This document shows, one piece after another, positions 1 through 64,000 of a stretch of DNA of 64,000 nucleotides. The stretch spans positions 1-64,000 of the forward strand of contig NZ_PIZV01000004.1 of the NCBI RefSeq assembly GCF_002835665.1, in the 5' to 3' direction. Origin of the DNA: Chryseobacterium sp. PMSZPI. Lineage in GTDB: Bacteria; Bacteroidota; Bacteroidia; Flavobacteriales; Weeksellaceae. Position 1 is the first letter of the stretch. Each line of letters opens with the position of its first letter. Under the pieces are notes generated by a model. The model was not told the origin of the DNA. It searched no databases and was given only the letters and a program-made list of their open reading frames with translations. Position numbers and translations under genes: made by a program.

Positions 1-558
1 ATAGCCTCCGATTTTCATGCTTCTTTGGGAAAAATGTCCAAATTCATGTGCCAGAATTGCTCTTAATTCTCCTACACTTGTTGAATTTACAAGCCCTATA
101 CCGATAGTCAGATTTTTCTTTACCGGTAAAAACATACTCCAGAAAACTGAATTATAACTAACGCTGGCATTGACATCCGGTGAAAGGAAAACTCTTTTAG
201 GAGCCTGCACTTTTGTTTCCGCCACAATTTCATCAATAATTTGAAAAAGTTCAGGTTGGTGAGAACGGGTTACTTCTATTAAATGACTGGTATTATATTT
301 ATTTTTTCTAAAAATAAACTTAACGAGAAATATAAACACAAAACCCCCTACACTGAATAGTCCTCCTGCTCCAATCAGAGTCAAATAATTGACATTGATA
401 CTTAATAATTTTATTGCACCATATCCCAATAAGAAAACCATCAGGAGGGAGACAAGGATAAGAGCTAGATAGATCAGAAAAAAAAATGATACTGATATAA
501 TAGCCGAAGTTAGCTTAGATTGATAAGCTGATGAAATTTTAGGCAGGTTATTAGTCAT
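1..558 (-). CDS. M48 family zinc metalloprotease, N-terminal part (runs off window)
   Basis: A membrane-anchored zinc protease of the M48 (HtpX/Ste24-like) type. It reads on the minus strand from an ATG at 558 and is still open at base 1, so only about 186 residues are visible. Two strongly hydrophobic stretches at roughly residues 18-50 and 60-85 are membrane segments. They are followed by a cytoplasmic part that ends in the HEFGH zinc-binding and catalytic motif (HExxH), with SQRSMKIGGY after it. The third zinc ligand lies outside the window. M48 proteases usually degrade damaged membrane proteins, but the substrate here is unknown. The HD-domain gene upstream reads the same way and ends 9 bases before this start, so the two are probably cotranscribed. 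Confidence 0.85.
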   Translation of the reverse strand, partial: MTNNLPKISSAYQSKLTSAIISVSFFFLIYLALILVSLLMVFLLGYGAIKLLSINVNYLTLIGAGGLFSVGGFVFIFLVKFIFRKNKYNTSHLIEVTRSHQPELFQIIDEIVAETKVQAPKRVFLSPDVNASVSYNSVFWSMFLPVKKNLTIGIGLVNSTSVGELRAILAHEFGHFSQRSMKIGGY

Positions 559-566
559 GTGCTTTA

Positions 567-1013
567 TTAATATTTTTCTATCAGATAACGATATGCTTTT
601 AAATATTTGTTAAACCTTTTGATATCTTTAGGGGTAAGTTCTCTGTTGACTCTTCTCAGGTCCATATTATCACGAAGATCATTGAGTTTTACCGCTACGG
701 CAAGGGGAGATCTTTCTGTTCTTTTGACAAATTCATCATAATCTTCTTCAGGATCAAATTTAGTCAGGCAGCTGATGGCAAAGATGATATATTCAGGGAA
801 GCCTTCTGTTCTTAAATAATCAAGACTGAATTCTAAGGGATGATCCTCTACAACATCATGGAGTACTCCTACGATTTTTTCATCCATGGTTTTGCCATAT
901 TCCATCACGCGCATTACATGTGCAATGTAGGGAGCATGGTATTTATCGGTTTGTCCTTTATGCGCTTTATCAGCGATTTTTATGGCCCTATTTAATAATT
1001 CTTCTTTTGTCAT
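567..1013 (-). CDS. HD-domain phosphohydrolase (RelA/SpoT hydrolase-like)
   Basis: A single HD domain of about 148 residues. The metal-binding pattern is visible: HKGQ and YIAHVMRV near the start, HDVVED (the HD dyad) around residue 55, and KLNDLRDNM near residue 115. This arrangement is the one seen in the ppGpp-hydrolase part of RelA/SpoT and in small guanosine polyphosphate hydrolases. There is no synthetase, TGS or ACT domain, so it may be a small alarmone hydrolase or another HD phosphohydrolase; the substrate cannot be told from the sequence. An open frame extends 26 codons further upstream, but that part is low-complexity and hydrophobic (FFKSFFIFVFYF) and unlike the family, so I placed the start at the ATG at 1013. 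Confidence 0.8.
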   Translation of the reverse strand: MTKEELLNRAIKIADKAHKGQTDKYHAPYIAHVMRVMEYGKTMDEKIVGVLHDVVEDHPLEFSLDYLRTEGFPEYIIFAISCLTKFDPEEDYDEFVKRTERSPLAVAVKLNDLRDNMDLRRVNRELTPKDIKRFNKYLKAYRYLIEKY

Positions 1014-1280
1014 TTTTCTATGAAAATAGAATACAAAAATAAAAAATGACTTAAAAAATAGAGCACTTTTATAGAAATTATTTTTATACAAATATTATAT
1101 CCTATTTAAAGAGATTGTAAGCTATTATAATTTTATTCATTAATGTAGTAAATAATCAATTAAAGTTATTGTTTGTTAATTTTATTTTAATTAAATCAGC
1201 ATGTTGTTAGTTTTTTAGTTATGTTTTTAATATTTCTATTGTATTATTATTAAATAAAATTTAATTTTAAAGAAAAAAAT

Positions 1281-2096
1281 ATGAAAAAACAATTATTTTC
1301 TTTAATCAGCTGTGTTCTTATGGGAACAGTTGCTCATGCTCAGAATACTATCTTTTTTGAAAATTTTGAGGGAGAGCAGCTCGGAGCAATTGGCGTACCA
1401 GGTACTAATTGGACTGTTACAGAACGAGATGGAAACAATTATTCATGGCATACTTGGAATGTGGGGCCCAGTCAAAACAATGTGGCTACCTCATTTGTGG
1501 ACGGCAATACAGATAATGTATTAACTTCACGTAATATTCAACTGCCAACGAGTAATACAGTATTATCCTTTAGAGCATCAACTGATGATTCTGGAAGTAC
1601 CGTACGTTATGCAGTGTATATATTAGGTAATAATGCTACTTTTCAAGGAACGGAGGCTCCTCTTTTCCAAGAAATATTAAATACTGCTGGAAACACGGTA
1701 CAGTTACCCACATTTGTTACCAGATCCATCAATATTCCCAGCAATTATATGGGGCAGGCAATTAGATTATGTTTTAGAAACTTTCAGTCAAGTGGTGGTA
1801 ATCAGTTGCGTATAGATGATATAAAAGTCGCGACAGGATCTGTACTAGGAGTTTCCGAGTCTTCAAAATCTGACCAAACGGTTAAAGTGTATCCTAACCC
1901 AGTTAAAAATCAGCTTACTATAGAGTCACCTGAAAAAATAATATCTGCGGAGGTTTTTGATATGACGGGACGATTTGTGAAAACTGTACTCAATGAAAAT
2001 AAAAAAATAGATATGTCTTCGTTGGAATCAGGGGAGTACCTTATTAAAATTGAAACAAAAAAAGGAATAAACATTCAAAAAGTTATCAAAAAATAG
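1281..2096 (+). CDS. Secreted protein, adhesin-like (choice-of-anchor J) with type IX sorting tail
   Basis: A 271-residue exported protein. Residues 1-20 are a signal peptide ending in AHA. The middle part (about 22-185), with FFENFEG, NNYSWHTWN and RIDDIKV, has the jelly-roll pattern of cleaved-adhesin / choice-of-anchor J domains, which often bind carbohydrate or surface ligands. The last 75 residues, from VKVYPNPVKN through FDMTGR to GEYLIKI and a KK end, form a classical type A C-terminal signal for the type IX secretion system. The protein is therefore expected on the cell surface or in the medium. It is a single gene, followed by a hairpin terminator shared with the convergent gene. The ligand is unknown. 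Confidence 0.85.
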   Translation: MKKQLFSLISCVLMGTVAHAQNTIFFENFEGEQLGAIGVPGTNWTVTERDGNNYSWHTWNVGPSQNNVATSFVDGNTDNVLTSRNIQLPTSNTVLSFRASTDDSGSTVRYAVYILGNNATFQGTEAPLFQEILNTAGNTVQLPTFVTRSINIPSNYMGQAIRLCFRNFQSSGGNQLRIDDIKVATGSVLGVSESSKSDQTVKVYPNPVKNQLTIESPEKIISAEVFDMTGRFVKTVLNENKKIDMSSLESGEYLIKIETKKGINIQKVIKK

Positions 2097-2117
2097 TGCT
2101 TTGATTATAAAAACAAG

Positions 2118-2148
2118 AAGGGATAGCTGTTGGGCTATCCCTTTTTAT
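2118..2148. terminator. Bidirectional hairpin terminator
   Basis: A 10-bp stem (aagggatagc paired with gctatccctt, with TGTTGG as loop) followed by a T-rich run. It sits between two convergent genes and can serve both, because an A-rich stretch precedes it on the other side. Confidence 0.8.
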
Positions 2149-2481
2149 TTAATGACTTTCTTCTTCAATAGAAGCATGTGGAGCATTGTTTTTTACAGAT
2201 TCTATTCCGTTTTCCATTCCGTTTTCAGATTCATACATTTGGCTTGTTCCAATAATTTGTCCGTTTCCTGCTTTCAGATTAAAATAGCATCTGCCGTCTT
2301 TAGCGGTATTTCTTTCAAACTTTGAATCTTCTTGTGAATTTGTCTTAACGGAAGTGATACCACTTTCACAGGATGATTTCGTACTATATCCCTGGCTGGT
2401 TAATATCACTTGTCCATTTCCTGCTTTGAGATTGAATTGGAAGTCACCATTGCTTCTCTTTGAAATAATAAATTTTCCCAT
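2149..2481 (-). CDS. YegP-family (DUF1508) protein, two repeats
   Basis: A 110-residue protein made of two copies of the DUF1508 repeat. Each copy carries FNLKAGNGQ(V/I)I and ends in GI.SVK.N (copy 1 about residues 12-50, copy 2 about 63-100). Family members are small soluble proteins of unknown biochemical role, and Escherichia coli YegP is the reference. No signal peptide is visible. The acidic tail (HASIEEESH) is not part of the repeat. The small secreted-protein gene upstream reads the same way with a 31-base gap, so both may share a promoter. Confidence 0.9.
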   Translation of the reverse strand: MGKFIISKRSNGDFQFNLKAGNGQVILTSQGYSTKSSCESGITSVKTNSQEDSKFERNTAKDGRCYFNLKAGNGQIIGTSQMYESENGMENGIESVKNNAPHASIEEESH

Positions 2482-2512
2482 AATAATTTTTTTTAGATTG
2501 ATTATTGTGATT

Positions 2513-2833
2513 TTATTTGGATGGTACCGGTGATACCTTTTTCATACTGTTTTTTGATTTTTCAGGAATGGCGGAATTTAATATTTTATATTTTGAATAT
2601 TCTTTTTTAGGCTCTTTTAATGCCATATAGATTCCCGTATCCTTTGGTTTGAAGGTCGCTATTTTATAAAGCTCTTTTAAAGGTTTATCGGAATTTATTC
2701 CGGTTTTTCCAGGAGATTGATTATTGTTGATTGTTTTGGTCGTATCCGTTTTAGGTAAAAGCTTAGGTTTTCTTATTGTTTGTGCACTAATAGTGACGTA
2801 GGATAACATTAAGAATAATAATCTTTTTTTCAT
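2513..2833 (-). CDS. Small exported hypothetical protein
   Basis: A 106-residue protein with a typical signal peptide (KKR, then LLFLMLSYVTISAQ) and a mature part rich in lysine, proline, serine and threonine (TIRKPKLLPKTD, KTINNNQSPGKTG, KPKDTGIYM). No domain was recognised. The low complexity suggests an unstructured periplasmic or surface polypeptide. The start is the only ATG in front of the signal peptide. The gene may be cotranscribed with the YegP-like gene that follows it. Confidence 0.65.
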   Translation of the reverse strand: MKKRLLFLMLSYVTISAQTIRKPKLLPKTDTTKTINNNQSPGKTGINSDKPLKELYKIATFKPKDTGIYMALKEPKKEYSKYKILNSAIPEKSKNSMKKVSPVPSK

Positions 2834-2920
2834 GTGTATTAATTTAACATTAAAATTAATAATTTTTTTTGAATTTTTAATAATTCTAAAAAAGGCTTCA
2901 ACGTCATAAAATATATTAAT

Positions 2921-2948
2921 AAAAAAGGCGCCTCAAAACTGAGACGCC
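2921..2948 (-). terminator. Terminator of the beta-oxidation operon
   Basis: A GC-rich hairpin, GGCGCCTC paired with GAGACGCC around AAAACT with one mismatched pair, followed on the minus strand by a T run (TTTTTTATTAAT). It lies 25 bases after the fadE stop codon and closes the minus-strand fad operon. Confidence 0.8.
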
Positions 2949-2973
2949 GAAATCAAAATTTATGTTATAAAGA

Positions 2974-4749
2974 CTAATAAGCTCCTTTTTCAATATAATG
3001 AGCTGCAACCTTCTCAGTTAAAGCTACTACATTTGGATTATTGGTATACTTAGTGAATCTTCTTAATCCTGAAAGCATCATTCTTTGTTCATCTCCTTCA
3101 GCAAATGAAATGATTCCTTCTTTAGCAGCAACAGTGATTTTCTCAACAGCTTTATAAAGATTTAGCTGTGCCATAGCTGCTTCTACAGAATCAGGAGAGA
3201 AGTGCTTTTCAGCTCTTAATACGGCAGATTCTGCCATATAAATCTGATTAAGAATTTCAGAAGCGTTTAATAATAAATGTTGTTGTTTTTCAATGTCCAT
3301 CATATATTTTTGAAGAGCAGCTCCGGAAACCATTAAGAATACTTTCTTAAGATTAGCAATAATTGCTTTTTCTTCACTCATGAATTCAGAATAATCCGGA
3401 ACTTCAAATGAAGGAATACCCATCAATTCTTTGCTGATTGCCATCGCAGGAGATAAAAGGTCTAATTCACCTTTCATTGCTCTTTTGATCAGCATTCCTA
3501 CAGCTAGTAATCTGTTGATTTCGTTGGTACCTTCATAGATTCTTGAAATTCTTGAGTCTCTCCAAGCTGCTTCCATGGGAGTATCTTCAGAGAATCCCAT
3601 ACCGCCATATACCTGGATTCCTTCATCCGCAGTATTTTGGGCAAGGTCAGAAACGAATACTTTAAGAATTGAACATTCTACAGCAAATTCTTCAACTCCT
3701 TTAAGTTCAGCTGCCTGGTGGTCCATTCCTCCGGCTACTAATTCATCAATTTTATCCTGAACGTTTTTAGCAGCTCTATAAGAACCTGCCTCACTTACAA
3801 AAACTCCTGTTGCCATTTCAGCAATTTTCTTTCTGATGGCTCCGAAAGTAGAAATAGAAACTCCAAATTGCTTTCTTTCGTTAGAATATTGGATAGAGTG
3901 GTTTAAAATTCTTCTTTGAGCATCTAAACAAGCAGCAGCTAATTTGATACGACCAACGTTCAAAGCATTTAAAGCGATTTTGAAACCGTTATTTCTTTCT
4001 CCTAAAAGATTTTCTACTGGAATTTTCATATCATTGAAGAAAACCTGACGAGTAGAAGAGGCACGAATTCCTAATTTGTGTTCTTCTTCTCCGAAAGTTA
4101 AGCTTTCAGGATTTTCAAGTTCCGAACGATTGATTACAAAACCAGTAATGTTTTTATCATCATCAATTTTAGCAAATAATGTGAAAGTATCGGCAAATCC
4201 TGCATTGGAGATCCACATTTTTTGTCCGTTGATGATATAGTGTTTTCCGTCTTCAGAAAGCTTAGCTCTTGTTTTTCCTGAATTGGCATCAGAGCCGGCA
4301 TCGGGTTCAGTTAAGCAATAAGCTCCGAATTTTGTTCCTGTAGCTAAATCCGGAAGATATTTTTTCTTTTGCTCTTCAGTTCCATAAAGAACGATAGGTA
4401 AAGTTCCGATTCCCGTATGTGCTCCATAAGCTGTTGCTAATGAACCGGTAGTTCCGGAAAGATAGTCACAAGCAAGCATTGTTGTTACAAAGCCCATTCC
4501 TAAACCTCCATATTCTTCAGGAACTGCAATTCCCAACATTCCCATTTCACCAAGCTTACGCATGGTCTCTTCAGTGAAAGCATAATCTTTCTTTTCAAAA
4601 CGTTCTCTTTGAGGCACAACCTCTCTATCTATGAACTCCTTCGCAGAGTCACGAAGCATTTTTTGTTCTTCATTCAGTTCTTCAATGCTGAAAATTTCGT
4701 TTGCAGGAATTTGCTTGATTAGGAATTCCCCGCCTTTTAATGTAGCCAT
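2974..4749 (-). CDS. fadE: Acyl-CoA dehydrogenase, FadE-type with long C-terminal extension
   Basis: An FAD enzyme that puts the first double bond into acyl-CoA in fatty-acid beta-oxidation. Its 591 residues are close to the size of Bacillus FadE and longer than the roughly 380 of a minimal acyl-CoA dehydrogenase. The core shows the usual signatures: YGGLGMG, YCLTEPDAGSDA (FAD/substrate loop), KMWISNAGFAD, and RISRIYEGTNEI, which carries the expected catalytic glutamate. Beyond about residue 400 a helical extension follows, as in very-long-chain types. It is the last gene of an operon with the same content as Bacillus fadNAE: multifunctional protein, thiolase, dehydrogenase. A four-helix-bundle gene has been inserted between fadA and this gene. 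Chain-length preference cannot be judged from the sequence. Confidence 0.93.
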   Translation of the reverse strand: MATLKGGEFLIKQIPANEIFSIEELNEEQKMLRDSAKEFIDREVVPQRERFEKKDYAFTEETMRKLGEMGMLGIAVPEEYGGLGMGFVTTMLACDYLSGTTGSLATAYGAHTGIGTLPIVLYGTEEQKKKYLPDLATGTKFGAYCLTEPDAGSDANSGKTRAKLSEDGKHYIINGQKMWISNAGFADTFTLFAKIDDDKNITGFVINRSELENPESLTFGEEEHKLGIRASSTRQVFFNDMKIPVENLLGERNNGFKIALNALNVGRIKLAAACLDAQRRILNHSIQYSNERKQFGVSISTFGAIRKKIAEMATGVFVSEAGSYRAAKNVQDKIDELVAGGMDHQAAELKGVEEFAVECSILKVFVSDLAQNTADEGIQVYGGMGFSEDTPMEAAWRDSRISRIYEGTNEINRLLAVGMLIKRAMKGELDLLSPAMAISKELMGIPSFEVPDYSEFMSEEKAIIANLKKVFLMVSGAALQKYMMDIEKQQHLLLNASEILNQIYMAESAVLRAEKHFSPDSVEAAMAQLNLYKAVEKITVAAKEGIISFAEGDEQRMMLSGLRRFTKYTNNPNVVALTEKVAAHYIEKGAY

Positions 4750-4779
4750 ATATTATTTTATTTTTTTAGATTAAAGAAC

Positions 4780-4798
4780 AAAGAGAAAAGAATAAAGA
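4780..4798 (+). repeat. Left inverted repeat flanking the four-helix-bundle gene
   Basis: AAAGAGAAAAGAATAAAGA matches the reverse complement of 5169-5187 at 18 of 19 positions. It lies directly next to the stop codon of the gene at 4800-5156. See the separate finding on this unit. Confidence 0.75.
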
Positions 4799-4799
4799 C

Positions 4800-5156
4800 T
4801 TACAATGTTAAATTCTTTTGAAAGCCAGAAATCATTCTCTGTAGTTCTGTGATTTTATTTTCTATTATTTCAATTTTAGAGTTTTCAAGGTAATCTCTGT
4901 TACCCGAAATAATAATTTGTGTTTGTAATTCATAAAGAGAACCAAGACTTATTTCCAAAAAACGATTAAAATCCTTATTTGAACTTCTGCTTGAACCTTC
5001 TGCAATATTTGAAGCCACAGAAACTGAACATCTTCTAATTTGAGATTTAAGTCCAAATTCTTCATTTTTTGGAAAACTATCTGTAATAACATAAATTTCA
5101 TCAGCTAGTTCAATGGAAAGTTTCCAGATGTTAAGATGTTTGAAGTTATGTTTCAT
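4800..5156 (-). CDS. Four-helix-bundle protein (23S rRNA intervening-sequence protein family)
   Basis: A 118-residue protein of the TIGR02436 family, recognised by LNIWKLSIELADEIY at the start, FPKNEEFGLKSQIRR, SVASNIAEGSSR and FLEISLGSLYELQTQ. The fold is a four-helix bundle known from proteins encoded inside 23S rRNA intervening sequences. It is related to the accessory protein Avd of diversity-generating retroelements; its own biochemical function is unknown. The gene sits between fadA and fadE in the direction of transcription. It is tightly bracketed by a 19-bp inverted repeat (4780-4798 and 5169-5187), which suggests it arrived as a unit. No reverse transcriptase or variable repeat is nearby, so a retroelement is not supported. 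Confidence 0.9.
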   Translation of the reverse strand: MKHNFKHLNIWKLSIELADEIYVITDSFPKNEEFGLKSQIRRCSVSVASNIAEGSSRSSNKDFNRFLEISLGSLYELQTQIIISGNRDYLENSKIEIIENKITELQRMISGFQKNLTL

Positions 5157-5168
5157 TATAGTCTTTGC

Positions 5169-5187
5169 TCTTTATTCTTTACTCTTT
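5169..5187 (-). repeat. Right inverted repeat flanking the four-helix-bundle gene
   Basis: TCTTTATTCTTTACTCTTT is the inverted partner of 4780-4798 (18 of 19 match). It lies between the fadA stop codon and the start of the inserted gene. Confidence 0.75.
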
Positions 5188-5192
5188 TTAGT

Positions 5193-6371
5193 CTATAACA
5201 ATTCAAAAATAGAAGCTGCTCCCTGTCCCGTTCCTACGCACATAGAAACCATTCCATATTTATTGCCACGTCTTCTCATTTCATCAAGAAGCTGAACGGT
5301 AAGTTTTGTTCCCGTACATCCCAGTGGGTGACCTAAAGCGATAGCTCCTCCGTTTACATTTAAAATGTCAGGATTTAAACCTAATTCTTTTTTTATAGCA
5401 ACAGATTGAGAAGCGAAAGCCTCATTAAGTTCGATCAAATCGATGTCCTTTAATTCAAGACCTGCTTGTTTCAAAGCCTTTGGAATAGCATAGATAGGTC
5501 CCATTCCCATGATTCTTGGCTCAAGTCCTGCAGCAGCATAAGCCACTAATCTTGCTTCTGGCTCAAGACCTAATTCTTTTACCATTTCTTCACTCATTAC
5601 CATTACGAAAGCAGCTCCGTCACTCATTTGAGATGAGTTTCCTGCTGTTACGCTTCCTCCATTGGCAAATACGGGTCTAAGTTTAGCAAGTCCTGCCAAA
5701 GAAGTGTCAGCTCTTGGTCCTTCATCTACAGAGAAATCAAATTTCTTAGTCTGAAGTTTTTGATTTTCATCCAGGAAATTATATTCGACAGGAATCGGAA
5801 CAATCTGATTGGCAAATTTACCTTCCTGATTCGCTTTTAAAGCTTTCATATGAGATTCAAAAGCGAACTGATCCTGTTCTTCTCTTGTAATATTATATTG
5901 TTTTGCTACTTCCTCTGCAGTGTAACCCATTCCCCAATAATAATCAGGATTTGTTTTTGCAATATCCGTTTCGGGAACAGGTTTATAACCTCCCATCGGA
6001 ATGTAAGACATGGATTCTGTACCACCTGCGATGATACAATCCGCCATACCAGCCTGAATTTTAGCCGATGCAATAGCGATAGCCTCACTTCCTGAAGCAC
6101 AATATCTGTTTACTGTTACTCCCGGAACTTTATCTGTATTCAATCCCATTAAGGAAATCAAACGAGCTACGTTTAATCCTTGCTCTGCTTCAGGCATTGC
6201 ATTTCCTACAATAAGGTCATCAATTCTGTTTTTATCTAATTGCGGAAGCTCAGCCATTAATTTTTCAATAACAGTAGCTGCCATAACGTCGGGACGAGTA
6301 AAGCGTAGAGAACCTTTTGGAGCTTTTCCTACCGCTGATCTGAACCCTTTTACAATGTATGCTGTTTTCAT
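5193..6371 (-). CDS. fadA: Acetyl-CoA C-acyltransferase (3-ketoacyl-CoA thiolase)
   Basis: The thiolase of beta-oxidation, which cleaves 3-ketoacyl-CoA into acetyl-CoA and a shortened acyl-CoA. The 392 residues are the standard length. The nucleophilic cysteine lies in NRYCASGSEA (about residue 90), the catalytic histidine in GGAIALGHPLGC (about 350), and the second cysteine in SMCVGTGQGA near the end. It is expected to be a cytoplasmic tetramer working with the multifunctional protein encoded upstream. The gene is on the minus strand, between a repeat-flanked transposase gene upstream and a four-helix-bundle gene downstream. Both insertions leave the coding sequence intact. Confidence 0.95.
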   Translation of the reverse strand: MKTAYIVKGFRSAVGKAPKGSLRFTRPDVMAATVIEKLMAELPQLDKNRIDDLIVGNAMPEAEQGLNVARLISLMGLNTDKVPGVTVNRYCASGSEAIAIASAKIQAGMADCIIAGGTESMSYIPMGGYKPVPETDIAKTNPDYYWGMGYTAEEVAKQYNITREEQDQFAFESHMKALKANQEGKFANQIVPIPVEYNFLDENQKLQTKKFDFSVDEGPRADTSLAGLAKLRPVFANGGSVTAGNSSQMSDGAAFVMVMSEEMVKELGLEPEARLVAYAAAGLEPRIMGMGPIYAIPKALKQAGLELKDIDLIELNEAFASQSVAIKKELGLNPDILNVNGGAIALGHPLGCTGTKLTVQLLDEMRRRGNKYGMVSMCVGTGQGAASIFELL

Positions 6372-6407
6372 TTGTTTGTTTAATTAAATTGTTTTTGAAA
6401 GATTTTT

Positions 6408-6480
6408 GCCTCGTAGAGGTAAACCGTTTATAGATCTATTGTTTTGCAATTGGTGGAGCTCCGTAGGAGCGACCTGTTAA
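6408..6480 (-). repeat. REP-like hairpin pair downstream of the RAYT gene
   Basis: Two small GTA-loop hairpins: GCCTC-GTA-GAGG(T) at 6408-6420 and GCTCC-GTA-GGAGC at 6458-6470. The second is followed by GACCTGTTAA (6471-6480). This is the inverted copy of TTAACAGGTC at 6947-6956 on the other side of the transposase gene. The transposase stop codon (6477-6479) lies inside this repeat. Confidence 0.8.
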
Positions 6481-6941
6481 TCTTCAATCCATTCAAATAA
6501 ATATTTTGAATCAAATTCTATTTCAAATTTTGACATAAAATCCAGATATTCTTCTCTAAAAGTTTTCTTTTTATGATGTTCTTCCTGGTTTAAAATATAT
6601 TTTACAACCGAGTCAACACTGCTTTTAGAATAAGAAAAAGCTCCATAACCTTCCTGCCAATTGAACTTTCCATTTATCCATCTTTTTTCATTGATAAATT
6701 TTGATGATCCCGCTTTAATATCTCTTACTAAATCTGAAACAGATATTGTAGGATTCATGCTTACAAGAATATGAACATGGTCAGGCATTGCAAAAACAGC
6801 GAATAATTTTTGATTTCTATTGGAAACAATGCCTGTAATCAATTTATGTAATTCTTCTCTGTTTTCTTTTGAAATCAGATTTTGTCTTCCTTTGACTGCG
6901 AAAACAATTTGAATATAAATTTGTGTATAGGTATTGGCCAT
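6477..6941 (-). CDS. REP-associated tyrosine transposase (IS200-like, Y1 family)
   Basis: A 154-residue HUH/Y1 transposase of the IS200 type. The metal-binding HUH motif is in MPDHVHILVSM (about residues 50-60). The catalytic-tyrosine region is VVKYILNQEEHHKK (tyrosine about 116). Such enzymes cut and join single-stranded DNA at hairpins. Here the gene is flanked on both sides by paired 5-bp hairpins with GTA/TAC loops and a conserved TTAACAG(G/T)TC segment next to each, the organisation of REP-associated transposases (RAYTs). It lies in the same direction as, and between, fadN and fadA. No passenger gene or tnpB is present. The reading frame is intact, so it may still be active. Confidence 0.9.
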   Translation of the reverse strand: MANTYTQIYIQIVFAVKGRQNLISKENREELHKLITGIVSNRNQKLFAVFAMPDHVHILVSMNPTISVSDLVRDIKAGSSKFINEKRWINGKFNWQEGYGAFSYSKSSVDSVVKYILNQEEHHKKKTFREEYLDFMSKFEIEFDSKYLFEWIED

Positions 6942-6946
6942 AAAAA

Positions 6947-7018
6947 TTAACAGGTCGCCTCTACGAGGCTCTGATTTTTATATTATTCATTTCTATTAAC
7001 AGTTCGCTCCTACGGAGC
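6947..7018 (+). repeat. REP-like hairpin pair upstream of the RAYT gene
   Basis: Two direct copies of one unit. TTAACAGGTC is followed by the hairpin GCCTC-TAC-GAGGC (6947-6969), and TTAACAGTTC by the hairpin GCTCC-TAC-GGAGC (6996-7018). They are inverted relative to the copies at 6408-6480. The stems differ but are compensated on both arms, which points to selection for structure. Confidence 0.8.
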
Positions 7019-7023
7019 TCCCT

Positions 7024-9417
7024 TTAGTTTCTTAATGGTTTTCCATTTTGTAACATGTACTGAATTCTTTCCAAAGTCTTTCTTTCACCACAAAGTTGAA
7101 GGAATGTTTCTCTTTCAAGGTTCAATAAATACTGTTCTGTAACAACTGTTGGTTCAGATAAATTTCCACCTACCATTACGTTGGCTAGTTTGTCTGCAAT
7201 TTTTTTGTCGTGTTCGGAGATATACTTTCCTGTTAACATTTGGTCTGTTCCTACGTAGAACATTCCTAATGCATCTTTACCAAGAACTTTTACCTTTTGC
7301 TCGATAGGTTGAGTATATCCTTGCTCTGCCAATAGTTTTGCTACTTTTTTAGCTTCTGCAATTTGTCTGTTTTTGCTTACGGAAACGATGTCTTTACCTT
7401 TTTCAAGGATTCCCATATCATAAGCTTCATAGGCAGAAGTGGCTACTTTACCCATTGCAATATTCATGAATGCATCACGAAGTCTGTTGTTTTTAACATC
7501 ATCGTTGTGGAATTCTCTTGAAGTTCTCAGAGTAAGTTCTTTAGTACCACCACCACCAGGGATTACGCCTACACCGGTTTCTACCAATCCGATGTAAGTT
7601 TCTGCTGCGGCTACTACTCGGTCTGCGTGCATGGTCATTTCGCAACCACCTCCTAAAGTCATTCCGTGAGGAGCTACTACTACAGGAATAGAGGAGTAGC
7701 GTACTCTCATCATTGATTTCTGGAAGTAAGCGATAGCCATATTTAAATCGTCCCAATCTTGCTCAATAGCCATCATTAGGATCATTGCGAGGTTAGCACC
7801 TACAGAGAAATTAGCACCTTGATTACCGACTACTAATCCATCGTATTCTTTTTCTGCTAAATCGATAGCTCTGTTTAATCCGTCAAGAACTTCGCCTCCA
7901 AGAGAGTTCATTTTTGAGCGGATCTCAAAGTTGATAATTCCGTCTCCTAGATCTTCAATAGAAGCTCCGGAGTTGCTCCAAAGTGTTTTATTTTTTCTGA
8001 TATTATCAAGGATAATGAATGCATCCTGTCCAGGAATTTTATTGTATGTTCCTGAGTTTTTATCAACGTAAATGCTTTGCCCTTCATCATTCACTTTGTA
8101 GAAAGTCTCTACGTTTTTAACCCAGTCTGAGACTTCGTAGCCTGCATCTTTAGCCAGTTCAATACCTTTTTGAACGCCTACTGCATCCCAAATTTCAAAA
8201 GGACCGTTTTCCCATCCGAAACCGGCTCTCATGGCGTCGTCTATTTTATAAACTTCGTCAGAAATTTCAGGTACTTTATGTGAAACATAAGCGAATAGGG
8301 CTCCTAAAGATTTCCTGTATAATTCACCTGCTTTATCTTTGCCACCAATTAATACTTTGAATCTGTCAATTGGTTTATCAATTGACTTTGTTAATTCAAG
8401 AGTAGGGAATGAAGATTTTCCTTGTAGTTCATATTCCAATGTATCAAGGTTTAATCCGTGAATTTCAGATTTTCCTTCTGCATTTTTCACTTTCTTGTAG
8501 AAACCTTGTTCCGTTTTTGAACCTAGCCATTTATTATCCATCATCTTCTGGATATAGCCAGGTAGAGCAAACACATCGTTAAAATCGTTAGCTTCGGCAC
8601 CACTTTGGCGAACACCATTGGCTACCATTACCAAAGTATCAAGACCTACAACGTCAGCTGTTCTGAAAGTGGCAGATTTTGGACGTCCGATAACAGGACC
8701 TGTTAATTTATCTACATCGGAAACAGTAAGTCCTAGTTTTTGTACATTATGAAGAAGATCCATCATTGAGAATACACCAATTCTGTTGGCGATGAAAGCA
8801 GGAGTATCCTTTGCTAAAACAGTTGTTTTACCTAAGAATTTTGCTCCATAGTTCATATAGAAATCAATGATTTCAGGATCTGTATCGTTTGTAGGGATAA
8901 TTTCTAATAAAGGAAGATATCTTACCGGGTTAAAGAAGTGTGTTCCTGCAAAATATTTTTTGAAATCCTCGCTTCTTCCTTCTGTTAACAGATGAATTGG
9001 AATCCCGGATGTATTAGAAGAAATTAATGTTCCCGGTTTTCTGAATTGTTCAATCTTTTCATATACAGACTTTTTGATATCAAGTCTTTCTACTACTACT
9101 TCAATAATCCAGTCTGTATTTTTTATTTTTTGTAAATCATCATCGAAATTTCCGACTTTGATTCTATCTGCAAACTTTGGTGAATAAAGAAGTGCAGGAC
9201 TTGCTTTTTTAAGTTTTTCAAAGTTTTCGGAAGCAATTCTGTTTCTTACTGCCTTGTCTTCCTTGGTCAAACCTTTTTTCTGTTCAGCTTCGGTCAGTTC
9301 AAAAGGGACAATATCCAAAAGTGACACTTCCACACCGATGTTGGCGAAGTGAGCCGCGATACCGCTTCCCATAATTCCTGAACCAAGAACCGTTACATGT
9401 TTGATTCTTCTTTTCAT
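7024..9417 (-). CDS. fadN: 3-hydroxyacyl-CoA dehydrogenase / enoyl-CoA hydratase, FadN-type
   Basis: A multifunctional beta-oxidation protein of 797 residues that hydrates trans-enoyl-CoA and oxidises the resulting 3-hydroxyacyl-CoA with NAD+. The order is dehydrogenase first: the NAD-binding Rossmann motif VTVLGSGIMGSGIA is at residues 9-22. The HCDH signature follows (GTHFFNPVRYLPLLEI near 160, then DTPAFIANRIG near 205), with a second HCDH C-terminal segment to about 460. The enoyl-CoA hydratase half lies around 490-700 (GANFSVGANL, APHGMTLGGGCE, ETGVGVIPGGGG). This order and length fit Bacillus FadN rather than Escherichia coli FadB, which has the hydratase first. It is the first enzyme gene after the MarR regulator. 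A transposase unit has been inserted 3' of it. Confidence 0.95.
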   Translation of the reverse strand: MKRRIKHVTVLGSGIMGSGIAAHFANIGVEVSLLDIVPFELTEAEQKKGLTKEDKAVRNRIASENFEKLKKASPALLYSPKFADRIKVGNFDDDLQKIKNTDWIIEVVVERLDIKKSVYEKIEQFRKPGTLISSNTSGIPIHLLTEGRSEDFKKYFAGTHFFNPVRYLPLLEIIPTNDTDPEIIDFYMNYGAKFLGKTTVLAKDTPAFIANRIGVFSMMDLLHNVQKLGLTVSDVDKLTGPVIGRPKSATFRTADVVGLDTLVMVANGVRQSGAEANDFNDVFALPGYIQKMMDNKWLGSKTEQGFYKKVKNAEGKSEIHGLNLDTLEYELQGKSSFPTLELTKSIDKPIDRFKVLIGGKDKAGELYRKSLGALFAYVSHKVPEISDEVYKIDDAMRAGFGWENGPFEIWDAVGVQKGIELAKDAGYEVSDWVKNVETFYKVNDEGQSIYVDKNSGTYNKIPGQDAFIILDNIRKNKTLWSNSGASIEDLGDGIINFEIRSKMNSLGGEVLDGLNRAIDLAEKEYDGLVVGNQGANFSVGANLAMILMMAIEQDWDDLNMAIAYFQKSMMRVRYSSIPVVVAPHGMTLGGGCEMTMHADRVVAAAETYIGLVETGVGVIPGGGGTKELTLRTSREFHNDDVKNNRLRDAFMNIAMGKVATSAYEAYDMGILEKGKDIVSVSKNRQIAEAKKVAKLLAEQGYTQPIEQKVKVLGKDALGMFYVGTDQMLTGKYISEHDKKIADKLANVMVGGNLSEPTVVTEQYLLNLERETFLQLCGERKTLERIQYMLQNGKPLRN

Positions 9418-9469
9418 ATGTAAATTTTTATTATTTATTGGGCATAAGTAATCATATGCTTATGATAAC

Positions 9470-9925
9470 TTATTTTCTGTTATTGAGTAATTCATTAGCT
9501 ATTTTCATGACTTCGGCCATTACCTCTTTGAAGGTTTCCATTTTCTCCGGAGCAATCTTTTCCATCACCTTTTTATTAAAGTTGACAACGACTTCCTTTG
9601 ACATATTTCTGGAGTTTAACCCCTTATCCGTAAGCTTAATGATCACCTCTCTTTTATCGGTAGTGGTCTTTTCCTTATAGATATATCCGTTATCTTCCAG
9701 AAGTTTAATGATTCTTGTTAAAGATGTAGGTTCTATAGCCATCTTAGGTCCAAGATTAGTACTTCGGGTCCCTTCTTTGGGATCAATTTTAAGAAGGGTT
9801 AGAGCTTGTACAGCTGTAGAATCGTGTTCCTGAGCCAATTCTGTATACATTTTTGAAACAGCCAACCAGGTCTGTTTTAAAATTAAATCTACGTTTTCTA
9901 TTTTTTCCTTGTTATTATCCATCAT
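9470..9925 (-). CDS. MarR-family transcriptional regulator of the fad operon
   Basis: A winged-helix MarR regulator of about 151 residues, with the DNA-binding part around GPKMAIEPTSLTRIIKLLEDNGYI and the wing in TTDKREVIIKLTDKG. It is the first gene of the minus-strand operon carrying fadN, fadA and fadE, so it very likely represses beta-oxidation genes and responds to acyl-CoA or fatty acids. The ligand is inference. A 34-bp perfect palindrome (9952-9985) lies 27 bases upstream of the start and covers a TAAATTTG promoter element, which fits autorepression. An upstream TTG could add eight residues, but it would lie inside the promoter element, so I chose the ATG at 9925; the ATG at 9922 is equally possible. 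Confidence 0.88.
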   Translation of the reverse strand: MMDNNKEKIENVDLILKQTWLAVSKMYTELAQEHDSTAVQALTLLKIDPKEGTRSTNLGPKMAIEPTSLTRIIKLLEDNGYIYKEKTTTDKREVIIKLTDKGLNSRNMSKEVVVNFNKKVMEKIAPEKMETFKEVMAEVMKIANELLNNRK

Positions 9926-9946
9926 TGATGCGCAAATGGTTTTACC

Positions 9947-9954
9947 CAAATTTA
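9947..9954 (-). promoter_or_regulatory. Putative -7 element (TAAATTTG) of the marR-fad operon
   Basis: On the minus strand this reads TAAATTTG, matching the Bacteroidota consensus TAnnTTTG, 21 bases upstream of the marR start. It overlaps the end of the palindromic operator at 9952-9985. No clear TTG -33 box is present at the usual distance. Confidence 0.5.
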
Positions 9955-9985
9955 GTAAATATTATGCATGCATAATATTTACTAA
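9952..9985. promoter_or_regulatory. 34-bp perfect palindrome, probable MarR operator
   Basis: The left half TTAGTAAATATTATGCA is followed directly by its exact reverse complement, 17 bp per arm without a loop. It lies directly upstream of marR and overlaps the -7 element. MarR dimers bind inverted repeats in such positions, so this is the probable autoregulatory operator for the fad operon. Confidence 0.85.
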
Positions 9986-10041
9986 CGTTAAATTTTGTTA
10001 ATAAGCTGATAATAAGTAGATTAAATTATATGACTAGCATA

Positions 10042-10061
10042 ATATTATGCATGCATAGTAT
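10042..10061. promoter_or_regulatory. Second, imperfect copy of the MarR operator
   Basis: ATATTATGCATGCATAGTAT is a 20-bp palindrome with one mismatched pair. It shares its core (ATATTATGCATGCATA) with the 34-bp palindrome 57 bases away. It may support cooperative binding or looping, or control an upstream start site. Confidence 0.7.
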
Positions 10062-10087
10062 ATGGAATGTGTAATGAAAATAAAGTA

Positions 10088-11011
10088 TTAATGAATGTTT
10101 TTAACGAAATTGATGATTTCTTCAAAAGATTCACATTGTTGTTTCGTGGAATCGTTAGTAATTATCCAAAATTTGTGTTGGAACTCAAAATGAAGGAAAG
10201 AAAGGTCTTTTGAGAAGTTTTTTTGAAGCAAAGAATACAACATTTCTTTGTAAACCTTCGGTGCTACAATATGTGGAGCTATAAAATTCTCGTTCATTTG
10301 AAATAAAGAAGCATTGGTGAGTTCTTCATGTTTCAGTAAAATATCTTCTACAATCCCGGCATGTAGTTGTGTAGCATTGATATACCATATTTTATCTGCA
10401 AACTCTTTAGCGAGTCTCCAGTCATGAGAAGAAAATAGAATAAGCTTATTTTGTTCTTTAGCCAGTTTTCTAAGAGTTTTAAGGATAATAATCTTATTTT
10501 TTTCATCCAAATGCGTTGTGGGTTCATCCAGAATAATAATGGGAGCATTTTGGGTTATAGCCCGTCCAATAAAAGCTTTTTGAAGATTTCCGTCTGAAAG
10601 ATTTTTAAGGAGGGTAGATTTGTATTGGATAAGATTCAATTCTTCAATAATATGGGAAACCTCTTCGCGATCTTCTTTTTTTAATTCAAAATAAAAAGGG
10701 TAATAGATATATTTTCCGAGCGAAATGAGATCTTCAACTGTATAATGCTGTGGAATGACTGATTTTGAAAAAACAATAGCAATATTCTCAGCGATTTCTT
10801 TTACAGAAAGCTTTTTTACATTTTTATCATTGATTAGAATTTCACCATCAAGCAAAGGAATCTGGTGGAGGATTGATTTAATCAGGGTGGTTTTTCCTAC
10901 ACCGTTATTGCCAATCAACAAACATACATCACCTAGTTTTAAATCTGCATTAGCATTTGAAATTAATGCTTTATTGTATCCGATATTAGCTTGTTTGATC
11001 TGTAGGTGCAT
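10088..11011 (-). CDS. ABC transporter ATP-binding protein, iron-complex/siderophore (FecE-type)
   Basis: The cytoplasmic ATPase of an importer for ferric siderophores, haem or cobalamin. Within 307 residues it shows Walker A (GNNGVGKTT, about 35), a Q-loop region, an ABC signature of the shape LSDGNLQKA (about 140), Walker B with the catalytic glutamate (IIILDEPTTHLD, about 165) and the switch histidine (FSSHDW, about 197). The last 65 residues form an extension beyond the normal ATPase core. Its partner is the FecCD-type permease at 11689-12660, transcribed in the same direction. The two are now separated by a GxxExxY gene and a repeat element. No substrate-binding protein is encoded next to them. 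Confidence 0.9.
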   Translation of the reverse strand: MHLQIKQANIGYNKALISNANADLKLGDVCLLIGNNGVGKTTLIKSILHQIPLLDGEILINDKNVKKLSVKEIAENIAIVFSKSVIPQHYTVEDLISLGKYIYYPFYFELKKEDREEVSHIIEELNLIQYKSTLLKNLSDGNLQKAFIGRAITQNAPIIILDEPTTHLDEKNKIIILKTLRKLAKEQNKLILFSSHDWRLAKEFADKIWYINATQLHAGIVEDILLKHEELTNASLFQMNENFIAPHIVAPKVYKEMLYSLLQKNFSKDLSFLHFEFQHKFWIITNDSTKQQCESFEEIINFVKNIH

Positions 11012-11083
11012 ATTTAAAATTGATTAAATGCAGGCGTAAATGCTTTGCAAAAGTACTGTTTTAAAAACAATGGACTTGGTTAA

Positions 11084-11461
11084 TTATAAATAATTAACGA
11101 CTCTTGTTACTCCATTTTTGAAAACATCAGATTGAAAATTAAGAAGTAGGCCTAGCTTACAATTTGTCATTTTTAAATAGGTTAAAAGCTGTGCTTTATG
11201 AATAGAATTTATATAATCAACAGTTTTTATTTCTAAAATTAGTTTATTTTCTACAATCATATCTAATCTGAAAGCATTTTCGATCTTTAAATCTTCATAT
11301 ATGATAGGGAGTAATTTTTGTTTTTCTACTAAAAATCCTGATCGGGTAAGTTCATAAAATATACATTCTTCATAAACGTGTTCAAATAAACCGGCTCCAA
11401 GCTTTTTATGAATTTTTAAGCCTGCATCAAAAACCACTCTTGATAATTCATTTTCTGTCAT
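11084..11461 (-). CDS. GxxExxY protein (PD-(D/E)XK nuclease-like)
   Basis: A 125-residue protein of the GxxExxY family, named after its conserved GLFEHVY motif (residues 24-30: G-x-x-E-x-x-Y). A nuclease-like core follows: FRLDMIVENKLILEIKTV around residues 65-85 has the D...ExK pattern of PD-(D/E)XK enzymes. The QLLTYLKMT segment is typical too. The function is unknown. The gene is preceded by a nested inverted-repeat element (11503-11676), and the two together split an iron-transporter operon, which suggests transfer as a unit. There is no obvious partner such as a methylase or antitoxin. Confidence 0.88.
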   Translation of the reverse strand: MTENELSRVVFDAGLKIHKKLGAGLFEHVYEECIFYELTRSGFLVEKQKLLPIIYEDLKIENAFRLDMIVENKLILEIKTVDYINSIHKAQLLTYLKMTNCKLGLLLNFQSDVFKNGVTRVVNYL

Positions 11462-11502
11462 TTATGTGTGTTTTAATATATAAATGTAATGAATTGTTGG
11501 AA

Positions 11503-11676
11503 AAACGCAAAGACGCAAAAGATTTATTATGTATTACGCATATTTTTAAGGCGCAAGAAAATCAAAGATTTTCAGTAAGGGGAATGGATAATTTTATGCG
11601 TTGCTAAATTTTATCTGAGATAAAATCCTTGCGCCCTAAAGCATGATATAGGTAAAAAACTTGCGTCTTTGCGTTT
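11503..11676. repeat. Nested inverted-repeat element upstream of the GxxExxY gene
   Basis: Outer arms: AAACGCAAAGACGCAA (11503-11518) and its exact reverse complement (11661-11676). Inner arms: GGCGCAAG (11550-11557) and CTTGCGCC (11628-11635). Two short hairpins lie inside: GAAAATC-AAA-GATTTTC (11557-11573) and ATTTTATC-TGA-GATAAAAT (11608-11626). The element encodes no protein and has the form of a miniature mobile or structured element. Confidence 0.85.
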
Positions 11677-11688
11677 ATCAACAAAAAA

Positions 11689-12660
11689 TCAAACCTTATT
11701 TTGCTTCAAAAGCATTCCTAGAATCACAGGGATTCCAAATACAGAACTTATTACATTCAGTGGGATTTGCGTTTTCTCTGCAATGACTGAGAAAAATAAC
11801 ATAATAAGCATTCCCAAAAACATATTCAGTATCCATTGTTGCCAAAGTTTGGATGGATTAAAGATCAATCTGCAGAAATGCGGAACAATAATTCCAATGA
11901 ATAAAATAGGCCCCAAAAATGCTGTGATAGAAGCCGAAAGTAGGGAAGAAGCTGCTATGATTAGAAGTTTTAAGTGCTTTAAATTAACTCCTAAACTTTG
12001 TGCATATGAAGTTCCCAGAGAATTCCCAATTAACGGTTTTATAGATTTGAAACAGAAAAATAATCCAATCAATACTAAAATAGATAATACATAAATCTGA
12101 TTCCTGGTGACCATATTATTGGCTCCGAAAGACCATAAAATATAGTTTTTCAGACTTTGATTCTCCGCATAAAATTGAAGTAGAGAAACAATAGCTCCTG
12201 CAAAAGCAGATACTAAAAATCCAAAAATAATGAGATACGATTTATCCTGAAACTTATTAGACATAGATAATAACACCAGCATCAGCAATAAGCTTCCTCC
12301 GATAGCCGATAAGCTTAAAAAACTATTTTGCAAAAATTCCGGAAGAGGGATATCGTGGGAAAAAAATATATAAAATGCCACTGATAGGCTGGCTACTGAA
12401 GTAATCCCCAATATATCCGGTCCGGCTAATGGATTTTGAAAATATTCCTGCATCAGAAAGCCTGAGGTTGGAATAGAAATGCCGGCTAATAACATTACCA
12501 ATACACGGTTGATACGGATTTCAGCAATCTGACTATGAGAAGTGTTTTGGAAAAAATCCTCAAAATTTAAACTTAAAAATCCTGTATTCAGATTGATCAT
12601 TGCGCTTACAATAATTGCAATCATTAATAATAAACACAGGATTTTAAATCTTTTTGACAT
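11689..12660 (-). CDS. FecCD-family ABC transporter permease (iron complex/siderophore)
   Basis: The inner-membrane channel subunit of a siderophore, haem or cobalamin importer. Its 323 residues contain about nine to ten hydrophobic segments, starting with a signal-anchor-like LLLMIAIIVSAMI. Family signatures are RINRVLVMLLAGISIPTSG, FQNPLAGPDILGI, SFGANNM, and GPILFIGIIVPHFCRLIF, the loop that contacts the ATPase. It is the first gene of the pair with the ATPase at 10088-11011. In related operons these two usually sit side by side; here 677 bases with another gene and a repeat separate them. The substrate is unknown. Confidence 0.92.
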   Translation of the reverse strand: MSKRFKILCLLLMIAIIVSAMINLNTGFLSLNFEDFFQNTSHSQIAEIRINRVLVMLLAGISIPTSGFLMQEYFQNPLAGPDILGITSVASLSVAFYIFFSHDIPLPEFLQNSFLSLSAIGGSLLLMLVLLSMSNKFQDKSYLIIFGFLVSAFAGAIVSLLQFYAENQSLKNYILWSFGANNMVTRNQIYVLSILVLIGLFFCFKSIKPLIGNSLGTSYAQSLGVNLKHLKLLIIAASSLLSASITAFLGPILFIGIIVPHFCRLIFNPSKLWQQWILNMFLGMLIMLFFSVIAEKTQIPLNVISSVFGIPVILGMLLKQNKV

Positions 12661-12686
12661 GATTCAGGAAAAAGGTCCGGATATTT

Positions 12687-13247
12687 TTATTTTAAAAAAG
12701 TTTCAATTTTTGAATTCAATACTTCTTCCGTCATCATTCCCAAATATTCGTCTGTTTTATTCCCTTTTCTCATGAAAGTGAAAGGAATAGAACCTCCGTC
12801 CCATTGCTTGAAATTATTAGAGAAAAAGTTTTGATCCAATTTTTGTCCGTCCAATAAAATCACATTTTTACCAAGATTGTTTTCTACAACAAAATTTTTA
12901 ACAGCTCCGTTCCAATCAGCTTTTTCATCAAGATTGATGAAGGTGAATTTTACAGGTTTATCTTTTAGCTCCTGCATTTTATTTTTAAAACTTGGGATTT
13001 CTCTCATACACGGTCCACACCATGTAGCAAAAAAATTAGTTACGTACAATGTATCATTATTTTTAGCTAAATGTTGTCCTACATTTTCAGGAGAAAGTTC
13101 TTTCGGAATATAGGTACTTGTTTCAGTATTTGTATCTTGAACTACAGAAAGAGAATCTGTCGTTGCATTAGCATCTGTTTTTTGGCCTTCTTTTTTGCAG
13201 CTGTAAAGTGCAGTTAGGATCAACGCTGATAAAATTATCTTCTTCAT
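12687..13247 (-). CDS. TlpA-like thioredoxin-fold lipoprotein
   Basis: A 186-residue periplasmic disulfide oxidoreductase. The N-terminus has a lipoprotein signal with lipobox LYSC (cysteine 16), followed by a polar spacer of about 30 residues. The thioredoxin fold carries the active site TWCGPCMRE (about residues 74-82) and the cis-proline region GSIPFTF near 155. Enzymes of this kind keep periplasmic cysteines reduced, for example in cytochrome c maturation or stress defence. Transcription starts only about 33 bases from the divergent ferredoxin-reductase gene, so both promoters share a very short region. It could instead be read together with the permease downstream on the same strand (gap 26 bases). 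Confidence 0.88.
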   Translation of the reverse strand: MKKIILSALILTALYSCKKEGQKTDANATTDSLSVVQDTNTETSTYIPKELSPENVGQHLAKNNDTLYVTNFFATWCGPCMREIPSFKNKMQELKDKPVKFTFINLDEKADWNGAVKNFVVENNLGKNVILLDGQKLDQNFFSNNFKQWDGGSIPFTFMRKGNKTDEYLGMMTEEVLNSKIETFLK

Positions 13248-13280
13248 AAATTATTTTTTATCTATTTTTGAATTGAAGTT

Positions 13281-14405
13281 ATGGAACAACAAATCTATAA
13301 AGGGAAACTGATACAGTTTCATCCGTTAAAAATAGCGAAAAAGGAAGAGCTGACCAAAAATACTTTTTCTCTGGAGTTTGAAATTCCGGAGAGCTTGAAA
13401 GATCATTTTAAGTTTGAAGCAGGGCAATTTGTCAGTGTAAAATTTCAATCACATGGTAAAGAGGTTATTAATGATTATTCGATGACTTCAGCCCCGTATG
13501 AAAGAAAAATAAGCTTGGGAATAAAAGTAAATTCACCGAAAGGAGCTACAGCGCAGCTATTTAAAAATTACAACGTTGGAGATGTGCTACTTGTAAGTGA
13601 GCCTGCGGGAAGATTTACCTTAGTGACCAAACCAAGTGAATTCAGAACAATTGTTGCATTTGCTGCAGGAATTGGGATTACACCGATTTTAAGTCATTTC
13701 AAAAATATTCTTCATAATGAGCCAAGAACGAGATTGTTTTTGTTTTTTGGGAATAAAAGCTCGGAAGATTTGACCTATAGAGTGCAATTGGACAATCTTG
13801 CCAGAACATGTGGAGACAGACTTCAGATTTTTTACTTTTTCTCGCAGGAAAAAACGGCTGATCAGTTTTTCTATGGAAGATTAGACGAAAAAAAATTAAA
13901 TCTCATTATCAATCAAATTTTACATTTGGATGATACTGATGAAGAATCTACGATTTGGGATGCGGTAGATGAAGTTTTGATTTGTGGAAAAGGGGAGATG
14001 ATCAAAACCTTAGCCAATGCTTGTTACCATCATGGAATTCCCAAAAAGAATATTCATTTTGAATTGTTTGAGGAGTTTAATGATGATATTTACCCTGTAG
14101 AAGTAGAATTTCCTCACATTGAAAATATTGAAGTAGAATTTACAATGTTGGGAAAAAATTACTCAACACAATTGCCGGACAATAAAGATAAAATATTACA
14201 ACAGCTTCTTATTCAGAAGTTTCCTGTACCTTACTCCTGCAAATCGGGAATTTGTGGAAGTTGTGAATGTTTACTGGAAGAAGGAGAGGTGGAACTGTTG
14301 GAGAATGAGTATCTTACGGAGAAAGAAGAGAAGCAGAGGCATATACTGGCTTGTATGTCTATTGTGAAAAGTAAAAAAATAAAGCTTAACTTTGATCTTA
14401 GTTGA
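13281..14405 (+). CDS. Ferredoxin--NAD(P)H reductase with C-terminal 2Fe-2S domain (PaaE-like)
   Basis: A 374-residue flavoprotein that moves electrons between NAD(P)H, FAD and a [2Fe-2S] centre. Domains in order: an FAD-binding barrel (about 10-110, with NDYSMTSAP as the flavin motif), an NAD(P)-binding domain (about 115-260, with AFAAGIGITPILS), and a plant-type ferredoxin domain (about 285-374). The four cluster cysteines are in CKSGICGSCECLL and LACMS. This is the architecture of PaaE and related oxygenase reductases. No oxygenase subunits lie nearby, so it is more likely a general reductase. The next gene overlaps its stop codon by four bases. Confidence 0.9.
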   Translation: MEQQIYKGKLIQFHPLKIAKKEELTKNTFSLEFEIPESLKDHFKFEAGQFVSVKFQSHGKEVINDYSMTSAPYERKISLGIKVNSPKGATAQLFKNYNVGDVLLVSEPAGRFTLVTKPSEFRTIVAFAAGIGITPILSHFKNILHNEPRTRLFLFFGNKSSEDLTYRVQLDNLARTCGDRLQIFYFFSQEKTADQFFYGRLDEKKLNLIINQILHLDDTDEESTIWDAVDEVLICGKGEMIKTLANACYHHGIPKKNIHFELFEEFNDDIYPVEVEFPHIENIEVEFTMLGKNYSTQLPDNKDKILQQLLIQKFPVPYSCKSGICGSCECLLEEGEVELLENEYLTEKEEKQRHILACMSIVKSKKIKLNFDLS

Positions 14406-15019
14406 GAATTATTAAGAACATATTTAACTTAAGTTTCATATCAATAGAGCTGGGAATTCTATTGATATGCCTCTGTAATATCTGGGTTTTTGGATTGACT
14501 AACGGCCGTACTTATACCAAGATATCCAAAATACCACCAAGGGAAATTGCTTTAGTTTTAGGAACTTCTCCTAAAATGAAATCAGGGCAGTCTAATCCTT
14601 ATTTTACCAAAAGAATGGATGCGGCAGCACTTCTTTACCATCATGGAAAAATCAAAAAGATTATTGTAAGCGGGGAAAAGAGTAAAGGATATAATGAACC
14701 GGCTGCGATGAAAAACTATCTGGTGAATCAGGAAGGAGTTCCGGAAGATATTATTGTAGAAGATCCCAAAGGTTTCAATACATACAAAAGTATTTTGCGT
14801 TGTAAAGACGTTTATAAAAAGAAAAACGTGATTATTGTATCTCAGGGATATCATAATCTTCGTGCTCTGTTTTTTGCAAGAAATAATGATATGAATGCTT
14901 TAGGTTTTGATGCCCAGGATGTCACCAAACCTGAAAGTTTTTACAGAAATCAGGCGAGGGAAATCCTCGCCCGCGTGATTGCTGTAGTATATTTTATTTT
15001 AGGCGTTTCTCCGGATTAG
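14402..15019 (+). CDS. SanA/YdcF-family membrane protein (DUF218)
   Basis: A 205-residue protein with one N-terminal membrane anchor (LSFISIELGILLICLCNIWVFGL) and a DUF218 domain. The conserved signature includes LVLGTSPKM, RMDAAALLYHHGKIKKIIVSG, and VSQGYHNLRALFFA. Escherichia coli SanA is needed for full vancomycin resistance at high temperature and is thought to act on the envelope; the reaction is unknown. The start is a TTG that overlaps the preceding stop codon (TTGA), pointing to translational coupling with the reductase gene. No ATG is available before the membrane anchor. Its stop codon overlaps that of the convergent tamL gene. Confidence 0.85.
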   Translation: MRIIKNIFNLSFISIELGILLICLCNIWVFGLTNGRTYTKISKIPPREIALVLGTSPKMKSGQSNPYFTKRMDAAALLYHHGKIKKIIVSGEKSKGYNEPAAMKNYLVNQEGVPEDIIVEDPKGFNTYKSILRCKDVYKKKNVIIVSQGYHNLRALFFARNNDMNALGFDAQDVTKPESFYRNQAREILARVIAVVYFILGVSPD

Positions 15020-17616
15020 AAAGGATATCCGAACGCGATATTTACAGTAGGTTTAAAAGGTTGGAAATCTTTGAATCTCCATCGATCTCCTTCAGGTCTG
15101 TTAGGGTCATAAATTTTATAAGCAAGATCCAGTCTGAAAGTAATATAAGCAACATTTACCCTCAATCCAAATCCACTACCAATACCCATCTGTCCTAAGA
15201 ATTTGCCAAATTTAAATTGATCATCATGAGCATCTTCATGATTACGAAGACTCCATATGTTCCCCATATCCGTAAATATAGCTCCTTCATACATGCTATT
15301 AAACGGAATTCTATATTCAATGTTGGTCGTAAGCTTTACATCATTCGTCATGTAAGCACGTATTCTTTCATCTACCTGAGAGGCAGCAGGGCCTAATCCA
15401 CCGAATGCTACCCAAGCTCTGATATCGTTAGAACCTCCATTGAAGTAGGATTTAATAATAGGCATATCTCTGGAATTTCCATAAGGTACCCCTACGCCAA
15501 TAAACTGACGAAGAACTAAAGTCTGGTTGCCGTTGAATTTAAAGTACTTTCTTGCATCAACATCAAATTTTATAAATTGTGCATAAGGAATTCCAAAAAT
15601 GGTCTTTTGCGGTCCTGAAACAATCCCTCCATCATTACTTTTTTTATTGAATAAACTTAAGATATTACCTCCAAGTTCTACTTTTCCGTTAAAGTAAAAG
15701 GCATTTGGATAATCTTTTTTACCAATTTCACTATATACAAAATTGTAGATCATCGAAGAGATAAGAACATCTTCCGTCTGTCTTTCCTTATTAATAAGAC
15801 TCCCTCTGAATGTAGTTAAAAGATCATTGCCTTGTTGATTAAGCTGCTGTTGATAGTCTGCGTCTTCCAGAATATCCTGAGAAACTGTATCTAGACTAAT
15901 TTGTCCGTTTGCAAAAGCAGTTCCAATTTTAGGTCTATAGGCAAAATAATCTGCTAACATGGCATCTTTTATAACCCTGTCATTCACAAAATAATCATAG
16001 TAGGCATTTTTATTCTTGGTCAAACTGATTTGCGTGTTGAATAGCGTTAGCTTGTGATAAACCTGATCATTAACATTAAACTGATAATTCAATCCGGTAT
16101 TAAAATTGACCCTTCCGAGACCGATATTAGTCTGAATAGATGAACCTAGCAAAATGGATGAAGTAGGAGTATATCTTTTAGGAATAAATCGATAATAATT
16201 GAAAGGTAACAACAGTCTCGGAAAGGCAAGTGATACCTGAGCCGATATCTCATATGCCAAAGCCCTTTTACTAAGGTCCTCTGTACTTTTGATGGATCCA
16301 AATGTTCCTGAAAGACTGGTAGACAGGTTTTCAGCTCCTTTAAAAACATTTCTTGTCGTAAGGTCTACAGAAGGAGAGATCCCCAGATTGAGTACCTGAG
16401 AATAATTACCGTCCAAACCAACTTTAAGCTCATATTTTGGCAAAGGCTTTAGTACATATAAAACATCTACAATACTGTCATTGGGTGCAGACATTCCTCC
16501 TTGTCTTAAGGAATCCCTTGCCTTTACAATACTGAAATTGTTCATCGCCAAAATATTTCTTTTGGTTACATCCAGTTTTTTTTGATCAAAAGTCTGTTTG
16601 CTATCTGCAATAATGGTTCGCCATAATGATGATATTTTATAATTTTTATTCATCGTATGGAACCTGATTCTTCTTAAACTATCTTTAGTGGTGTGTTTAG
16701 GATAATCACCTGGTTCATCCACAATGGCAACGTCGATATTTCCAAAAGTTGAAACCTTGTAAGGGGTATCCAAAGAATCCTTATGAATCTCTAGGGTAAG
16801 AGGGACATTTTTTTTGCTTTTAAGAGAGTCAGCCACAAAATATACCTCGTCATTGAGATTGTTGAATTTATAATATCCGAACTCTCTCATAAGTTCTGTA
16901 ATTCTCGAAACCTCTTTTTCAAGAACCGTTTGGTCGAGAACCTGTTTGGACTTTACTAAAGTTTTATCAAGATTGGATGTATAATAGCCTTTAATTCCAA
17001 GATCAGGAATATTGTAATAATAATCTTTGATAATGGTAGGCTCGTTATGTTTAATGAAATAATTGACAGCTGCTTTTTTAGAAGAAGAATCCAGGTTGTG
17101 CTTGTAACTTACTTCCGGGTCCCAATATCCTCTGTAGATAAGCCTTTTCTTGATAGATTCGGCACTTTTTTCACTTCTGGTCTGATCCAGTATAACCGGC
17201 GGAGTTCCCCAATTGTGTAGAATACGGTCGAAAAGAAGGCTTTTTCCTACACTGCTCTTCATATTATATTTAAGAAATAAAGAATCCCTTAGTTTCTGAT
17301 TTCTCATCTCTCCGGGATACGTCATATACTCATTGAGGATGGTATCGTATTTCGGATTGGCCATATTATAAAATAACAAGCCTAATGGCATGAAAAGAAG
17401 TTGCTTCTTATTAGGCTTTTGCTGAACATAATCTTTTAGTTCTTCATCGAAAAATTCTCTCTTATCTTCGAATTCGAAATTGTTCTTTGTAAGCAGATAT
17501 TCGCCATTCGGAACTTTTTTTGTTGTACTACAAGCATAAAGGAGGCCAACAAATGTTGCAAATGAGATAATTTTATAATATTTTTGAGGAGAATTCTTAT
17601 AATGCTTACAGCTCAT
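15016..17616 (-). CDS. tamL: TamL, BamA/TamA-like outer-membrane lipoprotein
   Basis: An 866-residue outer-membrane protein of the Omp85 superfamily, with a lipoprotein signal as in Bacteroidota TamL: GLLYACSTTKKVPNG, lipid cysteine about 29. POTRA-like repeats occupy about residues 40-390 (for example IKKRLIYRGYWDPEVSY). The 16-strand barrel follows to the C-terminus, with the conserved strand-16/L6 region GGSNDIRAWVAFGGLGP and a final aromatic residue (AFGYPF). It is expected to insert or fold outer-membrane or surface proteins together with a TamB-like partner, which is not in this window. Its 5' end overlaps the divergent RNA methyltransferase gene by 15 bases, and its stop overlaps the convergent SanA-like gene by 4 bases. 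Confidence 0.9.
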   Translation of the reverse strand: MSCKHYKNSPQKYYKIISFATFVGLLYACSTTKKVPNGEYLLTKNNFEFEDKREFFDEELKDYVQQKPNKKQLLFMPLGLLFYNMANPKYDTILNEYMTYPGEMRNQKLRDSLFLKYNMKSSVGKSLLFDRILHNWGTPPVILDQTRSEKSAESIKKRLIYRGYWDPEVSYKHNLDSSSKKAAVNYFIKHNEPTIIKDYYYNIPDLGIKGYYTSNLDKTLVKSKQVLDQTVLEKEVSRITELMREFGYYKFNNLNDEVYFVADSLKSKKNVPLTLEIHKDSLDTPYKVSTFGNIDVAIVDEPGDYPKHTTKDSLRRIRFHTMNKNYKISSLWRTIIADSKQTFDQKKLDVTKRNILAMNNFSIVKARDSLRQGGMSAPNDSIVDVLYVLKPLPKYELKVGLDGNYSQVLNLGISPSVDLTTRNVFKGAENLSTSLSGTFGSIKSTEDLSKRALAYEISAQVSLAFPRLLLPFNYYRFIPKRYTPTSSILLGSSIQTNIGLGRVNFNTGLNYQFNVNDQVYHKLTLFNTQISLTKNKNAYYDYFVNDRVIKDAMLADYFAYRPKIGTAFANGQISLDTVSQDILEDADYQQQLNQQGNDLLTTFRGSLINKERQTEDVLISSMIYNFVYSEIGKKDYPNAFYFNGKVELGGNILSLFNKKSNDGGIVSGPQKTIFGIPYAQFIKFDVDARKYFKFNGNQTLVLRQFIGVGVPYGNSRDMPIIKSYFNGGSNDIRAWVAFGGLGPAASQVDERIRAYMTNDVKLTTNIEYRIPFNSMYEGAIFTDMGNIWSLRNHEDAHDDQFKFGKFLGQMGIGSGFGLRVNVAYITFRLDLAYKIYDPNRPEGDRWRFKDFQPFKPTVNIAFGYPF

Positions 17617-18327
17617 ACAATAAAAGTTTTACAATCTTTAGATAAAAAGAAGTTCAGACAAAAATACAATTTGTTTTTGGTTGAAGGTAATAAAATCATT
17701 TGTGAACTTTTTAATTCTAACTTTAAAGTTAAAGAAATATTATCAACCGATCCACAAAAATTGGACCGTACTGATACCCCAATTACTCATATCTCTGAGA
17801 ATGAGTTAAAAAAAATTAGTTTCCTTAAAACCCCAAAAGATTCTATGGCAGTATGTTATTTGGCCGAGGAAGAAAAAATGGAGGATAAAGAAATTCAATT
17901 GGTTTTGGATGGAATCCAGGATCCCGGGAACTTAGGTACAATTATCCGATTAGCAGATTGGTTTGGAATTGAACAAATCATCTGTAGTGAAGACACTGTG
18001 GATTTTTATAATCCAAAAGTAATACAGGCTACTATGGGATCTTTTACAAGAGTGAATCTTGTTTATACAGATCTTGTTGAATATCTTTCTGCAACGGAGA
18101 ATGTGAATATCGGAACGGATATGGAAGGAGAGAATATTTATACTTTTGAAAAGCCCGGAAAAATCAATCTTATTTTAGGTAACGAAGGAAATGGCATGAG
18201 ACCGGAAACAGAAAAGCTTCTTCAAAAATCAATTAGTATTCCAAGATTCGGAAAATCTCAGTCGACAGAAAGTTTAAATGTTTCAATGGCGGCGGGAATT
18301 ATTTTAGGGCAATTATTTTCGAAATAG
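17602..18327 (+). CDS. TrmH/SpoU-family RNA methyltransferase
   Basis: A 241-residue SPOUT 2'-O-ribose methyltransferase using S-adenosylmethionine. There is a short substrate-binding N-terminal domain (KKKFRQKYNLFLVEGNK, which starts the family). The catalytic knot domain shows the three motifs: LDGIQDPGNLGTIIR (about 110), LILGNEGNGMR (about 190) and IPRFGKSQSTESLNVSMAAGI (about 210). It probably modifies rRNA or tRNA; the exact base cannot be told. I took the ATG at 17602 over an in-frame TTG at 17584, because the upstream AGGAGA would then act as a ribosome-binding site and the family starts at this point. Its first 15 bases overlap the divergent tamL start. Confidence 0.9.
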   Translation: MLTAHTIKVLQSLDKKKFRQKYNLFLVEGNKIICELFNSNFKVKEILSTDPQKLDRTDTPITHISENELKKISFLKTPKDSMAVCYLAEEEKMEDKEIQLVLDGIQDPGNLGTIIRLADWFGIEQIICSEDTVDFYNPKVIQATMGSFTRVNLVYTDLVEYLSATENVNIGTDMEGENIYTFEKPGKINLILGNEGNGMRPETEKLLQKSISIPRFGKSQSTESLNVSMAAGIILGQLFSK

Positions 18328-18341
18328 GGAATAGAGTTAGA

Positions 18342-18395
18342 AATTAGGGCTTAGGGAATAGAATATCACTATTTCCTAAATCCTAAGCCCTAATT
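18342..18395. terminator. Bidirectional long-stem hairpin
   Basis: A 14-bp perfect stem, AATTAGGGCTTAGG (18342-18355) paired with CCTAAGCCCTAATT (18382-18395). It sits exactly between two convergent genes. There is no long T run, so it may act by structure or be a repeat; similar purine-rich inverted repeats recur at 55337-55407. Confidence 0.6.
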
Positions 18396-18397
18396 CC

Positions 18398-18895
18398 TTA
18401 TATCAGCTGTTCCATACTGGAAACGCTTTTATTTTTCTGGTATACTTCCATTTTTTTTCGGACATATTTCAGTGCGATAGGAGCCAGGTATACTAAAGCG
18501 GCCCCAATTAATTTTTTCTTCCAGTTAGAGCTTTTCATATTTTTTTTGGCATAGTTTCCTACCAACGCTGTTACCCCCAGTTTAATTAGGCTGTCGGTAA
18601 CATTTCCTTTGAAGGCAGTGCTTGCAAGTCCCACTGCTGTATTTTTATTAATAAGCAGGTCTTTTACTTCTGAAGTAAGCTGTTTAGCAATGACATCTTT
18701 TCTAAGTACCACTTTTTCGTCACCGTCTTCATCTATTTTTTCCTGAAGGTACTGATCTGATAAACCATTAGTAAATGCGCTTAAACTTTCTTTTGTATTT
18801 TTGAAGGTAAGAAGGTTTTCCAAATCACTGATCTCATCTTTCAGTAATTTTTTCTTTCTTCTTAATTCTTCTATGCTTTCGTACTTTCTGCTCAT
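18398..18895 (-). CDS. Hypothetical protein with coiled-coil start and hydrophobic C-terminal part
   Basis: A 165-residue protein of unknown function. The N-terminus is a charged coiled coil (SIEELRRKKKLLKDEISDLENLL). The middle region is rich in lysine and valine. The C-terminal part has a moderately hydrophobic stretch (LIGAALVYLAPIALKYV), so it may associate with the membrane. It starts 3 bases after the holin-like gene 18899-19207 on the same strand and is certainly cotranscribed with it. A role in envelope stress is suggested only by that neighbour and by the YtxH gene beyond. Confidence 0.7.
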   Translation of the reverse strand: MSRKYESIEELRRKKKLLKDEISDLENLLTFKNTKESLSAFTNGLSDQYLQEKIDEDGDEKVVLRKDVIAKQLTSEVKDLLINKNTAVGLASTAFKGNVTDSLIKLGVTALVGNYAKKNMKSSNWKKKLIGAALVYLAPIALKYVRKKMEVYQKNKSVSSMEQLI

Positions 18896-18898
18896 TGT

Positions 18899-19207
18899 TT
18901 AATGATTTAAAAATTTAATAACCTGGTCTGCAACAGTATTGACAATCTTATTTTTGAAGGCAATGACAAAAGCCATTACTAAAGCATAAAATGCAGCAAC
19001 AATCAAGAACCCGTAAGAATAATTATCCAACGCTTTACCAATAAGAAAAGCAATTCCAAAATTGAACAGGATAATAAAAAAAGCAAAAGCAACAAGCAGT
19101 ACTACAAAGTAGGTGATGAGCCCGGCAGAAAGAGACGACTTTTCAGTAGCTTCAATTTTCAGAAGATCTATTCTCTTCGAGGCATATTCTTTAATAGTTT
19201 CTATCAT
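18899..19207 (-). CDS. Phage-holin/YqjE-like membrane protein
   Basis: A 102-residue protein with two membrane segments (about residues 28-50 and 58-85), preceded by an amphipathic, charged start (IKEYASKRIDLLKIEATEKSS). This layout matches the DUF1469 / holin-X type of small envelope proteins, to which YqjE belongs. YqjE is found with YqjD/ElaB-like proteins in stress operons. Despite the name there is no phage context. It is followed by the coiled-coil gene with a 3-base gap. A hairpin between this gene and the YtxH gene suggests a separate promoter. Confidence 0.75.
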   Translation of the reverse strand: MIETIKEYASKRIDLLKIEATEKSSLSAGLITYFVVLLVAFAFFIILFNFGIAFLIGKALDNYSYGFLIVAAFYALVMAFVIAFKNKIVNTVADQVIKFLNH

Positions 19208-19231
19208 TGTTTTTTTTTAAAGTTACAAAAA

Positions 19232-19257
19232 AAGGAACTTTCGTACAAAAGTTCCTT
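19232..19257 (-). terminator. Hairpin terminator after the YtxH gene
   Basis: The 9-bp stem AAGGAACTT / AAGTTCCTT around TCGTACAA is followed on the minus strand by CTTTTTTTGTAAC. It lies between the YtxH-like gene and the holin-like gene. Confidence 0.75.
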
Positions 19258-19287
19258 CTTGTAATTTACTTAAAAAAGATAAATTAC

Positions 19288-19638
19288 TTATTTTTTTAGA
19301 TCGTTCAATTCCGCCTCTACATCTTTTACTACATCTGCAGTTTTAGAAACAATCTGATCTTTGTATTTATCATATCCGTCTTTCACAGTATGTGCTACAT
19401 TGTTTGCTGTTTCTTTAAAGGTTGAAGAAATATTGCCGTATTGGTCTTTCACTTTTTCAGAAACCTCTCCGTATTTGTTTTTTGCCTGATCTTTAAGATC
19501 GTTAGCTTTTGTTTTGATTTTTTTTCTGGTTTCTTTACCTTCTTCCGGTGCATAAAGCATTCCTAAGATTACACCTGCTGCAGCACCTGCAAGAAGTCCT
19601 GCCAATATACCTGCTGTATTTTTTCCTTTTCTAGACAT
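19288..19638 (-). CDS. YtxH-domain protein
   Basis: A 116-residue protein of the YtxH family. It has a glycine- and alanine-rich membrane segment (AGILAGLLAGAAAGVILGMLYAP, about residues 9-31), then the signature PEEGKETRKK, then a long charged helix (LKDQAKNKYGEVSEKVKDQ) of the apolipophorin/LEA type. Related proteins are induced by stress in many bacteria, but the mechanism is unknown. It appears to be a single gene closed by its own hairpin. The two membrane-protein genes downstream may belong to the same physiological response. Confidence 0.85.
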   Translation of the reverse strand: MSRKGKNTAGILAGLLAGAAAGVILGMLYAPEEGKETRKKIKTKANDLKDQAKNKYGEVSEKVKDQYGNISSTFKETANNVAHTVKDGYDKYKDQIVSKTADVVKDVEAELNDLKK

Positions 19639-19734
19639 TTTAAGTTTTTTAATAATTAATAATAGATTAGTTTTTTATAGTAATAAAACTTACAATTTGT
19701 ATACCAAAAGGGGCTTTAAGCCTATTAAAAATTG

Positions 19735-20409
19735 TTAAATCTTTTGAATATAAGACAGGATAAGTTCTATTGTTTGTTCTTTGGTTAAATTGGAGTTATC
19801 GATGACGATGGCATCTTCAGCCTGCTTTAAAGGGGCTATTTCACGCTCACTGTCAATCTTATCTCTTTCGATCAGATTTTGTTTTACATGTTCTTTATCA
19901 GCTTCAATTCCCAGGCCTTTTAGCTCAAGGTATCTTCTATTGGTTCTCTCATCAATACTGGCAGTAAGGAAGAATTTATAGTCTGCATTTGGCAGAACTA
20001 CTGTCCCTATGTCACGTCCATCCATAATCACGCCTCCTTTTTCTGCCAAAGAACGTTGAGATTGTAATAAGAAATCTCTTACTTCTTTTTGCTTGGCTAC
20101 AAGACTTACATTGTCGGAGACTATATTGGTGCGGATTTCTTTAGAAATATCGGTATTATTAAGATAAAGAACAAGTATTCCGTTATTATTTTTAAATTCA
20201 AGATTGATCTGGTGTAATGAAGTAAATAAGGACTTCAGGTCAATATTACCATTTTCATCCAGGCAATGCTGTAATGCATACCAGGTAACTCCTCTGTAAA
20301 GAGCTCCTGTATCCATATGAATAAGTTCTAAAGTGTCGGCAATGATTTTAGAAATAGAACTTTTTCCGGTAGACGAGTACCCATCGATAGCTATTACAGG
20401 TTTTTTCAT
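19735..20409 (-). CDS. cmk: Cytidylate kinase
   Basis: Phosphorylates CMP and dCMP with ATP in pyrimidine nucleotide recycling. The 224 residues are the normal length. The P-loop is IAIDGYSSTGKSS near the N-terminus. MDTGALYRG binds the nucleotide, MDGRDIGTVVLP carries the CMP-binding aspartate and arginine, and ASIDERTNRRYLEL forms the lid. It follows porQ on the same strand with a 63-base gap, a neighbourhood I recall as common in Flavobacteriia. Confidence 0.95.
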   Translation of the reverse strand: MKKPVIAIDGYSSTGKSSISKIIADTLELIHMDTGALYRGVTWYALQHCLDENGNIDLKSLFTSLHQINLEFKNNNGILVLYLNNTDISKEIRTNIVSDNVSLVAKQKEVRDFLLQSQRSLAEKGGVIMDGRDIGTVVLPNADYKFFLTASIDERTNRRYLELKGLGIEADKEHVKQNLIERDKIDSEREIAPLKQAEDAIVIDNSNLTKEQTIELILSYIQKI

Positions 20410-20472
20410 ACTGCAAATGTCAAGATTTTTTCTTAAAAATCAAGACTATTTAAGAAAATTTAAGGAGATGAT

Positions 20473-21465
20473 TTATTCTCCTGCGTGGCTGGAAAGGTCC
20501 ATGGAGACTCCTATCTGATTGACATTCGATGAGTTGTGATACCTTATATGAGCGTAATCAATACGGAATCTTGAAACTTTAATTCCAAATCCTGCAGAGA
20601 GTCCGGAGAAGTTTCTTTGATCTGCTACGGCAAGTTCATTTCCTCTTTTTACGTTATATCCCAGTCTGATATTGAAATTCTTTTCAGGGAACAATTCTGC
20701 ACCTAAAGAGAAGTGGTCTGCAATTTTTCTGCCGGCATTTACTTTTTGTCCGTCAATATTATATTCTGAAGAAATATCAAATTTTTGGAGATCATGCGCT
20801 GTAATAGTGATGGCAAGAGGGAAGTTTTTTAAAGTTTTGGTAAAGCCCAAATCAATTCTGAAAGGAAGGTTTTCTCGTACTCCGTTAAAAGATTTCAATT
20901 GGAATCCGAAATTTCGTAATACAAGAGAAAGTACTTCTTTGTTCTTTTTGTTATGATATGTGATTCCTGCTGTTCCCGAGATGGCAGAAGAAGTGTAATT
21001 ATCAATTTTTGAAGTAATGAAATTAAGCCCTCCACCAATGGTCCAGTCTTCTTCAAACTGGTAAGCATATCCTGCACCTATAGCAATATCTGAAGCTTTG
21101 AATTCTCCATTTTCGAAACCACTCTCATCTGTTCTTGGAATACTTCCATAGTTCATATATCTGGCGTTGATGGTTGCCATATGGCCATTTTCAAAATCTT
21201 TGGCATACGCAATAGTACCATACTTAGAATCGGCAAGATAGGCTGTCGCATTTACTGATAGCTGTTTATCAGAGTCTTTATTCAATAAGGAAGGGTTTGC
21301 AATCGCAAAGGAAACATCATAATCTCTTATAGAAATTGCATCACCACCCAGAGCAGCTTGTCTTGCAGATACAGGTACATTTAAGAACGGATAAACATTT
21401 GTTCCTGTTTGCGCATAAGAAACAATTCCTGATAGAAATAATGAAAAAATGATAATTTTCTTCAA
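20473..21465 (-). CDS. porQ: Type IX secretion system protein PorQ
   Basis: A 330-residue outer-membrane protein of the PorQ/PorV-like (FadL-type) group. It has a signal peptide (residues 1-18, ending SYA), then the family start GTNVYPFLNVPVSARQAALGG, and a series of amphipathic beta strands. PorQ belongs to the type IX machinery and is reported to help attach cargo at the surface. It is consistent with the secreted proteins in this window, such as that at 1281-2096. The gene precedes cmk on the minus strand and is divergent from pyrH. Confidence 0.88.
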   Translation of the reverse strand: MKKIIIFSLFLSGIVSYAQTGTNVYPFLNVPVSARQAALGGDAISIRDYDVSFAIANPSLLNKDSDKQLSVNATAYLADSKYGTIAYAKDFENGHMATINARYMNYGSIPRTDESGFENGEFKASDIAIGAGYAYQFEEDWTIGGGLNFITSKIDNYTSSAISGTAGITYHNKKNKEVLSLVLRNFGFQLKSFNGVRENLPFRIDLGFTKTLKNFPLAITITAHDLQKFDISSEYNIDGQKVNAGRKIADHFSLGAELFPEKNFNIRLGYNVKRGNELAVADQRNFSGLSAGFGIKVSRFRIDYAHIRYHNSSNVNQIGVSMDLSSHAGE

Positions 21466-21570
21466 TTCAATTTATAATTAATGCAAAAATAATCCTTTTT
21501 CGTACTTTTCAAAATATTTCTGACATTATTTCTAATTAAATATTTTTCTTTTATCAATATTTTTAATGAT

Positions 21571-21578
21571 TATATTTG
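21571..21578 (+). promoter_or_regulatory. -7 promoter element of pyrH (TATATTTG)
   Basis: TATATTTG matches the Bacteroidota consensus TAnnTTTG exactly and lies 53 bases upstream of the pyrH start codon. The -33 TTG box is not clear. Confidence 0.6.
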
Positions 21579-21628
21579 CAAAATCAAATTTGAGAGAATC
21601 AACTCTATTAAAAAGTTATTAAAAATAA

Positions 21629-22339
<711 letters not shown>

Positions 22340-22433
22340 ATACTGGACGATAAAATAGACAATATTATCTGTCATTTATCAATCATCATTTATCATTAAA
22401 TTAATGTGTAATTTATCAAACTATACTATAATA

Positions 22434-22988
22434 ATGGAAGAATTAGATCTAATATTAGAATCTGTAAAACAGGACATGGACGCTGCGGTAAAACACCTTG
22501 ACCACGCATTTCAAAGAATCAGAGCAGGACGTGCTTCTACAGCAATGGTTCAGGATGTAATGGTTGAATATTATGGAGCTATGACTCCCATCAATCAGGT
22601 TGCCAATGTTTCTGTACCGGATGCAATGACCATCTCTATTCAACCTTGGGACAGAACAGCTATCAATGCTATTGAAAAAGCGATCATCAACTCAAATTTA
22701 GGTTTTGCACCTTCTAACAACGGAGAAAACATTATCCTTAATGTACCACCTTTAACAGAAGAGAGAAGAAGAGAGCTGGCAAAACAAGCTAAAGGAGAAG
22801 CTGAGCAGACAAAAATCGTGGTTAGAAACGCAAGACAGGATGGTTTAAAAGAACTTAAAAAGCTTGAAGGTGTTTCTGAGGATATTGTAAAAGGTGTGGA
22901 AGAAGAAATCCAGACGTATACAGATAAATATGTTAAGCTTTGCGATGAGCATCTTAAAACAAAAGAAGCTGAAATTATGAAAGTATAA
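22434..22988 (+). CDS. frr: Ribosome-recycling factor
   Basis: Splits the post-termination ribosome together with EF-G. From the ATG at 22434 the protein has 184 residues, the usual length. An in-frame ATG ten codons upstream (22404) would add an unconserved segment, so I do not use it. Typical signatures are LDHAFQRIRAGRAS near the N-terminus, and LTEERRRELAKQAKGEAEQ with VRNARQDGLKELKK in the helical domain. It is cotranscribed with pyrH and followed by a strong terminator. Confidence 0.97.
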   Translation: MEELDLILESVKQDMDAAVKHLDHAFQRIRAGRASTAMVQDVMVEYYGAMTPINQVANVSVPDAMTISIQPWDRTAINAIEKAIINSNLGFAPSNNGENIILNVPPLTEERRRELAKQAKGEAEQTKIVVRNARQDGLKELKKLEGVSEDIVKGVEEEIQTYTDKYVKLCDEHLKTKEAEIMKV

Positions 22989-23014
22989 TTTTCAGTTTTT
23001 GAAAAAATACTAAA

Positions 23015-23044
23015 GAGAGGTTTCCCGAAAGGAAACCTCTTTTC
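23015..23044 (+). terminator. Rho-independent terminator after frr
   Basis: The stem AGAGGTTTCC / GGAAACCTCT with the loop CGAAA is followed by TTTTCTTTTT. Confidence 0.9.
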
Positions 23045-23219
23045 TTTTTAATATCCTGATCCACTTATCAATACATTTTATTGCTGTGCTAAGCATTGAT
23101 GTTTTTTTAATAATAAAATAATTGCTGCAATATAATAATACAATTTAACGTTGATTATTCATATCTATACAACTATTTCTGTAAAATTTTATTAAAACAG
23201 GAAATTAAACATTAAAGTG

Positions 23220-24275
23220 ATGGCAAAGATTATTGGTGTGGGAAACTATATTCCATCTGAAACGGTAACTAATTTATTTTTTGATAAACATGTTTTTCTA
23301 AATGAAGAAGGAATGTTATTAAAGGAGAATAATGCATGCATTACAGATAAATTGAAAAAAATTACCGGCATTGAAGAAAGAAGATATGCACATAGCACAC
23401 AGGTTACTTCAGATTTGGGGTTTTTAGCAGCTCAGGCGGCAATAGAAAATTCAGGAATAGATCCTGAGACTTTGGATTATATCATATTTGCCCATAATTT
23501 TGGGGATGTCCGTTTTGGAACTATTCAGTCTGATATGGTACCTAGTCTTGCTGCGAGGGTTAAACATTTATTAAAAATAAGAAATAACTTTTGTGTTGCC
23601 TATGATGTATTATACGGGTGTCCGGGTTGGATTGAAGGAGTTATACAAGCCAATGCCTTTATTAAATCCGGAATTGCGAAACGTTGTCTGGTGATTGGTG
23701 CTGAAACACTTTCCCGTGTTGTGGATATTCATGACAGAGACAGTATGATTTATGCTGATGGAGCAGGGGCTGCTGTGTTGGAAGTTAGTAACGAAGGATT
23801 AGGAATTCAGTCTCATTTATCAGCTTCATATACATTGAATGAGAAAGACTATTTGTATTTTGGGAAGTCATATAATAATGAAAAATGCCCCGATACAAGG
23901 TATATTAAGATGGATGGGAGAAAAATATATGAATTTGCCCTCCTGAACGTTCCTGCAGCAATGAAAAAATGTTTGGATGATAGTGGCTATGGTATCGAGC
24001 AAATTAACAAAATTATTATCCACCAGGCTAATGAAAAGATGGATGAAGCGATTATCAACAGACTTTATCAATTATACGGTGCCCCGGTTCCGGAGAATAT
24101 AATGCCTATGGTTATTCATAAATTAGGTAACAGTAGTGTGGCAACAATTCCATCGTTACTGGCTATGATTTTAAAAGGGGAGCTAGAAAATCATGAGATT
24201 AAAGAGGGAGATGTTGTCTTATTTGCTTCTGTAGGAGCCGGAATGAATATCAATGCGTTTGTTTATCAATTTTAA
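23220..24275 (+). CDS. 3-oxoacyl-ACP synthase III (KAS III/FabH-like)
   Basis: A 351-residue condensing enzyme of the thiolase superfamily, which starts acyl chains from an acyl-CoA and malonyl-ACP. The catalytic triad is present: cysteine 134 in VLYGCPGW, histidine in IIIHQANEKM (about 260) and asparagine in KLGNSSVATIP (about 290). A 30-residue insertion after residue 18 (FDKHVFLNEEGML) marks it as one of the divergent stand-alone KAS III proteins of Flavobacteriia rather than the housekeeping FabH. A GTG directly before the ATG could extend the protein by one residue. No acyl carrier protein or other lipid gene is adjacent, so substrate and product are unknown. Confidence 0.9.
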   Translation: MAKIIGVGNYIPSETVTNLFFDKHVFLNEEGMLLKENNACITDKLKKITGIEERRYAHSTQVTSDLGFLAAQAAIENSGIDPETLDYIIFAHNFGDVRFGTIQSDMVPSLAARVKHLLKIRNNFCVAYDVLYGCPGWIEGVIQANAFIKSGIAKRCLVIGAETLSRVVDIHDRDSMIYADGAGAAVLEVSNEGLGIQSHLSASYTLNEKDYLYFGKSYNNEKCPDTRYIKMDGRKIYEFALLNVPAAMKKCLDDSGYGIEQINKIIIHQANEKMDEAIINRLYQLYGAPVPENIMPMVIHKLGNSSVATIPSLLAMILKGELENHEIKEGDVVLFASVGAGMNINAFVYQF

Positions 24276-24303
24276 AACATTGTTTATACAATATAATTTT
24301 AAA

Positions 24304-24343
24304 AGAGGTTGTCTCCAAAAGTTTAATAATTGACTACGTCGAA
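24304..24343 (+). repeat. Partial copy of the 26.5-kb repeat element
   Basis: AGAGGTTGTCTCCAAAAGT (24304-24322) resembles the terminal sequence AGAGGCTGTCTAAAAAGT of the element at 26513-26735. ATTGACTACGTCGAA (24329-24343) is identical to 26561-26575 and in the same order and orientation. The phosphotransferase gene lies between the two copies. Confidence 0.65.
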
Positions 24344-24397
24344 ATGCCCCATCGGCTGACGATTGATATTCAGGATAGGGGGGCTTACAAGCACTAC

Positions 24398-26362
24398 CTA
24401 TTTTTTCAATCGTTGCGCTGATTCTATGAATTCTGGAGTCTGTTCATAAGAAATATGGCCATCCGCCCACATGATAATTTCATCCCCATCTTGGAGGATT
24501 TTAGTTGAATTTGATGTTCCAACAATACAAGGAATACCATATTCTCTTGATAGTATACAAGCATGTGACAATATCCCTCCTTCATCTGTAATGATCCCTT
24601 TGCATTTTCTGAATAGGGCTACCATATTAGGTTGCGTCATTTCCGTGACAATTATTTTATCAATGTAATCATGAGGTTCCACTATTGATTTATAATCAAT
24701 TACCTTCACAATTCCATGTACATTTCTGTTTAGAGATGGTATTCCAACAAGGATGCTGTTTGATAATGGTGTGGGTGAATAGTTATTCTCAAAGGATTTA
24801 CCAAAGTAAATGTGCGGTGTCATTTGTTTATTCTTCTTTCTTTTCATTAACACACCGAGGCTCCTTTTATTTTTCTCTGTCTGTGATAGCTTAATATTGT
24901 TTTTGATTAGGGCCACGATGTCATCAGTAAGATAATACTGATATAAATCACTCTGAGATACATTGTAGTTTTCATAAATCCACTCCATTAGTTCCAACAT
25001 GTAAAAATAAACCCCAGCCCAACCTTTCTTTACATTCATTCTTTCAATTGATAATTTTTTTAAAAAAATTAAATCACTATCCTGGGTCAATTGAAAATTA
25101 TCCTCCTTGTCTTTATCCTTATCTTTTATTTTATACTGTCCTCTCACTCCTTCTATCATTTCTTTTTTAGTTTTGTAGTTAATAGCAAGGTAAGGGTATT
25201 TATTGATGTGGTTAAGTATACTGCAATCGCTACTGTCATTTAAAGATGAAAAGTCTTCTTGTTCACGAAACATTAAGTCATCGTTACCAGCTGATAACAG
25301 CCCTGCAATTTCATTATGAGACCTCCTTAATAATAACTTTCTTTCAATGATGTCGGTTACAATAGGTTCTGAACGCATATAATATCGGATATATTTGCAG
25401 TAATGTGATGATAGCATTCTGAAGTAATCAACAGCAGTATCTTTTGAAAATGATTTTGGACGTTCAATACATTCAATGGGATCAATGTAATCATATTGTT
25501 TAGAAAGTACTTTCATTGAATATTTTAGTGCTGAAATGTGGTCATTCAACCCAATGTAGCAATCAAACACTCCATTTAAACCTCTGCTATAAATAATTTC
25601 CCTATGAAGATAAAGTTCACTACTCTCATTTTCCTCATCTTCACATCTTGTTTTAAAAGCCTGCTCCATTGCCCAAAGTGGTTCGTGTGTTGACCATGCA
25701 TATCGAAAAGAATCAGATGGGATCACAGTTATAGCTCTACACTGTAATATCCATACTTTTTCGTCATGGTCTATACACCATTCAATATCTACTGCCTCTT
25801 TAAAAATCATCTCAAGACGAATTATGTATTCATATAATGTTAATGGGATGTCTCCATTATCTTCATAAGATTTCTTTTTTAAGGAAACCGTTTTGGGGAT
25901 GATGCTTCCAGACACTATATTCTCGCATCGTCCTTTGTTGTATTCAATGTAAATATCATTGTCTCCATTAACTGGATTTATTGAAAAAGCCACTCCAGAC
26001 ATCTTTGAATCAATCTGCTTTTGTACAATCACGGGAATATTTTTACTTTTTTTAGAATATTCTCTTACTGCTTGAAGCGATATCCCTATTTCATCAGAAG
26101 AAACATCTAGTAATGTTTTATAAATACCTGCTGCTGATTTCTTTTCTCCATCTTCTTTATCGGAGCTTGACCTAACTGAAACTTTTCCATGAGATATAAA
26201 TTTATCATACAATTTTATAAGTTCTTTATCTGAAAGATTTTCAGCACTATTAACGACAAATCCTGGTGGAACAGCGATTCCCGCCTTAGCGACTCTCATT
26301 AAATTAAATGCTTTATTTCCTACTAAAGATTTTGTTGCTGCCTTATATAAATCAATTGCCAT
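24398..26362 (-). CDS. PEP-synthase-like / rifampin-phosphotransferase-like protein
   Basis: A 654-residue protein with the parts of a dikinase. An N-terminal ATP-grasp domain (about 1-215) has VSVRSSSDKED at 61-71, MSGVAFSINPVNGD near 140 and the metal/ATP-binding end VDIEWCID...WILQCRAI. A C-terminal swivelling phosphohistidine domain (about 545-635) has the motif EGGILSHACI (histidine 600) and GIPCIVG. The central 300 residues match no family I know and are rich in charged residues and tyrosine. ATP-grasp plus phosphohistidine without a PEP-binding barrel is the layout of rifampin phosphotransferase, which is longer (about 870 residues). Phosphorylation of an unknown small molecule is therefore plausible but unproven. 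The gene stands alone between repeat copies. Confidence 0.75.
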   Translation of the reverse strand: MAIDLYKAATKSLVGNKAFNLMRVAKAGIAVPPGFVVNSAENLSDKELIKLYDKFISHGKVSVRSSSDKEDGEKKSAAGIYKTLLDVSSDEIGISLQAVREYSKKSKNIPVIVQKQIDSKMSGVAFSINPVNGDNDIYIEYNKGRCENIVSGSIIPKTVSLKKKSYEDNGDIPLTLYEYIIRLEMIFKEAVDIEWCIDHDEKVWILQCRAITVIPSDSFRYAWSTHEPLWAMEQAFKTRCEDEENESSELYLHREIIYSRGLNGVFDCYIGLNDHISALKYSMKVLSKQYDYIDPIECIERPKSFSKDTAVDYFRMLSSHYCKYIRYYMRSEPIVTDIIERKLLLRRSHNEIAGLLSAGNDDLMFREQEDFSSLNDSSDCSILNHINKYPYLAINYKTKKEMIEGVRGQYKIKDKDKDKEDNFQLTQDSDLIFLKKLSIERMNVKKGWAGVYFYMLELMEWIYENYNVSQSDLYQYYLTDDIVALIKNNIKLSQTEKNKRSLGVLMKRKKNKQMTPHIYFGKSFENNYSPTPLSNSILVGIPSLNRNVHGIVKVIDYKSIVEPHDYIDKIIVTEMTQPNMVALFRKCKGIITDEGGILSHACILSREYGIPCIVGTSNSTKILQDGDEIIMWADGHISYEQTPEFIESAQRLKK

Positions 26363-26397
26363 ATTTGTTGTGGATAATTATTTTAATAATTCTAAAT

Positions 26398-26405
26398 CAA
26401 ATATA
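26398..26405 (-). promoter_or_regulatory. -7 promoter element (TATATTTG) of the phosphotransferase gene
   Basis: On the minus strand the sequence reads TATATTTG, 35 bases before the ATG at 26362. A TTG lies 13 bases further upstream, closer than the usual 19-21. Confidence 0.55.
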
Positions 26406-26512
26406 GAAAATTAATCACCAATAAGAGAATTTTTGTATTAAATCAAAAGATAGTATAATTTATACTTATGGAGTAGGGGTGTCAGCATAAATTAACATTC
26501 AATCTTTTGAAA

Positions 26513-26735
26513 ATAAAAAAAGCAGACTGTCTAAAAAGTCAAATAATTTTGGACATTGTCATTGACTACGTCGAATCTTCGATTTCTGACACAGACTGAA
26601 GGTCTGCAAACGCAGTTCAAAAGAATCTCATTGATGATCAGTTATTTGATATTCTTCACTCCATTTCTGAACTACGTTCGTAAACTTTCAGTTTATGTTC
26701 AGAATGACACTTTTTAGACAGCCTCTTTCTGCTTT
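26513..26735. repeat. Intergenic inverted-repeat (MITE-like) element, about 220 bp
   Basis: The ends are inverted: CTGTCTAAAAAGT (26527-26539) against its exact complement at 26709-26721, with an outer AAAAAGCAGA / TCTGCTTT pair. The interior carries smaller hairpins (CAGAC...GTCTG at 26592 on; TAAAC-TTTCA-GTTTA near 26690). No protein is encoded. A shortened copy lies at 24304-24343. Confidence 0.75.
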
Positions 26736-26743
26736 AGTTTATA

Positions 26744-27529
26744 TTATTTACAATTTTCATTGTAATCATAAATAACCTCGTTGATCAATGAAAGTTTATC
26801 GGTCATTGAATTGCTGATTTCATCCCTGATGAATTTTCCAAGTCCTGTTCTTTTTTTCTCTTCATTCTTTAAAGAACCATATTCTCCTTTTGTTATTTTG
26901 GCTTTGGTATAAGGACAGTCGGCAATAATAATCTTGGCTTTGGCAGGTGTGAGTTCTTCTATTTTCCCACCTTTTTTCGAGTAAATATAATTAGGATTTT
27001 CACTTAATCTCCTTGATTCCGATTGAGAGATACCATTGGCGGTATTGGCTGTAACGGATGTTGGATAGCCATAAATTTTATAAACCGTAATTTTGCCTTC
27101 TGTTACCAGTTCTGCAAATTGCGAGGTTCTCGACAGGTTATTTAGAGCTTTGAATCCTGCGCCTAATCCTGTTGAACTTTCGGAGCTGTTTAAAGCTTCT
27201 CTCATATTTGAATATTTTACAGACTGAAATACTCTAGGAGTATCACCTTCATACAACATATATTCTTTGATATCGTCCGGATCGTAAGTTTTAAATTTAA
27301 TTTTATTTTTTGCCTTATCAATATCAGCGATAGCAGCAAATTGTACTTTGAGCTGGTTTTGCCAAGGACTTAAATAACTTCCGTGTAGAGATACAACACC
27401 TTCGATCTTCTTTCCGGCTTTATCAATAATGTATCCGTATTTTTGGCCGTTATAAGTTTCTGTTTGCTCCTGAGCATGCATATTCATGGAAACAAGTCCG
27501 AACAGGCCAATAAGTAATAATTTCTTCAT
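26744..27529 (-). CDS. Secreted hypothetical protein
   Basis: A 261-residue exported protein with a signal peptide of about 19 residues (MKKLLLIGLFGLVSMNMHA). The mature part contains two charged, beta-rich stretches (GYIIDKAGKKIEGVVSLHG; KITVYKIYGYPTS) and a lysine-rich C-terminus. The two cysteines (IIADCPYT and the penultimate residue) could form a disulfide. No known domain was recognised. It follows the lptF/G gene on the same strand, but a terminator lies between them, so it is probably transcribed separately. A periplasmic location is likely. Confidence 0.7.
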   Translation of the reverse strand: MKKLLLIGLFGLVSMNMHAQEQTETYNGQKYGYIIDKAGKKIEGVVSLHGSYLSPWQNQLKVQFAAIADIDKAKNKIKFKTYDPDDIKEYMLYEGDTPRVFQSVKYSNMREALNSSESSTGLGAGFKALNNLSRTSQFAELVTEGKITVYKIYGYPTSVTANTANGISQSESRRLSENPNYIYSKKGGKIEELTPAKAKIIIADCPYTKAKITKGEYGSLKNEEKKRTGLGKFIRDEISNSMTDKLSLINEVIYDYNENCK

Positions 27530-27610
27530 GGTTATCGTTTAAATGTTCGCAAATATAATTTTTTTATTTAAATAATATTCGATGGAAATTTGAATATGAA
27601 TTAATAAAAA

Positions 27611-27636
27611 AAAGATTCAGAGAGTTCTGAATCTTT
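27611..27636 (-). terminator. Terminator of the ftsK-lolA-lpt operon
   Basis: AAAGATTCAGA and TCTGAATCTTT form an 11-bp stem around GAGT, followed on the minus strand by TTTTTTTATTAAT. Confidence 0.85.
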
Positions 27637-27668
27637 AATTTAAATGAATATTATTTTGAAAATCAATA

Positions 27669-29126
27669 TTATTGATATCTCTTATGTTCCTTGCTCTTAA
27701 CAAATAATTTTGTAATAGGTTTAAATAAAGCTTTGTATTTCTCTGCGTCAAATAATTGTGAATCCGTAAGGGCTTTAAAGGTCATCCATACTCCAAAAGG
27801 AAAAAGAATAAAATTAGGTAGCCACGCAGCTAAATAAGGATTCATTTTTCCGCTCCATGACATATTTTCCACACCTACGTTCATCACATAGAAAATAATG
27901 AAAATAATGATGGCTATGATCACAGGAAGTCCCATTCCTCCTTTTCTGATGATAGAACCTAAACTGGCACCAATCAGAAAGAAGATAATACAGGTTACCG
28001 AATAAGAAACAATTCTTTGTTGATAAATAACTACTTTACTGAAGTATTTAACATTGGTACTGAATTCATTCTTTTTTGTCTCTATTGACGTTTTCAGGTT
28101 TTCTAATCTATTATAAGAACTGTAAATAATTTCCAGTTTTTTATCTCCTTTTATGGTATCCAGTTTTATTTGAGATTTGGGAGTAGCTTTGTGCTTATTC
28201 CCTTTATCCATATATTCAACAACGGAATTAGTCTGGCTCAGAATATCTGTTCCTACATTATTGAAGAACTGCAGGTTTTCTTTTTTGCTTTTGGCAATTG
28301 TTTGATTAAGTTGGTTATAGGTCTGAAAACGGTAATCGTCAGTGATTTTTTCTTCTTCAATGGCTTTATCAATGATTTCACTGACATCAAAGTGAGAAAC
28401 CAATGTATCAAATTTAATGGCCTGATCAGGTTGTTTTAATCTTACATTTTCTCCTTTTCCTGCGAAATTGTCTTCAAAGATGTAGCCATTATATAATTCA
28501 AGCTTTAAGAAATGACTATTGGCTGCAGGAACAAATTTTCCTTTCTCTGCAACAATCGACTGCTGGTTTTCATAGGTGCTTGCTTTTTTATGAACAAAAA
28601 CTCCTTCAAGGTTTTCTGCATTCTCTCCATAGATTTTATCAAACTTTACCAGATAACTAGGAATCTGATCAATAAATTGTCCAGCCGTAAAGTTCAGGGC
28701 AGGCTTTGTCTGCGCAATATTGAAAAGCATATTTTTCGCCTTCTTCTGAAAATCAGGAATGATATTGTTGGAAAAGAAAAAGAGTAGGATTGCCAGTATT
28801 GTTGCAACTCCCAGTAAAGGTGTCATTACCCTCGTTAAAGAAATTCCTGCCGCTTTCATGGCAGCAAGTTCATATCGCTCTCCAAATTCTCCAAAAGACA
28901 TAATACTTGCCAAAAGAATGGTGAGTGGTAATACCATACTGATTACGCTTATCCCAAGATAGAAAAGAAGTTTAATGATCTGCCAGTAGCTTAATCCCTT
29001 TCCCATAAACTGCCCCAATTGAACCCAGATAATGTTTACAATAAAAATGAAAAACAATACGCTGAATATAAAGAAAAACGGTCCAAAGAAGGTTTTTATG
29101 ATATATCGGTCTAGTATTTTTAACAT
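27669..29126 (-). CDS. LptF/LptG-family permease (YjgP/YjgQ)
   Basis: A membrane subunit of the lipopolysaccharide export machine LptB2FG, which pulls LPS from the inner membrane. The 485 residues contain six membrane segments: three near the N-terminus (FFIFSVLFFIFIVNIIW, LLFYLGISVISMVLPLTILLA, LGVATILAILLFFF) and three at the C-terminus. Between them lies a periplasmic beta-jellyroll domain (about 130-370). At 485 residues it is longer than Escherichia coli LptF or LptG (about 360), as is common in Bacteroidota. It cannot be assigned to F or G with certainty. It is the third gene after ftsK and a LolA-like gene, all on the minus strand. Confidence 0.9.
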   Translation of the reverse strand: MLKILDRYIIKTFFGPFFFIFSVLFFIFIVNIIWVQLGQFMGKGLSYWQIIKLLFYLGISVISMVLPLTILLASIMSFGEFGERYELAAMKAAGISLTRVMTPLLGVATILAILLFFFSNNIIPDFQKKAKNMLFNIAQTKPALNFTAGQFIDQIPSYLVKFDKIYGENAENLEGVFVHKKASTYENQQSIVAEKGKFVPAANSHFLKLELYNGYIFEDNFAGKGENVRLKQPDQAIKFDTLVSHFDVSEIIDKAIEEEKITDDYRFQTYNQLNQTIAKSKKENLQFFNNVGTDILSQTNSVVEYMDKGNKHKATPKSQIKLDTIKGDKKLEIIYSSYNRLENLKTSIETKKNEFSTNVKYFSKVVIYQQRIVSYSVTCIIFFLIGASLGSIIRKGGMGLPVIIAIIIFIIFYVMNVGVENMSWSGKMNPYLAAWLPNFILFPFGVWMTFKALTDSQLFDAEKYKALFKPITKLFVKSKEHKRYQ

Positions 29127-29235
29127 GCGCCAAAATTAATCAAAAAGCCACAAAGTTTTACTTGCGGCTTTTATATTTTGTTATTTTTTTAACTTTAAAA
29201 TGCAAATTTTCTGATTTGCAAATTACTTTCACGTC

Positions 29236-29883
29236 CTAAAGTTCTGTAATCACGTAGTTTTTAAACTTATTTTTGTCGAAAACAAACATATTAGGATCTA
29301 AATCCTGGTTCTCTTTATATTCTTTAATAGCGATTACTGCAACATCTTTGTTGTTTCCGTGTTGTTCCAGTTTTACCATTTGTTTTTTTGCAGAGTCTAC
29401 AAACAGATAAACAAATTTTATCCCGTTGGCTTTTACAGGAGTAAGTTTAATAAAGTCTGCATTAACGCCATTCACCATTTTTTTACCATTATAAGTTACA
29501 TTATAATCATTTCTATAAGAGGTAAGATAATTGATAGGGGAGAACATAGCACTGTTTCCGTTAGGTTTTGCAACGGTTACTTCCATATCATCAGCATTGA
29601 TGTTATAGATTTTATTTCCATCGAAGATCTGTTCAGTATCCATGATCTTCAGTTTATATTTGTCTCCGGCTACGTAATAAATTCCCGGTTCGGTCTTGGT
29701 AACCTGGTCATTAAGGCCACTTCCAAAAGAAAATTTGAAGTAAGAATTCTTTTTAGAATTGTAGTTGGTTGTAATATCATCCAATATCTTTTTAGCTTTT
29801 GCGTCAATTTTTTGGGCATTCGCCATACCTACTGCACCTACAACAAAACTTCCTAATATAACTTTTGAAATAATATTTTTCAT
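29236..29883 (-). CDS. LolA-like outer-membrane lipoprotein carrier protein
   Basis: A 215-residue periplasmic protein of the LolA family. It has a signal peptide (residues 1-23, ending ANA), then LDDITTNYNSKKNSYFKFSFG, the helix-plus-first-strands start of the LolA fold. Later come GIYYVAGDKYKL, MDTEQIFDGNKIYNIN and, in the second half, VYLFVDSAKKQMVKLEQ. LolA shuttles lipoproteins to the outer membrane. In Bacteroidota several LolA-like copies exist and some serve other cargo, so the exact role is open. It lies between ftsK and an LPS-export permease, consistent with an envelope-assembly operon. Confidence 0.88.
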   Translation of the reverse strand: MKNIISKVILGSFVVGAVGMANAQKIDAKAKKILDDITTNYNSKKNSYFKFSFGSGLNDQVTKTEPGIYYVAGDKYKLKIMDTEQIFDGNKIYNINADDMEVTVAKPNGNSAMFSPINYLTSYRNDYNVTYNGKKMVNGVNADFIKLTPVKANGIKFVYLFVDSAKKQMVKLEQHGNNKDVAVIAIKEYKENQDLDPNMFVFDKNKFKNYVITEL

Positions 29884-29948
29884 TTTTTTTATTTAATAAT
29901 CTTTAGACATTTTCAAACTGTAAAGGTTAAAAACCTCGAGTTTTCCTT

Positions 29949-32510
29949 TTAACTACGCAAATCTTCCAAAAACTGTTCCAAAGAATGAAGATCACTGATG
30001 AGCACTTCTCTGGCTTTTGCTCCATTGAATCCTCCTACAATACCACTTGCTTCCAGTTGGTCCATAATTCTTCCGGCTCTGTTGTATCCTAGTTTCAATT
30101 GTCTTTGAAGCATTGACGTGGAGCCTTGTTGAGTAGAGACAATAATTCTTGCTGCTTCTTCAAATAATGCATCTTTTTCATTAGGATCAAAAGTTCCTAC
30201 TGAACTTGTAGAGTCTTCAGAAACATATTCCGGAAGTAAGAATGCTGATGCATATCCTTTTTGTTCACCGATATATTCTGCAATTCTTTCTACCTCAGGA
30301 GTGTCTACGAAAGCACATTGAAGTCTTAAAATTTCATTACCGTTAAAGTAAAGCATATCCCCTTTACCGATCAACTGATCTGCTCCCGGAGAATCAAGGA
30401 TTGTTCTTGAATCTACACTTGAAATTACTCTGAAAGCAGCTCTTGCAGGGAAGTTGGCTTTAATCATACCTGTAATTACATTTACGGATGGTCTTTGCGT
30501 TGCAACGATAAGGTGAATTCCTACGGCTCTTGCAAGCTGAGCTAATCTGGCAATTGGAAGTTCGACTTCTTTACCGGCAGTCATGATCAGGTCGGCAAAT
30601 TCGTCTACTACCAAAACGATATAAGGTAGGAAACGGTGTCCGTTCTCAGGATTTAATTTTCTTTCAGCAAATTTTTTATTATACTCTTTTAAGTTTTTAC
30701 AGAAAGCATTTTTAAGAAGATCATATCGGGTATCCATCTCAATACACAATGAATTCAGGGTATTGATTACTTTGTTAGTATCTGTAATGATCGCTTCATC
30801 CGCATCCGGTAGTTTGGCCAAATAGTGTCTTTCGATTTTAGAATATAAAGAAAGTTCTACTTTTTTAGGATCTACCATAACGAATTTCAATTCACTTGGA
30901 TGCTTTTTATAAAGAAGGGAAGTAAGGATTGCATTGATCCCTACGGATTTACCTTGTCCTGTTGCTCCTGCCATCAATAAGTGAGGCATTTTTGCAAGAT
31001 CGGCCATGAATATTTCGTTGGAAATCGTTTTTCCGAAAACTACCGGCAGATCCATATCCGTATTTTGAAATTTATGAGAAGCAATTACAGAACGCATAGA
31101 AACCATGGTTGGATTTTTTCTTGGAACCTCAATACCGATTGTTCCTTTTCCGGGCATTGGTGCAATGATTCTAATTCCTAGTGCGGAAAGATTCAGCGCA
31201 ATGTCATCTTGTAATTTTTTAATGGCTGCAACTCTGATTCCCGCTTCCGGAACAATTTCATATAATGTAACAGTAGGTCCTATCGTTGCCTTGATTTCTG
31301 CAATTCCTACATTGAAGTTCTTTAAAAGTCCAACAATCTTATTTTTATTTTCCTCCAATTCTTCTTTATTGATGGAGATTTCTTCGCTACCATAATCTTT
31401 TAATAAGTCAACGGTTGGCATTTGGAAATTGGCAAGGTCTAATTTGTGATCATATAAACCATGTTTTTCTATCAATTCCTGTGATTTTCTGTCAGAATCA
31501 TCTAAAACATCTATTACAGGTGCTACTTCTACGTTGAATTTAATGTTTTCCTGTGCAGGAGATGGAGCAGGAACGGAAGAAGGAGGAGTTGAAGGTCTGA
31601 TGTCAAAAGCTTCTTCCGGAGTAGAAACAGGGATACCAGGCTTAGTGTTAAGATGTAAACTAACCGGTTGAGCAACCTCTTTGGGCTCTCCTTCAAAAGA
31701 AGTATGATTAGGAGTTGTAATGGTTTCGATATTGGTAACAGGCTGAACTTCAGGAAAACCTTTCGGAATATTTACAGATTCAGGTGTTTTTACTTTTTGA
31801 TTAGAACGATTATCAGTATCATCAGTTACTGTAACATTAGGAGCTGTTTTTTCAACTTCTTCTTCCAATTCTTCATCGGCCTCAAATTCCTGATCAGAAT
31901 CCGGCATCATAGATTTTACTTTTCCAATGGTATTTTCATTAATCTTATTAAGTTTTGCTTTGATAGAGCTTGGACGAAGATTGAATTCTAAAACGAAATA
32001 TAGAATAATACTAGCTGCAAGAACAGTCCATAGACCCACACTTCCGATAATAGCATTAAGATAATCCATGATTTGATATCCATACACCCCTCCTAAAACA
32101 CCTTGTCCTTTTGTAAGGGCACCCATGAAAATAGGAAGCCAGCAAATAAAAAACAAAGAATGACCAATTGTTTTCCAAGGTTTGAATATTTTCTTTTTAA
32201 GAATCAGGGTTCCTACGACAAGGAATAAAAAAGCAATGATGAAAGAGGCGATACCAATACTTTCAAATATAAAAATATTCCCCAGCCAGTCACCGGCTTT
32301 TCCAAAAATATTAGAAGATTTTATACTTTTATCAAGCATTGTTCCTGCCTGGCTTTGATCTGCTTTCCAATTCATTAAGTATGAAATGAATGAGAAGGTA
32401 AGAACAGCAGAAAAAAGTATAAAGGTAAGCCCGAAAAAGATACGTGGCTTTGATAAAATTCTGCCTTTTTCAGGCGATTCAGTCTGTTTTTTTTGTGTCT
32501 TTTTATCCAT
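29949..32510 (-). CDS. ftsK: DNA translocase FtsK
   Basis: A septum-located DNA pump for chromosome segregation during division. The 853 residues comprise an N-terminal membrane domain with four hydrophobic segments (to about residue 180) and a linker rich in proline, threonine and acidic residues (about 200-330). The RecA-like motor follows, with Walker A GATGQGKS (about 513-520), Walker B YIVLVVDEFADL and the RAVGIHLIVATQRPS region. A C-terminal gamma winged helix (about 790-853, LQRQLKLGYNRAGRIMDQLE) would read KOPS-type polar sequences. It heads a minus-strand operon with lolA-like and lptF/G-like genes. Confidence 0.96.
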   Translation of the reverse strand: MDKKTQKKQTESPEKGRILSKPRIFFGLTFILFSAVLTFSFISYLMNWKADQSQAGTMLDKSIKSSNIFGKAGDWLGNIFIFESIGIASFIIAFLFLVVGTLILKKKIFKPWKTIGHSLFFICWLPIFMGALTKGQGVLGGVYGYQIMDYLNAIIGSVGLWTVLAASIILYFVLEFNLRPSSIKAKLNKINENTIGKVKSMMPDSDQEFEADEELEEEVEKTAPNVTVTDDTDNRSNQKVKTPESVNIPKGFPEVQPVTNIETITTPNHTSFEGEPKEVAQPVSLHLNTKPGIPVSTPEEAFDIRPSTPPSSVPAPSPAQENIKFNVEVAPVIDVLDDSDRKSQELIEKHGLYDHKLDLANFQMPTVDLLKDYGSEEISINKEELEENKNKIVGLLKNFNVGIAEIKATIGPTVTLYEIVPEAGIRVAAIKKLQDDIALNLSALGIRIIAPMPGKGTIGIEVPRKNPTMVSMRSVIASHKFQNTDMDLPVVFGKTISNEIFMADLAKMPHLLMAGATGQGKSVGINAILTSLLYKKHPSELKFVMVDPKKVELSLYSKIERHYLAKLPDADEAIITDTNKVINTLNSLCIEMDTRYDLLKNAFCKNLKEYNKKFAERKLNPENGHRFLPYIVLVVDEFADLIMTAGKEVELPIARLAQLARAVGIHLIVATQRPSVNVITGMIKANFPARAAFRVISSVDSRTILDSPGADQLIGKGDMLYFNGNEILRLQCAFVDTPEVERIAEYIGEQKGYASAFLLPEYVSEDSTSSVGTFDPNEKDALFEEAARIIVSTQQGSTSMLQRQLKLGYNRAGRIMDQLEASGIVGGFNGAKAREVLISDLHSLEQFLEDLRS

Positions 32511-33048
32511 AATATCAATGTGGCAAATTTAATGTTTTTTCAATACTAAAAGAATCTTTTTTCTTCAAAAAACATTTTGTAATTCCCGCTTTTTACTACG
32601 ATTATTTAAAATTGATTAAAAAATATTTTTCGTTATCCTATTGGTTGAAATAAAGTAAGGTTATTTTTTTTGTTTAACCAAATTCAGACCTGTTAAATTA
32701 TATTAATTGATTTTTATTTTTTCACAAAGCAGGTTTTAATAGAAGAGAAAATTCTTATTAAAATATTTTATAAAGAAAATAATTAATAACAAAAATTACA
32801 ATAATTAAATTTATAAATGATAATTTATATTTTGTTGTCAAATTGTGGCTATTTTTAATTAAATCATGGATTTTATCAATTGTTTTAAGATGGTATTTCA
32901 TCTTTTGTTGAAAAAATATAACATATATTTGTCTACATTAAGAGATAAATAGTTTCCATATTCCACCACATTATTCTTTGCAACCGGTTCATCCTTAATA
33001 ATAGGATATACTGATTTGAAACAGACACGAACTTAATAAAATACATCA
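32511..33048. other. Long AT-rich intergenic region between divergent ftsK and the surface-protein locus
   Basis: 538 bases without a supportable gene. It is very AT-rich. A TATATTTG element at 32924-32931 could be the -7 box for the plus-strand surface-protein gene (start 33049), leaving a leader of about 115 bases. The ftsK promoter must also lie here, but no clear signal was seen. No repeat was found. Confidence 0.5.
32924..32931 (+). promoter_or_regulatory. Putative -7 element (TATATTTG) of the first surface-protein gene
   Basis: An exact match to the Bacteroidota consensus TAnnTTTG, 117 bases upstream of the ATG. A TTTGTTG lies 13-16 bases upstream, closer than the standard -33 spacing. 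Confidence 0.5.
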
Positions 33049-34734
33049 ATGAAAAAGCAGTTATTTTTTGTATTTCTGTTGAGCAATTATGCACTATGGG
33101 CGCAATCTCCCGGTGGGGTTTCCGGTAATTTACAAATATGGGTAAAGGCGGATGCAGGTACAGGTACGACAACAGACAATACACAGGTTTCTATTTGGGA
33201 GAACCAAAAAACGGGAGGAGTAAATGGAATTGCCAATCAAGGGATGCCAGGCTATTATGCCGATCCGGGCGTTGGGGCAAGACCAGTTTACAGGGCAGCA
33301 ATGGCTATTCCAAGCTTTAACTTTAATCCGGCTATTCAAATTGTAAGTACGAATGGGTATAGATCAGGATATAAGTTCCCTTCGGGTTTTCCCGACAATA
33401 CAACCAACGCACTTACTTCGTATACCCACCTTTCAAGGAATGTTTCTTCTGTCTACAGAACTGTATTTGTGATGAATGGGACAACAAGAAATTCTAATAC
33501 AGGGGCAATAGCGGGCATATGGCAATCCCCATTTTTTGGAACACAAAACAACCGTCCCGAGTTTTATAATGAAAAAGAATCCGGGGATGTGTTTTTTGGT
33601 ACAAATACCATCAATACTGTTGGAAGTAATATTCCGAGTATTCAGTCTTATTACAATAATATTTCAGGAGGCAATACCCATTATTTTTTTGATAATAATG
33701 GGTTGGCATTTGGACAACCATCGAATAATGTTTCTTCTACAAGCAATTATCCGGGAATGGTTCTTTTAATGGATAATGACGGTGGTAATGGAAGTACATC
33801 ATTAGCAGGAGACAAGATTGGAGAATTTATTTTATATTCGGGAACGCAAACTCCCGAAGAGAGACAGAGGGTCAATTCCTATCTTGCTATTAAGTATGGA
33901 GTTACTTTACAACAGCCCCAGAATTATATTTCTTCTAACCTGACTACGACATGGGATTCTACACTCAATACCAATTTCAATAATAATATTTTTGGTTTAG
34001 CAAAAGATGATAGCTCAGTTTTAAATCAAGTCGTATCTAATAGTATTAATGCTGAAAACAATATCATTCTTACGGTATCTACTACAAATAATTTTGTTTT
34101 ACCTAATGCTGATCCAAGCAGACTTGGTTTTCCTCAGAATAATACTTTCCTGACGATAGGTGATAATAACAATCAGTCATCAACCCTTACTAATTTTTCT
34201 GTGGCGGGAAAAACGATTCAAAGAGCATGGTTAGCCCAAAGAATAAATAATACTGCTTCTACGTGGCTTCAGATTGATCTTTCAGGTTATAGTGGTATTG
34301 TTGCTACAGATAAAGTATATATGATAGTTTCTGATGATAGTGGATTTTCACAAAATGTACAAATGATTCCTGCCACCAGTGTTACAGGAGGAAAAGCAGT
34401 ATTTAACTATGCGTTTCCCGGTAATAAATATTTCACAGTTGGTATTAACCTTCAAACTTACTGTACCCAAAATCCTGCAACAGGGACTCCGGACGGTTAT
34501 ACAAAATTAGGGATCACTGGCTACACCAATGTGCAAAATGGCTGGCCCGGAAATATTCCTAATGGGTTTATGGCGCTTGAGTCAAAGAATAAAGGAATGG
34601 TTATTACCAGAACAACTTCAAATAACATTGCATTACCGGTTGAAGGAATGTTAATTTATGACACAGCAGATAAATGTTTTAAGCTTTACAATGGCACAAG
34701 TTGGAATTGCATCGTAAGGTCTTGTAATAATTAA
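33049..34734 (+). CDS. Large secreted surface protein A1 (LamG-like, C-terminal knob-like module)
   Basis: A 561-residue exported protein. After the signal peptide (residues 1-19, ending WAQ) comes SPGGVSGNLQIWVKADAG, the start of a concanavalin/LamG-like domain ending near residue 285 (LYSGTQTPEERQRVNSYLAIKYG). A second conserved beta-rich part (about 290-475) contains NNIFGLAKDD and FLTIGDNNN. The C-terminus (about 478-561) has GTPDGYTKLGITGYTNVQNGW and a module of about 55 residues, ESKNKGMVITR...GMLIYDT..KCFKLYNG. No type IX sorting domain is present. The protein is homologous to A2 at 35931-38987, and the small gene B1 follows after 11 bases. A cell-surface or extracellular adhesive role is likely but unproven. 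Confidence 0.85.
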   Translation: MKKQLFFVFLLSNYALWAQSPGGVSGNLQIWVKADAGTGTTTDNTQVSIWENQKTGGVNGIANQGMPGYYADPGVGARPVYRAAMAIPSFNFNPAIQIVSTNGYRSGYKFPSGFPDNTTNALTSYTHLSRNVSSVYRTVFVMNGTTRNSNTGAIAGIWQSPFFGTQNNRPEFYNEKESGDVFFGTNTINTVGSNIPSIQSYYNNISGGNTHYFFDNNGLAFGQPSNNVSSTSNYPGMVLLMDNDGGNGSTSLAGDKIGEFILYSGTQTPEERQRVNSYLAIKYGVTLQQPQNYISSNLTTTWDSTLNTNFNNNIFGLAKDDSSVLNQVVSNSINAENNIILTVSTTNNFVLPNADPSRLGFPQNNTFLTIGDNNNQSSTLTNFSVAGKTIQRAWLAQRINNTASTWLQIDLSGYSGIVATDKVYMIVSDDSGFSQNVQMIPATSVTGGKAVFNYAFPGNKYFTVGINLQTYCTQNPATGTPDGYTKLGITGYTNVQNGWPGNIPNGFMALESKNKGMVITRTTSNNIALPVEGMLIYDTADKCFKLYNGTSWNCIVRSCNN

Positions 34735-34745
34735 AAAATGAAAAA

Positions 34746-35246
34746 ATGAAAAAAATAATTGCCACCCTAACATTGTTTTCTGCAGGAATAATCTATGCAC
34801 AAATTGGTGTTGAAAAGACACAGGTTGAAGGGGATGGTCTTTTAGACTTTCCTTCCAATACAACCAAAGGTATATTGTTACCTATTGTGGAAACTCTTCC
34901 CACCAATGCTGCCAGTGGGACGCTTTTAATGGATAAGAATGATCAAATTTTGAAAATGAACGTAGAATCGGCTTGGATTCCGTTAAGTGATCCAGGATCT
35001 GTTTCTGCTGTTACTTTTAATACAAATGGAGAAATTCCGGGACAAAACAGAATCATTATGGGAGCTACTGCTTCAAATGCTCCGGGAGTTTTGGTATTGG
35101 AGTCTTCCAATAAAGCACTTATACTTCCTAAAATAACCTCTCCTCATCTTAATGTTAAAAATCCATACCCTGGAATGATATGTTATGATACTGCAAGTAA
35201 AACTATGGCAGTATTTGATGGATTGAAGTGGAGCTATTGGAAATAA
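34746..35246 (+). CDS. Small secreted partner protein B1 (two knob-like modules)
   Basis: A 166-residue exported protein: signal peptide of about 18 residues (ending IYAQ), then two copies of one module. Copy 1 (about 30-80) has LLDFPSNTTKGILLPIVE...GTLLMDKNDQILKMN.ESAWIPL. Copy 2 (about 113-166) has VLVLESSNKALILPKI...PGMICYDTASKTMAVFDGLKWSYW. The same module ends the large protein A1. It resembles C-terminal pieces of tail-fibre-like Bacteroidota proteins of the form LPRM...GLLVYDT...FYNGTAW. It follows A1 with an 11-base gap, so the pair is translated together and probably forms a complex. A paralogue, B2, lies at 39018-39518. Confidence 0.85.
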   Translation: MKKIIATLTLFSAGIIYAQIGVEKTQVEGDGLLDFPSNTTKGILLPIVETLPTNAASGTLLMDKNDQILKMNVESAWIPLSDPGSVSAVTFNTNGEIPGQNRIIMGATASNAPGVLVLESSNKALILPKITSPHLNVKNPYPGMICYDTASKTMAVFDGLKWSYWK

Positions 35247-35265
35247 AAATAATATTTAAATAAAC

Positions 35266-35302
35266 AAAAAATGCCGGGAAAAATATTTTTCGGCATTTTT
35301 TA
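35266..35302 (+). terminator. Terminator after the A1-B1 pair
   Basis: AAAAATGCCG (35266-35275) pairs with CGGCATTTTT (35291-35300). The T run of the right arm acts as the release tract. Confidence 0.85.
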
Positions 35303-35559
35303 ATGAGAAGAAAATGCTTTCTTATTGTGATTAATACCAACCTGTGCGATTTTATCAATTGTTATTCAAATTTTTTGGGTGAAAAAAAATAACATTTAAG
35401 TCTAATTAAATTTAAATTAAATGTTTTTGAATTTAAAAAAATGGAGAATAAATAAAATAAGATTAATTTATGTTAAAATTGTTTTTTATTTTGTTTGATG
35501 AATTTATAATTGTTTTGGTTATAAAATGATTATTATTTATGTTTTTTAATAAATTACTA

Positions 35560-35590
35560 TTGTTTTATCAAAATACAAGACTTATATTTG
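35560..35590 (+). promoter_or_regulatory. Bacteroidota-type promoter (TTG-N20-TATATTTG)
   Basis: The -33 TTG and -7 TATATTTG boxes are separated by 20 bases, the standard spacing. This is the best complete promoter in the window. It probably drives the A2-B2 pair through a long leader. Confidence 0.7.
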
Positions 35591-35684
35591 CAGAATATAT
35601 TAATGTTTATTGTATTGCTTTATTGCGTTTTAAATTCAATTGAGGATTAGTAAAATAAAGTAATAATTAACACAAACACAACAA

Positions 35685-35783
35685 ATGAGAAAAAACACAA
35701 GGATTCTTCGCACTTCTGTGCCAATATGCCAGTATGGTTTTTACCATCATATGAGGTATGCCTATATTATAGTTGAAAATTGA
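35685..35783 (+). CDS. Possible 32-residue leader peptide upstream of the A2 surface gene
   Basis: A short frame starting at ATG 35685, about 90 bases after the promoter: basic at first (MRKNTRILRTSVPICQYGF), then YHHMRYAYIIVEN. Its start context ACACAACAAATG resembles the AATCAACAAAATNATG context of the peptide genes near 61 kb. It could be a translated leader or chance. There is no independent support. Confidence 0.25.
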   Translation: MRKNTRILRTSVPICQYGFYHHMRYAYIIVEN

Positions 35784-35930
35784 GAATGAGTACGGATAAT
35801 CAGTAAGCTGTGGCTATTGATCGATTTGAAATGACTTTTATTTCATCATGAATAATAAAATTCATGATGTCTGAATACCTATCTATACATATCATGTAAA
35901 AACCATTAAAGAGCTATCTAAAAACAACAT

Positions 35931-38900
35931 ATGAAAAAGCTATTATTTTCGATTCCATTCATGCTGAGCTGTATACTCTGGGGTCAGTCACCTGGTGGTG
36001 TAAACTCAGAATTGAGGATCTGGCTCAAAGCCAATGATGGATTTTCCCCAAGCTCGTGGACAGACCGATCAGGATCAGGGAATACTTTTACACAATTGAA
36101 TGCGACAAGGATGCCTTCCTTAATTGCTGCATCTCCCAAAAATAATTTTAATCCAAGCGTTGATTTTGGCCCTGTAAATATGCCGGCACAGGCAAAATTT
36201 ATGGTGGTTCCGACCAATGGACCATACATAGCTAATAATATAGGAAATACAATGTTCCTGATGATAAGTGCTAAGGATCTTTCAGGATATCAGGATTACC
36301 TGGGATTTGGAGGAACTACAACAGGAGCAGCATTAGTTAATGCTAACATCCCTGTAGCAACCAATAATACCAATAGTAATACGGCTGTGCAACTCTATCC
36401 GGTAGCCGGAGGAAATTTTACTCTGGCCAGAACATTGAATAAACTGCATATGGTAGATTTTTCTTACCCTTTTGCAGGAACTACAACTTCCATTTCTGCC
36501 GGATTGGATGGAAGAACACAAATGGCTAGTGCGAGTTTTACGAGTAATACTGCCAGAGGAGCGATATTAGGCTCGCAACCGGAAATTGCAGCTGCTGATA
36601 TGGGTGAAATTGTTGCTTATCAGAGAGAACTCACTGCAGCAGAAAAAGTTAGAGTTCGTTCTTATTTAGCTATTAAATATGGAATTACATTATCCCAGCC
36701 TCAAAACTATATAGCTTCTGATGGTACTACTGTAGCATGGAATTCTGCAAGAAATAGTAGTTTTAATAATAATATTTTTGGTTTAGCAAACGATGACGGT
36801 TCAGCGTTGGATCAGAGGGTATCCAATAGTATTAACAGCGGAACCATACTTACTGTTGCTAACAATAATGATTTCACTTCTGCCAATGCGAATGGAAGCA
36901 GAACATCTTTTGTACAAAATAGAACTTTCCTTTTATTTGGAGATAATGATAATACCTCTACAAGTTTGTTAGATGTTCCTTCTGCATTAAACCCCAAGGG
37001 TGATAAAAAAAGGATCCAAAGGGTATGGCAGGTTGAAAAAGTAAATGATACCGGTACTACATGGCTTCAGGCCGATCTTTCATCATATGCAATCAATAGT
37101 AATATATTTATGATGGTGGCGGATGATCCTAATTTTACCACCAATCTGGTAAAAGTTCCCGGAGTTATTGTTAATGGTAAAGTTACTTTTAATTATAATT
37201 TTCCTGCTAATAAGTACATTACATTTGCCGGAGAGATTGCACAAGGTACCTGCCAACAATGTACAGGAGGAAAGGTATTTCAGTTTGATACAGGAAGAGC
37301 CTGGGCCAATGGAGGACAGGTTGCTCGTGATAATAACGAGATTTCCAACATTCTACTGGGAACAACGTCGCAAGGTGAACTTAGAATCGTTAAAATGAAA
37401 TCAGACTATTCCGCAGATCCTAGTGTAGAATATGCTCCCAGAGCCTATCCAAGTTGGATTGGAGGAACATGGATGCTTACCCGTAGATATGATAATACCA
37501 ATGTCGTTGTGAAGCACTCTGTAGAATTGAATCAAGCGGTTAAAGCAAGATTCCAGATTTCTAATATTAATAAATATCTGAATAATGCCAACTTTTTTAC
37601 CGTTAAAGGATATTGTGACGGAGTAGTGGTACAGCCAAAAGTAACTTATGGCTATCCTGTTAATAATAACACGACCTTCAGGATAGATCCGGACAATACC
37701 TTACACGGAACAAGACCTTTCAGAGGATTTACCTATTTATATTCTACTGCTAATATTGTCTTTGATCGTCCGGTGCAGAGAATAGAAATAGAATGTAGGG
37801 TGGAAAGAGTCAACACATTGAAAACTCTTCGTTCTCTAGCTTGGGGACAGATGACTTTTGAATGTGCAGCCAACCCAGACCCGAATCCGGATAATATGTA
37901 TATGTATCAGTCATTTACAACTAATCCTATTTTTGCGTGTAACGAAACTACTATGATGATGAGAATTATTAATAACAATGCAGTTTCCAAAACAATTAAT
38001 ATTAATAATACACTCCCTGCAGGACTAGCTTATGTTCCCAATTCATATAATGATGTAGAATTGCCTGCCAATTCTCCTCAGCCGACTTATGGAGGAACTT
38101 TATTCTCATTGAATAATCTTGTTATTCCTCCGGGAGATCATACAATTTATATCAACGTAAAACCCACAGCTAACGTAAGCACAACGTATCAGACTCAAGG
38201 GTCTTTTACGGTGAACGGAAATACTTATAATAGCGATGGTGATCCTGCAACTCCCGGCTTCCAGACATCACCGCTTCAGGTATTGGAGGGAGCAAATGTA
38301 GATACATCAAAATTTAAATTAACCAAAACAACAAGCACTGCATGTAGTAAGAATGGCCAGCAGATTACTTATAAACTGATGATTGAAAATAATTCCGGCG
38401 CAGATGTAAATGGAGCTGTTCTGGAAGAAGACTTACAATATGGGCAAAGTGTGCAGAGCTATACTCTTAATGGTGGGCTAACGGGAACTCCGGTAGTAGA
38501 TCCTATAGGAGGAACGATTTTACATTTAAAAGACTTGAAAATTCCGACAGGAACCAGCTATGTGGAAATGGTAGTGAATATTAATGATTCTTACACCAAT
38601 AGTAATAATACAAGCTTATTTAACTTCTTCAAAGTGGAATTGGCTCCTAATAGTCCTTGTGGTAACGGAGGTGCAATTACGTCAAATATTATTGATATTG
38701 CTCTGTGTGAGTATTGTACTAAAGACCCTTTAACCGGAACTCCTGATGGATTTACAAAAGTAGGTATTACAGGATATTCCGGTATCCAAAATGGTTGGCC
38801 GGGAAATATTCCTAACGGTTTTATTGCTATTGAGTCAAAAAACAAAGGGATGGTGATTACAAGAACAACTTCAGGAAGTATTGCTAAACCAATTGAAGGA

Positions 38901-38987
38901 ATGCTGATCTACGATACTACAGACAAGTGCTTTAAACTGTACAACGGGACAGTATGGAAATGTATTACGAGATCTTGTAATGATTAG
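35931..38987 (+). CDS. Large secreted surface protein A2 (LamG-like, DUF11-like, C-terminal knob-like module)
   Basis: A 1018-residue paralogue of A1. It has a signal peptide (1-18, ending LWGQ), a LamG-like domain from SPGGVNSELRIWLKAN to about 245 (LAIKYGITL), and the second conserved beta part to about 435 (NNIFGLANDDG, TFLLFGDNDN). An insert absent from A1 (about 440-930) contains a CQQCTGGK motif, a region with WIGGTWMLTRRYD, and two prealbumin-like repeats of DUF11 type (MMRIINNNAVSKTININN; TYKLMIENNSGADVNG). The C-terminal 85 residues, from CTKDPLTGTPDGFTKVG to the end, are nearly the same as in A1. No type IX sorting tail is visible. It is followed by partner gene B2 after 30 bases. 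Confidence 0.85.
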   Translation: MKKLLFSIPFMLSCILWGQSPGGVNSELRIWLKANDGFSPSSWTDRSGSGNTFTQLNATRMPSLIAASPKNNFNPSVDFGPVNMPAQAKFMVVPTNGPYIANNIGNTMFLMISAKDLSGYQDYLGFGGTTTGAALVNANIPVATNNTNSNTAVQLYPVAGGNFTLARTLNKLHMVDFSYPFAGTTTSISAGLDGRTQMASASFTSNTARGAILGSQPEIAAADMGEIVAYQRELTAAEKVRVRSYLAIKYGITLSQPQNYIASDGTTVAWNSARNSSFNNNIFGLANDDGSALDQRVSNSINSGTILTVANNNDFTSANANGSRTSFVQNRTFLLFGDNDNTSTSLLDVPSALNPKGDKKRIQRVWQVEKVNDTGTTWLQADLSSYAINSNIFMMVADDPNFTTNLVKVPGVIVNGKVTFNYNFPANKYITFAGEIAQGTCQQCTGGKVFQFDTGRAWANGGQVARDNNEISNILLGTTSQGELRIVKMKSDYSADPSVEYAPRAYPSWIGGTWMLTRRYDNTNVVVKHSVELNQAVKARFQISNINKYLNNANFFTVKGYCDGVVVQPKVTYGYPVNNNTTFRIDPDNTLHGTRPFRGFTYLYSTANIVFDRPVQRIEIECRVERVNTLKTLRSLAWGQMTFECAANPDPNPDNMYMYQSFTTNPIFACNETTMMMRIINNNAVSKTININNTLPAGLAYVPNSYNDVELPANSPQPTYGGTLFSLNNLVIPPGDHTIYINVKPTANVSTTYQTQGSFTVNGNTYNSDGDPATPGFQTSPLQVLEGANVDTSKFKLTKTTSTACSKNGQQITYKLMIENNSGADVNGAVLEEDLQYGQSVQSYTLNGGLTGTPVVDPIGGTILHLKDLKIPTGTSYVEMVVNINDSYTNSNNTSLFNFFKVELAPNSPCGNGGAITSNIIDIALCEYCTKDPLTGTPDGFTKVGITGYSGIQNGWPGNIPNGFIAIESKNKGMVITRTTSGSIAKPIEGMLIYDTTDKCFKLYNGTVWKCITRSCND

Positions 38988-39017
38988 GATTTTCGATAAT
39001 GATTTTAAAAAAACGAA

Positions 39018-39518
39018 ATGAAAAAAATTATTGTAATAATAACATTGTTTTATACGGGAGTAGTATCGGCACAGATTGCTGTTGAAAAAGCTCAGGTAGA
39101 TGGAGATGGTCTTTTGGACTTTCCTGCCAATACAACAAAAGGTATTCTGTTGCCTATTGTGGAAACACTTCCTACAGATGCCGTTGGAGGAACTCTTTTA
39201 ATGGATAAAAATGATAAAACTTTAAAAATGAATGTTGAGTCTTCATGGGTTTTGTTGAGTGACCAAGGGTCAATTACAAATGCCGTGTTCAATACCGGGG
39301 AAGAAATTCCGGGACAAAACAGGATCATTATGGGAGCAAATACAACAACTGCTCCGGGAGTTTTGGTATTAGAATCGTCAAATAAAGCGCTTATTCTTCC
39401 TAAGATAGCCGCGCCTCATACTAATGTAAAGAGTCCATATCCCGGGATGATATGCTATGATACGGTCAGTAAAAGTATGGCGGTTTTTGATGGATTGAAA
39501 TGGAGCTATTGGAAATAG
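39018..39518 (+). CDS. Small secreted partner protein B2 (two knob-like modules)
   Basis: A 166-residue paralogue of B1, identical at roughly three quarters of the positions by eye. It has a signal peptide (ending VSAQ), a first module from LLDFPANTTKGILLPIVE to SSWVLL, and a second module VLVLESSNKALILPKIA...YPGMICYDT..KSMAVFDGLKWSYW. The second module and the linker IPGQNRIIMGA are the best-conserved parts. Its placement after A2, like B1 after A1, shows that the two-gene unit was duplicated as a whole. The function is unknown. Confidence 0.85.
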   Translation: MKKIIVIITLFYTGVVSAQIAVEKAQVDGDGLLDFPANTTKGILLPIVETLPTDAVGGTLLMDKNDKTLKMNVESSWVLLSDQGSITNAVFNTGEEIPGQNRIIMGANTTTAPGVLVLESSNKALILPKIAAPHTNVKSPYPGMICYDTVSKSMAVFDGLKWSYWK

Positions 39519-39557
39519 TTTATTAATAGTTTAATTATTGGTTTGATTGACTATTCG

Positions 39558-39590
39558 AGCCGGGAGAATGTTCTTCCGGCTTTTTTTATT
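39558..39590 (+). terminator. Terminator after the A2-B2 pair
   Basis: AGCCGG pairs with CCGGCT, with an inner AGAA/TTCT extension, followed by TTTTTTTATT. Confidence 0.85.
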
Positions 39591-39663
39591 GATGTTGTTT
39601 TTTGAACTAGTTCAAAGGTCAGAAAGTAGGAGTTCTGCAATTTTAGCCTAAACAATTTTATCA

Positions 39664-39804
39664 ATGGAAAATACATTCAGAAATATGTTGATTTTATGTC
39701 TCAGCTTGATTTCGCTAGTATCTATTAACGCACAACAAAAAAGAAAAATGGAAAAGACTCCAGTATTAAGTAAAATCAGGAAAAAGATTTCTTTAGAAAA
39801 ATAA
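39664..39804 (+). CDS. Small secreted basic peptide (46 residues)
   Basis: From ATG 39664 the frame gives a typical signal peptide (MENTFRNMLILCLSLISLVS, then INAQ). A short, very basic mature peptide follows, with QQKRKMEKTP and SKIRKKISLEK. It lies alone between two terminated units. The cleavage-site pattern matches that of the neighbouring exported proteins, which end in AQ. It may be a real secreted peptide; no homologue is known to me. Confidence 0.5.
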   Translation: MENTFRNMLILCLSLISLVSINAQQKRKMEKTPVLSKIRKKISLEK

Positions 39805-39903
39805 TTTCTATCAATTGCTTTGTAATATTTATAGAATTTTTTATTTATGAATTGATGAAATGATTAAATTGTGCATGGAAATAATTTAATTAATTTATTG
39901 ATA

Positions 39904-41100
39904 ATGAAAGTTCTACAAATTGTTTCAACATTCTGCTTTATCGCCTTTTTTGGTTTGTTGTCTGCTCAGGAACTGAGTGATGAGGTTAAACATAAAATTG
40001 GAAAAGTAGAAAATTCATTAAGCCCATCAGTGATTTCGGGAAGTAAAGAAGTACCGGCTTTTAATATTCTTGAAAGAATGAAAGAGCTTCATGTAAAAGG
40101 GGTAAGTATCGCAGTCATCAATAACTATGCAATAGAATGGACAAAAGCATATGGATACGCCGATGAAGAAGAAAATAGAAAGGCGGATATTAATACATTG
40201 TTTCAGGCGGCTTCCATAAGTAAAACGATCAATAGTTTAGGATTTATGAAACTGGTACAGCAAGGAAAAATAGATCTGGATCAAAATATTAATAATTATC
40301 TTAAAAGCTGGAAGTTTCCTTACGACAGTATTTCTAAAAATAAAATCATTACTTCAAGAAACCTCTTGAGTCATTCTGCAGGATTGGGTGTTTCCGGTTT
40401 TGGTGGCTATGAAAGGACGGTTGTAATACCCGATATTGTTCAGGTATTAAACGGAGCTTTTCCCGCAAATTCTAAAGCTGTTCGCTCTATAAAAGAGCCG
40501 GGAATTGCTTTTGATTATTCAGGGGGTGGGACTGTTATTTCTCAGCTTATCCTTACGGATACCAGTGGACAAGAATATGAGGAATTTATGAAAAAAGAAG
40601 TTTTCAACCCTCTGCAAATGAGCCATAGCACATATTCTGTAAGAAATGATACTTTGAATATTGCCTCAGGGTATTATAGTGACGGAAAGAAAGTGAAAGG
40701 TAAGTATCATCTGTATCCGGAATTTTCAGCAGCCGGACTTTGGACAACTCCTGAAGATCTGGCTAAATATATGATTGAGTGTCAACTGACACTGCAAGGT
40801 AAATCTGAAAAAGTCTTATCTCGGAAGTATATGAAAGAAAGATTTACTCCTGTGGTCAATTATAACGAAAGTAAGGTGGCGTTAGGCGTATTTCATCGGT
40901 ATAAAAACGGTGCTTACTATTTTAATCATAATGGTGGTAATGAGGGTTTTACTTGTGCTTCATATGGAAGTTTGGATAAAGGATATGGAGTAGTAGTTAT
41001 GACCAATAGCAATAACCCGGAATTAATGCTTGAAATTTGTAATAGTGTTGCCCGGGTGTATGAATGGGATCGGTTTTTTGTTCCTCAATTTACAAAGTAA
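39904..41100 (+). CDS. Serine hydrolase, class C beta-lactamase/PBP-like
   Basis: A 398-residue exported serine hydrolase of the beta-lactamase class C family. The signal peptide is residues 1-20 (FGLLSAQ). The nucleophile motif SxxK is SISK (about 98-101) in FQAASISKTIN. The tyrosine motif is in FDYSGGG (about 205), in place of YxN. The third motif (KTG-like) is replaced by HNGGNEG (about 345), as in many esterase- or peptidase-like members. The N-terminal region HVKGVSIAVI and LLSHSAGLG also fit. It may cleave D-amino-acid peptides or esters; activity on beta-lactams cannot be assumed. I used the ATG at 39904 instead of an upstream GTG at 39871, because the signal peptide begins there. Confidence 0.88.
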   Translation: MKVLQIVSTFCFIAFFGLLSAQELSDEVKHKIGKVENSLSPSVISGSKEVPAFNILERMKELHVKGVSIAVINNYAIEWTKAYGYADEEENRKADINTLFQAASISKTINSLGFMKLVQQGKIDLDQNINNYLKSWKFPYDSISKNKIITSRNLLSHSAGLGVSGFGGYERTVVIPDIVQVLNGAFPANSKAVRSIKEPGIAFDYSGGGTVISQLILTDTSGQEYEEFMKKEVFNPLQMSHSTYSVRNDTLNIASGYYSDGKKVKGKYHLYPEFSAAGLWTTPEDLAKYMIECQLTLQGKSEKVLSRKYMKERFTPVVNYNESKVALGVFHRYKNGAYYFNHNGGNEGFTCASYGSLDKGYGVVVMTNSNNPELMLEICNSVARVYEWDRFFVPQFTK

Positions 41101-41455
41101 GAGAAAACAGATGTGTATATATTTAACCAACCAAAAAGTAGGTTTTTCAAAGGGTTAAAAATTCAAGCCGTTATTTATTTTAAAATTATAAATTAAACAG
41201 ATGTTTTTAACTTGTTGTTTTTGACTGTTTTATGTGTTAAATGAATATTGCGAAATAGAGTGCTTCAATTACGGAGATAGGTATAATGAATCTGAATCTC
41301 TTTTGTTTTAAAAATTGATTTTTTTCTATTGTTTATTATTTTATTAAGAACGATTCAAAATAAGTAAAACAGGGACCAAAATGACAAATAACAGCTTTTT
41401 TTACCGCCTTTGTGGTTTATCATCCTTATTTTTGCAAGTCAAGTATAATTAAATC
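41101..41455 (+). other. Intergenic region before ccsBA
   Basis: 355 bases without a supportable gene, AT-rich. Near its end TTTG (41409-41412) and TATTTTTG (41427-41434) could form a promoter for ccsBA, but the 14-base spacing is shorter than usual. No repeat or terminator was seen. Confidence 0.4.
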
Positions 41456-44400
41456 ATGAAGAAGCTCCAAGATATTCTTATCTCAACCAGGACAATGGCT
41501 GTATTGTTACTGGTGTATGCATTCGCGATGGCCTATGCAACGTTCTTAGAAAACGACTACGGAACTCCTACAGCAAAAGCATTAATTTATGAGGCAAAAT
41601 GGTTTGAATTAATCATGGTGCTGCTCATTCTCAACTTCATAGGAAATATCGGAAGATATCGGCTATGGAAAAGAGACAAGTGGCCGGTTTTGGTTTTTCA
41701 CCTTGCCTTTGTATTCATTTTTATCGGTGGTGCCATTACCAGATACATCAGTTTTGAAGGTACAATGCACATCAGGGAAGGAGAGACCTCCAATGAAATT
41801 GTAACGGATAAGAATTTCTTTAAGATCCAGGTTGAGGAAAAAGGAGATGTTCTTAATTATCAGGATGTTCCTTATCTGATGTCTCCGCTACACAAAGATT
41901 TTAAAGCAACATATGACTTCCACGGAAAAGAAATAAAAGTTTTTGCGAAGGAATATATTCAAAGAAAAAAAGACAGCTTGGTTGCTGAACCTAACGGTAC
42001 TGAATATCTTCACTTGGTTTCTACAGGAAATACCGGAAGACAGAATATTTATATCAAGCCGGGAGAAACAAAATCTATCAACGGAACTTTGGTAACGTTC
42101 AACAGAGCGATTGAAGGAGCTGTAGAATTTAAAAATGAAGGAGGGCAATTATTTATCAAAACACCTGTAGATGCTAGTTTTATGACAATGGCAACACAAG
42201 CTACCGGAAGTACAAAGAAAGATGAATTTCAGCCTTTGGCATTGAGAAGCTTATATACCATCAATGAGTTAAAATTAGTTGTTCCCGAAGGTCTTAAAAA
42301 AGGAAGACTAATGGCTATTGAAGGAGATAGAAAGAAAGATGTGAATGTTCCGGATATGCTTCAAATCGAGCTTCAGGGACCAAAAACAAAACAAATTGTT
42401 GATCTTTCTGTTGAAAAAGGAAACCCAAATGCTTATAAGCAGGTTACGATGGACGGATTAAACATTATGGTTGGATTCGGACCTAAAGTATACAATACAC
42501 CTTTTGCATTAAAATTAGATGACTTCGTTATGGAAACGTATCCGGGAAGTTCATCTCCAAGTGCTTATGAAAGCCATGTGAAAATCATCGATGAAGGTAA
42601 AGAAACTCCTTATAAAATCTATATGAACCACGTTCTTAACCATAAAGGATATCGTTTCTTCCAATCAAGCTTTGACCCGGATAGAATGGGAACCGTACTT
42701 TCCGTAAACCACGATTATTGGGGGACTTTGATCTCTTATATCGGATACGGATTATTATTCCTGGGAATGTTTGTGATCTTCTTCTGGAAAGGGACTCACT
42801 TCTGGAAACTTAATAAAATGCTTATTGATGCCAATAAAAAGAAAACAAAAGCCGCAACAGTACTTCTATTGTTCTTAAGTTTAGGTTTAAACGCTCAGAA
42901 GATTGAAACGCACGGAACCACTGACGGAAGCAGAGAACATATTCATGTAGAAGGTGAAAACCATACACATGCCCAGCCATTAGACGGTGCTGCTCCAAAG
43001 CAAAATTCACTGGCGACTCCAATGGGTAAAATGAGATCAATCTCTCCTGATGAAATCATTGCAAGAAACAAAATCAGCAAAGAGCATGCAGACAAATTCG
43101 GATATCTTTTGGTACAAAATTTTGAAGGAAGAATTGTTCCGATCAACACCGAAGCATTAGATATTTTAAGAAAACTATATAAGAAAGATGAGTTTAAAGG
43201 AACAGATGGAAAGTCTCTTACAGCCAATCAATGGTTCCTTTCTATCAACACTGATACTCCGAGCTGGACTATGGTTCCGATTATTAAAGTTGGGACTAAA
43301 GGTGGCGACGAGCTAAAAAATAAAACAAAAGCAGATGAAGACGGGTATACATCATTGATGAACCTTTTCCCTGCTGATGCCAACGGAAATCTGACTTATA
43401 TTTTAGAGCATGACTACAATACGGCATTTCGTAAAAAACCGGCTGAGCAAACGAATTACGACAAAGAAGTAATCGCTGTAAACGAAAGAGTACAAATTTT
43501 CAATGAATTTTTCAGCGGACAGTTTATGAGAATTGTTCCTGTGAAAAATGATGCGAATCATACATGGCACTCCTGGCTGGATCAAAAATTTGAACCGGAT
43601 ATGGAATCCCAGCAGGTAATGGGACCATATTTTGCAGAAGCTCTTACCGCACAAAAAACAGGAAACTGGAGCAAAGCAGATGCAGAATTGGCAAAGCTTT
43701 CAGACTATCAGCAAAAATGGGGGAAAGCAGTTGTTCCTGCAAAATCAAAAGTAGACCTTGAAGTATTCATGAATAAGGTGAATATTAACTTCAAATTATT
43801 GATCTTCTATACTATCATTGGGGGGCTTCTTTTGATCTTAGGTTTTGTAGAATTATTCAAGCCAAATAAGACATTAAATAAAGCAATCAAGGTTATTATT
43901 GTACTTGGTCTTGTGGGATATTTATGTCACTTCCTGGGTCTTGTGGCAAGATGGTATATCTCTGGTCACGCGCCTTGGAGTAACGGATATGAAGCGATTA
44001 TCTTTATTTCATGGGTCGGAATCACGGCAGGTCTTCTTTTGTATAGAAATGCCAATGCTTTAATTCCTGCTGCAGGATTTATGGTAGCGGTAATTATGAT
44101 GGGATTTGCACACGGAGGATCAGCACTTGACCCGCAGATTACACCACTGGTTCCGGTATTGAAATCTTACTGGCTGATTGTTCACGTAGCGATTATTACA
44201 TCAAGTTATGGTTTCTTTGCTTTATCGATGATCATTGCCGTATTATCTCTGATATTCTATATTATTTCAAATAAAGAGACGTATAAAATTCATCATGATA
44301 CCACTTTGAAAGAATTGGTAATCGTTTCTGAAATGTCATTAACGATCGGATTGTTTGCACTAACAGTAGGAAACTTCTTAGGGGGAATCTGGGCCAACGA

Positions 44401-44716
44401 ATCGTGGGGTAGATATTGGAGCTGGGACCCGAAAGAAACTTGGGCTTTCATCTCAATTATGGTTTATGCATTTGTATTACACATGAGGTTAGTACCTGGT
44501 TTGAGAAGCAGATGGGCATTCCACGTAGCAACAATGTTTGCATTCTGTTCAATGGTAATGACTTATTTTGGAGTTAATTACTACTTAAGCGGACTTCACT
44601 CATACGCAGCAGGAGATCCGGTTCCGGTTCCGGCTTGGGTATATATCGGATTGGCAACAATGCTTACACTGTCAGCTGTTTCATATTTCAAGTTTAAAGT
44701 TTTAACGAAGAAATAA
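41456..44716 (+). CDS. ccsBA: Fused cytochrome c biogenesis protein CcsBA (ResB-CcsA)
   Basis: A single-chain System II cytochrome c synthase that exports haem and attaches it to apocytochromes in the periplasm. Its 1086 residues begin with a ResB/CcsB part: membrane segments at about 10-30, 50-70, 80-100 and 415-440, with a large periplasmic loop between. A periplasmic region rich in histidine follows (REHIHVEGENHTHAQ, about 490). The CcsA part (about 780-1086) has the haem-binding WWD motif WANESWGRYWSWDPKETWAF and conserved histidines near HAPWSNGYE and HSYAAGDP. This fusion is common in Bacteroidota. It is a single gene followed by a terminator. Confidence 0.95.
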   Translation: MKKLQDILISTRTMAVLLLVYAFAMAYATFLENDYGTPTAKALIYEAKWFELIMVLLILNFIGNIGRYRLWKRDKWPVLVFHLAFVFIFIGGAITRYISFEGTMHIREGETSNEIVTDKNFFKIQVEEKGDVLNYQDVPYLMSPLHKDFKATYDFHGKEIKVFAKEYIQRKKDSLVAEPNGTEYLHLVSTGNTGRQNIYIKPGETKSINGTLVTFNRAIEGAVEFKNEGGQLFIKTPVDASFMTMATQATGSTKKDEFQPLALRSLYTINELKLVVPEGLKKGRLMAIEGDRKKDVNVPDMLQIELQGPKTKQIVDLSVEKGNPNAYKQVTMDGLNIMVGFGPKVYNTPFALKLDDFVMETYPGSSSPSAYESHVKIIDEGKETPYKIYMNHVLNHKGYRFFQSSFDPDRMGTVLSVNHDYWGTLISYIGYGLLFLGMFVIFFWKGTHFWKLNKMLIDANKKKTKAATVLLLFLSLGLNAQKIETHGTTDGSREHIHVEGENHTHAQPLDGAAPKQNSLATPMGKMRSISPDEIIARNKISKEHADKFGYLLVQNFEGRIVPINTEALDILRKLYKKDEFKGTDGKSLTANQWFLSINTDTPSWTMVPIIKVGTKGGDELKNKTKADEDGYTSLMNLFPADANGNLTYILEHDYNTAFRKKPAEQTNYDKEVIAVNERVQIFNEFFSGQFMRIVPVKNDANHTWHSWLDQKFEPDMESQQVMGPYFAEALTAQKTGNWSKADAELAKLSDYQQKWGKAVVPAKSKVDLEVFMNKVNINFKLLIFYTIIGGLLLILGFVELFKPNKTLNKAIKVIIVLGLVGYLCHFLGLVARWYISGHAPWSNGYEAIIFISWVGITAGLLLYRNANALIPAAGFMVAVIMMGFAHGGSALDPQITPLVPVLKSYWLIVHVAIITSSYGFFALSMIIAVLSLIFYIISNKETYKIHHDTTLKELVIVSEMSLTIGLFALTVGNFLGGIWANESWGRYWSWDPKETWAFISIMVYAFVLHMRLVPGLRSRWAFHVATMFAFCSMVMTYFGVNYYLSGLHSYAAGDPVPVPAWVYIGLATMLTLSAVSYFKFKVLTKK

Positions 44717-44738
44717 AAATTTCAAACATATAATAATA

Positions 44739-44769
44739 AAAACCCGGAATTCATTTTTCGGGTTTTTTT
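44739..44769 (+). terminator. Terminator after ccsBA
   Basis: The stem AAAACCCG / CGGGTTTT with a 12-base loop runs into TTTTTTTG. Confidence 0.85.
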
Positions 44770-44923
44770 GTGGATTGAAGGGGATATCAGAAACGTACAA
44801 ACGATTTCTAATTAAAATAACCTTAACTCGGGTTAAGGAAATTATGAATAACAGATCATTTATGTTTCATAATTCAAAATTCATTACTATCTTTACGATA
44901 TCAAATTAATATCAAATTAAATT

Positions 44924-45790
44924 ATGGAAAAAACATTAAAACCCATGTCAGGCTATCTTACCTTGGTGATTTGTCTGGCTTTATTTGTCGTTTCGGTTTA
45001 CTTTTTCATTACCGGAGTTGACCAGAGTGTGGTATATGTTATCATTGCCATGCTATCCTTCTTACTTTCTTGCTTTTTCTTAAAAGGACTTATGATTATT
45101 CAGCCTAATCATTCCAGAGTGTTGAATTTCTTTGGGAAATATGTGGGAACAGTAAAGGATAATGGATTGTTTTTTATCAATCCCCTGTATTCATCGCAAA
45201 AAATGTCACTACGTTCTGAAAACTTGCAGGGACAAACTTTGAAAGTAAATGATAAAATGGGGAACCCCATTGAAATTGCAGTGGTTATCGTATGGAAAGT
45301 AGGAGATACTTACAAGGCTGCTTTTGATGTTGAGCGTTATTCGGACTTCGTAAAGATGCAGAGTGAGGCAGCAGTACGCCATTTAGCAATGAGTTTTCCT
45401 TATGATAATTTAGAAGATGATCATGCTCCTATTACTTTGAGAGAAGGTGGTGATAAAATCAATTCTATTTTGGAACAGGAACTTACAGACCGTCTTTCAA
45501 AGGCCGGAATAGTCATTCAGGAAGCAAGAATATCTCATTTGGCCTATGCTTCTGAAATTGCCGGAGCAATGCTTCAAAGACAGCAGGCTACAGCAATTGT
45601 AGCGGCGAGAACTAAGATCGTGGAAGGAGCTGTAGGAATGGTAGACCTTGCATTGAAAAAACTTTCTGAAGAAAATATCGTTGAGCTTGATGATGAAAGA
45701 AAAGCAGCAATGGTAAGCAACTTAATGGTGGTTCTTTGTGGTGAAAAAGCAGCAACACCAGTGTTGAATGCAGGAACACTGTATAATTAA
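44924..45790 (+). CDS. SPFH/band 7 (stomatin-like) membrane protein
   Basis: A 288-residue membrane-bound scaffold protein. Two hydrophobic segments (about 12-32 and 38-57) are followed by an SPFH domain: MIIQPNHSRVLNFFGKYVGTV, IEIAVVIVWKVGDTYKAAFDV, and QSEAAVRHLAMSFPYD. A helical region rich in alanine comes next (EIAGAMLQRQQATAIVAARTK), as in flotillins and stomatins. Such proteins form oligomers in membrane microdomains and often control proteases. The Arc-like repressor gene downstream (gap 82 bases) is probably in the same transcript. I have seen this SPFH-Arc pairing in related bacteria, but I cannot name a documented function. Confidence 0.9.
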   Translation: MEKTLKPMSGYLTLVICLALFVVSVYFFITGVDQSVVYVIIAMLSFLLSCFFLKGLMIIQPNHSRVLNFFGKYVGTVKDNGLFFINPLYSSQKMSLRSENLQGQTLKVNDKMGNPIEIAVVIVWKVGDTYKAAFDVERYSDFVKMQSEAAVRHLAMSFPYDNLEDDHAPITLREGGDKINSILEQELTDRLSKAGIVIQEARISHLAYASEIAGAMLQRQQATAIVAARTKIVEGAVGMVDLALKKLSEENIVELDDERKAAMVSNLMVVLCGEKAATPVLNAGTLYN

Positions 45791-45872
45791 TCATAACGAT
45801 CAGGCATTCCGGATGTATTGAAATAAAAAATCTGGAGTATAATCAATGCATCTTGCCTCAAAAACAAGAATA

Positions 45873-46061
45873 ATGAAATCAGAAAAAGCTCAGAACACTT
45901 CGGAAAACAAAGGAAAAAAATCCTTTGTCTTAAGGATAGATGAATCTACCTATAAGCTCGTTGAAAAGTGGGCCAATGATGAATTCAGGAGTGTGAATGG
46001 ACAAATTGAATACCTGCTGCATCAAAGCTTAGTAAATGCCGGGAGAAAAAAGAAAGAATAA
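45873..46061 (+). CDS. Arc-like ribbon-helix-helix DNA-binding protein
   Basis: A 62-residue small repressor. A polar start (MKSEKAQNTSENKGKKS) precedes the ribbon FVLRIDESTYKLVEKWAND and the helix region FRSVNGQIEYLLHQSL, the Arc/MetJ ribbon-helix-helix fold. A frame extends nine codons upstream (from 45846), but that part is unconserved, so I used the ATG at 45873. It lies after the SPFH gene and may regulate it. No toxin gene is nearby, so an antitoxin role is not supported. Confidence 0.85.
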   Translation: MKSEKAQNTSENKGKKSFVLRIDESTYKLVEKWANDEFRSVNGQIEYLLHQSLVNAGRKKKE

Positions 46062-46101
46062 TTTGATACAATCAATAACCGTTCAATTAACTTTTAAAAA
46101 G

Positions 46102-46130
46102 AAAGCAGAGAAATTTTTTCTCTGCTTTTT
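46102..46130. terminator. Hairpin terminator shared by convergent genes
   Basis: AAAGCAGAGAAA pairs with TTTCTCTGCTTT, followed by a T run. The minus-strand stop codon of the small gene at 46130-46279 abuts it. Confidence 0.85.
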
Positions 46131-46279
46131 TATTTAATACAACTCTGAAGAGTGTCTGCTCCGAAGTAAAATATGACAAGCCAAACCAAGCCTTTGATGG
46201 TAAAGAAAGCAAGCCCTGCCCATCCGACACGTTTGAACCATTTTTTAAGCTTTGAGTTATTTTCTTGTGAATTTTCCAT
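46130..46279 (-). CDS. Small single-pass membrane protein (49 residues)
   Basis: From the ATG at 46279 on the minus strand: a polar start (MENSQENNSKLKKWFKRVGW), then one hydrophobic segment with a conserved-looking GLAFFTIKGLVWLVIFYFG, and a short end (ADTLQSCIK). Proteins with this pattern, a KGL.WL motif inside a single membrane helix, recur in Flavobacteriia and are sometimes misannotated as alanyl-tRNA synthetase. That recollection is from memory. The frame ends exactly at the bidirectional hairpin, which supports it as a gene. Function unknown. Confidence 0.6.
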   Translation of the reverse strand: MENSQENNSKLKKWFKRVGWAGLAFFTIKGLVWLVIFYFGADTLQSCIK

Positions 46280-46384
46280 TGGTGAATATCAAAAAGATTA
46301 CCCTACAAAGATAAGCATGTTTATAATTAGTCCAAATAAAAAACAAGTTAAAAAATTAAAGTTTTGAGGTTCGCATAATATTTT

Positions 46385-46392
46385 TATCTTTA
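46385..46392 (+). promoter_or_regulatory. -7 element (TATCTTTA) with -33 TTG for the lysine-degradation genes
   Basis: TATCTTTA lies 23 bases before the ATG. TTG at 46364-46366 is separated from it by 18 bases, close to the usual spacing for Bacteroidota promoters. Confidence 0.5.
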
Positions 46393-46415
46393 GAGAGAAC
46401 GAAAAGTAAGATTTT

Positions 46416-47966
46416 ATGTCAAAAAAAGTAAAGGATTTCGGAATCGAAAAAACACTTAAAAATTTAGGTATCAAAGAAGAAAATAAAGGTACTTCAGTGG
46501 GCGGAAAATATTTCGCTTCAGGAAAGACAATAGAAAGCATCTCTCCTGTAGACGGTAAATTGATTGCTAAAGTAAAGACTTCCGGAGAAAGTGATTATGA
46601 CAAAGTAATTGAAACTGCTCAAAAGGCATTTCAGGAATTCAGGCTGATTCCGGCTCCTAAGAGAGGAGAGATTGTAAGACAATTAGGCCTAAAATTAAGA
46701 GAATATAAAGACGACCTTGGAAAGCTTGTTTCCTATGAAATGGGTAAATCATTACAGGAAGGACTTGGAGAAGTTCAGGAAATGATCGATATCTGTGATT
46801 TTGCAGTAGGTCTTTCCAGACAGCTTCAGGGGTATACAATGCATTCGGAAAGACCTGGTCACAGAATGTATGAGCAATACCATCCGCTTGGTGTGGTGGG
46901 GATTATTACAGCATTCAACTTTCCGGTAGCCGTATGGTCATGGAATACCGCTCTAGCTTGGATTTGTGGAAATGTTACCATCTGGAAACCTTCAGAAAAA
47001 ACACCATTGTGTGCTATTGCATGTCAAAACATTATGACGGAGGTTTTGAAGGAGAATAATCTTCCTGAAGGAGTTTCAAGTGTATTGGTATCAGATCACG
47101 AGATTGGCCAGAAACTGGTGGATGATAAAAGAGTTGCTCTGGTATCTTTCACGGGATCTACAAGAGTGGGAAGAATGGTTTCTTCTAAAGTAGCAGAAAG
47201 ATTCGGTAAATCTATCCTTGAATTAGGAGGAAATAACGCCATTATCATCACGAAAGAAGCTGATATCGATATGTCTATCATCGGCGCTGTTTTCGGCGCT
47301 GTAGGAACTGCCGGACAAAGATGTACTTCTACAAGAAGATTGATCATCCATGAAAGCGTTTATGATGAAGTAAAAACAAGACTGGCAAAAGCCTATGGAC
47401 AGTTGAAAATCGGAAATCCATTGGATGAAAAGAACCACGTAGGCCCATTGATCGATACTGACGCAGTAAACCAATACGAAGAAGCAATTAAAAAATGTAA
47501 AAAAGAAGGAGGAAAATTCGTTGTTGAAGGTGGTGTTCTAAGCGGAAAAGAATACGAATCAGGTTGCTATGTGAAACCTTGCGTTGCCGAAGTGAAAAAC
47601 GCTTACGAAATAGTACAGCATGAAACTTTTGCACCGATTTTATATTTAATCAAATACAAAACGCTGGAAGAAGCCATTGCTATTCAGAATGATGTTCCAC
47701 AAGGTCTTTCTTCAGCAATTATGACACAAAACCTTAGAGAGGCAGAGTTATTTCTTTCTCATGCAGGTTCAGACTGTGGTATTGCTAACGTAAACATTGG
47801 AACTTCCGGTGCTGAAATCGGAGGAGCTTTTGGAGGAGAAAAAGAAACCGGAGGAGGAAGAGAATCCGGATCTGATGCTTGGAAATACTATATGAGAAGA
47901 CAAACAAATACTATAAATTATACAGCACAACTTCCTTTAGCACAAGGAATTAAATTTGATTTATAA
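46416..47966 (+). CDS. amaB: ALDH7-type aldehyde dehydrogenase (L-piperidine-6-carboxylate / aminoadipate semialdehyde dehydrogenase)
   Basis: A 516-residue NAD(P)-dependent aldehyde dehydrogenase. The catalytic cysteine is in GTAGQRCTSTRRL (about 300) and the general-base glutamate in LELGGNNAI (about 268). FTGSTRVGR (about 243) is the nucleotide-binding motif, and AFNFPVAVWSWN (about 168) is typical too. LGGNNAI together with GTAGQRCT identifies the ALDH7/antiquitin subgroup. With the lysine 6-transaminase gene downstream it would convert lysine via piperideine-6-carboxylate to 2-aminoadipate. The gap to that gene is 114 bases. The substrate assignment rests on the neighbour as well as the subgroup. 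Confidence 0.88.
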   Translation: MSKKVKDFGIEKTLKNLGIKEENKGTSVGGKYFASGKTIESISPVDGKLIAKVKTSGESDYDKVIETAQKAFQEFRLIPAPKRGEIVRQLGLKLREYKDDLGKLVSYEMGKSLQEGLGEVQEMIDICDFAVGLSRQLQGYTMHSERPGHRMYEQYHPLGVVGIITAFNFPVAVWSWNTALAWICGNVTIWKPSEKTPLCAIACQNIMTEVLKENNLPEGVSSVLVSDHEIGQKLVDDKRVALVSFTGSTRVGRMVSSKVAERFGKSILELGGNNAIIITKEADIDMSIIGAVFGAVGTAGQRCTSTRRLIIHESVYDEVKTRLAKAYGQLKIGNPLDEKNHVGPLIDTDAVNQYEEAIKKCKKEGGKFVVEGGVLSGKEYESGCYVKPCVAEVKNAYEIVQHETFAPILYLIKYKTLEEAIAIQNDVPQGLSSAIMTQNLREAELFLSHAGSDCGIANVNIGTSGAEIGGAFGGEKETGGGRESGSDAWKYYMRRQTNTINYTAQLPLAQGIKFDL

Positions 47967-48080
47967 AGCTTTAATTGAAGCGCACCCACAAAAAAACAAT
48001 AAAAATTAATAACCTGAATGATTAAAGGTCATTCACTTGATGTTTAATCATTCACTTATTAAATCACACAACAATTTATT

Positions 48081-49406
48081 ATGGAACAAACACTAGATAT
48101 AAAAGCAAATAAAGTAAAAGAAACGGTAGGAAAACATGTTTTGGCAGACGGTTTCGATTTCGTGATGGATATTGAAAAATCCCATGGATCTTGGCTGTAT
48201 GACAAACTTACAGACAGAGAGTATCTGGATATGTTTTCTATGTTCGCATCAGCATCAGTTGGATACAACCACCCATATCTTGTAGAAAGATCAGAATGGT
48301 TGGGAAGAATGGCTGTGAACAAACCTACTTTAGCAGATGTTTATTCAGAAGAATATGCTCACTTTTTAGAAGTATTCGAAAGAGTGGTGATTCCTGAAGA
48401 ATTACAATATGCTTTCTTTATCGAAGGCGGAACTCTGGGCGTTGAGAATGCAATGAAAGCATGCTTCGACTGGAAGACCCGCAAAAATTTTGAAAAAGGA
48501 ATTCAGCAGGAAGCCGGAATCTGTATTCATTTCAAACAAGCTTTTCACGGGAGAAGCGGATATACGTTAAGTTTAACGAATACTTCCGATCCTAGAAAGT
48601 ACCAATATTTCCCAATGTTTAATTGGCCGAGAATTTTAAATCCGAAATTAACGTTCCCAATCACAGAAGAGAACCTGGAAGAAACTATCAAAAATGAAAA
48701 CCTGGCTTTAGTACAGATTGAAGAAGCTATTTTGATGCATCCCGATAAGGTGGCATGTATCATTATTGAGCCAATTCAGGCCGAAGGAGGAGATAATCAT
48801 TTTAGAGATGAATTCTTATTAGGATTAAGAAGAATCTGTGATGACAACGAAATCTTACTTATTTTCGATGAAGTTCAAACCGGTATAGGAATTACAGGTA
48901 AAATGTGGGCTTTCCAACACTTTACGGCAAAACCGGATATCATTTCTTTCGGTAAAAAAGCACAGGTTTGTGGAGTATTGGCCAATAAAGAAAAGTTTGA
49001 CCAAATTCCGAATAATGTTTTCAGAGAAAGCTCAAGAATTAATTCCACGTTTGGAGGAAACTTTATTGATATGCTTCGTTTCCAATTGACAATGGAAGTT
49101 ATTGAAAAAGAAAATCTTGTTGAGAATGCAAGAGTTGTCGGTGACTTCTTATTAGAAAATCTGAAAAGCCTTGCAGAAAAATATCCTGAGAAAATTTCCA
49201 ATGCCAGAGGAAGAGGTTTAATGTGTGCTATCGACTTGCCAACTGCAGCACAAAGAAATCAATTGATGAATGAACTTTTCAAGGATGGATTGATTATTTT
49301 ACCTTGTGGTGATCAGTCTTTACGCTTCAGACCACATCTGAATGTTTCTAAAGAAGAAATTCAATTAGCATTAGACAAAATAGAAAATAATATTAATAAA
49401 ATTTAA
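48081..49406 (+). CDS. lat: L-lysine 6-transaminase
   Basis: A 441-residue PLP enzyme of the class III aminotransferase family that transfers the epsilon amino group of lysine to 2-oxoglutarate. FIEGGTLGVENAMKACFDWK (about 118-137), the AFHGRSGYTLSLTNT loop, IIIEPIQAEGGDNHF and LIFDEVQTGIG (PLP aspartate, about 265) all fit. The Schiff-base lysine is in IISFGKKAQVCG (about 295). These are characteristic of LAT rather than ornithine transaminase. It forms a lysine-degradation pair with the ALDH7 gene upstream. A small DUF2007 gene follows after 61 bases. Confidence 0.93.
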   Translation: MEQTLDIKANKVKETVGKHVLADGFDFVMDIEKSHGSWLYDKLTDREYLDMFSMFASASVGYNHPYLVERSEWLGRMAVNKPTLADVYSEEYAHFLEVFERVVIPEELQYAFFIEGGTLGVENAMKACFDWKTRKNFEKGIQQEAGICIHFKQAFHGRSGYTLSLTNTSDPRKYQYFPMFNWPRILNPKLTFPITEENLEETIKNENLALVQIEEAILMHPDKVACIIIEPIQAEGGDNHFRDEFLLGLRRICDDNEILLIFDEVQTGIGITGKMWAFQHFTAKPDIISFGKKAQVCGVLANKEKFDQIPNNVFRESSRINSTFGGNFIDMLRFQLTMEVIEKENLVENARVVGDFLLENLKSLAEKYPEKISNARGRGLMCAIDLPTAAQRNQLMNELFKDGLIILPCGDQSLRFRPHLNVSKEEIQLALDKIENNINKI

Positions 49407-49467
49407 AACTAAAGATTTGTAATTTTCGAAAAAACATTGTACATTTAGATACTCAAACAATTAGAAT

Positions 49468-49695
49468 ATGGAAAGAAGTACGAGAGTATCGGTTTTTGAA
49501 AGTGATAACCCTTCAGAGATTCAGTTGGTTAAGTCTAAATTAGATGATGCACAAATTACAAATACAGTTGAAAATGGATATCTTACATTTACCACAACAC
49601 CTACAGCAACATCGTTAAAGGTAATGGTAGATTTAGAAGATGAAAAGAAAGCATTTGAAATTATTGATGCATTTCTTCAACAAAATGAAAATTAA
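49468..49695 (+). CDS. DUF2007-type putative signal-transducing protein
   Basis: A 75-residue soluble protein. VSVFESDNPSEIQLVKSKLDDAQI in the first half and KVMVDLEDEKKAFEIIDAFL at the end form the ferredoxin-like fold of DUF2007. This small domain is often fused to or placed near regulatory proteins, but its function is unknown. It is probably the last gene of the lysine-degradation transcript and is followed by a hairpin terminator. Whether it contributes to that pathway is open. Confidence 0.8.
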   Translation: MERSTRVSVFESDNPSEIQLVKSKLDDAQITNTVENGYLTFTTTPTATSLKVMVDLEDEKKAFEIIDAFLQQNEN

Positions 49696-49730
49696 TAAAA
49701 CAATTTCATAATTTTAAATTTTACTACTTC

Positions 49731-49767
49731 AAACCGAAAATTAATTCATATTAATTTTCGGTTTTTT
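49731..49767 (+). terminator. Terminator after the lysine-degradation unit
   Basis: AAACCGAAAATTAA pairs with TTAATTTTCGGTTT, followed by further T residues. Confidence 0.85.
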
Positions 49768-49905
49768 AATTGATCAAATAGTCGTTAAATAATTAAAGAT
49801 TAAAGAATTAAATAGCGAAGGGTTTTTGATAGGAAGAAAACTTCTCTAAATCCATTGCTACGGCTTTAACCTTTTGCCATTTTTTAATCTAAAATCTAAC
49901 AAACA

Positions 49906-50418
49906 ATGAATTCAGAAATTAAACTAAGAAAAGCGGAAATCGATGACAGGGACGTTATTTGGGGAATTCTCCAACAATCTATTGAAAGAAGAAAACAGGA
50001 TGGAAGTACACAATGGCAAAACGGATATCCGAATCTTGAAACCGTAGAAAGTGATATCGCCAAAGGATTTGGTTATGTCCTTACGATAGATGGAGAAACA
50101 GGAGTTTATGCGGCTTTAATTTTAAATGATGAGCCTGCCTATAGCAAAATAGAAGGAGCCTGGTTGAGCAATGGCGAATTTGTAGTGGTTCACAGAGTTG
50201 CTGTAGATAAAAAGTTTGCCGGGCAGGGGATGGTGAAAAAATTATTTGATCATATCGAGGATTTTACAAAATCTCATGGAATTCAAAGTGTAAAGGTAGA
50301 TACCAACCATGATAATATAGCCATGTTAAAAATTCTTGAAAGCAAAGGATATTCTTATTGTGGAGAAGTACTTTTAAGAGACGGAATGAGAAAAGCTTTT
50401 GAGAAGATTATTATTTAA
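49906..50418 (+). CDS. GNAT-family N-acetyltransferase
   Basis: A 170-residue acetyltransferase of the GNAT fold. The acetyl-CoA-binding motif (R/Q-x-x-G-x-G/A) is RVAVDKKFAGQGMVKKLFDHIEDF (about residues 95-120). The substrate-side strand SVKVDTNHDNIAMLKILESKGY follows. The N-terminal part WGILQQSIERRKQDGSTQWQNGYP is shared with the protein at 60077-60577 (WDQEYP), so both belong to the same subfamily. The acceptor is unknown. It appears to be a single gene. Confidence 0.88.
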   Translation: MNSEIKLRKAEIDDRDVIWGILQQSIERRKQDGSTQWQNGYPNLETVESDIAKGFGYVLTIDGETGVYAALILNDEPAYSKIEGAWLSNGEFVVVHRVAVDKKFAGQGMVKKLFDHIEDFTKSHGIQSVKVDTNHDNIAMLKILESKGYSYCGEVLLRDGMRKAFEKIII

Positions 50419-50534
50419 GCCAAAAGTTAAATCAACTTTCATTGAATTTTTAGAACGGCCTTTATTTATAAACTCTATCAGGTTTGTTCGTTTGGTTCTG
50501 AACTAATTTTTACTTTTGTTCAAATTTTTATATT

Positions 50535-50990
50535 ATGCACCAAAGTATAGAAATTGATGAAAAAATTTTCCAGGATGCCGTAAAATTCTATGGCACTGTG
50601 TTCAACTTACCTCCTTTAGCTTCAAAAATTTATTCCTATCTTCTTTTCGATTATGAGAAAGTAGGAATTACTTTTGACGAGTTTGTTGAAGTGCTCTCCG
50701 CGAGCAAAAGCTCTGTTTCCACAAGCCTTTCGCTATTATTAAATGCACAACTCATCGTAGATCATAACAAGATGGATGAGCGGAAACGGTATTTTTTCAT
50801 CAATGATAAATACAAGAAAATTCGATTCGAAAAAATTGTCCAAAAGATGAAGGACGAGCTAAAACTATTAGATGATTTAAACAATTTTAAAAAAAGTAAC
50901 GACGATGGATACAACGAAAGAATAGAAAACTACAAAGCACTCTTAAATAAAAACATAGAAAATATTCAGGAATCTCTTAATAAACTATAA
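50535..50990 (+). CDS. GbsR/MarR-family transcriptional regulator of the RND operon
   Basis: A 151-residue winged-helix regulator of the GbsR/MarR group. GTVFNLPPLASKIYSYLLFDYEKVG begins the helix-turn-helix. VEVLSASKSSVSTSLSLLLNAQLI (about 55-78) is the recognition helix and DERKRYFFIND the wing. A long C-terminal coiled coil (EKIVQKMKDELKLLDDL on) dimerises. It ends one base before the adaptor gene of an RND efflux system, so it is the first gene of that operon and very likely controls it. The inducer is unknown. Confidence 0.88.
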   Translation: MHQSIEIDEKIFQDAVKFYGTVFNLPPLASKIYSYLLFDYEKVGITFDEFVEVLSASKSSVSTSLSLLLNAQLIVDHNKMDERKRYFFINDKYKKIRFEKIVQKMKDELKLLDDLNNFKKSNDDGYNERIENYKALLNKNIENIQESLNKL

Positions 50991-50991
50991 A

Positions 50992-52176
50992 ATGAATAAT
51001 AAGCTAGTTATACTTTCTATTGCGGCATTTTCTCTGACTGCCTGCAAAAAAGAAGCTCCAAAACAGGATGGTGCCAAGCCGTACCCTGTTGTTTCTGTGG
51101 AGTCTAAAAATATAGTGGGTTATCAGATGTTTCCGGCTACCATTCAGGGTAGGGTAAACAATGATGTACGTGCAAAAATACAAGGGTATATCACCCAGGT
51201 ATTGGTAGATGAAGGACAATATGTTACCAAAGGACAACCTTTGTTCCGTTTAGAAACCAATATCCTGAACGAAAATGCTGCCGCTTCCAAAGCAGGAATA
51301 GGCGCTGCTGAATCTACCATTGCAGCTGCTCAGGCTTCTGTAAACGCTGCTCAGGTTGAAGTGAATAAACTAAAACCTTTGGTTCAGAAAAATATCATCA
51401 GTAATGTACAGCTTCAAACTGCTCAGGCACAACTGGCCCAGGCTCAAGCCCAATTACAACAGGCGCAGGCTGCCAAAAGACAGGCAGAAGCTAATTATAA
51501 AGGAGTAGAAGCCAATATCGAATATTCTATCATTCGTGCTCCTATTTCAGGGGTTGTTGGAAAACTTCCGTTGAAAGTAGGAAGTTTGGTAGGACCCTCT
51601 GATCAGACTCCTCTGACAACGATTTCAGATACCTCTCAGATCTTCGCTTACTTTGCCATGAATGAAAAAGAATATTTTGATTTCCTTGAGAAAGTACCAG
51701 GTGCTTCCATGCCTGAAAAGATCAAAAACCTTCCAATGGTTGAACTTCAATTAGCGAATGGAAGTCTATATCCTGAAAAAGGAAGAATAGAAGCCATTAC
51801 AGGCCAGATTGATCCTACGACAGGAACCATTCAATTCAGAGTAGGGTTTTCCAATGCTCAGAAATTATTAAGCAACGGTAACAGTGGAACCATCAGATTC
51901 CCACAACGATATGATAATGTATTGGTAGTTCCGGAAAGTGCTACTTACGAACAACAAGGTATTGTTTATGTGTACAAAGTGGAGAAAGATACAGCTAAAA
52001 ACGTTGTGATTAATGTGATCGACAGAATCGACAATATGGCTCTTGTGAAATCAGGAGTTAATAAAGGAGAAACAGTTATTGCGGCAGGTACTGGAGGATT
52101 AAAACCGGGAACTGCCGTAAAACCGAAACCTATTAAAATGGATAGTCTAGTTCAATCAATAAAACCGAAATTCTAA
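50992..52176 (+). CDS. RND efflux periplasmic adaptor lipoprotein (MFP)
   Basis: A 394-residue membrane-fusion protein linking the inner-membrane pump with the outer-membrane channel. The lipobox is SLTACKKE (cysteine 18). The order is: N-terminal beta and lipoyl half (ARIKGYI-type segment VRAKIQGYITQVLVDEGQYVTKGQPLFRL at about 48-75), an alpha-helical hairpin rich in alanine and glutamine (about 95-170), the lipoyl return (YSIIRAPISGVVGKLPLKVGSLVG, about 180), a beta-barrel (about 210-290) and a membrane-proximal domain. Its stop overlaps the start of the pump gene by one base, so the genes are translationally coupled. Confidence 0.93.
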   Translation: MNNKLVILSIAAFSLTACKKEAPKQDGAKPYPVVSVESKNIVGYQMFPATIQGRVNNDVRAKIQGYITQVLVDEGQYVTKGQPLFRLETNILNENAAASKAGIGAAESTIAAAQASVNAAQVEVNKLKPLVQKNIISNVQLQTAQAQLAQAQAQLQQAQAAKRQAEANYKGVEANIEYSIIRAPISGVVGKLPLKVGSLVGPSDQTPLTTISDTSQIFAYFAMNEKEYFDFLEKVPGASMPEKIKNLPMVELQLANGSLYPEKGRIEAITGQIDPTTGTIQFRVGFSNAQKLLSNGNSGTIRFPQRYDNVLVVPESATYEQQGIVYVYKVEKDTAKNVVINVIDRIDNMALVKSGVNKGETVIAAGTGGLKPGTAVKPKPIKMDSLVQSIKPKF

Positions 52177-55100
52177 TGATAAAAAACTTTATTAACAGAC
52201 CGGTTTTATCTACCGTAATCTCAATTCTGATTGTGATTCTCGGTATTTTAGGACTAGTCTCGTTACCGGTTACACAGTATCCTGATATTGCGCCACCTAC
52301 AGTGAGTGTTACCGCAAACTATACGGGAGCCAATGCGGAAACTGTAATGAAGAGTGTTGTTGTTCCTTTGGAGGAACAAATCAACGGGGTAGAAGGTATG
52401 GATTATATTACTTCTTCTGCAGGAAATGATGGTTCTGCCAATATTCAGGTATTCTTTAAACAAGGAATTGATCCGGATATTGCTGCAGTAAACGTACAGA
52501 ACCGTGTTGCCAGAGCTACACCTTTGCTGCCTGCGGAAGTAACCCGTTCAGGGGTTGTAACGCAAAAGCAACAAACAAGTGCCTTGATGTATATGTCTTT
52601 CTACTCTGAAAATAAGGATTTAAATGACGTGTATCTTCAAAACTTCTTGAATATCAATATTATTCCTAACCTGAAAAGGGTTAATGGTGTAGGGGACGCC
52701 AACGTTTTCGGAGGGAAAAACTACTCAATGAGAATCTGGTTGGATCCGGCAAAAATGGCTGCTTACGGAGTTACTCCTACCGATGTTACCAATGCTATCA
52801 ATGAACAGAGTAGAGAAGCCGCTGCCGGTTCTATCGGACAAAACAGTGGTAGCTCATTTGAATACATTATCAAATACGTAGGAAAGTTCAACGATAAAGC
52901 ACAATATGATAATATCATCATTAAAGCACTTAAAGATGGACAAAACCTAATGTTGAAAGATGTTGCTAAAGTAGAATTAGCCGGACAGTCTTATACGGGT
53001 ATTGGAGAGAATGGAAACAACCCATCCATCAGTATGGGGATTTTCCAGACACCGGGATCTAATGCACAGGAAATTATTAAAAATATCAAAGCCTATCTGA
53101 AATCGGCCGAAAGTACTTTCCCTAAAGGAATTAAATATACTTTCAACTTCGATACCAATGAATTCCTGGATGCTTCTATTGAAAAGGTAGTACATACTCT
53201 TATTGAGGCGTTCATCCTGGTATTTATTGTGGTATATATTTTCCTTCAGGATTTCAGGTCTACCTTGATTCCGGCTATTGCAGTTCCGGTATCTATTATA
53301 GGAGCCTTTTTCTTCCTGAACCTATTTGGATACTCATTAAACTTATTAACTCTGTTCGCTTTGGTGTTGGCTATTGGTATTGTAGTGGATGACGCTATTG
53401 TGGTCGTCGAAGCCGTACACGCGAAGATGGAACATGGTATTTCTGATGCTAAAAAAGCGACGGTTGAAGCAATGGATGAAATTACAGGGGCGATTATTTC
53501 TATTACTTTGGTAATGGCCGCAGTATTTATCCCGGTGACATTCATTACGGGGCCTACAGGGGTATTCTACCAGCAGTTTGGTATTACCCTGATCATAGCA
53601 ATCATCATTTCTGCTATTAACGCATTAACTCTGAGTCCGGTTTTATGTTCATTATTCCTCAAACCTCACGAAGAACATCATAAAGAGTATAAAAATTTGA
53701 ATCTGTTACAGAAGTTTTTCTATAAGTTTAATATTGCTTTTAAAACAACTACTGAACGTTACGGAAGAGGTTTTGTTTTCCTGTTAAGACATAAATGGGT
53801 AACCTTGATTATTTTTGCTGTTACCGGAGGTATCTTATTCTGGGCAAGCAGTAGTATGAAGAAAGGTTTTGTACCTACAGAAGACAGAGGGATTATCTTT
53901 ACAGATGTTCAGCTTCCTCCGGGAGCTTCCATGGAAAGAACTTATAATGCTTTAAAAACACTTCAGGCCAAAGCATTGAAAGTTCCGGGAGTACAGAATG
54001 TGACGATTTCTACAGGAAGAGGATTTTTATCAGGAAACGGAAGTAACAACGGTCTTGCCTTCGTTAAACTAAAACCATTCGAAGAAAGAAAAAAAGATGG
54101 ACAGACTTCTGAAGATATCACCAAAAAATTATTTGGAATTGTAGGTTCTGTTCCTGATGCTAAAGTGGTATTTTTCCAACCACCAAGTGTACCGGGATTT
54201 GGTAACAGTGCAGGTTTTGAAATGGTATTGTTGGACAAATCAGGTGGAGAATATGCGGATTTGGATAACAAAACCAATGAATTCATCGGTAAGCTGATGC
54301 AGAGACCGGAAATTCAGTTTGCACAGACTTCATTCAATACTAAATATCCTCAGTATCAGATGGAAATTAATGTTCCTCTGAGCAAACAGCTTGGGGTTTC
54401 TGTGAATGACATTCTGGCTACTATGCAGGGGTATATTGGTGGTATTTATACTGCCGACTTTACAAAGTATGGTAAGCAGTTTAGAGTAATGGTTCAGGCT
54501 CTTCCTGAAAACAGAAAGAATATTGAAAATCTGAACCAGCTTTATGTCAGAACAGGATCAGGTGTCATGTCTCCGATCTCACAATTTGTAACATTAAAGA
54601 AAGCATACGGACCACAATCTGTTAGCCGATATAATTTGTTTACTTCAGTAAAGGTGACAGGAGCAAACTCTGATGGATACAGTTCCGGGGACGCAATTGC
54701 TGCTGTACAGCAGGTGGCGGATGAAACCCTGAACCAGAACTACGCAGTAGAATTTACAGGGTTAACCAGGGAAGAATTAAATTCGGGATCTCAAACACTT
54801 CTGATCTTTGCTTTGAGTTTAATCTTCGTTTACTTTATCCTTTCTGCACAATATGAAAGTTATATTCTTCCGCTAATTGTTATTATTTCTCTTCCTCTTG
54901 GGGTAATGGGTGCCTATTTTGGCCAGAAGATTATGGGATTGGAAAATAATATTTATTTCCAGATCGCCTTGATCATGCTCGTGGGATTACTGGCGAAAAA
55001 TGCAATTCTTATTGTCGAATTTGCTGTTCAGAGAAGACATCATGGAGAAACCATTGTAATGTCAGCCATCAATGCAGCTAAGGCCAGAGTAAGACCGATT

Positions 55101-55322
55101 CTAATGACGTCATTCGCCTTTATCTGTGGGTTATTACCGTTAGTTCTGGCAAATGGAATCGGAGCTGTAGGAAACAGATCGATTGCAACCGGTGCGGCTA
55201 TTGGACTATTGATCGGAACTGTTTTAGGACTTTTCGTAATTCCCGTATTGTATGTGATTTTTGAAACATTGCAGGAAAAGATCAAACCTATTAAAAAAGA
55301 AGAAATCAATTTAGCAGAATAA
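52176..55322 (+). CDS. RND-family multidrug efflux permease (HAE-1)
   Basis: A 1048-residue proton-driven pump of the AcrB/MexB type, the normal size. The N-terminal start MIKNFINRPVLSTVISI has the first of 12 membrane helices. The periplasmic parts carry LPVTQYPDIAPPTV and YTGANAETV. The charged residues for proton relay lie in VVDDAIVVVEA (TM4). Further motifs are LTLSPVLCSLFL, FVPTEDRGIIFTDVQLPPGAS, and GLLAKNAILIVEFA (TM10). Substrates usually include dyes, detergents and antibiotics; none can be assigned here. The gene lies between the adaptor and the channel gene, from which it is separated by an inverted-repeat spacer (55337-55407). Confidence 0.95.
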   Translation: MIKNFINRPVLSTVISILIVILGILGLVSLPVTQYPDIAPPTVSVTANYTGANAETVMKSVVVPLEEQINGVEGMDYITSSAGNDGSANIQVFFKQGIDPDIAAVNVQNRVARATPLLPAEVTRSGVVTQKQQTSALMYMSFYSENKDLNDVYLQNFLNINIIPNLKRVNGVGDANVFGGKNYSMRIWLDPAKMAAYGVTPTDVTNAINEQSREAAAGSIGQNSGSSFEYIIKYVGKFNDKAQYDNIIIKALKDGQNLMLKDVAKVELAGQSYTGIGENGNNPSISMGIFQTPGSNAQEIIKNIKAYLKSAESTFPKGIKYTFNFDTNEFLDASIEKVVHTLIEAFILVFIVVYIFLQDFRSTLIPAIAVPVSIIGAFFFLNLFGYSLNLLTLFALVLAIGIVVDDAIVVVEAVHAKMEHGISDAKKATVEAMDEITGAIISITLVMAAVFIPVTFITGPTGVFYQQFGITLIIAIIISAINALTLSPVLCSLFLKPHEEHHKEYKNLNLLQKFFYKFNIAFKTTTERYGRGFVFLLRHKWVTLIIFAVTGGILFWASSSMKKGFVPTEDRGIIFTDVQLPPGASMERTYNALKTLQAKALKVPGVQNVTISTGRGFLSGNGSNNGLAFVKLKPFEERKKDGQTSEDITKKLFGIVGSVPDAKVVFFQPPSVPGFGNSAGFEMVLLDKSGGEYADLDNKTNEFIGKLMQRPEIQFAQTSFNTKYPQYQMEINVPLSKQLGVSVNDILATMQGYIGGIYTADFTKYGKQFRVMVQALPENRKNIENLNQLYVRTGSGVMSPISQFVTLKKAYGPQSVSRYNLFTSVKVTGANSDGYSSGDAIAAVQQVADETLNQNYAVEFTGLTREELNSGSQTLLIFALSLIFVYFILSAQYESYILPLIVIISLPLGVMGAYFGQKIMGLENNIYFQIALIMLVGLLAKNAILIVEFAVQRRHHGETIVMSAINAAKARVRPILMTSFAFICGLLPLVLANGIGAVGNRSIATGAAIGLLIGTVLGLFVIPVLYVIFETLQEKIKPIKKEEINLAE

Positions 55323-55336
55323 AATCAAGATTTAAG

Positions 55337-55407
55337 AAATTAGAAGTTAGAAATTAGAGATGGATCTAAAGACTAACTTCTAACTTCTAAACTCTAACTT
55401 CTAATTT
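55337..55407. repeat. Inverted repeat within the RND operon
   Basis: AAATTAGAAGTTAG (55337-55350) and its exact complement at 55394-55407. Further partial copies of TTAGAAGTTAGA lie between them. It fills the spacer between the pump and channel genes and could form a long hairpin in the mRNA. Confidence 0.75.
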
Positions 55408-55413
55408 TACATA

Positions 55414-56829
55414 ATGAAGAGTTTATTAAACATCATAAAAGGAATAACTTTTTCAGTTTTCATATTGGGAGCCATTACATCTTGTATGGCCAGAAAGGAA
55501 TATGAAAGACCGAAGAACGTTGTGGACGAAAAGCTGTACCGTACTGATATGCTTCCTTCAGACAGTACAAGCATTGCCAATATTTCCTGGAAAGAGATCT
55601 TTACAGATCCTATTCTTCAGGGACATATTACCAAAGCTTTAGAGAACAATCTGGATATCAGAATTGCGCTGGAAAGTATCAATTCTGCAGAAGCTTATCT
55701 GAAACAAAGTAAAGCTGCTTACCAGCCGACACTTACGATTGGGCCCAATTATACTTTCCAGACTCAGTCAATTAATACCCAGTTTGGACAGATTATCGGG
55801 TCAAGACGTTATGTGAATCAGTTTGATATTACAGCTAGTCTTGGTTGGGAAGCTGATATCTGGGGTAAGATGAAAGCACAAGAGAAGGCACAGTTGGCGA
55901 CCTACTTAGGAACAGTTGCTGCACATAAAGCTGTAAAAAGCAGTCTTGTTTCTTCCATTGCTTCGGCATACTATCAGTTGCTGACGTTCGATGCCCAGAA
56001 AAAGATTATTACGGAAACTATTGCTGTACGTGAGAAAAATCTAGAAACTACTAAAGCTTTAAAAGCTTCCGGAACACTTACCGAGGTTGCAGTGCAGCAA
56101 AGTGAAGCACTTGTTTTCAATGCAAAGTCTTTATTGATCGATATTGATACGCAAATTCAGTTGCTTGAAAATACAATGAGTCTTCTCATGGGAGAACCCT
56201 CTCATACTATTGCAAGATCTACTTTAGAAGGCCAACAACTTCCGATTGATTTAAAGTTAGGATATCCGGCACAATTATTAGCCAATCGTCCTGATGTTAT
56301 GAGAGCGGAATATAATCTAATGAATGCTTTTGAATTGACGAATGCTGCTAAAGCTCAGTTTTATCCAACATTAAAGCTTACAGGTACTGGTGGGCTTCAA
56401 TCAGTAGATATAGATCATTTGTTCAACGTAAATTCATTATTTGCCAATGTTGTTGCGGGGCTGGCACAACCAATTTTGAATAAAAGAACAATCAAGACCA
56501 ATTATGACGTAAGCCTTGCTAACCAGGAAACAGCTTATCTGAACTTTAGAAAAACAGTTCTTACTGCAGGAAAAGAAGTTTCTGATGCAATCAGAGTATT
56601 TTCTGTTCAGGATTCTTTTATTGAATTGAAACAAAAAGAATTAGATGCTTACAAGAAATCGGTAGATTATTCTCAGGAATTGGTGAACTATGGTATGGCT
56701 AATTATCTTGAAGTATTAAATGCCAGTGTAAATTCATTAAATGCAGAACTTAATATTTCCAATGCAAGATACAGCAAAATGAAAGCTGCCGTTGAGCTTT
56801 ATCAGGCTTTAGGCGGAGGCTGGAAATAA
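55414..56829 (+). CDS. TolC-like outer-membrane efflux channel (NodT/OprM family)
   Basis: A 471-residue outer-membrane factor of the RND tripartite system. It has a lipoprotein signal (GAITSCMARK, lipid cysteine about 23). Two outer-membrane-efflux repeats follow (about 60-240 and 270-460), with WKEIFTDPILQGHITKALENN and NRPDVMRAEYNLMNAFELTNAAKAQFYPTL, typical of the NodT family. The C-terminus VELYQALGGGWK is the family end. The gene is last in the operon and probably transcribed through the hairpin spacer before it. A terminator lies further downstream (57100-57134). Confidence 0.93.
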   Translation: MKSLLNIIKGITFSVFILGAITSCMARKEYERPKNVVDEKLYRTDMLPSDSTSIANISWKEIFTDPILQGHITKALENNLDIRIALESINSAEAYLKQSKAAYQPTLTIGPNYTFQTQSINTQFGQIIGSRRYVNQFDITASLGWEADIWGKMKAQEKAQLATYLGTVAAHKAVKSSLVSSIASAYYQLLTFDAQKKIITETIAVREKNLETTKALKASGTLTEVAVQQSEALVFNAKSLLIDIDTQIQLLENTMSLLMGEPSHTIARSTLEGQQLPIDLKLGYPAQLLANRPDVMRAEYNLMNAFELTNAAKAQFYPTLKLTGTGGLQSVDIDHLFNVNSLFANVVAGLAQPILNKRTIKTNYDVSLANQETAYLNFRKTVLTAGKEVSDAIRVFSVQDSFIELKQKELDAYKKSVDYSQELVNYGMANYLEVLNASVNSLNAELNISNARYSKMKAAVELYQALGGGWK

Positions 56830-56841
56830 ACAGTATTTTGT

Positions 56842-57092
56842 AATTAACCTGAGTTCGGTGTTCGGTTTAAGAAAATATGATTTAGGTTATTAGAAGCTGG
56901 AAGAGGGAGGTTGGAAGTTACTGTCAGTCCCATCATCTATAGATGGTTACCATAAATTAGTAGCATCATTGTTTAAAAAAGATGAAAATACGGAAAAAGC
57001 TGTTCTTTATACCCTGAATAACTTCCTTCTTCAAGCTCCCAGCTTCCATCCTGGTTAAAATTGAAAGTTCTTATCCCGAATTCAGGTTAATT
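56842..57092. repeat. Inverted-repeat (MITE-like) element after the RND operon
   Basis: The 17-bp ends AATTAACCTGAGTTCGG (56842-56858) and CCGAATTCAGGTTAATT (57076-57092) pair at 16 of 17 positions. A second imperfect pair lies inside (AGAAGCTGGAAG... at about 56891 against ...CCCAGCTTCC at about 57038). No protein is encoded in the 250 bases. This is the only content of the 338-base gap besides the terminator. Confidence 0.75.
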
Positions 57093-57099
57093 AATCTAG

Positions 57100-57134
57100 A
57101 GACTGTCTAAACATAGGAGACAGTCTTTTTTTTG
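57100..57134 (+). terminator. Terminator downstream of the RND operon
   Basis: AGACTGTCT pairs with AGACAGTCT, followed by TTTTTTTTG. Confidence 0.85.
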
Positions 57135-57167
57135 TTTAACATTGAAAGAAGGCAGAGCAAGAGTTTT

Positions 57168-58148
57168 TTATAATGTTGCCAAGATTTCCATTGCTTTTTT
57201 TTCTTTGTCCGATATCGTTTTTAAAATATCTGATGCTTTTTGAATATATTGTAGTTCTTTTGTCTGACTTACTTTTTCGAATAGATGTGATACAGATGTC
57301 CAAAGTTCTGCAATTTCTGCAAATGCTTCATATCCTGTTTTTAGTTGATCAAATTGAAGCAATTCATGACTTTCTTTCAAAAAATCGCGATATAAATTTC
57401 TGAACAAAGCACCTCCTGTTCCTGCTTTTTCCATCATCATGGCGGATAGTTTAAATTCTCCCTCGATGTCTTTACTGGTGTTAAACCATTTTATAATTTC
57501 ATGACTTGTTTTCAAAATCCCTTTGTAAGCAACATTGGTGATTGGGGGATTTAGGTATTCAGTTGTATTATTCCTGATGGCTATAGATATTGCTTTTTTT
57601 AAATCAAAGCTTTTGTTTTTTTTCTGTAGGATATAGTATAGGTTTTTTGAAGACATTGGTCCTTTCTCAGCTCGAGCTAAAGCTAGGCTATTTAAAGATG
57701 TTTGTACCAATCCACCCTGTTGTTTTGTATCTACTAAAAATGCACTTTGATTATCGTAGCCATAAATGGCAGCGTAATGTCCGGCAAAATGAAAAGGATT
57801 TGAAAAATATTCCAAATGGTAGCAATCTAATTTCAATCCTACAGCCTGTCCATTATCAAGAAGTTCTTTTACCTGGGTCCAGGCTTTTTGTTGGGAAGAC
57901 GTTTCTTTAGTAGTTAATTCTAAATTTAAATTTCTGGCTATGTTTTGAGTCAACAAATCAGGTTTTATTCGTCCACCAATAAATGGAAAATCCATTGTTT
58001 TCATACTCCAATAGATAAAACCAAGTCCTTCACCCAGACCAAAAAGCATAGGTTCGGAAAGTTCGATTCCCATGCGTTTCAACAAAGTTCCGGTTGCTGT
58101 GGTTTCACAATGTTGTCCCTCAAAAGGGTTTATATTCTCTATTTTCAT
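57168..58148 (-). CDS. BtrH-like protein (papain-like fold, BtrH_N plus DUF4872)
   Basis: A 326-residue protein. The first 170 residues form the BtrH N-terminal domain: FEGQHCETTATGTLL (cysteine 14), LSEPMLFGLGEGLGFIYW, LKLDCYHLEYF, FHFAGHYAAIYGYD (histidine about 123) and FLVDTKQQGG (aspartate about 139). These supply a Cys-His-Asp triad of a cysteine-peptidase-like fold. The second half is helical (DUF4872-like). BtrH in butirosin synthesis transfers an acyl group from a carrier protein to an aminoglycoside; here no such cluster is visible, so the acceptor is unknown. The gene is isolated on the minus strand. Its nearest peptide-like substrates are the GG-leader genes about 2.6 kb away, a link I do not claim. 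Confidence 0.85.
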   Translation of the reverse strand: MKIENINPFEGQHCETTATGTLLKRMGIELSEPMLFGLGEGLGFIYWSMKTMDFPFIGGRIKPDLLTQNIARNLNLELTTKETSSQQKAWTQVKELLDNGQAVGLKLDCYHLEYFSNPFHFAGHYAAIYGYDNQSAFLVDTKQQGGLVQTSLNSLALARAEKGPMSSKNLYYILQKKNKSFDLKKAISIAIRNNTTEYLNPPITNVAYKGILKTSHEIIKWFNTSKDIEGEFKLSAMMMEKAGTGGALFRNLYRDFLKESHELLQFDQLKTGYEAFAEIAELWTSVSHLFEKVSQTKELQYIQKASDILKTISDKEKKAMEILATL

Positions 58149-58243
58149 AGCAATATGTATTGAGCTGGTTATTCAGTTGTTTCGATACCAGAAAATTACA
58201 CAAATAAATCTTCACCGGAAAATAAAGCATTAGATGCTAGGGA

Positions 58244-58810
58244 TTACCACCATTTTCCATTGAAGATCATATAAGAATCCGGATCATCCGGACAGATTCC
58301 GAAGCCGCATTCAAAGAAAGTTGCGATTCCGTTGGTGAGTGCCAATAAGAAACAAATTCCGAATGCAATACCGGCTAATAATGAGAATGAGGGCACATGT
58401 TGTTTATCTCCTTTTTCAAATTGCTTTGGAGAAAGTAATAAAAAAGCAATACACAATATACTTACAAGATATGCAACAAGGGCCCAGCTGTAAAGATGCA
58501 TACCGAAAACAGGAGTTCCGTAGCCATGATCTGTAGGACTGGGACATATGTGAAGTAAAATCTGACGATAAGATATCCCGGCTCCCAGTAAAGCACTGAG
58601 GATGGATAATCCGTAATGTGTTGAACTAAATCCGAATTTTAGATTCAAAAACAATCCGATCATAATGCCAAAGAAACATAACCTCTGTAATAAACATAAA
58701 GGGCATGGATATTCATTCATAGCAAACTGGAAATAATAAGCACCCGATAGAATGGCAGAAATAATAAGTATTCCTGCAAAATTAATATAGGCAATAGGTT
58801 GATTATTCAT
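58244..58810 (-). CDS. dsbB: Disulfide bond formation protein B
   Basis: A 188-residue inner-membrane protein with four to five membrane segments. The first cysteine pair CPLC (36/39) in EYPCPLCLLQR is the quinone-linked active site of DsbB. The second region has HICPSPTDHGYGTP, and the C-terminus holds further cysteines (FFECGFGICPDDP). DsbB passes electrons from DsbA-type oxidases to quinone. A tiny DUF5993-like gene ends three bases upstream on the same strand, forming a pair that recurs with dsbB genes. Confidence 0.9.
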   Translation of the reverse strand: MNNQPIAYINFAGILIISAILSGAYYFQFAMNEYPCPLCLLQRLCFFGIMIGLFLNLKFGFSSTHYGLSILSALLGAGISYRQILLHICPSPTDHGYGTPVFGMHLYSWALVAYLVSILCIAFLLLSPKQFEKGDKQHVPSFSLLAGIAFGICFLLALTNGIATFFECGFGICPDDPDSYMIFNGKWW

Positions 58811-58812
58811 TG

Positions 58813-58968
58813 TTAAAACTGGAGATTTAATGCGTTAGTAATATGCAATTTTGCCAGAAGAAGTATGAGCAGTAAACTTATCGAAAATAATATTATTGCA
58901 GGTTTTCTGCGATTTTTCCAGCCTAGCCAGAACGCTAAAGCAAACGTAAAAAACGGGAGTGCCATCAT
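58813..58968 (-). CDS. DUF5993-like small membrane protein (51 residues)
   Basis: From ATG 58968 on the minus strand: MMALPFFTFALAFWLGWKNRR, a basic turn, then a second hydrophobic stretch (IILFSISLLLILLLAKLH) and a short end (ITNALNLQF). This two-helix layout with a WLGW motif matches DUF5993, a tiny family I know chiefly from the neighbourhood of dsbB. The stop codon lies two bases before the dsbB start, so the genes are cotranscribed and probably translationally coupled. The protein may help assemble DsbB; this is inference. Confidence 0.75.
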   Translation of the reverse strand: MMALPFFTFALAFWLGWKNRRKPAIILFSISLLLILLLAKLHITNALNLQF

Positions 58969-59031
58969 GTGTTTAAAATTTAAATTGAATAATTAAATAT
59001 ACTATAAAAATTTAACTTGCATATATGTAGT

Positions 59032-59045
59032 AAACTACGTAGTTT
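59032..59045. promoter_or_regulatory. 14-bp palindrome, probable operator of the GNAT-MarR operon
   Basis: AAACTACGTAGTTT is a perfect palindrome 22 bases upstream of the acetyltransferase start (59068). A related TATGTAG precedes it by a few bases. A MarR gene lies second in the operon, so autoregulation at this site is likely. Confidence 0.6.
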
Positions 59046-59067
59046 TATACTTTAAAAATAAAAATCT

Positions 59068-59556
59068 ATGAAATTAGAGATTAAACCTATAGGAAATTCT
59101 TATTCTGAACAGGCCATTGAATTGATTCTGAATATCCAACAGAAAGAATTTAATACTCCCATTACTATAGAAGACCAGCCTGATCTGAAGCAGATTGAAA
59201 GTTTTTACCAAGAAGGTGGAGGTAATTTTTGGGGAGCCTTTATAGATGGAGAGCTGGTAGGCTCTATTGCTTTGATTAAGTTTGATGAAAGGGCAGGAGC
59301 GCTAAGAAAAATGTTTGTTAAAAAAGAATATAGAGGGAGAGAATTCAATATTGCTCAAATTTTGCTGGAAATATTAATCTCTTTCTGTCGTGAAAACAGA
59401 ATTGGTGATCTATATTTGGGAACTATAACGGTATTTAAAGCTGCTCAACGTTTCTATGAACGAAATCTTTTTACAAAAATTGAAAAAGAATACCTTCCGG
59501 AACGTTTTCCACTAATGAGTGCCGACGATATTTTTTATCATTTAAAAATTGACTGA
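59068..59556 (+). CDS. GNAT-family N-acetyltransferase (first gene of GNAT-MarR unit)
   Basis: A 162-residue GNAT protein. GGGNFWGAFIDGELVGSIALIKF is the central strand pair. LRKMFVKKEYRGREFNIAQILLE (about 88-110) is the acetyl-CoA-binding motif, with REFN in place of the usual G-x-G/A end. YLGTITVFKAAQRFYERNLF follows. The substrate is unknown. The MarR gene starts two bases after its stop, so regulator and enzyme form one unit, as in many small detoxification modules. The palindrome at 59032-59045 would control both. Confidence 0.88.
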   Translation: MKLEIKPIGNSYSEQAIELILNIQQKEFNTPITIEDQPDLKQIESFYQEGGGNFWGAFIDGELVGSIALIKFDERAGALRKMFVKKEYRGREFNIAQILLEILISFCRENRIGDLYLGTITVFKAAQRFYERNLFTKIEKEYLPERFPLMSADDIFYHLKID

Positions 59557-59558
59557 AT

Positions 59559-60038
59559 ATGAATGTCATCAACGAAGCAGGAATTCTTGCCATATCCACC
59601 AGGCTCCATCGACTCAGTGAGCAACTGAGGAAAGATGGCGCTTTGATTTACAAAGCCTTTGGAATTGATTTTGAACTCAAATGGTTTCCGGTTATTTTTA
59701 CTATTTATCAGAAAAAAATTGCAGGTGTTGTTGAGATTGCTAATGAGATCGGCTATACCCATCCTTCTACAATAGCACTACTCAAAGAGCTTGAGAAACA
59801 GGGGTTAATCCAATGGGAAAAAGATATGCAGGATGAACGTAAAAGACTCTTTATGTTAACGACAAAAGGTAATGAACTTATCGAGAAAATGAAACCGGTT
59901 TGGGAACTGATGTCACAGGTTTTGGGAGATATTGCAGATAATAAAAATAATTTATTGACAGCCATTGATGAAGCTGAAGATAAACTTGCCAATCAATCTT
60001 TTTACCAAAGGGCCTTACAACTGAAAAACTCAAAGTAA
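59559..60038 (+). CDS. MarR-family transcriptional regulator
   Basis: A 159-residue winged-helix regulator. FPVIFTIYQKKIAGVVEIANEIGYTHPSTIALLKELEKQGLI (about 48-90) contains the helix-turn-helix. KDMQDERKRLFMLTTKGNELI is the wing, with the conserved D-x-R-x-K/R pattern. It is encoded directly after an acetyltransferase and 38 bases before another, so all three may be one transcript. The likely operator is the palindrome at 59032-59045. The ligand is unknown. Confidence 0.88.
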   Translation: MNVINEAGILAISTRLHRLSEQLRKDGALIYKAFGIDFELKWFPVIFTIYQKKIAGVVEIANEIGYTHPSTIALLKELEKQGLIQWEKDMQDERKRLFMLTTKGNELIEKMKPVWELMSQVLGDIADNKNNLLTAIDEAEDKLANQSFYQRALQLKNSK

Positions 60039-60076
60039 ATATTGACAAATCAATTCATACAAATACTTATTGAAAA

Positions 60077-60577
60077 ATGATCATTAGAAAAGCAGTTCAG
60101 AACGATGTATCTCAGGCTACCCAAGTGCTTGAAGAAGTAAAAACACATATGCTTGATCAAGGAATTGATCAGTGGGATCAGGAATATCCCAATAAAAAAG
60201 TCCTTACAGAAGATATTGAAAAAAGGGAAGGGTTTGTGTACGTAGAGGATGGTAATGTATTAGCGTACATGGCGCTTAATGAGCTATGCGATGAAGAGTA
60301 TAACGATTTGAATTGGAAAACAGCAACTCCGTTTCTTGTGATTCATCGTTTATATGTAAAACCCGATGCCCAAGGAAAAGGAATTTCAAGCAAAATGATT
60401 CGATATGCAGAAGAATTTGCACTTGAACATCAATATAAATCCATCCGTTTTGATGCTTTTTCCTTGAATGATACAGCCAATGCTGTTTATCTTAAAAAAG
60501 GGTACGATCTTGTAGGAACCGTTCGTTTCCGCAAAGGAATATTTAATTGTTATGAAAAAGCAATACTTTCTTATTAA
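60077..60577 (+). CDS. GNAT-family N-acetyltransferase (third gene)
   Basis: A 166-residue GNAT enzyme of the same subfamily as that at 49906-50418. It has the N-terminal QGIDQWDQEYPN segment, the acetyl-CoA-binding region FLVIHRLYVKPDAQGKGISSKMI (Q-x-x-G-x-G/S, about 93-115) and RFDAFSLNDTANAVYLKKGYDLVG. The acceptor is unknown. It follows the MarR gene with a 38-base gap and probably belongs to that operon. Confidence 0.88.
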   Translation: MIIRKAVQNDVSQATQVLEEVKTHMLDQGIDQWDQEYPNKKVLTEDIEKREGFVYVEDGNVLAYMALNELCDEEYNDLNWKTATPFLVIHRLYVKPDAQGKGISSKMIRYAEEFALEHQYKSIRFDAFSLNDTANAVYLKKGYDLVGTVRFRKGIFNCYEKAILSY

Positions 60578-60700
60578 GAGTTTCCAATAAAATATGGGCT
60601 TTGAGCTGTTCCCTTTTAAATAAAGTGATTGATACATAAATAATAAATTGAATTTTAAAAATATTTCATTTAGTAGTGATATTTTATATTGTGTTATTGT

Positions 60701-60708
60701 TATATTTG
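60701..60708 (+). promoter_or_regulatory. -7 promoter element (TATATTTG) of the GG-leader peptide genes
   Basis: An exact TAnnTTTG match, 51 bases before the first peptide ATG at 60760. The -33 box is unclear. Confidence 0.6.
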
Positions 60709-60786
60709 CAAAATAGTTTTTAAAGATATTTAATTATTAACACCAAATCAACAAAATTATGATCACAAAAAAAACAACACTGAAAA

Positions 60787-60912
60787 ATGCAAAAAAAACT
60801 AGAAAAAAATCAACTAAGAACTATTAATGGAGGAACACTATGTTGTCCAAATGGAAATGGGGTAGACAGTACTTGTTATATTGTAGAATGGTGGCAATCT
60901 TGTAAGAAATAA
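60787..60912 (+). CDS. GG-leader peptide precursor 1 (frame disturbed by an A8 run)
   Basis: Read from ATG 60787 it gives 41 residues: leader MQKKLEKNQLRTINGG and a core with TLCCPNGNG, STCYIV and WWQSCKK, containing four cysteines. The paralogues at 61119 and 61323 start nine codons earlier. The matching ATG here (60760, MITKKTTLKNAKK) runs into a stop after 22 codons, because a run of eight A (60791-60798) carries one base too many. Deleting one A restores a full leader like those of the paralogues (KNAKKLEKNQLRTINGG). So this is a start-shifted short gene, a broken gene, or one expressed by slippage. It has its own terminator (60938-60974). Confidence 0.6.
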   Translation: MQKKLEKNQLRTINGGTLCCPNGNGVDSTCYIVEWWQSCKK

Positions 60913-60937
60913 ATAAGCTAGCTTTATCTTCAAATAA

Positions 60938-60974
60938 AAATAAGACCGCTCATATTGAGCGGTCTTATTTTTAT
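60938..60974 (+). terminator. Strong terminator after peptide gene 1
   Basis: A perfect 15-bp stem, AAATAAGACCGCTCA / TGAGCGGTCTTATTT, with the loop TAT, followed by TTATTT. Confidence 0.9.
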
Positions 60975-61118
60975 TTAAGTATTTGTATAAAATAAAGTTT
61001 TGAATGTTAATTTTTTAATATTTTAAAAAACAGTAAATATTATTCCTATATTAGTGAAATAATTTTCGCGAAATTATAATCAATAAAAATTAATTATTAA
61101 CATCAAATCAACAAAATC

Positions 61119-61292
61119 ATGAACACAAAAAAATCAGTGCTAAGAAATGCACAAAAATTAGAAAGAAACGAGTTAAAAACAATTAGAGGAGGAAATTTAG
61201 GCCTTACTTGCGAGCCTGGTTCTAGAGAATGCTGCGATCCAGATCTTGATATTTGTTTTTGCTTAAAAAACGAAATTGCTTGTGAACTTTAG
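61119..61292 (+). CDS. GG-leader peptide precursor 2, cysteine-containing
   Basis: A 57-residue precursor. The leader MNTKKSVLRNAQKLERNELKTIRGG (1-25) ends in the double glycine cleaved by C39-type peptidase transporters. The core has NLGLTCEPGSRECCDPDLD and CFCLKNEIACEL, with six cysteines and many acidic residues. The KLxRxELKxIxGG pattern is that of bacteriocin-like precursors of Chryseobacterium and relatives. No modifying enzyme or export gene is in the window. Its upstream 25 bases are nearly identical to those of the two sister genes. Confidence 0.75.
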   Translation: MNTKKSVLRNAQKLERNELKTIRGGNLGLTCEPGSRECCDPDLDICFCLKNEIACEL

Positions 61293-61322
61293 AGACTATA
61301 TTAACACCAAATCAACAAAATC

Positions 61323-61490
61323 ATGAACACGAGAAAAGAAGCGTTAAAAAATGCAAAAAAGTTAAAAAGAGACGAACAAAGAACTATTAAAGGAGGGGGA
61401 TATGACGATGATTCTTCTGAAGAGCCGGAATGTTGTACAATAAGCGCTGGAGATTGCAAGGTAGGAGTACCATTGTGTGAGGAGCAATAA
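61323..61490 (+). CDS. GG-leader peptide precursor 3, cysteine-containing
   Basis: A 55-residue precursor. The leader MNTRKEALKNAKKLKRDEQRTIKGG (1-25) ends in GG. The core GYDDDSSEEPECC...DCKVGVPLCEEQ has four cysteines and is strongly acidic at its start. The leader matches that of gene 2 in length and pattern, while the cores differ. That is typical for secreted peptides under diversifying selection, such as bacteriocins or signals. It lies 30 bases after gene 2, probably in one transcript. Confidence 0.75.
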   Translation: MNTRKEALKNAKKLKRDEQRTIKGGGYDDDSSEEPECCTISAGDCKVGVPLCEEQ

Positions 61491-61576
61491 CCTATTTTTT
61501 AGGGTAACTTACCTTACAAGTGGGTTGGTCATGCAGTGATTATCTGTCTAAATAATGTTCGTCAACTGAACAACTT

Positions 61577-61606
61577 AAAAACCCGCCAAACGGCGGGTTT
61601 AATTTT
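61577..61606. terminator. Bidirectional terminator between the peptide genes and the TonB receptor
   Basis: AAACCCGCC pairs with GGCGGGTTT around AAAC. It has A/T-rich tracts on both sides and sits between convergent units. Confidence 0.85.
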
Positions 61607-61632
61607 GAAATTATTATTGAAATAATATAGTC

Positions 61633-64000
61633 TTAGAATTTAAAGGTAGCCGCAATAGACCACGTTCTTCCAAACCCAAGGAATCCGGTATTACCATCTG
61701 CAATTCCCTGATAAACTCTACCAGCTTCCTGATATGTTTTTCCTGCATCGGGACCATTGGCAATCTTGTCACCGGCAAAAATGTTAGAACTCAATTCAGA
61801 AATATAATATTTGTTGAATAAGTTATATACGTTCGCTCTTAAGGTTAGAGATTTTTTCTGATCAAATGTAAATTTATAAGAAGCACCTACATCAAATAAA
61901 TGATAACTTGGCAGCTTTACAATTCCTTTTTCTCTTGCTGCTTCAGTAAGGAAATTGATCGGGTTAAACTGAGCATATAATTTGTCATAATATTCCCAGT
62001 TGGCATCAATACTGAAAGCTTTGGTAATGTTATAATCTGCACCGATGCTTGCCGTTGTTTGTGCAGCGTCTCCAACTTTCAGATCTTTAATGTTGATCGT
62101 TCCCGTAGCTCCGGAAACCTCCTGATTGCTCTGAACATCAACAATATTGAAATTGGCATTTCCTTTATACTTCCAGTTACCCAGTGATAACATCCCTCTC
62201 AGTCTAAGGTTCGTAAAAGGTCTTGCTTTTGTTTCCAACTCAATTCCCTGGTGTACTTGTCCAACATTCAAAGCATTATAATAGTATGCGTTTCCAAGTT
62301 TTAATTGAGGGAAGTTAGCAACATCTGCAGCTCCGGCATTGAATGTTCTTGTAATAAATCTATCGTCCCATTGCGTTCTATAGGCATTAATATTAATATC
62401 TATATAACGGGATTTGAAGCCATATCCCAATTCCATTGAGAAAATTCTTTCATTCTTCGCGTCATTGTAAATATTTTGATTGGAAGGGAATAAAGCATTG
62501 AATAATGGCTGTCTGGAAATTACTCCTGTATTGAAAAATACATTATGATGCTCATCTATATTGTAATTGGCTCCTCCTTTTACGATATAACCGGTTTTGT
62601 GATACCATTTGGTTTCCTGATTTCCGGGAGTATACAACATATAGTCTCTTCTCTTATAATATTGTTCGGAAACCGATCCCTGAACGGATGCGCTTAACTT
62701 TTCAGAACTATATTCAACCATTCCATAAATACCAGCCCATTTTACCAAGCCTTCGTTGTATATAGATACTTTCTGAGCATTATTAAGTTTTGTAAGAGGT
62801 TCAGGTTTTACGGTACGATCAATATAATATCCTTTTGGTGCGTTTGCTGTACTAGGAACAAATAATGCATCAGATCCCAACATATCGGTAACAATATCAT
62901 ATAATGCACCTTTGTAAGTCTTAAGATCAATCCCTCCGTTGAAAGTCCAGTTATTTTTTTGATAATTAAGGTCAGCAATTACGCCATACCAGTCGTGAGC
63001 ATTGATGCTCTGTTTTCTTACGATACCACTTGTTCCGTTTAAAGTACTTACATACTGTCCATTATAATCAGTAGGGGAACCTGCAGGAGCATTGAAAGTT
63101 GATTTTTGGAAAGTGTTTCCATTGTAATCAGTTACCATGCCACCTTTGTTATAACGGTATATCATATCCCAGTTGATCGTACCATCTCCGCCCGGACCAT
63201 AGTTCATGAAATTCATGGTTTGTCCGCCTGCATTTTTGATAGAACCGTTAAGTCCGGTACCACCGCCACCACGACCCCAAGAACCATAAAGAACTGTGGA
63301 TAATTTCAGGTTATCATTAATTGTCCAGTCCCAGTTCAATGAAGCAATAGGCTTATGATAGAAGTTAGGAGCTAAATTGAATTGAGAACCATTAAGCATT
63401 CCTGTTTGCGGGTTATATCTCCTTCCATAGGTTTCAAACTGTTGTAGTGTTGCTACATTGGCACCTGTTGCAGAAGATCTTCTTGTATCATGTACTTGTG
63501 GTGCTCCCGTTGCAATTAAATTGAATGCATGCTTTTCATTAGGCTTAAATCCTGTAGAGAAAAACCAAGAATACCCTTCTCCCTTGGTTCCGTTGATATA
63601 CCCGTCACCTTGCCAACGAGAAAGCAAAACTGTTGTTGCCCACTTGTTTTTTAATCCGGAAGAATACAGCGCAGATAATCTGGAATAGTTGTTATTACCA
63701 ACTTCTCCTTTTACCATTGCTTTTTGTTCAGAATCAGTGGCTTTTGTTGTGATGTTTATGGTTCCACCAACAGATGGCACTACAAATTTAGAAGCTCCTA
63801 AACCTCTCTGAATCTGAATAGAACTTGCAATGTCTGCCAGACCTGTCCAGTTGGACCAGTAAACAGTACCTCCTTGCATATCATTAACGGGTTGTCCGTT
63901 GATAATCACTGCAATGTTGGCTCCGTCAAAACCTCTCATGTTAATTCTGCTGTCTCCAAATCCACCACCTACTTTAGTGACATACACGGATGGAGTAGAC
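61633..64000 (-). CDS. TonB-dependent receptor, N-terminus outside window
   Basis: An outer-membrane 22-strand receptor that takes up large ligands with energy from TonB. The frame is open to base 64000, so at least 788 residues are seen and the signal peptide and TonB box are missing. The plug domain begins with YVTKVGGGFGDSRINMRGFDGANIAVIINGQPVNDMQGG and IQIQRGLGASKFVVPSVGGTINI. The barrel follows, with typical strands (LFDVGASYKFTF, LRANVYNLFNKYY) to a C-terminal WSIAATFKF with the terminal phenylalanine used for insertion. The ligand may be a siderophore or another compound. No SusD partner is visible. Confidence 0.9.
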   Translation of the reverse strand, partial: STPSVYVTKVGGGFGDSRINMRGFDGANIAVIINGQPVNDMQGGTVYWSNWTGLADIASSIQIQRGLGASKFVVPSVGGTINITTKATDSEQKAMVKGEVGNNNYSRLSALYSSGLKNKWATTVLLSRWQGDGYINGTKGEGYSWFFSTGFKPNEKHAFNLIATGAPQVHDTRRSSATGANVATLQQFETYGRRYNPQTGMLNGSQFNLAPNFYHKPIASLNWDWTINDNLKLSTVLYGSWGRGGGGTGLNGSIKNAGGQTMNFMNYGPGGDGTINWDMIYRYNKGGMVTDYNGNTFQKSTFNAPAGSPTDYNGQYVSTLNGTSGIVRKQSINAHDWYGVIADLNYQKNNWTFNGGIDLKTYKGALYDIVTDMLGSDALFVPSTANAPKGYYIDRTVKPEPLTKLNNAQKVSIYNEGLVKWAGIYGMVEYSSEKLSASVQGSVSEQYYKRRDYMLYTPGNQETKWYHKTGYIVKGGANYNIDEHHNVFFNTGVISRQPLFNALFPSNQNIYNDAKNERIFSMELGYGFKSRYIDININAYRTQWDDRFITRTFNAGAADVANFPQLKLGNAYYYNALNVGQVHQGIELETKARPFTNLRLRGMLSLGNWKYKGNANFNIVDVQSNQEVSGATGTINIKDLKVGDAAQTTASIGADYNITKAFSIDANWEYYDKLYAQFNPINFLTEAAREKGIVKLPSYHLFDVGASYKFTFDQKKSLTLRANVYNLFNKYYISELSSNIFAGDKIANGPDAGKTYQEAGRVYQGIADGNTGFLGFGRTWSIAATFKF

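Follow-up and report, generated by a model that had tools for sequence, protein, structure and literature searches.

A GxxExxY nuclease-like gene and its nested palindrome in Chryseobacterium: a gene–repeat association found across phyla

Genes of the GxxExxY (PDDEXK_3) family are specifically coupled to structured inverted repeats, and the available evidence strongly supports this coupling as a real and general feature. The association is strong both at one permease–ATPase site of the genus (a full palindrome at 36 of 36 sites with an intact or decayed gene versus 2 of 59 gene-free sites) and at loci elsewhere (94 of 135), and it holds more widely than the initial annotation of this DNA had claimed. 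On balance, gene and palindrome probably form one functional unit in which the nuclease acts on its own arrays, in the manner of RAYT/REPIN systems and with an unrelated enzyme. A broader proposition is that the GxxExxY proteins of different phyla each process their cognate palindromes and constitute a second, independently evolved RAYT-like class with a Cas4-like PD-(D/E)XK nuclease, clade-specific recognition of unit-array DNA, and long-lived gene-less palindromes as products; the case for it is evenly poised. If it is true, two different nucleases have separately given rise to a RAYT-like way of life. A family for which no described function was found thereby gains a specific DNA partner beside many of its genes, which opens the way to a direct test of binding and cleavage, and the dispersed palindromes of this genus and others gain a candidate enzyme.

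The window is the whole analysed stretch of 64,000 nucleotides from Chryseobacterium sp. PMSZPI (contig NZ_PIZV01000004.1, positions 1 to 64,000). Its GxxExxY open reading frame matches PF13366 (E 1.1e-37) and TIGR04256 (E 4.4e-39) and passes the curated cut-off of GxxExxY/PDDEXK_3 across its whole length. As first annotated, the gene and a nested inverted-repeat element lie between the permease and ATPase genes of an importer, which are 677 bases apart (Table 1). The palindrome spans about 11500-11679. Its arms retain most of their original description: the outer arms share an exact 16-nt core, AAACGCAAAGACGCAA (by reading), and the inner arms and two hairpins are present, while the full outer arms extend to 19 nt at 95% complementarity. 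The palindrome scores 43, and none of 1000 dinucleotide shuffles exceeds 32; when the whole 64 kb is scanned at 20-bp intervals, a segment over the palindrome ranks top but narrowly, with 38 versus 37 near 9881-9941. Between the gene stop and the ATPase gene, the right half of a second element is clear in relatives such as G018; the corresponding window segment aligns with a score of 58 versus 41 ± 5 for shuffles, the maximum of 500 shuffles also being 58. The 14-mer ACGCAAAGACGCAA was rejected as a family marker: with one mismatch allowed, the window's genome has four occurrences, two of them in the arms of the element described here, and the reversed control occurs once. The repeat family is defined by architecture and not by this string. 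A homing endonuclease or intron was likewise rejected because the element sits between intact permease and ATPase genes and interrupts neither.

Table 1. Coordinates of the GxxExxY locus and of a second small repeat-flanked gene in the window
Feature	Position	Strand	Details
GxxExxY (PDDEXK_3) nuclease-like gene	11084..11461	-	125 aa; D67, E77, K79, Q91, Y95 present
Permease, FecCD-type, upstream neighbour of GxxExxY gene	11689..12660	-	profile match
ABC importer ATPase (ABC_tran), downstream neighbour of GxxExxY gene	10088..11011	-	profile match
Outer arm, gene-proximal	11500..11518	.	19 nt
Outer arm, permease side	11661..11679	.	19 nt, 95% complementary to 11500-11518
Inner arm TTTAAGGCGCAAG	11545..11557	.	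13 nt
Inner arm CTTGCGCCCTAAA	11628..11640	.	13 nt, 92% complementary to 11545-11557
Internal hairpin GAAAATC-AAA-GATTTTC	11557..11573	.	by reading; similar in relatives
Internal hairpin ATTTTATCT-G-AGATAAAAT	11608..11626	.	by reading; similar in relatives
Possible degenerate right half of second element, gene stop to ATPase start	11012..11083	.	weak in window
Y1/IS200-type transposase gene, RAYT-like	6477-6941	-	within 6408-7021

The same site was located through ATPase orthologues in 95 of 98 same-genus genomes (G056, G063, and G090 lack a usable site), with a full palindrome defined as a profile match spanning at least 90 positions. At this site, 30 genomes have an intact GxxExxY gene, 6 have a decayed one, and in 59 the gene was not detected. 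All intact (30/30) and decayed (6/6) genes are accompanied by a full palindrome, which is also found in 2/59 gene-free genomes (Fisher p 4e-24); the site profile was derived from 16 elements that belong to 12 of these 95 genomes, so that those genomes are not independent of it, and related genomes are not independent of one another. Among the 59 gene-free genomes, in 4 of which the permease end was not found, 4 have a partial palindrome match and 53 have none; two sites carry a full element with no detectable gene. When the ATPase gene tree is considered, presence of gene or element changes 19 times versus 29.7 after shuffling (minimum 21), and presence of the intact gene alone changes 21 times versus 25.8 (minimum 20). 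These changes indicate repeated joint loss, or joint gain, of gene and palindrome.

The premise that the permease and ATPase genes normally adjoin does not always apply in the genus: in the 91 genomes measured, the gap is 8-115 bp in 13 and 430-530 bp in 20. A search for relatives with an uninterrupted operon was proposed in the initial annotation, and a nearly uninterrupted pair exists, with a gap of 8 bp in G088; other short gaps measure 43-57 bp (G046, G035, G064, and G008). In G036 and G081, the short gap resembles a scar left by the element. Short gaps could not be aligned at base level, and the site comparison found no target-site duplication. Two arrangements of the element occur. In G058 and G075 (L053), one palindrome encloses the gene, in the order left half, gene, right half; at the site of other genomes, a gene-less palindrome lies directly upstream, with tandem copies in some. 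By eye, the spacers of L043 and L047 contain an apparent gene start and an apparent end of the permease gene, and the permease 3′ end is duplicated in L061. The gap of L042, L049, and L053 also holds a hydrophobic reading frame of ~95-100 codons (by eye), which suggests that this intergenic site is a hotspot.

Beyond this site, inverted arrays were scored by aligning the 350 bp of 5′ flank to the reverse complement of the 350 bp of 3′ flank, a score of at least 30 being a hit. In a first set of 35 genus loci and 29 others of the phylum, z exceeds 4 in 26/64 (L088, with a broken frame, was dropped, and L082, in the wrong frame, counted as a miss); the maximum score among 63 distant control windows is 29, and thus 0/63 reach 30. 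In a set of named genomes, arrays flank 54/78 loci versus 0/67 control windows; L142 and L178 lack a 3′ flank, and the short frames taken from the match start at L148, L152, and L156 are still counted within the 54/78, L152 as a hit and the others as misses. Acidobacteriota and other named genomes yield 25/38 loci, or 24/33 minus five re-fetched ones, with 1/35 controls. Pooling of the loci outside the genus sample gives the 94/135 with arrays at this threshold, and 41/135 show none. Excluded from the 135 are L079 (same as L100), L082, L088, L148, L152, L156, L142, L178, L344, and the re-fetches L335-L338 and L342; also outside them are 14 hand-picked loci (L316-L329), some of which were used for the unit-type tree and arm-spacing analyses. 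If loci that share any same-side flank are clustered, arrays occur in some member of 46/68 clusters and in at least half of the members of 45/68. Window genes taken as a comparison reach 30 in 4/50 cases and z >4 in 2/50, both of the latter being small genes that themselves lie inside inverted repeats. The family is present in 93/98 genus genomes, 151/296 phylum genomes, and 46/119 genomes drawn from Acidobacteriota, the phylum to which the Pyrinomonadaceae genome G469 belongs.

The arms are arrays of short units of 8-12 nt (CGCAAAG, CACAGAG, CACAGAT, and variants), whose spacing peaks mainly at 8-12 nt and then at 20-22 and 30-31, whereas the far control shows only one distance. The 3′ arm begins a median of 10 bp past the stop codon, and a median of 33 bp separates the end of the 5′ arm from the start. 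The array test fails for the inherited gene group next to cutC because the palindrome there, which has the architecture of the window type, lies wholly upstream; an upstream palindrome with exact arms is found in 21/35 genus loci. Five of the eight plasmid-borne hits were examined: the Bernardetia gene has arrays, the Gemmatirosa copy has a broken frame and solo palindromes next to it, and the Sphingomonas, Fusobacteria, and Treponema plasmid genes show no clear pair of arms. The Sphingomonas plasmid gene (L332) is part of a fatty-acid synthesis operon, with fabD on one side and fabG on the other.

Repeat type follows protein clade. With arms classed as GAG, GAT, or AAG type and mapped on the GxxExxY protein tree, unit class changes 9 times versus 39.3 in 500 shuffles (minimum 32; n=98) and, without L100-L179, 7 times versus 17.3 (minimum 13; n=46). 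GAT is the type of the clade marked by GFLE[KR]VYEN both at loci of the home phylum and at L364 and L370 of the Acidobacteriota set, and paralogues within G330 differ in unit type (AAG in L316 and L318, GAT in L317 and L319). In 74/108 cases, the match between the two arms of a locus exceeds the best match among 30 other loci. The coupling of unit type and protein is partly co-inheritance; that non-coding arms are retained over such distances argues for a function.

Across 140 protein sequences, D67, K79, and Y95 are invariant (140/140), and Q91 and E77 occur in 138 and 137, respectively; we take the resulting D...ExK...QxxxY pattern to be the motif of the Cas4/lambda exonuclease branch. Median dN/dS, restricted to pairs with dS <1.5 (68 and 245 pairs), is 0.08 for the CutC-neighbour group and 0.076 for the window type, compared to 0.062 for the ATPase. 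The gene is under strong purifying selection, and its PD-(D/E)XK site is conserved. The confidently predicted structure (pLDDT 90.3, pTM 0.82) has Cas4 SSO0001 (E 2e-3, probability 0.99) and lambda exonuclease as its best Foldseek matches, which are weak, with none at E <= 0.001, and a Cas4b profile matches at E 1.5e-4. A PDB sequence search returned no relative up to E 1.

Most palindromes lie far from any GxxExxY gene. The strict form, AACGCAAAG-N124-154-CTTTGCGTT, occurs in 77/98 genus genomes with up to 22 copies, and its reversed control is found 0 times in each. The window's genome, which has six GxxExxY genes, holds 32 copies of a looser form, 2 of them next to one of these genes and 30 far away; in the sampled genus palindrome loci, a gene is present within 1.5 kb in 2/30 and absent in 28/30. 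The motif TTAACCGCAAAGNNCGCAAAG is present in 4/99 genomes of the order, with no gene nearby at 25/25 sites, and solo inverted arm pairs without a gene also exist for it (L222). The copy-number link was examined for one gene group in one genus, namely the CutC neighbours, which are detected by similarity in 43/98 genomes (one copy has a stop). Strict palindromes average 6.6 per genome with this group versus 2.3 without it, and independent contrasts with one linked copy removed give r=0.34 (p=8e-4, n=94); 11 genomes without the group still carry 5-11 palindromes.

These traits resemble those of RAYT/REPIN systems, namely (i) a small nuclease gene between two inverted repeats, the 3′ one often near the stop codon, (ii) dispersed gene-less palindromes and tandem clusters beside the gene, and (iii) a repeat type that follows the gene and a copy number that correlates with it. 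In PMC2817692, rayt genes are described as lying between two inverted REPs, often immediately ahead of the downstream REP, with 3′ ends sometimes built into REP arrays; RAYTs and REPs coevolve, and REP abundance correlates with rayt presence. REPIN clusters beside RAYTs and infrequent lateral transfer are reported in PMC3116915. Repeats on both flanks characterize the 94/135 loci outside the genus sample, and the window's second side is degenerate and weak. The systems also differ. The GxxExxY enzyme is a PD-(D/E)XK protein (it matches PF13366 only) and not Y1/HUH. REP palindromes, as given in PMC3733652, are 20-40 bp long and GTAG-ended, whereas GxxExxY arms are arrays of short units, and the GTAG/GTGG head is absent from the window-type element, which by inspection ends TTGTTGG...CGCAAAG. 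GxxExxY evolves slowly (dN/dS 0.08), in contrast to the rapid rayt evolution described in PMC2817692. With a different enzyme, the window system is not a RAYT, though it may work like one. Similarity to Cas4 and lambda exonuclease is limited to weak profile and fold matches, and the window protein has only 125 aa. Non-coding imperfect palindromes of ~130-200 bp in several copies per genome also recall MITEs and ERIC sequences, from which this system differs in that some of the palindromes have the gene of a candidate cognate enzyme within or next to them and target duplication was not found.

For GxxExxY/PDDEXK_3 (TIGR04256, PF13366), the literature matches listed, from a coverage without preprints and largely without subscription journals, describe neither a function nor an association with repeats. 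The family receives a passing mention in PMC8934634. The literature text gave no match for PDDEXK_3, TIGR04256, or unit-array strings, the listed matches on palindromic repeats include no GxxExxY work, and the available portion of PMC3733652 names no GxxExxY-type nuclease.

Recognition and cutting of the repeat by the GxxExxY protein are what we infer from these comparisons. A minimal PD-(D/E)XK protein resembling Cas4 and lambda exonuclease would bind the unit arrays of its own gene, either in duplex form or extruded into hairpins, and would nick or trim the DNA there. Rare repair of such breaks could then copy, delete, or tandemly amplify palindromes, and the gene itself would mostly stay put and be inherited.

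Alternatively, the arrays could be operator sites through which GxxExxY or a host DNA-binding protein controls expression of the operon-inserted gene, with no mobility or repeat processing. The position of the arrays near the gene, the spacing of their units at ~10 nt, and the inherited loci and purifying selection of most sampled genus genes agree with such a role, which by itself leaves the many gene-less palindromes and the link between their number and the gene unexplained; we consider it unlikely.

Spread of the palindromes by other enzymes (an IS200/Y1 RAYT or classical IS transposases), with GxxExxY as a passenger or exploiter, is rather unlikely, and it draws on the way in which recent copies travel. 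In the window's genome, 12 of the 14 solo copies examined have flanks in common that belong to a larger repeat, so a different enzyme may have spread them; these young palindromes, which ride in a ~330-bp repeat, were set aside as evidence of self-driven spread. In G570, 24 truncated gene copies are listed; 20 of 23 share at least 1.1 kb with L376, and three share 558-902 bp. Across the G570 copies (L374-L399 and L402-L407), the GxxExxY unit is repeated together with its carrier and shows several different internal gene deletions, and both arms are kept in those examined except L405. Their long common flanks resemble an insertion sequence, presumably an IS5-type element, and because the carrier explains them, a burst of the unit itself was rejected. 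One derivative, L403, starts at the left arm end, a junction that provides a single hint of cutting there. Y1 transposases occur in 87/98 genomes; their number is not correlated with that of palindromes (rho 0.14, p=0.17; means with versus without Y1 of 4.4 and 2.3, p=0.09), and IS200/Y1 was rejected as the spreader on this ground. Moreover, the Y1 gene in the window has its own, different inverted repeats, and the coupling of gene clade and unit type speaks against this reading.

Two further observations concern the larger repeats. The ~330-bp family of the window's genome (G000) encloses a 163-bp palindrome (e.g., L240:1441-1770) and has outer inverted ends that resemble GGATCAGGCGCAAAAGTTG by eye. 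Palindromes also form a tandem array with a period near 342 bp at G068:C16:53227-55781.

It is very unlikely that the repeats act as RNA, as a structured leader or stem around the GxxExxY message for RNA processing within operons. Array-bearing genes are co-oriented with both called neighbours in 81/100 cases versus 30/49 for window genes, and folding predicts a consensus structure. In RNA, G-U pairs should be tolerated, yet no strand bias is seen among mispairs, either in the arms (G-T 143 versus A-C 120, p=0.17) or in the palindrome sets (20 versus 19 and 30 versus 21), and the solo copies lie away from the gene. This symmetry favours, with limited power, selection on DNA rather than on the transcript. 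The repeats have no Rfam match at gathering score.

The initial annotation, which proposed a minimal mobile unit, is partly supported overall: the gene–repeat association, the nearly uninterrupted permease–ATPase pair in relatives, and the placement of the gene inside a palindrome (G058 and G075) stand, and active movement, for which the site comparison found no target-site duplication, is at most a possibility. Of the 35 genus genes sampled, 24 occupy one inherited locus and 5 another, and the two amplifications examined ride in larger repeats, which together count against an actively moving unit. L003 and L018 belong to one gene group and have no common flanks. Self-driven spread of the GxxExxY unit is possible. 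A conventional active minimal transposon is the least probable reading of all. In its favour are inverted repeats at the ends of a unit with a nuclease gene, derivatives that lack the gene, and a patchy distribution at the site (19 changes versus 29.7 shuffled); against it are the lack of any target-site duplication or alignable empty site found, the inherited loci of most sampled genus genes, and matches to the window protein, at E 1e-5, in just 8/72,556 plasmid and 0/50,697 phage records.

Other small genes of the window have comparable surroundings. The Y1 gene, 4 kb from the GxxExxY system, is flanked by the inverted repeats GGAGCTCCGTAGGAGCGACCTGTTAAT (6455-6481 and 6995-7021, 96%) and lies between thiolase and 3-hydroxyacyl-CoA dehydrogenase/hydratase genes. 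A 23S rRNA intervening-sequence protein gene (PF05635) at 4800-5156, between acyl-CoA dehydrogenase and thiolase genes, has inverted arrays of AAAGA-type units on its two sides (score 38, z 7). The window thus harbors three unrelated small repeat-flanked genes within about 7 kb, each between co-oriented genes.
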